DNA of 35,080 nt, from assembly GCA_003104975.1 (NCBI GenBank), contig PQAM01000011.1:1-35080 (forward strand), given 5' to 3'. Below the pieces are notes generated by a model. That model was not told the origin of the DNA. It saw only the letters and a list, made by a program, of their open reading frames with translations, and did not search any database. The stretch's first letter is position 1, and each line of letters starts with the position of its first letter. Below are positions 1 to 35,080 of this stretch, piece by piece. The DNA is from Candidatus Methylomirabilota bacterium (GTDB taxonomy: Bacteria > Methylomirabilota > Methylomirabilia > Methylomirabilales > Methylomirabilaceae). Both the position numbers and the translations under genes were made by a program.

Positions 1-623
1 GCGCCGACGAAGGGGTTGTCCGGCGGCGACGCATACGGCAGGGGATCGACGTCGATGCGCAGGAGCTTGCCGAGCAGCTCGTCGAGGTTCTGCGCGCGAT
101 TGTCGGGATCGTTCGCCGAGCCCCCGTCGCCCAATCCGATGTACAGCAAGCCGTCGGGGCCGAACTCGAGCATCCCCCCATTGTGGTTGGCGAAGGGCTG
201 CGGGACCATCAGCAGGACGGTCTCGTCGGGCTCGGCGCTGTCGGGGATGGTTGCCGAGGCCAGATACTGGGCGATGACGGTCGCGCCATCAGGCTGGCGC
301 GTGTAGTGAACGAAGAAGCGGCGGTTGACCGCGAACTGCGGATGGAAGGCGAGGCCGAGCAGCCCCCGCTCACCGCCGGAGAGGACCCGCCCGCTGAGGT
401 CGAGAAACACCGTCGACGTGGTGGCGCCCGGGTGCAGGACCCTGATCCGGCCCGCCTGCTCGACAATAAACAGCCGCCCGGTCCCGTCGCGGGCATGGGT
501 CATATAGACAGGCGCGCTCAACCCGCCGACGAGGGGGACCAGTTCGATCGCCGCGGTGGCGGGCGCGGCGACGAGCAGCGCCAGCAGGGCGAGGAGCGGG
601 ATCAAGGCAACGGAGAAAGACAC
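1..623 (-). CDS. PQQ-dependent sugar dehydrogenase family protein (GSDH/YliI-like), C-terminus beyond window
   Basis: About 207 residues are visible and the frame is still open at the left edge, so the C-terminal part lies outside. The N-terminus starts with GTG (623; a GTG at 626 is also possible), has a purine-rich stretch at 631-640 as ribosome site, and a hydrophobic export signal over residues 2-24 ending in ATAA. The mature part has the signatures of the glucose/sorbosone dehydrogenase beta-propeller family: [26 protein letters not shown] around residue 145 and [11 protein letters not shown] around residue 160. Known members are periplasmic quinoproteins that oxidise aldose sugars with PQQ. 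The substrate cannot be told here. No neighbour shares its operon within the window. Family assignment is firm; activity is inferred. Confidence 0.85.
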
Positions 624-930
624 CACAGCACCCTTTCTTTTATCCAGCGTCGTACGCACGAGTCCTCTACATAACCATAATGCCTTGCATGGCCCCGTGC
701 AACCTAAGAACGTCCTGGTGAGCTTGAATCCCCTTGATAGGGATGATGGTATCGGGCTAGAAGTGACAACACGGGCCGATATCTGACGGAGGGCACGATG
801 CGAAGGATGACGTACGACGATGGCACTGTGAAGGCGGCGCTTTCGGAGAGGGGAGACAACCCACCCCGACGCCATGCAAGCTGCTTATGGTTAAATGACG
901 AGGTGAGGGCAAATGACTCGCCTGCTCATC
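624..930. other. Intergenic stretch, no convincing gene except a possible 55-codon ORF
   Basis: About 300 bases between the start of the sugar dehydrogenase gene and the end of the HEPN gene, both on the minus strand. It must hold the promoter of the dehydrogenase gene, but I see no clear -35/-10 pair. The only other item is a short plus-strand ORF listed separately. Confidence 0.4.
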
Positions 931-965
931 TCACGCTCCCCTACCTGTGGAAAGCATACTCTTGA
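798..965 (+). CDS. Possible small ORF, 55 residues, function unknown
   Basis: The ORF begins MRRMTYDDG with ATG at 798, directly after a strong GGAGGGCACG ribosome-binding site, and ends with TGA at 963-965. It overlaps antisense the last ~35 bases of the HEPN gene. The product is basic at the start, has no signal peptide or recognisable motif, and resembles no family I know. The good ribosome site is the only positive sign, and chance is a fair alternative. Confidence 0.18.
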
Positions 966-1350
966 CCCATGCCAACATGTGTTCGGCAGCTTGCAGGGCT
1001 TCATCGACGTCGGACTCGGTTATGTTCGTCCAAGAGCCGGGATAGCGGGTCTGTACCGCATAGGGGGTGAGAAGTCCGGCCTCTCGGACGGCTTCAGGCA
1101 ATACGAGACCGCTTTCCTCAGCCAATTGCAGGAGCGCTTCAATGTCATGGGTCAACGGGAATTCAATGTGTCGGGCGAGCAGCGCGGCCTTCATCGCCTT
1201 TTCGGCCGCTTGCTGGGCGTGAAAACATACCTGTTCACGCCGGATGAAGGGATCGCCGGCAGCTAGGCGCGCTAACCTGAGATCGCTTTCCGCGTGCCCC
1301 ATCCACTCATCCGGGGAAATGGGAACCTTTCTGGCGTTCTCAGGATTCAT
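931..1350 (-). CDS. HEPN domain protein (putative toxin of HEPN/MNT pair)
   Basis: 139 residues, all of it one HEPN domain (PF05168-like). The hallmark helix CFHAQQAAEKAMKA lies around residues 42-55, the HDIEALL segment around 68, and the PYAVQTRYPG motif around 97-106, which is typical of the subfamily that pairs with minimal nucleotidyltransferases. HEPN proteins of such pairs are often RNases or are modified by their partner. An R-x(5/6)-H arrangement is visible at RREQVCFH, but I cannot say it is the catalytic one. The start ATG (1350) lies inside the end of the upstream nucleotidyltransferase gene (11-bp overlap), and a GAGGGGAAG ribosome site is present. Two-gene toxin-antitoxin operon is the likely context. 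Confidence 0.85.
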   Translation of the reverse strand: MNPENARKVPISPDEWMGHAESDLRLARLAAGDPFIRREQVCFHAQQAAEKAMKAALLARHIEFPLTHDIEALLQLAEESGLVLPEAVREAGLLTPYAVQTRYPGSWTNITESDVDEALQAAEHMLAWVKSMLSTGRGA

Positions 1351-1687
1351 AGACGATTCTTCCCCTCATCCAGGCTTCCCGGTACACTGTCCCAGGCAAC
1401 TCTTTTAGCTGCTCCCATCTCCCATGCGGAACGACCAGGATATCCATCGGCATAAGTATGTCGCGGAGCGCCCTCCGGATTCTGACGCTTTCCTGTCGCG
1501 GGCTTTTAATATCATCGGGGACGACGACGAGGATATCCAAGTCACTGTTGACCTTTGTCTCGCCCCGGATATACGAGCCGAATAGGATGAGTTGTTGAGG
1601 CCGGCTGACTTCGATGATTCTGCGAACAGCCGCCTCAACTTTTTCAGAAGTCACTTCCCAGAATCTGGCTGTGTGTGGATTCGCCAT
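1340..1687 (-). CDS. MNT-type minimal nucleotidyltransferase (putative antitoxin)
   Basis: 115 residues. The nucleotidyltransferase beta-superfamily motif is complete: GSYIRGE followed by SDLDILV gives GS-x10-DxD around residues 37-51, and the third acidic residue is in MDILVV around residue 80. Family members transfer nucleotides, and in HEPN/MNT pairs the MNT protein can inactivate HEPN by AMP addition or act as antitoxin. It starts at ATG 1687 behind GGAGATAAGACAA and overlaps the HEPN gene by 11 bp, so the two are translated together. Substrate and actual toxin-antitoxin behaviour are inferred from the pair, not seen. Confidence 0.85.
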   Translation of the reverse strand: MANPHTARFWEVTSEKVEAAVRRIIEVSRPQQLILFGSYIRGETKVNSDLDILVVVPDDIKSPRQESVRIRRALRDILMPMDILVVPHGRWEQLKELPGTVYREAWMRGRIVYES

Positions 1688-1835
1688 TTGTCTTATCTCC
1701 AGCTTCTGTCAAACACCGACCCCTTGTATGCAAGTAATCTAACCGAAAGTTAGGCTACCGCCAAAGGGTTTCTTGGACGCCGAGAACATTCAGGCCTGTA
1801 GTGTCCAGCCCGTGCTGCGCGTGCCCTGAAATCGC

Positions 1836-1864
1836 TTGACAGGGATGACGACGTGGGGTTAGAT
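1836..1864 (+). promoter_or_regulatory. Candidate sigma-70 promoter of the aldehyde oxidoreductase operon
   Basis: A perfect TTGACA box (1836-1841) is followed after 17 bases by TTAGAT (1859-1864), a weak -10. Transcription would begin near 1871. That lies downstream of the first in-frame ATG (1863) and upstream of the ATG at 1905, which supports the later start for the first gene. Confidence 0.45.
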
Positions 1865-1904
1865 GAAGAAAGTCGCATTCCATTCAGAGTCGACGGAGGT
1901 GGAA

Positions 1905-2396
1905 ATGGCGAAGGTCCTCAGCATCATCCCCGAAAAGTGTACCGCCTGCCGGGCCTGCGAGCTGGCTTGCTCGGTAAAGCACTATGGTGAGTTCAATCCC
2001 AGCCGCTCGCGCATCAAGGTGAGCATCTTCCTGGAAGAGGCGGTCTACATTCCCACCGCCTGCACCCAGTGCACTGAGGCCTGGTGCGCGAAGATCTGCC
2101 CCACCACCGCTATTCTGCGCAATGACGACTACATGGCCTATTACGTGGTCGACGACAAATGCGTCGGCTGCAAGATGTGCGTGCTTGCCTGCCCGTTTGG
2201 CGCGATCGAACTGTATGCCGACCACGGGAAGGCTGAGAAGTGCGATCTCTGTCTCTCGATCGACGGCGATCCGGAGTGTGTGAAGTTCTGTACCCCCGGG
2301 GCGTTACTTTTCACCGATGAGGACGCCGGTCCCAAGGCCAAGCAGGCCGCCACTGCCCTTCGGATGAAGGAAGTCTACAAGGAGGTAGCAGGCTGA
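1905..2396 (+). CDS. aorA: Ferredoxin-like subunit of aldehyde oxidoreductase, four [4Fe-4S] clusters (AorA-like)
   Basis: 163 residues from ATG 1905, chosen because GGAGGTGG sits just upstream and the candidate promoter starts transcription after the earlier ATG at 1863. Sixteen cysteines fall in four groups: CTACRACELAC at the N-terminus, CTQCTEAWCAKIC, CVGCKMCVLAC, and CDLC plus CVKFC. This is enough for four [4Fe-4S] clusters, as in HycB/DmsB-type electron-transfer proteins. In the AorABC complex known from Aromatoleum aromaticum, the equivalent subunit carries electrons between the tungsten subunit and the flavoprotein. The stop overlaps the start of the catalytic gene (TGATG), so translation is coupled. 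Cytoplasmic, no signal. Family and role are well supported by context. Confidence 0.88.
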   Translation: MAKVLSIIPEKCTACRACELACSVKHYGEFNPSRSRIKVSIFLEEAVYIPTACTQCTEAWCAKICPTTAILRNDDYMAYYVVDDKCVGCKMCVLACPFGAIELYADHGKAEKCDLCLSIDGDPECVKFCTPGALLFTDEDAGPKAKQAATALRMKEVYKEVAG

Positions 2397-4204
2397 TGGG
2401 CTGGGTCGGGACGATTCTCAGGATCAATTTGAGTAACGGCCGCGTGACGAAGGAGCCGCTGGACCGGCAGCTCGCCCGGGCCTACATCGGCGGTCGCGGC
2501 CTCGCGACGAAGATCCTGTACGATGAGATCGACCCGGCGCTCGATCCACTCGGACCGGCCAACACACTGATCCTTGCCACCGGCCCCCTCACCGGCACCA
2601 ATGCCCCGACCGGCGGCCGCTACATGGTGGTCACCAAGTCGCCGCTCACCGGTGGCATCGCCTGCTCCAATTCCGGCGGGTACGTCGGCGCCGAGATGAA
2701 GTATGCCGGCTACGACATGATCATTGTGGAAGGGAAGGCGCCGCATCCGGTTTACCTCTGGATCAACAACGACCGGGCTGAGATTCGGGACGCCGCACAG
2801 GTCTGGGGGCAGTCCACGCACAAGACCGAGGATACCCTTCGCGCCGCTACCAACGCCGAGGCCAAGATCTGCAGCATCGGGCCCGCCGGTGAGACGCTGA
2901 GCCTGACCGCCGCTGTCATTAACGACAAGCACCGGGCGGCAGGGCGTTCCGGGGTGGGCGCGGTGATGGGATCGAAAAACCTGAAGGCGATCGTCTTCCG
3001 GGGCACGCGTGCGGTCAAGATCGCGCACCCGCAGGCGTTCATGCGGGCGTGCCTGGAGGCGGTCGCGAAGCTCAAGGCGGAACCGGGCTCGGGCGAGGGT
3101 CTGCCGGTCTACGGGACGCCAGGAATCGTGAACGTCATCAACGCCCATGGCTTCATGCCGACCAACAACTTTCGGTTCGGCCAGTTTGCGGGCGCCGACC
3201 GGATCAGCGGTGAGACCATTCATGATCAGATCCTGATCCGGAACAAGGGCTGCTTCGCCTGCACTATTGCCTGCGCGCGGGTCACCGCAGTCAAGACCGG
3301 CAAGTTTAAGGGGTCGGGCGAGGGACCGGAGTACGAGACCGTCTGGGCCCTTGGCGCCATGACGGGGGTCAGCGACCTGGGCGCAGTCACCAAGGCCGGC
3401 TACCTGTGCAATGAGCTGGGGATGGATACCATCGAGGCGGGGGTAGCCATCGCCACCGCCATGGAGCTGTTCGAGCTCGGGTTCATCCCGGAGCGCGAGA
3501 TCGGCCGCCCGCTGCGTTTCGGCGATGCGGACGCGCTGGTGGAGATGACGGAAAAGCTGGGCAGGGGCGAGGGGTTCGGCGCCATTGTGGCACTGGGCGG
3601 GGCGCGACTCGCCGAGCGGTATGGCCACCCGGAGCTGTTCATGGGGGTCAAACGGCAGGCGTTCGCCGCCTACGACGGGCGCGGGGCACAAGGGATGGCG
3701 GTGGGGTACGCCACCTCCAACCGGGGCGCCTGCCACCTGCGCGGCTACACCATTGCAGCCGAGGTATTCGGCGTTCCGCGGAAGGTCGATCCGTTCGCCA
3801 TCGAAGGGAAGGCGGCGCTGTCCAAGGCATCCCAGGACGCCACCGCCTTCGTCGATTCGACCGGCACCTGTATATTCACGACCTTCGCCCTGGGGCCCGC
3901 CGATCTGCACGCGATGTTGGAGCTGGCGACGGACGCCGGTTATACGACAGACGAGGTCATCACGATCGGTGAGCGGATCTGGAACATCGAGCGCCTCTTC
4001 AACCTCAGGGCCGGCCTCAGCGCCAAGGACGACACGCTGCCCCCTCGCATTCTGGAGGAGCCGATTCCGGCCGGGCCAGCCAAGGGAAGGGTCGCCCGCC
4101 TTGGCGAGATGCTTCCGGAGTACTATGCGCTTCGCGGGTGGACGCCGGACGGCGTCCCGACGCCCGAGAAGCTGCGGGAGCTCTCTCTAACCCCCAGCCC
4201 CTAA
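2396..4204 (+). CDS. aorB: Tungsten-containing aldehyde:ferredoxin oxidoreductase catalytic subunit (AorB-like)
   Basis: 602 residues, the usual AOR length. The N-terminal AOR domain has GRGLATKILYDE around residues 32-43, followed by a segment rich in pterin-contacting turns (TGPLTGTNAPTGGRY, CSNSGGYVG). Iron-sulfur ligands are visible as CFACTIAC near residues 286-293 and a distal cysteine in DSTGTCIFTTF near 490-500. The family oxidises aldehydes to carboxylic acids on a tungsto-bispterin cofactor, passing electrons to a [4Fe-4S] cluster. The order ferredoxin subunit, catalytic subunit, MoaD, FAD subunit matches bacterial AorABC operons rather than stand-alone archaeal AOR. The last residues (LTPSP) are coded by a C-rich repeat-like tract, so the native C-terminus may have been slightly altered. 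The aldehyde substrate is unknown. Confidence 0.92.
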   Translation: MGWVGTILRINLSNGRVTKEPLDRQLARAYIGGRGLATKILYDEIDPALDPLGPANTLILATGPLTGTNAPTGGRYMVVTKSPLTGGIACSNSGGYVGAEMKYAGYDMIIVEGKAPHPVYLWINNDRAEIRDAAQVWGQSTHKTEDTLRAATNAEAKICSIGPAGETLSLTAAVINDKHRAAGRSGVGAVMGSKNLKAIVFRGTRAVKIAHPQAFMRACLEAVAKLKAEPGSGEGLPVYGTPGIVNVINAHGFMPTNNFRFGQFAGADRISGETIHDQILIRNKGCFACTIACARVTAVKTGKFKGSGEGPEYETVWALGAMTGVSDLGAVTKAGYLCNELGMDTIEAGVAIATAMELFELGFIPEREIGRPLRFGDADALVEMTEKLGRGEGFGAIVALGGARLAERYGHPELFMGVKRQAFAAYDGRGAQGMAVGYATSNRGACHLRGYTIAAEVFGVPRKVDPFAIEGKAALSKASQDATAFVDSTGTCIFTTFALGPADLHAMLELATDAGYTTDEVITIGERIWNIERLFNLRAGLSAKDDTLPPRILEEPIPAGPAKGRVARLGEMLPEYYALRGWTPDGVPTPEKLRELSLTPSP

Positions 4205-4222
4205 CCCCTATCCCCGGTTTTT

Positions 4223-4504
4223 ATGGCCGAAGTCCGATTTCTCGGCGCTATTCGGCAGGTTGCAGGAAAGTCATCGTTTGGTGTCGATGCGGGCACAGTA
4301 GAGCAGCTTTTGCAGGCGCTAAAAAAGATCATGGCACCCGCGTTTCGGGAGTTTCTGTTTGAAGGCGAAAATCTTCGACCGAATATCGAGGTCCTGGTGA
4401 ATGAACGAAATATCACCTGCCTTGACGGGCTCGAGACCGCCCTTGCGCCTTTCGACCAGGTCACGCTGTCCGTCAAGGGCTCTCGGGGGCTCTCCAATAG
4501 TTAA
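4223..4504 (+). CDS. MoaD/ThiS-family sulfur carrier-like protein without C-terminal Gly-Gly
   Basis: 93 residues with the beta-grasp pattern of MoaD: VRFLGAIRQVAGKSSF at the start, then VEQLLQALKK, EVLVNERNITCLDGLETAL and a final strand FDQVTLSVKG. In working MoaD proteins that strand leads into PPVAGG and the chain ends in Gly-Gly, which is thiocarboxylated for molybdo/tungstopterin synthesis. Here the end reads VKGSRGLSNS with no Gly-Gly. The gene sits 18 bases after the catalytic subunit gene. Either the 3' end has been rewritten (a repeat-like AT-rich tract begins just downstream) or this is a non-canonical member. Fold assignment is good; function in cofactor synthesis is doubtful for this copy. 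Confidence 0.75.
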   Translation: MAEVRFLGAIRQVAGKSSFGVDAGTVEQLLQALKKIMAPAFREFLFEGENLRPNIEVLVNERNITCLDGLETALAPFDQVTLSVKGSRGLSNS

Positions 4505-4575
4505 CAGTGTTCAGTGTCCAGTTTTAGGTTGTTAGTGATCGTTTACTGAAAACTAAAAACTCAAAGCCATAAACC
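4505..4575. repeat. AT-rich imperfect inverted repeat between moaD-like and FAD-subunit genes
   Basis: This tract is much richer in A+T than its surroundings. It contains CAGTTTTAG and, some 30 bases on, ACTGAAAACTAAAAACT, which can fold back on it. It resembles short interspersed repeats seen in intergenic DNA. It follows immediately after the MoaD-like stop codon. Confidence 0.4.
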
Positions 4576-4585
4576 GCTTTAGAAA

Positions 4586-5851
4586 ATGGGTAACCAACAT
4601 CACGTCATCATCGGGGCGAGCGCGGCGGGGCTCGCGGCGGTTGAGGCGATCCGAAAGGTGGACAAGGACCGCGTCATCACGGTGGTCTCGAAGGAGCCGT
4701 TCCCGCTGTATTCCCGGGTCGGCCTGACCCACTTCATCGGGCGTGAGGTCGGTTATGACGGGATGCGGATGCGGGACGACGGCTACTTCGACCGGATGCA
4801 GGTGCGTGGGCTCATGGGGGTCGCCGCCCTCTCCGTCGATCCCTCGGCGCACCGTATCGCGCTGAGTAACGGCGAAAACCTGGCCTATGACAAGCTGCTG
4901 GTCGCGTCCGGTTCTCACGCGGTCATACCGCCGATTCCTGGAACGAACCTTCAGGGTGTCTGCACCTGCATCACCAACGTTGATGCCAGACAGATCGACG
5001 AGGCGATCGCAGGGGCCAGAGAGGTCGCCGTGATCGGCGCAGGCCTGATCGGGATTCAGGCGGTTGATGCGCTCATCCGTCGCGGCTGCAAGACCGCCGT
5101 CATCGAGCAGATGCCACATACAATGCCCGCTATGGCCGATGCGGTCTCAGCCGCAATGGTGGAAGATGAGCTACGGAAAGCCGGGGTGACGGTGCGATGC
5201 GGCGTCAGGGCGACGGAACTGGTGGGCAAGAACGGCCATATCGCCGGCGTGAAACTCGAGACCGGCGAGACCATGCCCTGTCAGCTTCTGGTGATGGCGG
5301 CGGGCGTCGCGCCAAACGTCGATTTCCTGGATGGTACCGGCGTCAAGATAAATCGCGGGCTGGTGGTAGATGCCTATCAACGCACCAGTCTCGACGGAGT
5401 CTATGCGGCCGGCGATGTTGCCGAGACCGTCGACATGTTCAGCGGCGAGCGAGTGGTCAACGCCATCTGGCCCGAGGCACTGAACCAGGGGCGGATCGCC
5501 GGGTTGAACATGGCTGGGGTCGCCTCACCGTACGAGGGGTCGATGGCGATGAATGTCACCTCGATCCTGCAGACGCCGGTGGTGTCGATCGGTGCGTGGA
5601 ATGCGCAACCCGGTGGCCGGTATCAGATTCGGGAGGTTCGCGATGACCGGAGGCGGATCTACCGCAAGCTGGTCTTCGATGGAGAGCAGCTTACGGGCGC
5701 GATGCTGGTGGGCAGGTTCGACGATGCCGGGATTCTCCACAACATGATCCGGACTCGGGCGACATTTACCTTGAAACCGGACCATCTGGCGCCGGCCACC
5801 GTGCGGTGGGGCACGGTCCTGCGCGCCGTCCACAAGGCCGGTCGAGTGTAA
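4586..5851 (+). CDS. aorC: FAD/NAD(P)-binding oxidoreductase subunit (AorC-like)
   Basis: 421 residues of the pyridine-nucleotide-disulfide oxidoreductase type. The first Rossmann dinucleotide fold is at VIIGASAAGLAAVEAI (residues 7-22), and the second at VAVIGAGLIGIQAVDAL near 146-162. The FAD motif is TSLDGVYAAGDVAE near 268-281. It lacks the redox CxxxxC of glutathione-reductase types and is closer to NADH:rubredoxin/nitrite reductase flavoproteins. In AorABC this subunit lets NAD+ act as electron acceptor. The N-terminus is preceded by an AT-rich tract and a poor ribosome site, so the start (ATG 4586) rests on the MGNQHHVIIG alignment to the dinucleotide fold. Likely cytoplasmic. Confidence 0.85.
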   Translation: MGNQHHVIIGASAAGLAAVEAIRKVDKDRVITVVSKEPFPLYSRVGLTHFIGREVGYDGMRMRDDGYFDRMQVRGLMGVAALSVDPSAHRIALSNGENLAYDKLLVASGSHAVIPPIPGTNLQGVCTCITNVDARQIDEAIAGAREVAVIGAGLIGIQAVDALIRRGCKTAVIEQMPHTMPAMADAVSAAMVEDELRKAGVTVRCGVRATELVGKNGHIAGVKLETGETMPCQLLVMAAGVAPNVDFLDGTGVKINRGLVVDAYQRTSLDGVYAAGDVAETVDMFSGERVVNAIWPEALNQGRIAGLNMAGVASPYEGSMAMNVTSILQTPVVSIGAWNAQPGGRYQIREVRDDRRRIYRKLVFDGEQLTGAMLVGRFDDAGILHNMIRTRATFTLKPDHLAPATVRWGTVLRAVHKAGRV

Positions 5852-5891
5852 TGCAGCGGCGGTTGGCGAACCGCCTGTAACTCTCTTGTCT

Positions 5892-6173
5892 ATGAAAGTA
5901 GAAGTCTCGCTGTACGGGTCGCTGGCCCGATACCTACCGGAAGGGACCCAGGGCCGCACAGTCGTCTTGGACTGTCCCGATGGCGCGACGGTCGAGCAGG
6001 TGATCGACCAGCTTGGCATCCCCAAGCCGTACCCTACCATGCTTCTTGTCAACGGCATCCACGCCGACCCGGACACCCCGCTGAACGAAGGCGACCCCCT
6101 TGCCCTCTTCCCCCCCCTCGCCGGCGGCTACAATGGGGTTCCAATGCCAAAGACAGCAGATTGTGACGAATGA
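5892..6173 (+). CDS. MoaD/ThiS-family sulfur carrier with Gly-Gly followed by a C-terminal extension
   Basis: 93 residues from ATG 5892 (an upstream in-frame TTG at 5886 is less likely). The beta-grasp features are clear: KVEVSLYGSLARYLPEG, TVEQVIDQLGIP, MLLVNGIHADPDTPLNEGD, and the canonical ending LFPPLAGG near residues 72-79. Unlike standard MoaD, the chain runs on for about 14 residues (YNGVPMPKTADCDE), so the Gly-Gly would have to be freed by processing before it could be activated by a MoeB-like enzyme. Presumably it serves tungstopterin synthesis for the oxidoreductase encoded just upstream. Its last four bases overlap the start of the radical SAM remnant. Confidence 0.82.
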   Translation: MKVEVSLYGSLARYLPEGTQGRTVVLDCPDGATVEQVIDQLGIPKPYPTMLLVNGIHADPDTPLNEGDPLALFPPLAGGYNGVPMPKTADCDE

Positions 6174-6494
6174 GTCTACAAAAGACAATCATTGAAACAT
6201 TCCAAATCGCGGAGCCGTTTGAGGCGGCCTATCTGAAGACCTTCGAGTCGGGGGAGCTGGATCGGAAGGTCGAAGAGGCGGTCGCCTCACTGAAGAGTTG
6301 CCGGGTCTGTCCCTGGAATTGCGGGGTTGATCGTCTGGCGGATGAAAAGAAGATCTGCAGGACCGGCCGGTACGCAGGAGTAGGGAGCTATTTTCCTCCG
6401 GATGATCACGCCGAGGGAGTATGACGAGGCCGTCGGTATGGCCTACGAGCAGGGCCTGTATCGATTCGACCTTCAGGACTCCTGGCAAAATTAA
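6170..6494 (+). pseudogene. Radical SAM protein (COG1313/PflA-like) remnant with the central part deleted
   Basis: The first ~78 codons match the N-terminus of COG1313-type radical SAM proteins: EPFEAAYLKTFESGELDRKVEEA, then CRVCPWNCGVDRLADEKKICRTGRYAGVGSYFP. The frame then breaks at about 6405. After a shift of one base it continues as ITPREYDEAVGMAYEQGLYRFD and ends at TAA 6492-6494, which looks like the usual C-terminal tail of the same family. The middle, including the SAM-binding CxxxCxxC core (some 200 or more residues), is missing. Such genes commonly accompany tungsten oxidoreductases. The product cannot be a working radical SAM enzyme unless the gap is an assembly error. Overlap with the upstream MoaD gene shows it was the last cistron of the operon. 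Confidence 0.75.
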
Positions 6495-6539
6495 GGCGAG
6501 GCAACAAGGCTGTAATCACTGATCGCTGCGCGTCGCCGA

Positions 6540-6953
6540 CTACGTTGTCTGCGCGTGGGCATGTGCCTTTGCCAGAAGATCCTGTGAGTTCTTGAAGGTT
6601 AACCGGCTCATTGCGAGATCATATGGAAGCCACTCAAAACCGATATGTTCGTGGGAAAGGGTGACCTCGGACTGATTGGTTTCCGCGAGGTAGTAGATCA
6701 CGATCTTGAAGATGCCGATCCCCTTCTGACGGAAAAAATATCGAAGGGTTTGTTTGTAGCCGGCCACAAAACTCAGCTCGGAGATCCCGGTCTCTTCCTT
6801 CAACTCGCGGGTGGCTGTTTGTTGCGCGTCTTCTCCGGGTTCGATGTGTCCCTTGGGAAAGTCCCAGTGGCCTGATTCGTAATGGAGCAGCAAATAGTAG
6901 GGCTCCGGTGTCCGCTTGAACAGAATCACCCCTGCCGAGATCTCGCGCGGCAT
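6540..6953 (-). CDS. Nudix hydrolase, bis(5'-nucleosyl)-tetraphosphatase-like
   Basis: 137 residues. A complete Nudix box is visible: GHIEPGEDAQQTATRELKEETG around residues 35-57, fitting GX5EX7REUXEEXGU. The flanking sequence (SAGVILFKR at the start, YYLLLHYESGHWDFPKG before the box, FEWLPYDLA later) is like asymmetrical diadenosine tetraphosphatases (NUDT2/MutT-like), which cleave Ap4A to AMP and ATP. The start ATG 6953 follows GAGGTGAT. It is convergent with the oxidoreductase operon and divergent from the next small gene, so it stands alone. Substrate is inferred from similarity only. Confidence 0.85.
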   Translation of the reverse strand: MPREISAGVILFKRTPEPYYLLLHYESGHWDFPKGHIEPGEDAQQTATRELKEETGISELSFVAGYKQTLRYFFRQKGIGIFKIVIYYLAETNQSEVTLSHEHIGFEWLPYDLAMSRLTFKNSQDLLAKAHAHAQTT

Positions 6954-7046
6954 ATCACCTCAATCGTATTCAATCCGGTTGCTGTGCGACAAGAAGAGAC
7001 GGCATGAAACCGTCACCATTTTCTGCTTTCCTTGGGATGTTCAATA

Positions 7047-7061
7047 TGTTATATCATAACA
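7047..7061. promoter_or_regulatory. Small palindrome just before the start of an unknown gene
   Basis: TGTTAT-ATC-ATAACA, six-base arms, lies immediately before the ATG at 7063, in an AT-rich patch between two divergent genes. It could be an operator or part of a promoter, and it takes the place where a ribosome site would be expected. Function not demonstrated. Confidence 0.3.
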
Positions 7062-7062
7062 C

Positions 7063-7380
7063 ATGAACAACAGGTCGGCTTCATGCCCACCGTTTAAGGT
7101 CTATGGCATCAATCTGGTGGTCCGAATGCTTCAGGAACCGCCGGACAGCCTGACGATTCACTGCCCGCGAGGCGCCTCCATCCGATATGGCCAGGTTATG
7201 ATGGCCGGCGACGGTTTTGACGAAGGATCCAACTCCTTCCGAGAGATGCCCCCGCTTGAGGCCATTGTCGCCTTCGAAGAGGCGTCCGAAGGCGTTGAAG
7301 GGCACTATTTCTACCGCAACAACGTGGAGTACCGGGTCCTCTCGCTGGACTCGATCATCATCGCCTTCCCCCAACCATAG
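7063..7380 (+). CDS. Hypothetical protein, 105 residues
   Basis: I do not recognise this protein. It is acidic and soluble, without signal peptide or membrane segment. It has a VRMLQEPPDSLTIHCPRGASIRYG stretch and ends in an alternating hydrophobic strand (YRVLSLDSIIIAFPQP), suggesting a small mostly-beta fold. The start ATG 7063 has no obvious Shine-Dalgarno sequence, and the preceding AT-rich palindrome may be a promoter element for a nearly leaderless message. The gene is divergent from the Nudix gene and convergent with the nucleoside hydrolase. Base use is like the neighbours, which favours a real gene. Confidence 0.6.
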   Translation: MNNRSASCPPFKVYGINLVVRMLQEPPDSLTIHCPRGASIRYGQVMMAGDGFDEGSNSFREMPPLEAIVAFEEASEGVEGHYFYRNNVEYRVLSLDSIIIAFPQP

Positions 7381-7438
7381 CCGTCTTTACCCCCTGGCGA
7401 CGCACTGCTACTCTCTTTCGGCCCAGCTTCTCTTTTAC

Positions 7439-8425
7439 TCAGACGGGCGGTCGGCATAGTCGCTCCAAGAACAGGGCGGTGAACCGTCCGGCGTCGACCT
7501 CCGTACACGCGTGAAGGTTCGGCGGCTGCCTGTGTTCCTCTTTGATCTGACGCCTATCGGCAATGGTCATCCCTCTCGCCGGGCCGTCGCCTGACTCCAC
7601 CTCAACATGGAATGGCCGACGGATCACCAGCGTTGGATCAACCACGACACCGACGGCGAGCGGATCGTGAAGTGGGGTTACGGCCCGCCCGGTCTGTTCA
7701 TATTCGATACCGAACAGTCGCTCAGTGATGTCGCGGACGAACTGGGTCGCGCAACTGCCGACATGTCGGGCGACGGCGTCGACCAGCTCTCTCGTAAGCA
7801 GGACCCGCTGTGTGACGTCCAGGGGGACGAGGGTCATCGGCAAGCCGGAGGTGAACACCAGCCTGGCGGCCTCAGGATCGGTGTACAGATTGAACTCCGC
7901 CGCAGGTGTGACGTTGCCCGGCGCCTGGATTGCCCCGCCCATGATCACGATCTCTTTGACCTGCGCCATCGCCGCCGGGTCGGCCTGAATCGCCATGGCC
8001 AGATTGGTCAGCGGGCCGATGCAGATCAGGACCATCTCGCCGGGAGCGGCGCTGACAAGCTCGGCCATGAGGGTCGGAGCGGATTGTGGAGCAAGGTGTT
8101 GTTGCGGTTCGGGGTATCGGGGCGTCCCGTCGTCTGTTGTGAAGCGCGCGAGATCTCCCAGGCCGTCGTTCCCGTGGTACTCGCGGCCGGTACGGAGCGG
8201 TCGTACCAAGGGGTGTGCCGCGCCTTTCGCCACCGGGGGCCGGGGGTCCGGATCGATCAGGTTGAGCAGCAGACAGGCGTTTCGCGTCGCCTGCGCAACG
8301 GTGACATTGCCCGCCACAGTCGTGATCGCCTCAACCGACAGCTCCGGCGAGGCGAAGGCGAGCATCAGCGCCAGCGCATCATCAATCCCTGGGTCGGTGT
8401 CGATCAGCACGCGTGTCTTGGGCAT
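7439..8425 (-). CDS. Inosine/uridine-preferring nucleoside hydrolase
   Basis: 328 residues, typical length for the IunH/Rih family. The calcium-binding N-terminal signature DTDPGIDDALALMLA is at residues 9-23. Also visible are TTVAGNVTVAQATRNA, the NDGLGDL segment, MGGAIQAPGNVTPAAEFNLYTDPEAA and the late HDPLAVGVVVDP with its conserved His-Asp. These enzymes cut the N-glycosidic bond of ribonucleosides to give base and ribose, usually in salvage. The start ATG 8425 has AGGAGCC upstream. No signal peptide. It is transcribed alone, away from the peptidoglycan gene pair. Base preference (RihA, B or C type) cannot be decided. Confidence 0.92.
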   Translation of the reverse strand: MPKTRVLIDTDPGIDDALALMLAFASPELSVEAITTVAGNVTVAQATRNACLLLNLIDPDPRPPVAKGAAHPLVRPLRTGREYHGNDGLGDLARFTTDDGTPRYPEPQQHLAPQSAPTLMAELVSAAPGEMVLICIGPLTNLAMAIQADPAAMAQVKEIVIMGGAIQAPGNVTPAAEFNLYTDPEAARLVFTSGLPMTLVPLDVTQRVLLTRELVDAVARHVGSCATQFVRDITERLFGIEYEQTGRAVTPLHDPLAVGVVVDPTLVIRRPFHVEVESGDGPARGMTIADRRQIKEEHRQPPNLHACTEVDAGRFTALFLERLCRPPV

Positions 8426-8520
8426 TTATTCGGCTCCTGTCTGGCGGCTATTGTAATCGAGTTTGGCTCGATCCGCTACCTGCTTGAGCTGTCCATGACA
8501 AAAATAGCTGCTTGAAACGC

Positions 8521-8578
8521 GTCATTGCGAGCGCAGAACGGTGAGATTGCCGCGCTCCCGTTGGTCGCTCGCAATGAC
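8521..8578. repeat. Short interspersed palindromic repeat, GTCATTGCGAGC family
   Basis: Starts GTCATTGCGAGC and ends GCTCGCAATGAC, with imperfect inverted symmetry between. Further copies lie at 27003-27112 and 28182-28304. It sits in the 297-bp gap between the divergent nucleoside hydrolase and M15-like peptidase genes, and is typical of MITE/REP-like dispersed repeats. Confidence 0.8.
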
Positions 8579-8722
8579 GGACACGTGAACGGGTTGCGCG
8601 ATCAGCCTCGATTCTTCTCCAACGTCGATTTTCCGGTTGACGGTCAGGCGGGTTATTTGGTACGGTGGACCGCGTTTCTCGGCACAACGCTTACTCGATC
8701 TGAAATCCATGGAGGTCAGGAA

Positions 8723-9289
8723 ATGTCGGGATCGACCCACCACCACTGGACACGAAGATCCTTTCTGAAGGCCTCTCTCGTGTCCGCGCTTGCGCTGGTC
8801 GGTAAGCCCGTGTGGGCGCAGGAGATACTCATGACACCGACCACCGAGGCACGGCTCACACTTTACAATACCCATACCCATGAGCGGCTGGATGTCACCT
8901 ATCGGCAGTCCTCCGGCGAATACGACGTGGAGGCGCTGAGCGCTATCGATCAACTGTTACGGTGTCACTATACCAATAAAGTGACGAAGATAGATCCCGG
9001 CGTCATTGAATTCGTAAACGCCCTGGACAAACGGTTGGGCGGGGGCCACGAGATTCACGTGATTTCGGGGTTCAGATCGCCCGAGTACAATCAATTGCTG
9101 CGACGAAAGAGCCGGCGCGTGGCCAGACACAGCCTCCACCAATCCGGCAAGGCCATAGATCTCCGCATTCCCGGGGTGGGCTTGAAGGTCATTCGGAAGG
9201 CGGCCTTGGAGTTAAGGCACGGCGGAGTCGGTTACTATCCCCGCAGAGGGTTCATCCACGTGGATTCTGGGCGATTCAGGTACTGGTGA
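8723..9289 (+). CDS. Tat-exported DUF882/YcbK-like peptidoglycan peptidase (M15 fold)
   Basis: 188 residues from ATG 8723, selected because GGAGGTCAGGA precedes it and the following residues form a Tat signal (TRRSFLKASLVSALALVG, about residues 10-27); earlier in-frame codons run through a dispersed repeat. The mature domain matches DUF882: DQLLRCHYTNK, VISGFRSPEYNQLLRR, SLHQSGKAIDLR and the final FIHVDSGRFRYW. The HxxxxxxD and HVD residues are the M15-type zinc ligands. Members trim peptidoglycan peptides in the periplasm. The stop overlaps the GTG start of an L,D-transpeptidase, so the two are probably made together and act on the same cell-wall polymer. Confidence 0.88.
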   Translation: MSGSTHHHWTRRSFLKASLVSALALVGKPVWAQEILMTPTTEARLTLYNTHTHERLDVTYRQSSGEYDVEALSAIDQLLRCHYTNKVTKIDPGVIEFVNALDKRLGGGHEIHVISGFRSPEYNQLLRRKSRRVARHSLHQSGKAIDLRIPGVGLKVIRKAALELRHGGVGYYPRRGFIHVDSGRFRYW

Positions 9290-10107
9290 GCAAACGCCGG
9301 CTTTGGCGTATCGTCTTCGTCATCGTTTGCCCCCTGCTGATCTCTGCACCCAGTGAACTCTGGGGTGCAGGCTCCCCGCTCTATTCCGGCTGCACCATTC
9401 GATATCCTACCGACGCCAATATCGAATGGGAGTGTCGACGCCTGCGCGCCCGCGAGACGCTGGAAACCCTGTTCGCGGATCGGTGGATAGATGTGGCGCG
9501 ATTTAACCGAATCGACCGCCGTCATACCGCCCCAGGTATCTTTCTGAAGGTTCCCAAGCGTCTAGAAGACATCGCCGGCTTTACGCCAATGCCCCCGGAG
9601 TATCCCCCAGCAACAGCAGAGGCCAAGTTCATTCTGATCGATCTTGCGGAGCAGTTTCTCGGCGCCTACGAATATGGTCGGCTCGTGTTGTCCGCGCCGA
9701 TTGCCTCAGGCGAGCGTGGGAACGAAACTCCAACGGGTGAGTTCACCATCACCGCGGTCCACCACCGCCACCGTTCGTCCCTCTATACCATTGAGAAGAC
9801 CAACATCCCGTATCCGATGAACTACGCCCTTCGATTTCATATCAGCAGGAGCGGTATCGCCTTCTGGATTCATGGACGCGACATTTCCGGGCATCCGGCC
9901 TCGCACGGCTGTATCGGGCTGTATGACGAGCCGATGCAGACACAGTACTACGGATCGCCGCGCGAGCCGGTTCTCGATGATGCCAGAATCCTCTATGAAT
10001 GGGTCATGGGGCCTCTCGCCGACGATAAGAGGTTCAGGAGGGTGGAGGATGGTCCACCAGTGCTAATCGTCGGCCGCGCGCCGGTTCCAACGCGACGCAC
10101 GCGGTAA
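9286..10107 (+). CDS. L,D-transpeptidase (YkuD domain), exported
   Basis: 273 residues starting at GTG 9286, which overlaps the upstream stop (GTGA), a coupled arrangement. Residues 5-27 form a signal peptide (RRLWRIVFVIVCPLLISAPS). The middle carries a LysM-like stretch (ARETLETLFADRWIDVARFN, then PGIFLKVPKR) and then the YkuD domain: ILIDLAEQFLGAYEYGRLV, GERGNETPTGEFTI, and the catalytic block WIHGRDISGHPASHGCIGLYD, where His and the Cys of SHGC are the active-site residues. The family makes 3-3 cross-links in peptidoglycan or attaches proteins to it. All catalytic residues are present. Confidence 0.92.
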   Translation: MSKRRLWRIVFVIVCPLLISAPSELWGAGSPLYSGCTIRYPTDANIEWECRRLRARETLETLFADRWIDVARFNRIDRRHTAPGIFLKVPKRLEDIAGFTPMPPEYPPATAEAKFILIDLAEQFLGAYEYGRLVLSAPIASGERGNETPTGEFTITAVHHRHRSSLYTIEKTNIPYPMNYALRFHISRSGIAFWIHGRDISGHPASHGCIGLYDEPMQTQYYGSPREPVLDDARILYEWVMGPLADDKRFRRVEDGPPVLIVGRAPVPTRRTR

Positions 10108-10268
10108 ATCAGCCGGTCGCTTATCGAGCGCCTCGTTCTCCGGGCGCTTCTTGCAAGCCGTATGCTCCCCGCTTCATGGTGCCGCCTTTTCCTCATGGTA
10201 CAATGATTCGTGCGCATGATGCGGATTCATGATCATTGTGGTTGTGGATACTCGCTGATGGAGGTGTC

Positions 10269-13200
10269 GTGAACGATCTGTTCCATTCGCTGATCACCCG
10301 TTGGTTTCAGCAGACATTCGGCTCGCCCACCGCGCCGCAGTCGGCCGGCTGGGCGCGTATCGCAGCCGGCCAGGACACCCTGATTGCCGCACCCACCGGA
10401 TCGGGGAAGACCCTCGCGGCTTTTTTGTGGGCGATCGATGGTCTCGTCCGTGCGGCCGCCTCCGACACGCTGCAGGATTGCACCGGCGTCGTCTACGTCT
10501 CCCCGTTGAAGGCGCTTGGAAGCGACATTCAGAAGAACCTTCAGGGACCACTGCAGGGAATCACGGCCTTAGCGGCAGCAGCAGGTCTCGCGCTGCGGGA
10601 GATTCGGGTACTGGTCCGAACCGGGGACACACCGGCCGTCGAGCGCGCCAGGATGATCCGCAGACCGCCGCACATCCTGATTACGACTCCCGAATCGCTC
10701 TACATCCTTCTGACCGCCGAGAGCAGCCGGCGTTATCTCGCCGCCGTTCACACCGTTATTGTCGATGAGATCCATGCGGTGGCCGGCGACAAACGGGGCC
10801 CGCACCTGGCGTTGTCGCTGGAGCGGCTCGACGCGTTGGCGGGGCGACGGTTGCAGCGGATCGGGCTGAGCGCCACACAGCAGCCGATTGATGAGATCGC
10901 CCGCCTGCTCGTCGGGGCCGGCCGCTCCCGTCCGGACGGCGCCCCCGATTGCGCCATCGTGGACATGGGGCATCGACGCGACCTCGACCTGCGCATCGAG
11001 CTGCCGGACCAGCCGCTGACGCACGTCGCGACCCACGAACTGCGACAGGCGATCTATGATCGGATCGCCGCCCTCGCCAGGACGCACCGGAGCACCATCG
11101 TATTTGTGAACACCCGTCGCCTGGTGGAGCGGGTGGCGCATCAGCTCACCATGCGCCTCGGCGAGGGGAAGGTCGAGGCGCATCACGGCAGCCTGTCGCG
11201 ACGAACCCGCCTGGCCGCGGAGATGCGTCTGAAGACGGGCGACCTTCCGGTCATCGTGGCCACCGCGTCGCTGGAGCTGGGAATCGATATCGGCGCGGTG
11301 GACCTGGTCTGTCACCTTGGCGCACCCCGCGCCATCGCCACGCTGCTGCAGCGGGTGGGCCGCTCCGGTCACTGGTTAGGGGCCACGCCGAAAGGGATCC
11401 TGTTCCCCCTCACCCGGGATGAGTTGGTACAGTGCGCAGCGGCCATCCGGGCGGTCCGACGTGGGATCTTGGATCAGGTAACCATTCCGGACGCCCCGTT
11501 GGACATCCTCGCGCAGCAGATCGTGGCCATCACCGCGACCGGCGAGATCGAGGAGCAGGCACTCTGGGAACTGGTTCGCCGAGCCTATCCCTACCATGCT
11601 CTCCCTCGATGCGACTTCGAGGCGATGATCGAGATGTTGTCGGAGGGCGTCTCATCCCGCCGTGGACGCATGGGCGCCCATCTGCACCGCGATCGGGTGC
11701 ATGGGTGTCTGAAAGGACGACGCGGCGCGCGTCTTGCGGCCATCACCGGCGGCGGCGCTATCCCGGATACGGCCGACTACGATGTCATCGAGGAGCCGAC
11801 GGGGACCTTCGTGGGTAAGGTCAATGAAGATTTCGCCGTGGAAAGCCTGGCCGGGGACATCTTCCTCCTGGGCAACCACTCCTGGAGGATTCGACGGATC
11901 GAGGCCGGCAGGGTCCGGGTAGAGGATGCGCAGGGCGCGCCCCCGAACATCCCATTCTGGCTGGGCGAGTCGCCCGGCCGCACCATCGAGATCTCTCAGG
12001 CCGTCGCCGAGCTGCGGGAGGCGGTCGCGCAGCGGCTCCCCGACGTCGAGGCCGCGTCCGCGTGGCTCACGAACGAAGCGGGCCTGGATCGCGACGACGC
12101 CGGTCAGCTTATCGCCTACATCGCCGAGACCATTGCCGTCCTGGGGACGGTTCCGACCCAGACGCAGGTGGTGGTTGAGCGATTTTTTGATGAGTCGGGC
12201 GGGATGCAACTGATCCTGCACGCCCCTTTCGGCGGGCGGATCAATCGCGCCTTGGGCCTGCTGCTCCGCAAGCGGTTCTGCCGCCGCTTCGACTTCGAGT
12301 TGCAGGCGGCGGCCACCGACGACGGTATCGTCCTGTCGCTGGGGGAGCAGCACGCCTTTCCCCTGGAGAGTATCTTCGGCCTCCTGTCACCGCATGGGTT
12401 CCGCGACGACCTGATTCAGGCGATCCTCCAGTCGCCGATCTTCATCAACCGCTGGCGCTGGAACGCCACCCGCGCCTTGGCGCTGCTGCGTCATAGCGGC
12501 GGCCGCCGCGTCCCGATGCCGATCCAGCGGATGCGGGCGGAGGACCTGCTGGCGGCCGCCTTCCCGGCGCAGGTAGCCTGCCAGGACAACCATCTCGGCC
12601 CTGTCGAGCTTCCCGATCATCCGCTGGTCCGCGAGACGATCAAGGACTGCCTGCATGAGGCGATGGACCTCGACGGCCTGTTGGCGGTCGTCAGGGCGAT
12701 CGAAGAAGGGACGATTCGGACTGTGAGTGTTGATACACCGGCTCCTTCGCCGATGTGTCATGAGATTCTCAACGCCAACCCGTACGCCTTCCTGGACGAC
12801 GCACCCCTGGAGGAACGACGCGCCCGCGCCGTAGCGTTACGCCGGATCGATCCGGATCTGCAGCGCGGCATCGGCGCCCTGGATCAGAGCGCTATTGATG
12901 AGGTATGTCGACAGGCGTGGCCCGACGTGCGGGACGCCGATGAGCTGCATGATCTGCTATTGAGCGTGGGTATCCTGCCGATCGAGTCGGCCCGCGAATG
13001 GTCGGCCTGGGCCGACCGACTGATGACCGACGGCCGTGCTGTCCGGGTGCGCTGGACGATCGCGCATCCCACACCGGGCGCAGCAAGCAGCGCCCCTACC
13101 AACCGTTTTGGTATCGTAGGGGCAGGGCTTGCCCTGCCCGAGTGGGGCGCAGCAAGCAGCGCCCCTACAGATCAGATGGTAGCCTTGGTGGCGACCGAAC

Positions 13201-14717
13201 GGATTCCCTTGGTTCGCGCCGCCATACCGCATGTGTGCTTCGAGCCGGATGCTGCTCCGGCGTTTCTTGCCGGCGGGGCAATCGGTCATCCGGACCGGAT
13301 CGAAGCGACCCGCGCCATCCTGAACGGCTGGTTGGAGATTCTGGGCCCAACCACCGCACCCGAGTTGGCAGCGCGCCTCGGCCTCGACCTGAGCAAGGTG
13401 GAGGCCGCGCTCCTGGCCTTGGAGGCTGACGGGGTGGCGCTGCGCGGCCGATTCAGGCCCGGTGCTTCTGCGGAGCCGATCGAGTGGTGCGAGCGCCGAC
13501 TGCTTGCCCGCATTCACCGCCTGACCATCGGGCGATTGCGTCGCGAGATCGAGGCCGTTCCCGTAGCCGACTTCGTCCGGTTCCTCCTACGGTGGCAACA
13601 CGTGGCAAGCAGGACTCAACTGCACGGGCGCGAGGGGATCGCGGAGGTGATCGGCCAGCTTCAGGGGCTCGAACTGCCGGCTCACGCCTGGGAGCGGGAT
13701 ATCCTGCCGGCGCGCATCGCCCTGTATAATCCGGATGAGCTGGAAGCGCTCTGCCTGTCCGGCGAGGTGGCATGGGGCCGCCTGCGATTAGCGCCAGAGT
13801 CGGTGGAGTGCGAGACAGAGAACGGTGAGGGAATGCATCACGCTCGGTCTCGACCGCAACGCCGACGGGTCCCCACACGCGCGGCGCCGCTGGCGCTCGT
13901 ATTACGGGCGGATCTGCCCCTGCTTCTCGAACCGGGACCAGCGGGACTGGAGACCATCGCCGATCTCTCCCCGTTAGCGCGCCGCGTGGTTGCCTACTTA
14001 CAGCAGCGGGGTGCGTCGTTTCTCGCGGATATCGCGCGCGCCGTCGGCCTGCTGGCCCCGCAGGCCGAAGAGGCGCTCTGGGAACTGGTCGCCAGAGGTC
14101 TGGTGACGGGCGACGGGATTGCCGGTCTCCGGCTTCTGCTGAAACCGCAGGAGGCGCGCCGCTTGCCGCACCGGCGCGTGCGTGCGATCCGTGGCGGGTT
14201 GCTGCGCGAGCATCTCATCCCGGTTGGACGCTGGTCGCTGCTCCGGGACACGCAGACTGTCCACCCCACGAAAGAGCAGATCGTCGAGGCCATGGCCAGA
14301 CAGCGTCTGCGGCGATACGGCGTCGTCACGCGCGAGCTGCTGATGCGGGAAGGCCGCGCCCCCTCGTGGCGGGAGCTGCTTCAGGTCTACTGGCGGCTTG
14401 AGGCCCGAGGTGAGATACGCGGCGGCCGCTTTATCGCCGGTCTGGTTGGGGAGCAGTTTGCCCTGCCCCAGGCGGTAGAGGCATTGCGCGCCGTCCGCCG
14501 CCAGCCTGCCCTGAGCCCAGCCGAAGGATCTGATGATCCGGAGACGGTGATCGTCGGCGCGGCCGATCCGCTGAACCTGTTGGGTATTCTGCTCCCAGGC
14601 CCGCGCCTGAGCCCCTTCTCCGGCAAGGTCGTCGCCTACCGCGCCGGCGTTCCTGTAGCTGTCGGTGAATTGGGCGCCGTCCGAAGCGAACTTCAATCGT
14701 CCCTCGCCGTGCGGTAG
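10269..14717 (+). CDS. lhr: Lhr-like superfamily 2 ATP-dependent helicase, full length
   Basis: 1482 residues from GTG 10269, which follows GGAGGTGTC; an earlier in-frame GTG at 10236 lacks this. Helicase motifs are in order: APTGSGKTLAAFL (Walker A, ~residue 42), TTPESLYILL, VDEIHAV (motif II), SATQQP (III), STIVFVNTRR (IV), HHGSLSRRTR, TASLELGIDIGAVDLV (V), LLQRVGRSGH (VI). The long C-terminal part, including ESLAGDIFLLGNHSWRI and TRAAPLALVLRADLPLLL, matches the large Lhr family linked to DNA repair. Around residues 936-967 the protein contains sequence encoded by palindromic repeats (AASSAPT twice), an in-frame insertion absent from the family pattern just before VALVATERIPLVR. The gene is monocistronic. 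Confidence 0.93.
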   Translation: MNDLFHSLITRWFQQTFGSPTAPQSAGWARIAAGQDTLIAAPTGSGKTLAAFLWAIDGLVRAAASDTLQDCTGVVYVSPLKALGSDIQKNLQGPLQGITALAAAAGLALREIRVLVRTGDTPAVERARMIRRPPHILITTPESLYILLTAESSRRYLAAVHTVIVDEIHAVAGDKRGPHLALSLERLDALAGRRLQRIGLSATQQPIDEIARLLVGAGRSRPDGAPDCAIVDMGHRRDLDLRIELPDQPLTHVATHELRQAIYDRIAALARTHRSTIVFVNTRRLVERVAHQLTMRLGEGKVEAHHGSLSRRTRLAAEMRLKTGDLPVIVATASLELGIDIGAVDLVCHLGAPRAIATLLQRVGRSGHWLGATPKGILFPLTRDELVQCAAAIRAVRRGILDQVTIPDAPLDILAQQIVAITATGEIEEQALWELVRRAYPYHALPRCDFEAMIEMLSEGVSSRRGRMGAHLHRDRVHGCLKGRRGARLAAITGGGAIPDTADYDVIEEPTGTFVGKVNEDFAVESLAGDIFLLGNHSWRIRRIEAGRVRVEDAQGAPPNIPFWLGESPGRTIEISQAVAELREAVAQRLPDVEAASAWLTNEAGLDRDDAGQLIAYIAETIAVLGTVPTQTQVVVERFFDESGGMQLILHAPFGGRINRALGLLLRKRFCRRFDFELQAAATDDGIVLSLGEQHAFPLESIFGLLSPHGFRDDLIQAILQSPIFINRWRWNATRALALLRHSGGRRVPMPIQRMRAEDLLAAAFPAQVACQDNHLGPVELPDHPLVRETIKDCLHEAMDLDGLLAVVRAIEEGTIRTVSVDTPAPSPMCHEILNANPYAFLDDAPLEERRARAVALRRIDPDLQRGIGALDQSAIDEVCRQAWPDVRDADELHDLLLSVGILPIESAREWSAWADRLMTDGRAVRVRWTIAHPTPGAASSAPTNRFGIVGAGLALPEWGAASSAPTDQMVALVATERIPLVRAAIPHVCFEPDAAPAFLAGGAIGHPDRIEATRAILNGWLEILGPTTAPELAARLGLDLSKVEAALLALEADGVALRGRFRPGASAEPIEWCERRLLARIHRLTIGRLRREIEAVPVADFVRFLLRWQHVASRTQLHGREGIAEVIGQLQGLELPAHAWERDILPARIALYNPDELEALCLSGEVAWGRLRLAPESVECETENGEGMHHARSRPQRRRVPTRAAPLALVLRADLPLLLEPGPAGLETIADLSPLARRVVAYLQQRGASFLADIARAVGLLAPQAEEALWELVARGLVTGDGIAGLRLLLKPQEARRLPHRRVRAIRGGLLREHLIPVGRWSLLRDTQTVHPTKEQIVEAMARQRLRRYGVVTRELLMREGRAPSWRELLQVYWRLEARGEIRGGRFIAGLVGEQFALPQAVEALRAVRRQPALSPAEGSDDPETVIVGAADPLNLLGILLPGPRLSPFSGKVVAYRAGVPVAVGELGAVRSELQSSLAVR
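13076..13168. repeat. Three alternating REP-like palindromic units inside lhr
   Basis: Two identical 24-bp direct copies beginning GGGCGCAGCAAGCAGCGCCC and ending CTAC lie at 13076-13099 and 13145-13168. Between them, in inverse orientation, is a related unit at 13116-13139 that begins GTAGGGGC and ends GCCCTGCCC. Each unit is itself palindromic. The block keeps the helicase frame open and contributes about 31 residues. Confidence 0.85.
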
Positions 14718-14762
14718 GCCAAGCCGTGATGAACATCCTGGTGGTCTCCATTCGCTGCTGAG

Positions 14763-14791
14763 AATCAAAGGCCCACTCAGGGCCTTCGATT
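14763..14791 (+). terminator. Hairpin downstream of lhr, candidate terminator
   Basis: AAGGCCC (14768-14774) pairs with GGGCCTT (14780-14786) across a five-base loop, and flanking AATC/GATT extend the stem with one mismatch. It lies 46 bases past the helicase stop. There is no real T-run, so it may be a weak terminator. Confidence 0.4.
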
Positions 14792-14857
14792 ACTAAGTCG
14801 CCCTCTACTAGGGTCCTGAGTCAACAGTCCGGTGAAGAAGTCGGTGCTCCAGGTGTC

Positions 14858-14955
14858 GTCATTCCCGCGAAAGCGGGAATCCAGAACTCACGCGGTTTCC
14901 TGGATTCCGGCTCGCGCCCGCCATGCGGCCCCCGACCTGATCGGGGGCGGAATGA
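14858..14955. repeat. Short interspersed repeat, GTCATTCCCGCG family
   Basis: Begins GTCATTCCCGCGAAAGCGGG, itself a hairpin, and ends GGCGGAATGAT, with CTGGATTCC in the middle mirroring GGAATCCAG. This is the structure of a MITE-like dispersed repeat different from the GTCATTGCGAGC family. It lies in a gene-free gap. Confidence 0.75.
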
Positions 14956-15331
14956 TGTCGGCAAATATGTACCGAATTTCAAGCACATGACTACACGGTA
15001 CCAAGAAACCCTTATAGGATTATCGAAGGCTTGTCAACGTTTGTTGCGAAAGGATCATCGCTCGGGGAAGTTGCCGCTTGGAAGATGGCGACGGACCGGG
15101 TAAGATACGCCTCCGATGAGACACCCCTGGTTCGTTCGAGGCGATATCGACGGCTCCTGCCACACCCGCAGGATTACGGGAGTGGCCGGAATTGTCGTGT
15201 ACCCTATACTCTCCTCATCTCAGTTGTGCTACTATTAACATCGTAAATTACCTGACTTACGAGACACTGCCTGAACTTCACAGTTCACGAAAGGAATGTG
15301 AAAGGGATCGCACGGCGCGAGGAGGAGCTTC
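14956..15331. other. Gene-free stretch before citrate synthase
   Basis: About 375 bases with no plausible gene. It should hold the promoter for citrate synthase. TTGTCA at 15032 and TATACT near 15205 are isolated boxes without proper partners, so I cannot assign one. A short open frame at 15031-15246 shows no family resemblance and was not called. Confidence 0.4.
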
Positions 15332-16624
15332 ATGGCTGACACGTTGACGATCATCGATAACCGCACCGGGAAACAGTACGAAATCCCTATCGAACACGGG
15401 ACGATCAAGGCCATGGATATCCGGCAGATCAAGAGTTCGGACGGCGATTTCGGATTGATGAGCTATGACCCGTCGTTTGGCAACACCGCCTGCTGCAAGA
15501 GCCAGATTACGTTCATCGACGGCGAACGGGGGATCTTGCTGCATCGCGGCTATCCGATCGAGCAGTTGGCTGAGCAAAGCACCTTCCTCGAAACCGCGTA
15601 TCTCCTCATCTATGGCGAGCTCCCCAGCGGCGAACAGATGGATGCATTCGTCAACGAGGTGACGCGGCACACCATGGTCCATGAGAATATCAAGAAGCTG
15701 ATGGATGGGTTTCACTACGATGCCCACCCGATGGGGATTCTCCTGGGGACGGTGGGCGCCCTGTCGACCTTCTATCCGGACGCGAAGAATATCATGGATC
15801 CGGTGGCCCGCCACCGGCAGATCATTCGTCTGATCGCCAAGATGCCGACACTGGCGGCGTATGCCTACCGACATAGCCGGGGGCTGCCGTATGCTTACCC
15901 GGACAATAGCCTGAGCTTTACCGGCAACTTCCTGAATATGCTGTTCCGGGTGACGGAGCCGAAATATTACCCGCACCCGGTGTTGGAACGGGCCCTGGAT
16001 GTCCTGTTCGTTCTGCACGCCGATCACGAACAGAACTGCAGCGGCAACGCGATGCGCTCTGTCGGCAGTTCTCATGTCGACCCGTTCTCGGCTGTAGCCG
16101 CAGCCATAGCAGCCCTCTACGGGCCCCTGCACGGCGGCGCGAACGAGGCGGTGCTGCGAATGCTGAAGGAGATCGGATCTGTCGACAAGGTGCCCGCGCA
16201 TATCAAGCGGGTCAAGGCCGGCGAGGTGCGGTTGATGGGATTCGGACATCGGATCTATAAGAACTACGATCCGAGGGCCAAGGTCATCAAGCGGCTGGCC
16301 GAAGAGGTCTTTGATGTGACCGGAAAAAATCCCTTGCTGGAGATCGCCCTTGAGCTTGAGCGGATCGCCCTGCAGGACGACTACTTTATTGCGCGCAAGC
16401 TCTATCCCAACATCGATTTTTATACCGGTCTGATCTACGAGGCGATGAAATTTCCGATGGACATGTTCCCGGTCCTCTTCGCCATTCCTCGGACAGCCGG
16501 GTGGGTCGCCCAGTGGGAGGAGATGCTCCTCGACCCGGAACAGAAGATCGCCCGCCCCAGACAGATCTATCTGGGTCAACAGCGGCGTGATTATTACCCG
16601 ATCGCCCAACGACAGAGCCAATAG
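15332..16624 (+). CDS. gltA: Citrate synthase
   Basis: 430 residues, the length of hexameric type II bacterial citrate synthases. It starts at ATG 15332 behind GAGGAGGAGCTTC. The N-terminal domain ITFIDGERGILLHRGYPIEQLAE is typical. The three catalytic positions are visible: His in GPLHGGANEA (~residue 268), His in MGFGHRIYKNYDPRA (~residue 308), and Asp in FPMDMFPVLFAIPRTAGW (~residue 366). It condenses acetyl-CoA with oxaloacetate to citrate, the entry step of the citric acid cycle. The next gene follows after 52 bases in the same direction, so they may share a transcript, but no functional link is evident. Confidence 0.95.
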   Translation: MADTLTIIDNRTGKQYEIPIEHGTIKAMDIRQIKSSDGDFGLMSYDPSFGNTACCKSQITFIDGERGILLHRGYPIEQLAEQSTFLETAYLLIYGELPSGEQMDAFVNEVTRHTMVHENIKKLMDGFHYDAHPMGILLGTVGALSTFYPDAKNIMDPVARHRQIIRLIAKMPTLAAYAYRHSRGLPYAYPDNSLSFTGNFLNMLFRVTEPKYYPHPVLERALDVLFVLHADHEQNCSGNAMRSVGSSHVDPFSAVAAAIAALYGPLHGGANEAVLRMLKEIGSVDKVPAHIKRVKAGEVRLMGFGHRIYKNYDPRAKVIKRLAEEVFDVTGKNPLLEIALELERIALQDDYFIARKLYPNIDFYTGLIYEAMKFPMDMFPVLFAIPRTAGWVAQWEEMLLDPEQKIARPRQIYLGQQRRDYYPIAQRQSQ

Positions 16625-16676
16625 CCGTTCATCTCGTCTCTGTCGTCTTCTCTCATTTCACCGAACTTCGAATCGT

Positions 16677-17600
16677 ATGGCCATCATTACCATTTCCCGG
16701 CAGATCGGCAGCGGCGGCGACGAGATCGCCGCCCGACTGGCCGCTGAACTCGGGTTCACGCTGGTCGACCATGCCCTGCTTGTCGAATTGCTGAAGGCGC
16801 AGCATCTCTCGCAGTCCGATGTCGAAGCGGTGGATGAAGAAGAGCGCAGCACGACATCGGCGCAATCGCCGGCAGATCAGGTATATGTTGATCTCTTGCC
16901 TGCGTTCATTACGAATCTCGCGACAGAAAAGGATCTGGTGGTGCTGGATTGCGGGGGTCAATGTGTCTTCCGAGGGTTCCCCGGCGCATTGCACGTCCGT
17001 GTTGTGGCCGCCGCGAAAGAGCGGGCCAGACGCCTGATGGACGAACGCGGTATCGATGAGCGCTCAGCGATGCGTCTGATTGAGGAGAGCGATGAGACCA
17101 GACGGCGCTTTATCCGGCATTACTACGGGGAAGATATCGACGCCGCCGTTCACTACGATCTGGTTATCAACACCGACCGCCTGAGTGTGGAGGCGGCAAT
17201 GCGTCTCATCAGGCCGGCGGTAGAGCCGGCCGACCTCGCGGGGAGGGGGCAGGACATCGGACACCGGCTTGAGACGGCCCGTCCGCTCCCGTTTGCGCAT
17301 CCCAGTGAAGCGGAGTTTGCGCGGGTCCTGGATTTCTATCAGATACGATGGGAGTATGAACCTCGGACATTTCCCCTCGCATGGGATGAGGCGGGCAATG
17401 CGACCGAAGCCTTCTCGCCGGACTTCTATCTGGTCGATTTCGACCTCTTTATTGAGCTGACCACGCTCAAGCAGAGCCTGGTCACGGAGAAGAATCGAAA
17501 GATCAGACGGTTTCGAGAGCTGTATCCGGCGGTCACGCTGAAGGTATTTTACGGGAGAGACTATCGGAGCTTACTTGCCAAATACGGCCTTGCAAAATAA
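16677..17600 (+). CDS. Cytidylate kinase-like protein fused to a C-terminal PD-(D/E)XK-like domain
   Basis: 307 residues from ATG 16677; an upstream in-frame start at 16587 would overlap citrate synthase and lacks family sequence. Residues 1-185 match the cytidylate-kinase-like family: ITISRQIGSGGDEIAARLAAELGF with a GSGG phosphate loop, DLVVLDCGGQCVF, RARRLMDERGI, RFIRHYYGED and YDLVINTDRLSVEAA. The last ~90 residues form a separate domain: FYQIRWEYEPRTFPL, SPDFYLVDFDLFIELTTLKQ, TEKNRKIRRFRELYP and FYGRDYRSLLAKYGL. The D...ELT...K layout suggests a restriction-endonuclease-like fold, but with Thr where the motif Lys would be, so it may bind nucleotides or nucleic acid rather than cut. The next gene, hpt, hints at nucleotide metabolism. 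True substrate unknown. Confidence 0.8.
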   Translation: MAIITISRQIGSGGDEIAARLAAELGFTLVDHALLVELLKAQHLSQSDVEAVDEEERSTTSAQSPADQVYVDLLPAFITNLATEKDLVVLDCGGQCVFRGFPGALHVRVVAAAKERARRLMDERGIDERSAMRLIEESDETRRRFIRHYYGEDIDAAVHYDLVINTDRLSVEAAMRLIRPAVEPADLAGRGQDIGHRLETARPLPFAHPSEAEFARVLDFYQIRWEYEPRTFPLAWDEAGNATEAFSPDFYLVDFDLFIELTTLKQSLVTEKNRKIRRFRELYPAVTLKVFYGRDYRSLLAKYGLAK

Positions 17601-17601
17601 A

Positions 17602-17778
17602 GTAGCTCCAAGTGACCCGTCAGCCTCCATGCTTTCCCAGGAACACACCCTTTCAGCTTCTCCTGGGTTACCGGGGATCTTTCCATCAGCTTACCTAGCC
17701 CGATGTGTTACCCTCGAACCCAGAACCGTCTGAAACACCCCGGTACTTGGTGGTGGCCTTCAGACCTCTTGGAGCTAC
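17602..17778. ncRNA. Structured 177-bp element with 11-bp terminal inverted repeats and pseudoknot-like pairing
   Basis: The ends GTAGCTCCAAG (17602-17612) and CTTGGAGCTAC (17768-17778) are perfect complements. Inside, CCCAGGA/TCCTGGG (17636-17642/17661-17667) forms a hairpin. TACCGGGG/CCCCGGTA (17669-17676/17738-17745) and GTCTGAA/TTCAGAC (17728-17734/17759-17765) cross each other, so they form either a pseudoknot or alternative folds. No open reading frame runs through it. It may be a structured RNA, the non-coding end of a mobile element, or a MITE. The transcribed strand is unknown. Confidence 0.5.
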
Positions 17779-17852
17779 ACTAAATGTAGGACGAGCTCTC
17801 ATGGGTGTCAAGGGGTACAGATCAATTTTCTGTCACGTTCTCGGAGTGTGAG

Positions 17853-18407
17853 ATGGACCACGCGATGATTCAGGACCTTGCGGAGGTATTGATATCCGAA
17901 GAGGCGATTGCGCATCGCATCAGAGAACTCGGAGCCGCAATTTCGAGGGATTACGTGGGCAGAGAGTTGGTACTTGCCGGTGTGCTGAGGGGGGCCTCGT
18001 TCTTCCTGGCCGATCTGGCACGGGCCATATCCATTCCGCTTACTATCGATTTTATTTCTATTTCAAGCTATGGCCCGGCAACGAAAGCCTCCGGCGTCGT
18101 CGGCATCAGAAAAGACCTCGATGAAAGTATTAGCGGTCGGGACCTCCTGGTGGTGGAAGATATTGTAGACACCGGCCTCACCCTCAGTTACCTGCTGAAG
18201 ATCTTTCGGGCCCGTCAGCCGTCCAGTCTGCAGATCTGTACGTTCTTGGACCGAAAGGTGCGGCGTATTATTGACCTCCCCATTGCCTATCGGGGGTTTG
18301 AAATCCCTGAGCAGTTTATCGTCGGCTACGGCCTCGATTACAATCAACGCTACCGTAACCTTCCGTGCATCGGTGTTCTGAGGCCCGAACTGATGGCCGA
18401 GAGATGA
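17853..18407 (+). CDS. hpt: Hypoxanthine phosphoribosyltransferase
   Basis: 184 residues from ATG 17853, preceded by GGAGTGTGAG; a longer frame from GTG 17805 has no ribosome site. The type I phosphoribosyltransferase fold is clear: LVLAGVLRGASFFLADLAR, then the PRPP-binding loop LLVVEDIVDTGLTL around residues 98-111, and the C-terminal GYGLDYNQRYRNLPCIGVL typical of bacterial Hpt. It makes IMP (and GMP) from hypoxanthine (guanine) and PRPP in purine salvage. The upstream neighbour is a kinase-like fusion protein, separated by a 177-bp structured element that would lie in the leader of this gene if they are co-transcribed. Confidence 0.93.
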   Translation: MDHAMIQDLAEVLISEEAIAHRIRELGAAISRDYVGRELVLAGVLRGASFFLADLARAISIPLTIDFISISSYGPATKASGVVGIRKDLDESISGRDLLVVEDIVDTGLTLSYLLKIFRARQPSSLQICTFLDRKVRRIIDLPIAYRGFEIPEQFIVGYGLDYNQRYRNLPCIGVLRPELMAER

Positions 18408-18440
18408 GCGCGATTCTCGACATTCGTCCGCAGATGTGAT

Positions 18441-18460
18441 AAAAAAGAGCCCTCTCTTTT
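18441..18460 (+). terminator. Weak hairpin ending in T's after hpt
   Basis: AAAAGAG (18443-18449), loop CCCT, then CTCTTTT (18454-18460). It lies 33 bases after the hpt stop and just before the tRNA gene. The stem is short and AT-rich, so this is a candidate only. Confidence 0.35.
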
Positions 18461-18472
18461 CCTTCCTCAGAT

Positions 18473-18559
18473 GCCGGGGTGGTGAAACTGGTAGACGCAC
18501 GGGACTCAAAATCCCGCGGGCTTCGGTCCATGAGGGTTCGACTCCCTCCCCCGGCACCA
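18473..18559 (+). tRNA. tRNA-Leu (anticodon CAA)
   Basis: 87 bases. The acceptor stem GCCGGGG (18473-18479) pairs with CCCCGGC (18549-18555), followed by discriminator A and an encoded CCA. The anticodon stem-loop is CGGGA-CTCAAAA-TCCCG, giving anticodon CAA, which reads UUG. A long variable arm (CGGGCTTCGGTCCATG region) and the T arm GAGGGTTCGACTCCCTC confirm a class II leucine tRNA. Its 3' end is partly repeated at 20796-20816. Confidence 0.97.
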
Positions 18560-18565
18560 ATTATT
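18546..18565. repeat. Possible attachment-site-like repeat, left copy (tRNA 3' end)
   Basis: CTCCCCCGGCACCAATTATT covers the last 14 bases of the tRNA-Leu gene and six bases beyond. It matches 20796-20816 except for one substitution and one inserted base. Integration at tRNA 3' ends leaves such pairs. Confidence 0.35.
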
Positions 18566-18730
18566 CCGCATAGTTAGCCACACCTGCCGCGATCCCCTCA
18601 ATCGGCTCAGAATGCGTGGTGCTAGTTGGGTCCGGAAATCCGGTGAGTTTCAGCTTCGCTAATGCCGCCCGCCTATGCTCTTTCCCAAGGTGTGCGCACC
18701 GCTCAACAAGATCGTCACGTTCGAGAGTCT
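18566..18730. other. Non-coding stretch after tRNA-Leu
   Basis: Between the tRNA and the palindrome cluster no gene is recognised. A minus-strand open frame of 88 codons spans 18561-18827, but it runs through the palindromes and shows no family motif. Confidence 0.4.
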
Positions 18731-18821
18731 GTTGCCCGAATCGGGCAACATCGGCTATTAAGCAACGAAGTTGCTTGTATTGACTTATTGCCCATAACGT
18801 GCAACAATGCGTTATGGGCAA
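18731..18821 (+). promoter_or_regulatory. Three stacked palindromes forming a probable operator/promoter, the last one containing the start codon
   Basis: Palindrome 1: GTTGCCCGA-A-TCGGGCAAC (18731-18749). Palindrome 2: AAGCAAC-GAA-GTTGCTT (18760-18776). Palindrome 3: TTGCCCATAACG, ten-base loop, CGTTATGGGCAA (18788-18821). All share the GCAAC/GTTGC core. The ATG of the following gene (18814) lies in the right arm of palindrome 3. Possible promoters are TTGCCC-18-TATTAA (18732-18761) and TTGACT (18780-18785). AbiEi-type antitoxins are known to bind inverted repeats at their own promoter, so autorepression is a reasonable inference. Confidence 0.65.
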
Positions 18822-19848
18822 CAGCAAGATTCAAGAGACCCTACAGCAACTTATCGACCGTCTTCCTCCCGGGTGGCGGCTTATCCAAGGTGATGAAGTC
18901 TCCCCAGAGGGGGTCGACGTTCTCGCTACCGTCGCGGCCCCAGATGGCTCCTCCATTAAACTGCTTATTGAGTACAAGGACCGCGTTGAGCCTCGGAGCG
19001 TGCCGCTCCTCTTCTCACGGGCGCAGGGCACGCTCCCCGGCATCCGGGTTCTCGCCGTACCGTTCCTGACATCAGGGGTACGGGAACGCTTGACTGAAGC
19101 CGGAATTGGCTATGTGGACCTGACCGGGAACGTGCGGCTCGTGGCCGAGCGACCGGGGCTGTTCATTGCCACGGCAGGACTCGATAAGAACCCCTTTCCT
19201 GAACGCCGAGGCGCGGCCTCCTTCAAGGGCGCCAAGGCCGGCCGCCTGGTCCGAGCGCTCTGCGATTTTGTGCCCCCGCTGGGCGTTCGGGATCTGGCGA
19301 ACCGCACCTGCGTCGATCCGGGCTATGTGTCCCGCCTCCTGCGGCTCGCCGACGCAGAGGCCCTCCTCACTCGCGCCCCTCGAGGCCCGGTGCTCACCGT
19401 CGATTGGCGGCGCCTACTTCGACGCTGGGTCGAGGACTATACGCCCTTTGACCGGCGGCGTCTGCGGGCCTTCCTCGCGCCGCGAGGGCTGGCTGCTATA
19501 GAGGAACGGCTTGGCCGGTCGTCGCTTCGCTATGCGATCACGGGGGCGGTGGCGGCGGCGAAGCTGACGCCGGTCGCCATACCGCGGCATCTGACGTGCT
19601 ACGTCGACGATCCCGATACCGCAAGCGAGGTCTTGGGTCTCAGACAGGCCGAGATCGGTGCGAATGTCCTGCTCGTGTCGCCCTTCGATCCGGTGGTCTA
19701 CGAACGCGGACAGGAATGGCAAGGGCTCAGGCTCGCAGCCGTAAGCCAGATCTGCGCCGATCTGCTCACGAGCCCTGGGCGCGGCCCCGCTGAGGCCGAG
19801 GCGTTCATGAGCTGGATGGCGGATCACGAGCATGAGTGGCGTGTCTGA
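18814..19848 (+). CDS. AbiEi-like transcriptional regulator/antitoxin with N-terminal nuclease-like fold
   Basis: 344 residues from ATG 18814 (a GTG at 18799 is in frame but falls in the loop of a palindrome). The N-terminal ~120 residues have a PD-(D/E)XK-like pattern: Asp in EGVDVLATV and then LLIEYKDR, where E-Y-K fits ExK, followed by VRERLTEAGIGYVDLTGNVRL. Residues ~145-185 form a winged helix (VRALCDFVPPLGVRDLANRT, DPGYVSRLLRLADAEALL). The remainder resembles the AbiEi-type C-terminal region of type IV toxin-antitoxin antitoxins. Palindromes at its start suggest autoregulation. The downstream nucleotidyltransferase gene overlaps its end by 17 bases, the expected order for antitoxin then toxin. 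Whether the nuclease-like domain is active is unknown. Confidence 0.7.
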   Translation: MGNSKIQETLQQLIDRLPPGWRLIQGDEVSPEGVDVLATVAAPDGSSIKLLIEYKDRVEPRSVPLLFSRAQGTLPGIRVLAVPFLTSGVRERLTEAGIGYVDLTGNVRLVAERPGLFIATAGLDKNPFPERRGAASFKGAKAGRLVRALCDFVPPLGVRDLANRTCVDPGYVSRLLRLADAEALLTRAPRGPVLTVDWRRLLRRWVEDYTPFDRRRLRAFLAPRGLAAIEERLGRSSLRYAITGAVAAAKLTPVAIPRHLTCYVDDPDTASEVLGLRQAEIGANVLLVSPFDPVVYERGQEWQGLRLAAVSQICADLLTSPGRGPAEAEAFMSWMADHEHEWRV

Positions 19849-20671
19849 TCCCGGCTACGTCGCGGCTCGCCGGGTACTTCTCGACGCCCTCGAGGCCCTC
19901 GGTGAGTAGCGAGCTGCCGTGGTGCTCGTGGGGGCCCAGGCGATTTACCTCCACGCCGGCGAAGGCGACCTTGCCGTGGCGCCCTATACTCTCGACGCGG
20001 ACCTGGCGCTGGTCCCGACTCAGCTTCGCGCCCTCCCCGACCTGACCGAGTGTCTTGAGGCGGCAGGCTTTCGACGGACTGAGCATATCGGGATCTGGGC
20101 GAAGACGGTCGAGGTTCAGGGGAGGGTCGGTGAGGTGATGGTCGATTTCCTCGTGCCGGACCCGCTGGGTGGGCCTGGAAGGCGCGCCGCGCGGCTGGAG
20201 GGACACGGCGCCCGGCTGGCGCGCAAGGCCCGGGGACTGGAGGCGGCCGTGGTCGATCGCACCAATCTATCTGTGGGGGCGTTCGAACCTGGGGACCTAC
20301 GCTGCTTCGAAATCGCCGTAGCTGGACCCGCCGCGCTCTTGGTGGCAAAACTTCACAAGCTGGCAGAGCGCGGTGAGGGTGAGCGAGTCCGCGACAAGGA
20401 CGCTCTCGACGTGCTCCGGCTGCTACGGAGGGTGGCCACCGAGCGACTTGCCGAGCGACTCACCGCCCTCCGCGCAGATCCGATGGCCGGCGAGGTGACC
20501 GAGGCCGCTATCGGCTGTCTACGCACGATGTTCGGGGACCATCGAGCCCTCGGGTCGCAGATGGCAGCCCGCGCAGCCGCCCCGTTTGAAGACCCCGAGA
20601 CGATTGCCGCTTCCTGCGCGGCCCTTACCCGGGATCTCCTCGCGGCGCTGGAAGCGGCCAGGGCACCGTAG
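19832..20671 (+). pseudogene. AbiEii-like nucleotidyltransferase (toxin-like), interrupted by an in-frame amber codon
   Basis: Reading from ATG 19832, which overlaps the upstream gene, the frame codes MSGVSDPGYVAARRVLLDAL, then meets TAG at 19907-19909 (codon 26), and continues without another stop to 20671. The continuation has the nucleotidyltransferase signature VLVGAQAIYLHAGEGD and TLDADLALVP. Further on come AGPAALLVAKLHKLAERGEG and RDKDALDVLRLLRR, which resemble the helical part of AbiEii-type toxins. Glutamine (CAG) at the stop position would restore an unbroken 279-residue protein. A shorter product could start at GTG 19919, losing 29 residues before the active site. So it may be a pseudogene, a re-initiated shorter toxin, or a sequencing error. 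Confidence 0.7.
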
Positions 20672-20824
20672 CATCCTCTGTCCTCCTCCTTCTGAAATGT
20701 TTTATGGTTGCCAAGCTGCCTATGCTCCCGATTCGATTACGATCTTCCAGCGCCTTTCGTTGACAACAGTGTCGGTTTGCCCCATTGTGGGTCCGCTCCC
20801 CCAGCACCACATTATTTCAGAAGT
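20672..20824. other. Short gap holding the right attachment-like repeat
   Basis: No gene. CTCCCCCAGCACCACATTATT at 20796-20816 is the imperfect counterpart of the tRNA-Leu 3' end at 18546-18565. The bases before it (GGGTCCG) also resemble the tRNA T arm (GGGTTCGA). Confidence 0.35.
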
Positions 20825-20881
20825 CCCCCTCACCCACGCCCTCTCCCCCAAAAAGGGGGCGAGGGGGGAGGGGGTGGGGGG
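20825..20881. repeat. C-rich/G-rich inverted repeat, CCCTCTCCCC family
   Basis: The left half is CCCCTCACCC...CCCTCTCCCCC, and the right half GGGGGCGAGGGGGGAGGGGG, folding around an AAAAA centre. A related copy lies at 27167-27256. It abuts the stop codon of the next minus-strand gene and could end transcription from both sides. Confidence 0.7.
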
Positions 20882-21121
20882 CTAGACGAGAAGCGAGAGA
20901 ACTTCGTCTCTGACCCGGGGGTTGTCCGTTAACCGCCAGAAGACCTCGGGCTGGGCCGTCCGCAGATAGCCCAGCAATGCGAGGCTGCTGAGCGCGTGGC
21001 CTGATGCGTATCCATCCAGGATCCAATCGCTCAGCGCGTCTTTCCATGCCAGCCGGAGGTTCGGATCCCGATACAGGATCTCCAGAAGCTGTGCGGTAAG
21101 GGACCTCATCGTATCGCTCAT
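20882..21121 (-). CDS. Hypothetical protein, 79 residues
   Basis: Start at ATG 21121 (a GTG three codons earlier is possible) with GGGGTG upstream. The protein is predicted mostly helical: MRSLTAQLLEILYRDPNLRLAWKDALSDWILDG followed by ALSSLALLGYLRTAQPEVFWRLTD. I know no family for it. The tidy heptad-like spacing of hydrophobic residues and absence of rare codons favour a real gene. No signal peptide. Its 3' end touches a palindromic repeat. Confidence 0.55.
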   Translation of the reverse strand: MSDTMRSLTAQLLEILYRDPNLRLAWKDALSDWILDGYASGHALSSLALLGYLRTAQPEVFWRLTDNPRVRDEVLSLLV

Positions 21122-21570
21122 TGTCGTCACCCCATAGTGGCTTCAGATGGCCCTGGTTCAACAATGTCGTTCTTGAGCTCGTAACACCTCTCTCTTCACA
21201 TGCGAACCATTCTGTAATGAATGTAGCGCACGATCAGCGAAGTTATCATCAGCAAGACGCTGATATTTCTGACGGAAAACAGCGCAAGCCGGTGTCCATG
21301 ATTGTCCTACAAGGAGGGTAGGGGCGGACCCCCGTGTCGGCCTGGTGCGACGTGGGGGCATGGTTCATGGGGTGGACAGTAGTGCGCTCCGCTTAATCTC
21401 GCCGTACATCCGTGTACGGCTCGAATCGGCGTCGGCAGGCTGCGCTATCCGCGTGCTTCGCCTGCCGGCGACGACGCGTCGCACACCACCGTCCACACCC
21501 CGACATGATGCCGTATCCACTTGTTGTATCAAGGAGTAAAGGGGGGGATTGGGGAATGACGAGACGGCTG
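21122..21570. other. Gene-free stretch with two inverted repeats
   Basis: About 450 bases. It contains the perfect inverted repeats GCCGTACA/TGTACGGC (21401-21408/21413-21420) and CGGCAGGC/GCCTGCCG (21433-21440/21460-21467). Both lie downstream of the large DUF11 gene in its reading direction, where they could act as hairpins at the transcript end, but no T-run follows. No gene is recognised. Confidence 0.4.
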
Positions 21571-24024
21571 CTACGGCAACGGGCCGAAGATGACGAGGTT
21601 ATCCGTCTTGTTCGTCTCGGGTACGACGTTGCCGGGGTCGATCGCCGCAATCAGAAATTGTCCGGTGAGGCTGGGGCCGGTACGGACTCGAAATGCGATC
21701 GCTCGTGCCTGTCCTGGCGCAGGAATGGGCATACGCGCCGCTCGGAGCAGTCGATCGCTTGCCGGCGACAAGATGCCATCATCGGAGAGGTAGAGTTGGA
21801 CCTGGGCCGTGCGCACACTGAGCGAACGTACGCCGACAAGCCCCTGGTTCTGGAGCGTAAAGGCACCGGACAGCGTACACACCAGACCTGTTCGATTGCA
21901 GCGGCGAATCAGGCTGCCGGGGTTGAATGCCCCGGTCAGCTCGGCGCCGAGCACAGAGGTCGTCAGGCTGACCGAGTTGTTCGCCGGATCGGGATCGGTC
22001 TGTTGGGCCGAGATGCTCGCTGTATTCACGATCGTGCCTGGAGAGGCCGGTGTGGTCACCCTGATAGTGACGATCGCGCTCGCCCCGCTCGCCAGGACTC
22101 CGAGCAGGCAGGTCACCGTGCCGGTTGCGACGCTACAGGCGCCGTTGCCGGTCGTGACGGCGACGAGGCCGACACCGGCAGGCAGCGTATCGGTCAGTGT
22201 CACGCCGGTCGCCGGATCAGGCCCCAAGTTGGTCGCGGTCAGGGTGTAGGTCAAAGGTGACCGTACGCCTACCGGGTCTGCGGAGGCCGACTTGGTCACC
22301 GAGAGATCGGCCTCACCCTGTTCGAGACAGGATGGGAACGCGAAGCTCCCGATCCGGGTCTGCCAGCCGCTCGAGCTGGTCGCCGCGTAGTAACTGTTTG
22401 TGTACCAGAAGGTGCAGCCGTCTGACGGGTCCACAGCCAACATGCTGTAATCGCCCCAGCGGCTACTGGGATCGGTCTGTGATCCGGCGCCGACTCGTAA
22501 GGTCGCCTCGCCCTGAAAGAGCCCCCCAGGGGGATCGGAGGCCAGGCGGCCCGCGTAGCGGATCGACGGGAAGGTCGCATTGTCGGACGCGCTGAACCCG
22601 ACCGCCAGATTGCCCTGCTGATCCAGCGCGGCGCTTCCCATCCATCGGTGCACGGCATCGGGTGCAAAGGTTGCCTGCTCATGGATCGACCATTCACCAA
22701 AGCCCGGACCGGCACTCGTACGATGGAGCTCATAGTAACGGACGCCGGCATGATTCGTGCCGTCCGCATCGACGGTATGGTTGACGACGAGCGTCTCATG
22801 GGAGCCGAAGTTGCGATACTGGAGCCGGTGCATCAGCCGGTCAGAGATCGCATCAAGTCCTACGGCGGTGCCCGGCTGCGGGATGCAATTTCGAAGGAAT
22901 CCACAGAGGTTGGGGTCGAAAAGTGCGACGACGACCGGGCTCTGTTCGATGAAACTGGAGTTTGCCGGGTTGCCAAAATCGGCATGAAACTCGAAGATCC
23001 TCAGGGCGTCTCCCTCCGGATCAAAGAACTCATCCGCCGTGAAATAGGCAAAGAGACCCGGCGCCCCCGCAGGCGGCAGAGGGCCGTCCAGATCGGCGGG
23101 CAGCATGCCGCCGATGGTCGGATCGCGCTCCGCCAGGTCGAAATAGATGAACGAGGCCGTCGGATCACCTGCCAGCATCTTCGTCCTGTCGAAGGCGAAC
23201 GCCCCGGCGCCGGCAAAGCCGAGAGCGTTGAACTGGTTGTCCGTCATGTAGTAGGCATCGGGCCAGACACCAAACTTTGGATAGTCGATGTCCTTCGTAT
23301 TGAGCATAGCGAAGTCATAGACGAAATAACTGCCTGACGGGTCGCCCGTTTGCGAGATCGCGATGCACTGATGTGAGATAGGGGCCACGCGGGCAAATTG
23401 ACTGATGAGCCAGCGGTCGGCGAGGTGGTCGTACAGGACAATCGGATCGCCGTCGTCCCGGGTGGCGCAGGGGCTTGTCGGGGCGCCGGCAAACAGGCTG
23501 CTCAACTTGAGCGGGGCGGTCACGGGGGCGCCGTTCTTCTGAAAGACCCGAAACAGCAGATTGACGCTCTGCACATAGTGATTCGGACCGACGTCGCCGT
23601 TAGGATCCGGGGGGAGCACGGCGCCGCCATGAACGGCGATATTATCGGCATTGCTGAGCCCTTCAAAGGTCGTGGTTGGAGCAGGGATATTGGGTGTGGG
23701 GAGCGCCGGGGTTCCTGTGATGCCTTCAGCCTGAGAGAGCGGGGCGGCCGGCTTCTGCTTCGGCCGTGGGACGGAACGGAACGGTTGGATCGGGATCTCC
23801 CGCGGTGGGCCGATCTCACCGGGTGTCGGCGCTACCGCAGGAGGACGAATGAAACGTGTTGGCGGCGATACGCCCGTCCGGGCCGCCCGGCCCTCTTTAG
23901 GTGTGATTTGAGGCGATTGCGCTTCGACCTTGCCGGGCCAGAGAGCGATGGGGGGCAGCGCCGAGAGAACGAGCGCGAGGATGATGATGAAACGGGTCAC
24001 GGGCGATCCCTGCCTGAGCTGCAT
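21571..24024 (-). CDS. Large secreted protein with DUF11 domain and CARDB-like C-terminus
   Basis: 817 residues from ATG 24024; GTG 24000 with AGGGA before it is an equally good start. Longer readings begin inside a terminator hairpin and were rejected. A signal peptide (VTRFIIILALVLSALPPIAL) is followed by a Pro-rich linker (~50-110). A large beta-rich region has PDPNGDVGPNHYVQSVN, RWMGSAALDQQGNLAVGFSAS and WGDYSMLAVDPSDGCTFWYT, as in secreted propeller-like proteins. A DUF11 domain (ADLSVTKSASADPV, NLGPDPATGVTLTDTLPAGV, NTASISAQQTDPDPANNS; ~570-690) is followed by a CARDB-like last ~120 residues. Such proteins are surface or extracellular. The role is unknown. It follows the peroxidase gene, but a hairpin terminator lies between them. 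Confidence 0.75.
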   Translation of the reverse strand: MQLRQGSPVTRFIIILALVLSALPPIALWPGKVEAQSPQITPKEGRAARTGVSPPTRFIRPPAVAPTPGEIGPPREIPIQPFRSVPRPKQKPAAPLSQAEGITGTPALPTPNIPAPTTTFEGLSNADNIAVHGGAVLPPDPNGDVGPNHYVQSVNLLFRVFQKNGAPVTAPLKLSSLFAGAPTSPCATRDDGDPIVLYDHLADRWLISQFARVAPISHQCIAISQTGDPSGSYFVYDFAMLNTKDIDYPKFGVWPDAYYMTDNQFNALGFAGAGAFAFDRTKMLAGDPTASFIYFDLAERDPTIGGMLPADLDGPLPPAGAPGLFAYFTADEFFDPEGDALRIFEFHADFGNPANSSFIEQSPVVVALFDPNLCGFLRNCIPQPGTAVGLDAISDRLMHRLQYRNFGSHETLVVNHTVDADGTNHAGVRYYELHRTSAGPGFGEWSIHEQATFAPDAVHRWMGSAALDQQGNLAVGFSASDNATFPSIRYAGRLASDPPGGLFQGEATLRVGAGSQTDPSSRWGDYSMLAVDPSDGCTFWYTNSYYAATSSSGWQTRIGSFAFPSCLEQGEADLSVTKSASADPVGVRSPLTYTLTATNLGPDPATGVTLTDTLPAGVGLVAVTTGNGACSVATGTVTCLLGVLASGASAIVTIRVTTPASPGTIVNTASISAQQTDPDPANNSVSLTTSVLGAELTGAFNPGSLIRRCNRTGLVCTLSGAFTLQNQGLVGVRSLSVRTAQVQLYLSDDGILSPASDRLLRAARMPIPAPGQARAIAFRVRTGPSLTGQFLIAAIDPGNVVPETNKTDNLVIFGPLP

Positions 24025-24054
24025 AATACCTATGTTACACCCGTTTTTTGTTCG

Positions 24055-24119
24055 AACCAGAAAAAATCGCGGAGGATGCTGCCCCCATGGCGGTGTGTTG
24101 TCGCCTGGGGGCAGCATCC
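24055..24119 (-). terminator. Rho-independent-like terminator after the di-haem peroxidase gene
   Basis: GGATGCTGCCCCC (24074-24086) and GGGGGCAGCATCC (24107-24119) form a perfect 13-bp stem with a 20-base loop. On the minus strand the stem is followed, after about eight bases, by a run of six T's. It begins 13 bases after the stop of the peroxidase gene. Confidence 0.65.
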
Positions 24120-24131
24120 GTTCTACGGTGA

Positions 24132-26966
24132 CTACCTGACCGTGACGGGGATGTTCGAGACCACCGTTCCGTTCGGAGAGGATCGAACACTGATCGTATT
24201 GCTCGCATCGGGGGCCACACCATTCCTATTCCTGTAGATGAATCTGAAGACGGTTCGACCGCGCGTGCGTGCGACCGCAGAGCCGATCACGGACCCTGTG
24301 GCATTGGGACCGGTATAGAAGGTCAAGCTGCTTCCGGGGGCCGAAGTCGCGCCCTGAATAATCCACTGCCCTACCCGCCGCATGTAGAGGGCCCGCGTGA
24401 CGGTGATGGTGTCAATGACTCCGTTGACGGTCAGGTTCACCGTTGCGACGTTGGAGGTGTTGCCGGCGGCATCCCCGACCGTGTAGGTCAAGCTGTCCGG
24501 GCCGAAGTAGTTGAGGGCCGGCGTGTAGGTCACCGCGCCCGTTGTGGGGTTCACGACGGCCGTGCCATGGGCCGGACCTGTCCCGACGGCCACCGAAGAG
24601 GGGACGATGTTCCCCTGGGCATCGGCGTCGTTGGCCAGCACATTGATGACGGCGGCCGTGTTCATATTGGTTGTCGCGCTGTCATTCGCGGCTACCGGGG
24701 CGGTATCGGGCACAAAGGTGATGGCCGCCGTCAGCGTCGTCTGAGTCGGCTGCGGGCCGGAGTTGTCGGTGACGCTTACCGTGATGACGTTCGGTCCTGC
24801 GACCAGCCCGGTGATCTGCGCGCTCCAGTCGGCGCCGACGACCGTCACAGGACCCACGACGGCTGCGGTATCGACCGACACCACCGGATCCGCCAGACCC
24901 GCCTCCACAGTACCGGAGATCGTCTGGCTGCTGTTGTGGGTCGGCGTCGTGACCGGATTAAGGGTGAGCAGGGTCTGAGCGGGCGCCCCATTGAGGTCCG
25001 TCGCCGCGATCCGCATCAGGAGATCGGTGCCTTCGTCGTTCGGTATCGGGACCAGGAGCTCCGGATGGTCGAAGGGGGCCGACTGGTTTCTGACCCGCTC
25101 GTCGGTCAGCGCCATCATGAACGCGACCAGGGCGGCATGCATCGTTTCATTCCCCTGCATGAGCGAAATGCCCTGCCCGATCAGAGGGTCAAGGTCGTGA
25201 ATATTGTCCTGCGGGAAGTTGCCGCCGCGGACGTAGAAGTCGACCACCTCCTCCAGGGTCATGACACTCCCGTTGTGGAAGTAGGGAGCGGTCAACTCCA
25301 CGTTGCGCAGCCCAGGAACCTTGAACAGGCCGTCCTTGTTCACGGGGAAATCGACGGGGATGAACAGCGGCAGGATCGGGGTCTCGAAGGGGAGCTGGCC
25401 CAGCTCCTGCTGCTCGGCCAGGGCCGAGAACGACAGCGGAAACGGTAGCCCATTGTTGAAGTTGATAAAGGGCGCCGTCCCTCCACGGCCAATATCATCC
25501 GTTGTAGGGGTAACGGCGGTATTGTTGAACCCGTTATCATAGATGACCTGCCTGCCGTCCGCCACGAACATCAGCTCGATCAGGGCATGTTCCTGATTGT
25601 CCAGGAACGCGCCGGCCGTGACCGAGGCGTTGGTCATCTCGGTGCCGCCGTGACAGAGGCCGCAGTTGGCGATCCCGCTGAAGAGGGCGAACCCGAGCTG
25701 CTGCTCCTCGGTCAGCGCGGCCCTGTTGCCGCCCAGGAAACGGTCGAAGGGGGTCTGGTCCGAGACCAGGGTCGCCATGTAAAGCTGGACCGCCAGCCCC
25801 CAGAAGAAGGCGAAGTTGGCCTCCATCTGCGTGAACGCGACGTCCACCCCGCGGGTTCTGATCGTGACCGGTGCGGCAGAATTCCAGAGATTGTCCACAA
25901 AGGCGTCCTTGATCATCTGCTCGTAGGAGGTCACGAGCCCATTAACGGCCTGAATCCGCCCATCCGGCAGCCGGCTGGCCCGTGAGAAGAGGCCGAGCCT
26001 GCTGTCGCCGGGGTGGACGAGCTGCCTCCCCAACGGGGTCAGGCTCAGACTCAACAGCTTCCGCCCCAGTTCAGGGAAGGTGCGACCCGCAGCCGACATC
26101 TCGGTATCATCCATCGGCGGTCCGACGGCCTGCGAGGCGAGGCTCGCAAAATCGAACTCAACCGGACGTTTCACCAGGCCACCCGGATCATTGAACCAGA
26201 CCCCCGCATTCAGGTCGGCCGGGCCGAACGGATTGGCGCCGTTGAAGCTGTGGTAGGCCCTGCCGTCCCAGAAGTTATTGAAGTTGAAGATCGCGTTGAT
26301 CATGGAGGGGGTATTCCGCCCCGTCACCCGCCGCGTGTTGACGCCGCCCACGTGAAAGATCGGGTCGGCCACGGGGGTCATGTCGTCAACGGCTGATCCG
26401 GGGGTGATGCCCACGAAGTCGGCGCGACGGACCCCCTGCGACCCCACGACATCATTGGTATGGCGCAGGATGGGCGAGGACTGAAGGTCGGCCGGCGCCC
26501 CACGCTGGTGGAATGGGAAGTCGCCGGGTTGCAGGGTGTAATTCGGGCCGAATCCTGGAAAATCGATCAACCCCGTGAGGGGATTGTTGCCGAACACGGT
26601 ATCGCCCGCCTTTGCGCCAGGGTTGAGGGTGTTCTTCATCCGTTTGTCGATGCCGGCGCTATGGTGACACGTGGCGCAAGCCTGGACTCCGTCGCTTCCC
26701 ACCTGCATGTCCCAGAAGAAGGCCTTCCCCAGCCGGATGGCAGCGTCTTTGTTCTTGACGAAGTCGAAGATGTTGGAGGGTTCAGGGACCGGGATCTGAC
26801 TCAAGGGCACGAAGTCGGGCGGCACGATGACCGGGAACTGCGCCAAGAGGGCAGCAGTCTCGGATGGCGTCGCGGCAGACGTCGACGCCGGCCCGTACGG
26901 CAGGAGTGTCGAGATGAGGGCAATCGCTAGTAGTTTTTTGGTGAGGGGCCCTTTCTTGGGTACCAT
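24132..26966 (-). CDS. Exported di-haem cytochrome c peroxidase/MauG-family protein with C-terminal Ig- and cadherin-like domains
   Basis: 944 residues, about twice the usual CCP/MauG length. It starts at ATG 26966 behind GAGGAGGACATGTT and has a signal peptide (KKLLAIALISTLLPYG, ~10-32). Two haem-binding motifs are present, CATCH at 97-101 and CGLCH at 435-439, in a family context (RLGKAFFWDMQVGSDGVQAC; FKVPGLRNVELTAPYFHNGS with the helix after it). From about residue 650 come extracellular beta domains: TISGTVEAGLADPVVSV and a cadherin-like module (AANDSATTNMNTAAVINVLANDAD, TYTPALNYFGPDSLTYTV), then a last Arg-rich beta segment. Relatives reduce peroxide or perform oxidation using two c-type haems in the periplasm. 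The adhesion-like tail suggests display or binding outside. It follows the SCO and multicopper oxidase genes. Confidence 0.88.
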   Translation of the reverse strand: MVPKKGPLTKKLLAIALISTLLPYGPASTSAATPSETAALLAQFPVIVPPDFVPLSQIPVPEPSNIFDFVKNKDAAIRLGKAFFWDMQVGSDGVQACATCHHSAGIDKRMKNTLNPGAKAGDTVFGNNPLTGLIDFPGFGPNYTLQPGDFPFHQRGAPADLQSSPILRHTNDVVGSQGVRRADFVGITPGSAVDDMTPVADPIFHVGGVNTRRVTGRNTPSMINAIFNFNNFWDGRAYHSFNGANPFGPADLNAGVWFNDPGGLVKRPVEFDFASLASQAVGPPMDDTEMSAAGRTFPELGRKLLSLSLTPLGRQLVHPGDSRLGLFSRASRLPDGRIQAVNGLVTSYEQMIKDAFVDNLWNSAAPVTIRTRGVDVAFTQMEANFAFFWGLAVQLYMATLVSDQTPFDRFLGGNRAALTEEQQLGFALFSGIANCGLCHGGTEMTNASVTAGAFLDNQEHALIELMFVADGRQVIYDNGFNNTAVTPTTDDIGRGGTAPFINFNNGLPFPLSFSALAEQQELGQLPFETPILPLFIPVDFPVNKDGLFKVPGLRNVELTAPYFHNGSVMTLEEVVDFYVRGGNFPQDNIHDLDPLIGQGISLMQGNETMHAALVAFMMALTDERVRNQSAPFDHPELLVPIPNDEGTDLLMRIAATDLNGAPAQTLLTLNPVTTPTHNSSQTISGTVEAGLADPVVSVDTAAVVGPVTVVGADWSAQITGLVAGPNVITVSVTDNSGPQPTQTTLTAAITFVPDTAPVAANDSATTNMNTAAVINVLANDADAQGNIVPSSVAVGTGPAHGTAVVNPTTGAVTYTPALNYFGPDSLTYTVGDAAGNTSNVATVNLTVNGVIDTITVTRALYMRRVGQWIIQGATSAPGSSLTFYTGPNATGSVIGSAVARTRGRTVFRFIYRNRNGVAPDASNTISVRSSPNGTVVSNIPVTVR

Positions 26967-27002
26967 AACATGTCCTCCTCTTCATTCCCCCGCCATTCAT
27001 CC

Positions 27003-27112
27003 GTCATTGCGAGCACCCGAAGGGTGCGCGGCAATCTCACCGTTCTGTCCTCGCGCGCTTGAAGAACCGGGGGCAAAGAACGGTTGGATTGCTTCGCTGC
27101 GCTCGCAATGAC
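27003..27112. repeat. Interspersed repeat, GTCATTGCGAGC family
   Basis: Begins GTCATTGCGAGCACCCGAAG and ends GCTCGCAATGAC, about 110 bp with imperfect inverted halves. It shares GGCAATCTCACCGTTCT with the copies at 8521 and 28182. It lies between the peroxidase and SCO genes, in a likely operon. Confidence 0.8.
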
Positions 27113-27166
27113 ACATTCCACTTTCTATTCTCGGGTTCGCTGCGCCCCTTGACGCCGAACCTCGCA

Positions 27167-27256
27167 CCCCCTCACCTCCATCCTCTCCCCCATAAGGGGG
27201 AGAGGAGGCCTTAATTATTTCCCCTCTCCCCTTGCGGGAGAGGGCGCGGGTGAGGA
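27167..27256. repeat. CCCTCTCCCC-type inverted repeats overlapping the end of the SCO gene
   Basis: Two adjacent hairpins, CCTCTCCCCC-ATAA-GGGGGAGAGG and CCCCTCTCCCC-TTGC-GGGAGAGGG, with TTAATTATTT between. The second hairpin lies in the SCO reading frame and supplies its last residues and stop. Confidence 0.75.
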
Positions 27257-28339
27257 GTCGGTTCTCTGTGCGCCTTGACGGGCGGCATCATGCGCCGCCA
27301 GATAGTCGAGCAGATCGCTCACCTGCTCGTGGGTCAGCCCTACGTTGGGCATCGGGAAGCTGGGGTACTTCGCGGCAAGCTCCGTTGCGATGGGATCGCC
27401 GTCCGCCCGCAGCCGGTCTGGGGCCAGCAGATAGCGGGCCAGCCAGTCGCGCTCCCGGCGGCTCGTCACGCCTGCCAGATCGGGCCCCATGCCGCTGCCC
27501 TTGCCCAGGGTGTGGCAGATGGCGCACTGATTCCGGAACACCAACTGTCCATTCAGCAGCAGCCGCTGCTCCACCGTGATCTCCCGTTTCGGGGCGTCCG
27601 CAAAGCTCTTTGCCGGTCGCCCGGCATAATACCTGGCAGGGTCCAGCATCCTGCCGATTTCGCCGACCATCAGGTCGATGTTGCCGGTCAGCGTCAGCCG
27701 CATCCACTGGCCCTTTGCCCCGTCGCCGACCCGAACGAAATTGGTATGACTCTCCTTCTCGCCCCGCTCGCCGAACTTGTAGCGGACCTGATCGATAGCG
27801 TCCCGCGTGCCGGTTAAAAACAGCCAGCCAGGCCCGACCCGGTACCGTTCGGCATACTTCTTCAGGACCTCGGGGCTGTCATGCTCCGGGTCCAACGTGA
27901 TGGAGTACATGAAGATATCCTGGCCCACGCGTGATCCCAGCCGCTTTTGCACCTGCAGCAGCTTCGCCGTCGCCAGCGGGCAGGCCTTGTCACAAGTGGC
28001 ATAGATGAAGTTGATCAGGACCTTCTTGTCCTTGATCAGGTCATCGTAAAGCTGAACCGTCTGCCCTTCATGGGTCACCAGGGACACGTTGGGGAAATAG
28101 CCCGCCCCCCAGCGCGAGCCCTGCGGCGCAGCCGAGGCGGCGCCGGATGACCATAGAATCAGCAAGACCATAACCAAGCTCGTCATTGCGAGCGACCGAA
28201 GGGAGCGCGGCAATCCCACCGTTCTTGCACTGTGAGATTGCTTCGTCGCCTCCGGCTCCTCGCAATGACAATAAGGGGCGGTCGCTACGCTCCCTCGCAA
28301 TGACGTAGGCTGAGGATGTTCGCCGCAATGTCGTCTCAT
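27215..28339 (-). CDS. SCO1/SenC copper chaperone fused to cytochrome c domain, exported
   Basis: 374 residues from ATG 28339, preceded by GGAG; the frame is open to 28405, and an ATG at 28186 is the other option. The thioredoxin-like SCO domain shows INFIYATCDKACPL with Cys at ~116 and 120, and SHTNF with the conserved His at ~198, which together bind copper. A linker leads to a cytochrome c domain with CAICH (~272-276), GMGPDLAG and a likely distal Met in SFPMPN. SCO proteins load copper into CuA or other copper enzymes, so the upstream multicopper oxidase is the obvious client. A dispersed repeat (28182-28304) lies between the start and the hydrophobic signal (SLVMVLLILWSSGAASA), and the C-terminal SPAPSPARGEGK is also repeat-encoded. 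Confidence 0.88.
   Translation of the reverse strand: MRRHCGEHPQPTSLRGSVATAPYCHCEEPEATKQSHSARTVGLPRSLRSLAMTSLVMVLLILWSSGAASAAPQGSRWGAGYFPNVSLVTHEGQTVQLYDDLIKDKKVLINFIYATCDKACPLATAKLLQVQKRLGSRVGQDIFMYSITLDPEHDSPEVLKKYAERYRVGPGWLFLTGTRDAIDQVRYKFGERGEKESHTNFVRVGDGAKGQWMRLTLTGNIDLMVGEIGRMLDPARYYAGRPAKSFADAPKREITVEQRLLLNGQLVFRNQCAICHTLGKGSGMGPDLAGVTSRRERDWLARYLLAPDRLRADGDPIATELAAKYPSFPMPNVGLTHEQVSDLLDYLAAHDAARQGAQRTDSSPAPSPARGEGK
28182..28304. repeat. Interspersed repeat, GTCATTGCGAGC family, inside the 5' part of the SCO gene
   Basis: GTCATTGCGAGC starts at 28182. Inverse termini CTCGCAATGAC occur twice, ending at 28269 and 28304, so it looks like a unit plus an extra half. It is read in the SCO frame without a stop. 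Confidence 0.8.
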
Positions 28340-28418
28340 GATTGGCTCCAGGTAATCGCCCATGGGCCGCGCCTGTTGCGCGACCCATGGGCGTTGGTTG
28401 CTCAAATACCCTGCCCTA

Positions 28419-31160
28419 CTAGAACGTGCGCGGGTCCGTGGACTCCGGCAGGTCTATATAGCCCTCAGGCGGCACGCCTTGCGGGCCGGCCAACGACCCA
28501 GGCCCGACAGGGTCAGAGCACTCGGGAACGCCGGTGTCGAAGCCCTGGGGATTGCCTTCCGTCAGATAGCACGAGTCGGTGTAGGTGACCCCTGTGGGCC
28601 GCGGATCGGGCGTCGGCAGGACCGTGATGTGGACGTCGTCGATCCCGGCGTTGCTGCTGCCCCGGATCAGGTCGTATCGCAGCAGCATGGCGCTGTCCTC
28701 ATGGACCGTGTTATGACAGTGGTTGACATACGCCCCGCCGAACTCGCCGAACGTGACCTGGATCTCGGGGTCGCTGCGGAAGCCGCCGGCGACCCCGCCG
28801 ATATGCCAGACATCCTTGCGCTTCAACAGCTCCGTCGGATGAATCGAGGCAGCATCGGTTTGGCCGTTCCGATTGAGGGTGATGGCCTCTTCGAAGTGCA
28901 GGTGCAGCGGGTGACCCCAGCCGCCGCCGGACTTTAAGGTCCAATGCTCGATATCGCCCGGTCTCGGCAGGTTCGAGACCCGCCGCATGTCGGCCAGGTG
29001 CGCAGCCCCGCCATTGACCTTGATTGCCCACGGTTCGTCGAGGGGCGTAACGCCGTCCGGGGCGAACTCGGGGTAGTCGAACGGCAGGCCGGCATCGTCA
29101 GCCCCGCCCCGCACCAGCTCGATTTCGCGCGTTCTGACGGGCGCGACCGTCGGGATCAGCCAGGATGAAGGCCCGAGATCGTCCGGATCGACCACCCGGC
29201 TCAGATCGTTGGCGCCGCAGGCATTGGCAATCGTATTCATGGTACCCGGCGCATCGACGCTGGGCACGCTGCCCACGACACGGAACTCCATGATGGCGCC
29301 GACGGCGGGATCGTCGGAGTTGCCCGACAGCGCCTGGCCGATCGTCAGGGTATCGTCCGGCTTACGGCCGTTGGAGAACTCCAGCAGGTTCACGAGGTAG
29401 AGCTTCTTTCCGACGGGGAACGCAGAGAAGTCGACGATGATATCGTACCGCTCGGCCGTCCCCTGCTGGTCCAGTTGCGGCAGGTTGCGCTCGAAGCGGG
29501 GGAACATGTTGCCGTCGTTGGCGATCTGCGTCAACAGGACGGGTTGCGCCGTGTTGGGATCGAGGCTGTCGGCGATGGCCAACTGGATCCATCGCGACAT
29601 CCCCGCCGAGAGGATCCGGAAGCGGTATTTGCGCGGCAGGACATCGAGGTACGGCTTCCACTGGTAGTTGACGTGGATCATGTCGCCCAGGAAGCCGTCG
29701 GTGTCGACGATGTCGAAGAACTGCTGGCCGTCGGGCGAGCAGGCGACGTCCTGGACCAGGAAGTAGATGTCGAAATCGCGGTTGCCCCAGGTCCGCCCGT
29801 TGCGCCAGCCGCTCGGGAGCCGGAGGTTGACCGCATCGGCGGCCGCCGTCAGGCCCGGCCGCTCGTAGCCGCGATCGGGGCCGCTGAAATACTCCAACAG
29901 CCCGGCATACCCTTTGTACACATTCTCGGACGTAAAGGCGATCCGGTGGTCGTGGAACCACAAGGTCCCCTGAATCTCGCGGAAGTCGCCCGGCACCAGG
30001 ATGATGTCGCCGTTATCGGTTGGTGTGGAGCAGCGCGGATCGCCCCTTCTCACCCCGATCAGCGTGTCCAGGTCCCGACCCAGGGAGTCTTTCAGGCCGG
30101 CATCGTGCCGGGCCATCATCAGAGAAAACTGGTAGTCGTAATACTGCCCCGGGAAGAAGTGGGCGTTGGCGGCGCCGTCGCTCTCGGCGCCGTTGTGGCC
30201 GTTGTGGTTGTGGGTGGTCGGTTCATTGCGCCCGTAGCCGCCGTTGTCCGCCGGGTCAAACGGCAGGTTATTGTAATGACGCAGGATGACCGATTCGCCG
30301 TATCGACACTGCAGGAGGGCGGGAAAGGCGTAGTCGCCGAGTCCGCTTGCGATGTCTTTCTCGTCTTTCGCGAGCCAATCGCCCCCCCGGCAGAACCGCC
30401 CCTCGCCCATGGTCCAGATCGCATTCGGCCCCTGCACCTCCCAGTCGGAATCAAGTTTGTACTTGAAGCCGGTGTAGATCTGCCCATAGGAGATGATCAC
30501 GCCCACCGGGTCGAAGGGGTAGGTCCCCTGGCGATTGAGCCTGGAGGATCGCATCATCTCGTACCACCGCTGGTGCGCGAATGCCTCTCCCGGCGGGCGT
30601 CCCTCCCGCGGTCCCTGCAGACCCGGCGACGGCCAATCGCGCCTCTTGACGCCGTCGACGAGATTGCACGTATGGGTGATGGGGGTCGTGTTGGACCGCC
30701 GCATCGATCGCATCTCGTCCCGGGCGATGCGCCGCGTGAAGAGCAGTTCGTCCCGGTTGACGCGTTGCCCGCGTTGCCGAGATTGAGGCGCAACGGCGAA
30801 GGCGCCTCGTGGCCAGAGCAGGTCGATTTCGCCGCGGGAGAAGCCCCGTACCTGTCTCAAGGGCTGCCGCGTCAGGGTGTGGGGCTGCATCATCGGCACC
30901 GTGAACGGCACATCGCTCAGCCGGGGGTAGGGGCTGGGCGGCGTGCCGGTCGGGACCTCGGCGAATGCGCTCTTGGCAAAGGGGCTCAGGCCGTTTTTCA
31001 CCGCCAGCATCCCCCCTGCCGTAAAGACACCCATTTTGAACAGCTCTCGCCGCGATACCTGGCCGGCAGAGCGGGCGGCGACGATCTCTGCCCGATTCCG
31101 TCGGGCGTGTTCCGCCTCTCGCAGGCGGGCCTTCGATGCATTCTTTGGCAGCCACAACAT
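28419..31160 (-). CDS. Tat-exported multicopper oxidase
   Basis: 913 residues from ATG 31160 behind AAGGAG. A Tat signal is at SRRELFKMGVFTAGGMLAV (~36-54), after an unusually long 35-residue N-region. All copper-ligand motifs are present: HNH (317-319), HDH in LWFHDHR (402-404), HPLHLH (750-755), and HCHNTVHEDSAM (814-825), where the Cys, flanking His and Met make the type 1 site. Large inserts (residues ~100-310) precede the first motif, making it longer than laccase/CueO types. It should oxidise a substrate in the periplasm while reducing O2. Metal (Mn, Fe, Cu) or organic substrates are all possible. Upstream lies a small Tat-signal protein; downstream the SCO copper chaperone and di-haem peroxidase, in apparent operon order. 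Confidence 0.92.
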   Translation of the reverse strand: MLWLPKNASKARLREAEHARRNRAEIVAARSAGQVSRRELFKMGVFTAGGMLAVKNGLSPFAKSAFAEVPTGTPPSPYPRLSDVPFTVPMMQPHTLTRQPLRQVRGFSRGEIDLLWPRGAFAVAPQSRQRGQRVNRDELLFTRRIARDEMRSMRRSNTTPITHTCNLVDGVKRRDWPSPGLQGPREGRPPGEAFAHQRWYEMMRSSRLNRQGTYPFDPVGVIISYGQIYTGFKYKLDSDWEVQGPNAIWTMGEGRFCRGGDWLAKDEKDIASGLGDYAFPALLQCRYGESVILRHYNNLPFDPADNGGYGRNEPTTHNHNGHNGAESDGAANAHFFPGQYYDYQFSLMMARHDAGLKDSLGRDLDTLIGVRRGDPRCSTPTDNGDIILVPGDFREIQGTLWFHDHRIAFTSENVYKGYAGLLEYFSGPDRGYERPGLTAAADAVNLRLPSGWRNGRTWGNRDFDIYFLVQDVACSPDGQQFFDIVDTDGFLGDMIHVNYQWKPYLDVLPRKYRFRILSAGMSRWIQLAIADSLDPNTAQPVLLTQIANDGNMFPRFERNLPQLDQQGTAERYDIIVDFSAFPVGKKLYLVNLLEFSNGRKPDDTLTIGQALSGNSDDPAVGAIMEFRVVGSVPSVDAPGTMNTIANACGANDLSRVVDPDDLGPSSWLIPTVAPVRTREIELVRGGADDAGLPFDYPEFAPDGVTPLDEPWAIKVNGGAAHLADMRRVSNLPRPGDIEHWTLKSGGGWGHPLHLHFEEAITLNRNGQTDAASIHPTELLKRKDVWHIGGVAGGFRSDPEIQVTFGEFGGAYVNHCHNTVHEDSAMLLRYDLIRGSSNAGIDDVHITVLPTPDPRPTGVTYTDSCYLTEGNPQGFDTGVPECSDPVGPGSLAGPQGVPPEGYIDLPESTDPRTF

Positions 31161-31210
31161 CGTTGTTCTCCTTTTCAGCGATTCACCGATGCTCTATCGG
31201 TGGATGCAGG

Positions 31211-31420
31211 TTATGGTTCGATGATCCGCACGCGGGTCCGCCAGCGTGCCGGTTTCGCCCTGTCCATGGGCGCCCGCCGAGGGCGCGGCGCCGATGCCGC
31301 CGGGGCTTGCACCGAGACGCTCTCCTTGGCGATCACCAGCGCGCCCAACGCGAGGAGCCCCCGCGTGATGAGGTCCCGTCTGGTCACTGTGGCCTGTGGC
31401 GCTTTTTCCAATAGAGACAT
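31211..31420 (-). CDS. Small Tat-signal-bearing protein, 69 residues
   Basis: Starts at ATG 31420 after a near-perfect AAGGAGGAATCACG ribosome site. Residues 13-35 form a twin-arginine signal (VTRRDLITRGLLALGALVIAK). The remaining ~35 residues are short, Pro/Ala/Arg-rich and basic (PRPRRAPMDRAKPARWRTR), with no Cys or His and no known domain. It lies 50 bases upstream of the multicopper oxidase gene and is the first gene of that cluster. It could be a small partner or maturation factor for the oxidase. Function unknown. Confidence 0.7.
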   Translation of the reverse strand: MSLLEKAPQATVTRRDLITRGLLALGALVIAKESVSVQAPAASAPRPRRAPMDRAKPARWRTRVRIIEP

Positions 31421-31724
31421 CGTGATTCCTCCTTCTGTTGAGTTGCAGGGCGCTTCCCTGCGTCATCGCCTTCGATCCTGGTCGGCGCGCGCATTCTTTA
31501 CTCAAAGTATGGCTTTCTAACGGCCGCCGGAAAATCGGACAAATGCTGATTGTGATGTAGGATGTTGTCCCGTCGGAGTCGCTTGGCTGGTCTGACACCG
31601 GGGTCCCGGTGAATGCGGCCCCCATCATCGCGTGCAGGAGAGCCCACTGGTACCGTATCGGTGGAAGGGTATTGGCGGGTGTAAGGCCTCAGGCGTGAAG
31701 GGGGTAGGGCGTGAGGGGGAGACG
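31421..31724. other. Gap holding the presumed promoter of the oxidase cluster and a run of GGCGT-type repeats
   Basis: About 300 bases. The part near 31421-31600 should hold the minus-strand promoter for the oxidase cluster, but no clear box pair is visible. The part at 31680-31739 is built of similar units (AGGCGTGAAGGGGGTAGGGC, GTGAGGGGGAGACG, TTAGGCGTAAGGCG) and supplies the last codons and stop of the histidine kinase gene. Confidence 0.45.
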
Positions 31725-34586
31725 TTAGGCGTAAGGCGCGGGCCGATCGGGCCGATCGTTGGGCGGCTGCTTCAGCGGGATCACCACCACGACCGTTGTG
31801 CCCTGACCCGGCTGACCCGTGATCGCGGTCTCCCCGCCCAGCAGCAGCGCCCGCTCCCGCATGCCGAGCAACCCAAGGGCGCGCCGGTCGGCCATGGCTT
31901 GCGGGGTAATACCCCGGCCGTTATCGATCACCTCCAGGGTGATCCGTTCGGTATCCGCTTTCAGCGTGACATGAACAGCGGTCGCCTGGGCATGGCGGGC
32001 CACATTGGTCAGCGCTTCTTGCAGGATGCGGAAGACGGCCGTGGAGCACTCGCGATCCAGTTCGAGCCGGCAGGGCTCCGCGGTCAGGTGTGTGCCGATA
32101 CCTGTACGCGACTGAAACTCCTTCACCTGCCACTCAATGGCTGCAACAAGTCCCAGGTCATCCAGGAGACTGGGCCGCAACTCGCTGGAGATCCGGCGCA
32201 CCGACTGGATCGTCGTGTCGATCAACGTCCCCATCGACCGGAGCTTCGCCTGCAATGCGTCGTGATCGCCGGGCAGCCGCCCGGTCACCCACGACAGGTC
32301 GATCTTGATACCCGTCAGCAGTTGTCCCAGCTCATCGTGAATATGTCGGGCGACCTGGGTCCGTTCATCCTCGCGCACCGATTCCAGATGAGCGGCCAGG
32401 GCGCGCAGTTGCGCCTGCGAGCGGCGCGCCTCCGCCTCCGCCCTTGTGCGCTCCTGGACCTCCAGCCGCAGCGCATCAGTCTGGCGCTGCAATGAGGAGA
32501 AGAGGCGGTCATGTTTCATAGCGAGGGCCAACTGATCGGCCAACGGCAAGACGCGATCGATATCGCGCGTCGAGTAGATCCCCGGCGTTCGACTGTCGAG
32601 GAAGAAGACCCCCACCGCGTCCCCCGCGACAAGCAACGGGAGCTCGATGGTTGCCCGAATTCCTTCCTCCGCCATATACAGATCGTCTCTGAAGCGGGCC
32701 TCCTTTGACAGATCTTGCACGAGCCGGGGCTGTTTGTGGGTCAGGACCCAGTCGATCCCGGTCTCCTCTGCGCTCGGGAAGATCTTCCCTTGGCTTGCTA
32801 CCAGCGATGGGTCGGGGACTGACGCATAGATCGTTCTGGGCCGGCCTCCCTCCGCGACGATGACCCCCAGGCGGTCATATGCGATGTACGATCTGACCGC
32901 CTGGGCAAACGTCTCAAAGACGTCCTCAAGCACCAGCGACCGGTTCAGCAGCCGGCTGAGCGTAAAGAGGGCCTCCCACCGGGCGGCATCTTCTTTCGTT
33001 TGCTCGTACAGTCGAGCCATCTCGGAATGGGCAAGCGCCAGGTCCGCCTCCGCTCGCTTGCGCTCGGTCACGTCGATCCCGACCGATATGAAATGCGTGA
33101 TCGCGCCCTGGCTGTCCCGCAGCGGCGTGATGACCTCCTCATCAAAGAACAGGGTCCCGTCCTTCTTTTTGTTGACGAACACGCCACGAAAGACCTCTCC
33201 GGACAGCAGTGTCTGCCAGAGCTGCTCATAGTACTCGGCCGGATGCCGGCCCGACTTGACGAGCCGTGGCGTGCGACCGATCGCCTCATCCCGCGAGTAG
33301 CCGGTGAGTTGCTCAAAGCCGGGGTTGACATACTCGATGACGCCTTCTCGATCGGTGATCACCACGCTATAGGCGGCCTGCTCGACGGCGCCGGAGAGCT
33401 TTCTGAGCGCCTCTTGAGCCCGCCTCCGCTCGGTGATATCTCGTACTACGACTTGAATGGCCTGTTCGCCTTTGTAGAACAATGGGGTTGCCGCGACCTC
33501 GACATCGATGACGGTGCCATCGAGCCGTACATATTGCTCTTCCAGCAAGGGGACCGGTGTCCCTTCCTCGAGTAGGCGCTTTATCCGCTTTCGAACCGTT
33601 TCATGAGCGTGGGGATGAACAAAGTCAAACGGAGATCGGTTGAGAATCTGTTCAGGCCGCTCCGCGCCAAGCAGTGTGACTGTAGCGGGATTCACGTACA
33701 CGATCCGATTGTTGTGATTGATGAAGATGGCATCCTGAGAGGCCTCGACAAGTGTTCGGTATTTTTCTTCGCTTGCTTTCAAAGAGGCTTCAGCGTATTT
33801 GCGCTCGGCGACCTCGAGTTGCAACTCTTGCGTGCGAAGGTTGACCCGGTCTTCGAGCTCATCACGCGCCTGCTGGAGCGCCGCATCCCGCTTCTGGATC
33901 CGGGCCAGCATCTCGTTGAATCCGTCGGTGAGCAGGCCCAGTTCGTCCTCGCCGGACTTGCTCGCGCGGACCGAGTAGTCGTCTTTTTCCGTCACGGCCT
34001 TGACCATCTGCGCCAGATGCACGACCGGTCCGGAGATCATACCCTGGAGTCGGGATGACAGGACCAGGGCCGCGAAGGAGGCGAGCCCCAGCACCGCAAT
34101 CACAACGAGCGCATGTTTCAGGAGGAAATCGTACAATGGGGCCATGTCGAACTGGAGGTAGATCGTGCCGATGCGCTCGTCATCCAGACGAATCGGCTGG
34201 GCAAAGGTCAGGTTCCTCATCCGGAGGGATAAGCCGTCAGGTGGGGGGATAGTGGGAATCAGATCCGGATTGATGTCGTTGCGACGGTAGGTAGCGAAGA
34301 GTTGCCCCTCTTGTGTGTAAAGGCGCGCGGCCGTGATCCGCGGGTCTGCGGCGAGGGCTGCCAGCGTCCGCTCGCCGGCGGCCGGATCCCGGAAGGCCAG
34401 CGCCGCCCTGCTGTTCATCCCGATCACGTCGGCCATGCTGCGCATCTCGTTCGTCATGACCGACCGGTACATCCGGAATTCCACCACCAACAGGACCACG
34501 GTACCCACCCCTAACGCGACGGTCAGGGCGAGCTGGACGATGCGCGCCAGCTTCTGTCGGATCGGGACATCGCGAAGCGAGTGCAT
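31725..34586 (-). CDS. Membrane histidine kinase: CHASE8-HAMP-PAS-PAS-GAF-HisKA_3-HATPase
   Basis: 953 residues. TM1 is at ~13-36 and TM2 at ~157-178, enclosing a periplasmic CHASE8-like sensor (YTQEGQLFATYRR, PIRLDDERIGTIYLQFD). Then come a HAMP domain (~180-235), a coiled coil, PAS 1 (~275-395), PAS 2 (~400-520; GVIEYVNPGFEQLTGYSRDE), a GAF domain (~535-690) and a NarX-type HisKA_3 dimerisation domain with the phospho-acceptor His in ARHIHDELGQLL (~746). HATPase_c ends the protein (LQEALTNVARHA, VIDNGRGI, GLLGMRERA). It should autophosphorylate and pass phosphate to a LuxR-type regulator, not in this window. The ATG lies one base after the stop of the YfiR-like gene, so they are co-translated. 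The C-terminal residues (PDRPAPYA) come from a repeat tract. Confidence 0.92.
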   Translation of the reverse strand: MHSLRDVPIRQKLARIVQLALTVALGVGTVVLLVVEFRMYRSVMTNEMRSMADVIGMNSRAALAFRDPAAGERTLAALAADPRITAARLYTQEGQLFATYRRNDINPDLIPTIPPPDGLSLRMRNLTFAQPIRLDDERIGTIYLQFDMAPLYDFLLKHALVVIAVLGLASFAALVLSSRLQGMISGPVVHLAQMVKAVTEKDDYSVRASKSGEDELGLLTDGFNEMLARIQKRDAALQQARDELEDRVNLRTQELQLEVAERKYAEASLKASEEKYRTLVEASQDAIFINHNNRIVYVNPATVTLLGAERPEQILNRSPFDFVHPHAHETVRKRIKRLLEEGTPVPLLEEQYVRLDGTVIDVEVAATPLFYKGEQAIQVVVRDITERRRAQEALRKLSGAVEQAAYSVVITDREGVIEYVNPGFEQLTGYSRDEAIGRTPRLVKSGRHPAEYYEQLWQTLLSGEVFRGVFVNKKKDGTLFFDEEVITPLRDSQGAITHFISVGIDVTERKRAEADLALAHSEMARLYEQTKEDAARWEALFTLSRLLNRSLVLEDVFETFAQAVRSYIAYDRLGVIVAEGGRPRTIYASVPDPSLVASQGKIFPSAEETGIDWVLTHKQPRLVQDLSKEARFRDDLYMAEEGIRATIELPLLVAGDAVGVFFLDSRTPGIYSTRDIDRVLPLADQLALAMKHDRLFSSLQRQTDALRLEVQERTRAEAEARRSQAQLRALAAHLESVREDERTQVARHIHDELGQLLTGIKIDLSWVTGRLPGDHDALQAKLRSMGTLIDTTIQSVRRISSELRPSLLDDLGLVAAIEWQVKEFQSRTGIGTHLTAEPCRLELDRECSTAVFRILQEALTNVARHAQATAVHVTLKADTERITLEVIDNGRGITPQAMADRRALGLLGMRERALLLGGETAITGQPGQGTTVVVVIPLKQPPNDRPDRPAPYA

Positions 34587-34587
34587 C

Positions 34588-35080
34588 CTACGGTACCCCG
34601 TGAACAGCCTGGGCCAGACCGAGCAGTTCCGAGCCGATCCTCAGGTTCGCGCGTTTGGCCGCCTCCATGTTGACCTCGAAGCGGATCGTGTCTTCGACGG
34701 TGATGAAGTTGATCATCACGCCGCGACGGGCCGACCCTTCTACGTCACCGACCGTCAGCGCACTCCACCCCTTCATCCGCTTGAGGATGGCCGGAAGCTG
34801 ATCATCCATAGACGAACTGATAAACAACACATGGCAGTAGTCCAGCTCTGCCACCGTCTTGTATCGTTCAACCGCCACCACCCGACCCTTCGCCGTCTTG
34901 CCCTGGACGGCAGCCAGCGCGCGCCCCATCGGGCCTTCGCCCAGCACGCCGATGACCACCTGGTTGTGACCGGACCGGAAGGCCTGAGAAGGCCACTCGA
35001 CGAACTTGACGAACTGATAGAGAAACGCGGCCTTGACCTGATACTCCGGCGGCGCCGGATCGGCGGCGCCGGCGAGGCGC
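34588..35080 (-). CDS. YfiR family (DUF4154) periplasmic protein, N-terminus beyond window
   Basis: About 163 residues are visible and the frame is open at the right edge. The start of the mature domain is recognisable, EYQVKAAFLYQFVKFVEWP, followed by VVIGVLGEGPMGRAL, CHVLFISSSMDDQLPAIL, ALTVGDVEGSARRGVMINFI and the ending EAAKRANLRIGSELLGLAQAV, all typical of YfiR. In Pseudomonas, YfiR is a periplasmic repressor that binds the CHASE8-type periplasmic part of the YfiN diguanylate cyclase. Here the partner encoded next is a histidine kinase with a similar periplasmic region, so YfiR may control phosphorylation instead. The family assignment is firm; the mechanism is inference. Confidence 0.88.
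   Translation of the reverse strand, partial: RLAGAADPAPPEYQVKAAFLYQFVKFVEWPSQAFRSGHNQVVIGVLGEGPMGRALAAVQGKTAKGRVVAVERYKTVAELDYCHVLFISSSMDDQLPAILKRMKGWSALTVGDVEGSARRGVMINFITVEDTIRFEVNMEAAKRANLRIGSELLGLAQAVHGVP

What the first reader, a model, noticed from the sequence alone, without database searches (positions are those of the whole stretch)
17602..17778. Pseudoknot-like 177-bp structured element with perfect terminal inverted repeats between a kinase fusion gene and hpt
Four long complementary pairs can be read directly: terminal 11 bp, 7 bp, 8 bp and 7 bp. Two of them cross, giving H-type pseudoknot topology or mutually exclusive folds. The segment has no open frame. Candidates are a leader RNA for hpt, the non-coding end of a mobile element (IS110 bridge RNA, HEARO/omega RNA, retron-like), or a MITE. 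None is proven and I could not match it to a known consensus.
Basis: partly seen in the sequence, partly recalled or inferred. Interest (0 to 1): 0.65.

Follow-up and report, generated by a model that had tools for sequence, protein, structure and literature searches.

The report
New small-RNA gene family in Methylomirabilis
The stretch is the gene for a rod-shaped small RNA of about 180 nucleotides, read from the strand opposite to its neighbours, belonging to a previously undescribed RNA family of methane-oxidising Methylomirabilis bacteria and their relatives; its function is not yet known.

Summary
The 177-bp element with perfect 11-bp ends is real, single copy in this genome, and conserved. 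It is an RNA gene on the MINUS strand, not a + strand hpt leader or a mobile element. A near-consensus sigma-70 promoter (TTGACA-N17-TAtATT) sits at a fixed distance upstream of the minus-strand 5' end, and a T-rich run follows its 3' end. The RNA folds as an unbranched rod (-81 kcal/mol, z about -5) with covariation in ten homologues (0/500 shuffles reach it). I verified at least 34 copies in 22 genomes of one order of Methylomirabilota, up to four per genome. They share the promoter layout and the terminal arms CCCCAAGAGGUC/GGUCACUUGGGG but have divergent interiors. In four families a copy lies between the same two genes, always antiparallel. Nothing in Rfam 15 matches. The canonical 6S RNA lies elsewhere; no Hfq or Ro60 gene was found, while CsrA is present. 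Best reading: an independently transcribed stable sRNA family, probably a protein-bound ribonucleoprotein recognised through its conserved end helix. The gene and structure are well supported; transcription and function are inferred.

The parts
17806..17811 (-). -35 hexamer TTGACA of the small-RNA promoter
   Evidence: TTGAC invariant in the aligned members; 17 nt to the -10 in this genome.
17783..17788 (-). -10 hexamer TACATT (TATATT or TATATA in most homologues)
   Evidence: Conserved position in the Methylomirabilis homologues and in other families.
17602..17778 (-). small-RNA gene, about 180 nt, unbranched rod
   Evidence: CM R1 match 17601-17778 minus, 197 bits (this sequence is in the model); fold z -5.0; covariation.
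17768..17778 (-). 5' arm of terminal helix, GUAGCUCCAAG (family consensus CCCCAAGAGGU continues inward)
   Evidence: Pairs with 17602-17612; compensatory changes across families.
17602..17612 (-). 3' arm of terminal helix, CUUGGAGCUAC (family consensus GGUCACUUGGGGC)
   Evidence: As above.
17762..17767 (-). conserved A (A-A mismatch with 17613) and inner helix with tandem G-U/U-G pairs; opposite strand 17613-17618
   Evidence: G-U and U-G pairs kept in 13 of 14 members of the family alignment.
17744..17747 (-). AGUA of a putative loop-E (sarcin-ricin type) internal loop in most Methylomirabilis copies; partner GAA at 17634-17636
   Evidence: Invariant in the nine sequences of A1, absent in the divergent L040. 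The motif identity is inferred from sequence.
17594..17601 (-). T-rich run after the terminal helix (putative 3' end), overlapping the kinase stop codon
   Evidence: T-rich stretch after the 3' arm in most members printed.
16677..17600 (+). upstream neighbour: Cytidylate_kin2 domain fused to an unassigned C-terminal domain
   Evidence: Pfam PF13189, 2e-39; syntenic in relatives.
17853..18407 (+). downstream neighbour hpt (phosphoribosyltransferase)
   Evidence: Pfam PF00156, 6.6e-24; syntenic in relatives.

Best explanation
The element is an independent small-RNA gene on the minus strand. RNA polymerase starts from a sigma-70-type promoter at 17811-17783 and makes an RNA of about 180 nt from about 17778 to about 17600. 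The RNA folds into a long unbranched rod closed by pairing of its own 5' and 3' ends; the closing helix followed by a T-rich run probably marks the 3' end. It belongs to an undescribed RNA family confined, as far as tested, to one order of Methylomirabilota, with one to four paralogues per genome. Because the end helix (with its A-A mismatch and tandem G-U pairs) is conserved in sequence while the interiors have diverged, the most likely mode of action is a stable ribonucleoprotein in which one protein recognises the end helix, with the interior as scaffold, decoy or specificity part. Shown: conservation, strand-biased fold, covariation, promoter layout, family membership, synteny. Inferred: transcription itself, the 3' end, protein binding. 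My confidence is about 0.93 for the minus-strand RNA gene and family, about 0.4 for the protein-handle mechanism; the number given is for the statement as a whole.
For: Single copy here; conserved in nine of 14 other same-genus genomes by blastn and a tenth by covariance model. Minus strand folds better than plus (most homologues). Covariation of the nested rod in the genus, in the terminal helix of 14 family members, and in nine pairs of a paralogue group. Promoter TTGAC-N17/18-TATA-like at constant distance. The promoter-plus-5'-arm pattern gives 38 matches in 35 genomes of the order against 4 for the reversed-pattern control, and 6 against 1 in 60 others. Both arms present in the copies read out. 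Same kinase-RNA-hpt order in four families, RNA antiparallel; paralogues beside BrkB/YihY-like, transhydrogenase/FKBP-like, SDR-like and TPR-like genes (names by eye), so not tied to hpt. No Rfam family.
Against: No expression data could be consulted, so transcription is inferred. No binding protein identified. Four genomes of the genus show no copy; in one of them (G009) a deletion removed the locus together with most of the kinase and hpt genes, so it is dispensable there. Interiors of different paralogue groups cannot be aligned with confidence, so common descent of all groups rests on promoter layout and arms.
Confidence: 0.6

Rival explanations
1. A divergent second 6S-type RNA that mimics an open promoter and sequesters RNA polymerase.
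For: Length, rod shape, strong promoter and paired ends resemble 6S; a large internal loop follows the terminal helices in the Methylomirabilis fold.
Against: A canonical 6S scoring 82 bits lies elsewhere in the same genome; no 6S match for the element at permissive threshold; [quoted passage not shown]
Confidence: 0.12
2. A CsrA-sequestering sponge RNA.
For: Three CsrA genes in the genome; one paralogue group in another family has 10-11 GGA motifs against about 7.5 expected.
Against: GGA is not enriched in the Methylomirabilis copies (5 against 5.9 expected here) and not specially exposed; the fold is a rod rather than GGA hairpin loops.
Confidence: 0.06
3. A trans-acting antisense regulator that pairs with mRNAs.
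For: Several paralogues with different interiors could have different targets.
Against: No Hfq found in this genome; long paired rods leave few unpaired seed regions; the conserved arms are paired to each other.
Confidence: 0.12
4. A plus-strand leader or riboswitch of hpt.
For: It lies just upstream of hpt.
Against: Promoter and best fold are on the opposite strand; paralogues lie beside unrelated genes.
Confidence: 0.02
5. Inverted-repeat mobile element (MITE or transposon end).
For: Perfect terminal inverted repeats; several copies in some relatives.
Against: Single copy here, kept at one locus in four families, promoter outside the repeat at constant distance, interiors differ between copies of one genome.
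Confidence: 0.02

Closest known systems
6S RNA (Rfam RF00013)
   Same: Rod-shaped RNA of about 180 nt closed by its own ends, with its own promoter.
   Different: Distinct gene from the genome's canonical 6S; no RF00013 match; conservation concentrated in the end helix; several paralogues per genome in relatives.
Bacterial Y RNAs (Ro60/Rsr partners)
   Same: Conserved end helix with variable interior, the layout of an RNA held by a protein near its ends (general knowledge).
   Different: No TROVE (Ro60) domain protein found in this genome; no Rfam Y RNA match.
CsrB/RsmZ-type CsrA sponges
   Same: Small non-coding RNA in a genome that has CsrA.
   Different: No enrichment or exposure of GGA motifs in the Methylomirabilis copies; rod rather than hairpin array.

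Membership tests
6S RNA (RF00013) | Scores with the 6S covariance model | tested here: not met
   Not listed for the element at E up to 10 nor for seven loci holding relatives at E up to 5; the genome's own 6S scores 82 bits elsewhere.
[quoted passage not shown]
   A large internal loop exists in the genus fold but lies near the end helix; another paralogue group has only small internal loops.
6S RNA (RF00013) | Binds RNA polymerase and templates product RNA | not testable with these tools
   Needs biochemistry.
Bacterial Y RNA | Genome encodes Ro60/Rsr (TROVE domain) | tested here: not met
   No PF05731 match in the window's genome (a control genome was detected).
CsrA sponge RNA | CsrA present in the genome | tested here: met
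   Three matches above cut-off.
CsrA sponge RNA | Many exposed GGA motifs | tested here: not met
   Not enriched in this genus, mostly half or fully paired.
MITE / insertion-sequence end | Dispersed near-identical copies in a genome | tested here: not met
   One copy in the own genome.
Riboswitch / leader of hpt | Same strand as, and upstream of, the regulated gene | tested here: not met
   Promoter and best fold on the opposite strand.
Any Rfam 15 family | Match at the gathering score | tested here: not met
   Only a tRNA in the whole window; none overlapping relatives' elements.

The most novel reading that the evidence does not exclude
These RNAs are a new class of bacterial ribonucleoprotein RNA: one to several rods per cell, all held by one unknown protein through a common end helix, in the nitrite-dependent methane oxidisers and their relatives.
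Probability: 0.3. Interest if true: 0.75.

Novelty: new variant of a known kind. Interest (0 to 1): 0.55.

Why it matters
A multi-copy, strongly promoted, covarying RNA family with no Rfam match, in bacteria without pure cultures, gives a concrete handle on regulation in nitrite-dependent methane oxidisers. The shared end helix predicts a shared binding protein that can be fished out of an enrichment culture, and the deletion in one species shows that the locus can be lost, so comparison of species with and without it is possible.

Tried and rejected
Phage and plasmid records: no blastn match. Rfam at gathering and permissive thresholds: only chance matches to human lncRNA models in the element. 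Exact-pattern scan of genome contigs: the non-Methylomirabilota matches fail the covariance model. Viral-contig pattern matches fail R1 or R2. Candidates in the sister order (f7) have the promoter-like pattern but, where read out, no 3' arm, so they are taken as chance. A first two-gap pattern had too short a gap and missed most members. R1 also scores the opposite strand of true members at 21-36 bits because a rod is nearly self-complementary, so matches of 20-35 bits in other families were accepted only after promoter and both arms were read. R2 with the strict filters used for many genomes lost known members. Taxon names: record titles of several loci read Candidatus Methylomirabilis or Methylomirabilota; that G006 (2,752,854 bases, one contig) is M. 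oxyfera is from memory of the genome size, not tested. Literature searches found no report of this RNA in the papers held; subscription papers are not held.

Full report
Observation. The inverted repeat 17602-17612/17768-17778 is perfect and extends imperfectly to 28 nt, listed third among inverted repeats of the window within 250 nt. Both strands fold better than dinucleotide shuffles, the minus strand more so: -81.0 kcal/mol, z -5.0, against -61.2, z -3.5. No open frame is conserved on either strand among ten homologues. Rfam has no family for it.

Homologues. The element is single copy in its own genome. blastn finds it once in each of nine of the fourteen other same-genus genomes and in none of 45 more distant ones. 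A covariance model of nine sequences (R1) adds G002 and points to divergent copies in two further families of the order. Record titles of matching loci read Candidatus Methylomirabilis or Methylomirabilota.

Strand and promoter. Upstream of the minus-strand 5' end every Methylomirabilis homologue in the alignment carries TTGACA, 17 nt, then a TATAWT-like hexamer a few bases before the arm. The divergent members keep the same layout: 36-39 nt from TTGAC to the arm in all sixteen measured. A T-rich stretch follows the 3' arm in most members. In this window the T-run overlaps the stop codon of the kinase gene.

Structure. RNAalifold gives an unbranched rod. On ten sequences 95.7% of cells pair, 7 pairs have changes on both sides, and none of 500 shuffles reaches the covariation score. 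The terminal helix of 14 family members pairs in 98.4% of cells with compensatory changes at three pairs. A paralogue group in another family gives its own 51-pair rod with nine pairs changed on both sides. The ten-sequence alignment is fitted to the model and shuffles do not remove relatedness, so the slid controls matter too: they give 28-58% paired for the genus. Caveat: most terminal-helix pairs never vary within the genus, so there the evidence is conservation rather than covariation.

Family. The pattern TTGAC-N(16-19)-YA-N(11-18)-CCRAGRGGTY gives 38 matches in 35 genomes of the order against 4 for the reversed control; outside the order 6 against 1. Reading out the loci gives both arms in at least 34 copies from 22 genomes: one in each of 11 Methylomirabilis genomes, 18 copies in seven genomes of family f3 (up to four per genome), three in f4 and two in f6. 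L048, L049 and L062 are further possible members. Lengths are mostly 140-200 nt, shorter (about 80-125 nt) in L105 and the possible members. Arms are near-invariant; interiors differ between paralogue groups.

Context. Kinase-fusion gene, RNA, hpt is the order in f1, f3, f4 and f6, the RNA antiparallel to both genes. In G026 and G023 a second copy lies on the other side of hpt. Other paralogues lie next to different genes, with the position shared between related genomes where both were read. In G009 a deletion joins the start of the kinase gene to the end of hpt and removes the RNA. The RNA therefore appears to be inherited vertically, is not a cis element of hpt, and is dispensable in at least one species.

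Mechanism. A sequence-conserved end helix with variable interior suggests recognition of the end by a common partner. No Ro60 and no Hfq was found in the own genome; CsrA is present in three copies but GGA motifs are not enriched or exposed in this genus. Canonical 6S is a separate gene. I therefore favour an RNP RNA with an unknown end-helix-binding protein; this step is inference.

Novelty. A new RNA family, with no relative found in Rfam 15 or in the papers held; the general kind (stable structured bacterial sRNA) is known.

Noticed in passing
window 8520-8579, 27003-27112, 28181-28305: GTCATTGCGAGCG inverted-repeat (REP-like) elements occur at least three times in the window.
   Followed up: no
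L123 (G009), about 1460-1620: Clean deletion fusing the first codons of the kinase-fusion gene to about the last 35 codons of hpt, removing the RNA locus.
   Followed up: partly
window 17300-17600: The kinase-like protein carries a C-terminal domain of about 100 residues without a Pfam match; in f3 and f4 only this part is recognised next to the RNA.
   Followed up: no
window 18799-20671: Adjacent genes resembling an AbiEi-type antitoxin and a nucleotidyltransferase, possibly a type IV toxin-antitoxin pair (the second is just below the curated cut-off).
   Followed up: no
G000:C17:73830-76937: Three CsrA genes within about 3 kb.
   Followed up: no
L105 2865-2990 (G019): A family copy that is an almost perfect long hairpin, lacking the A-A mismatch.
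   Followed up: partly
L062 1014-1128 (G034, family f5): Possible further relative with arms GCCCUCAAGAGCUU/AAGUCGCUUGAGGGC.
   Followed up: partly
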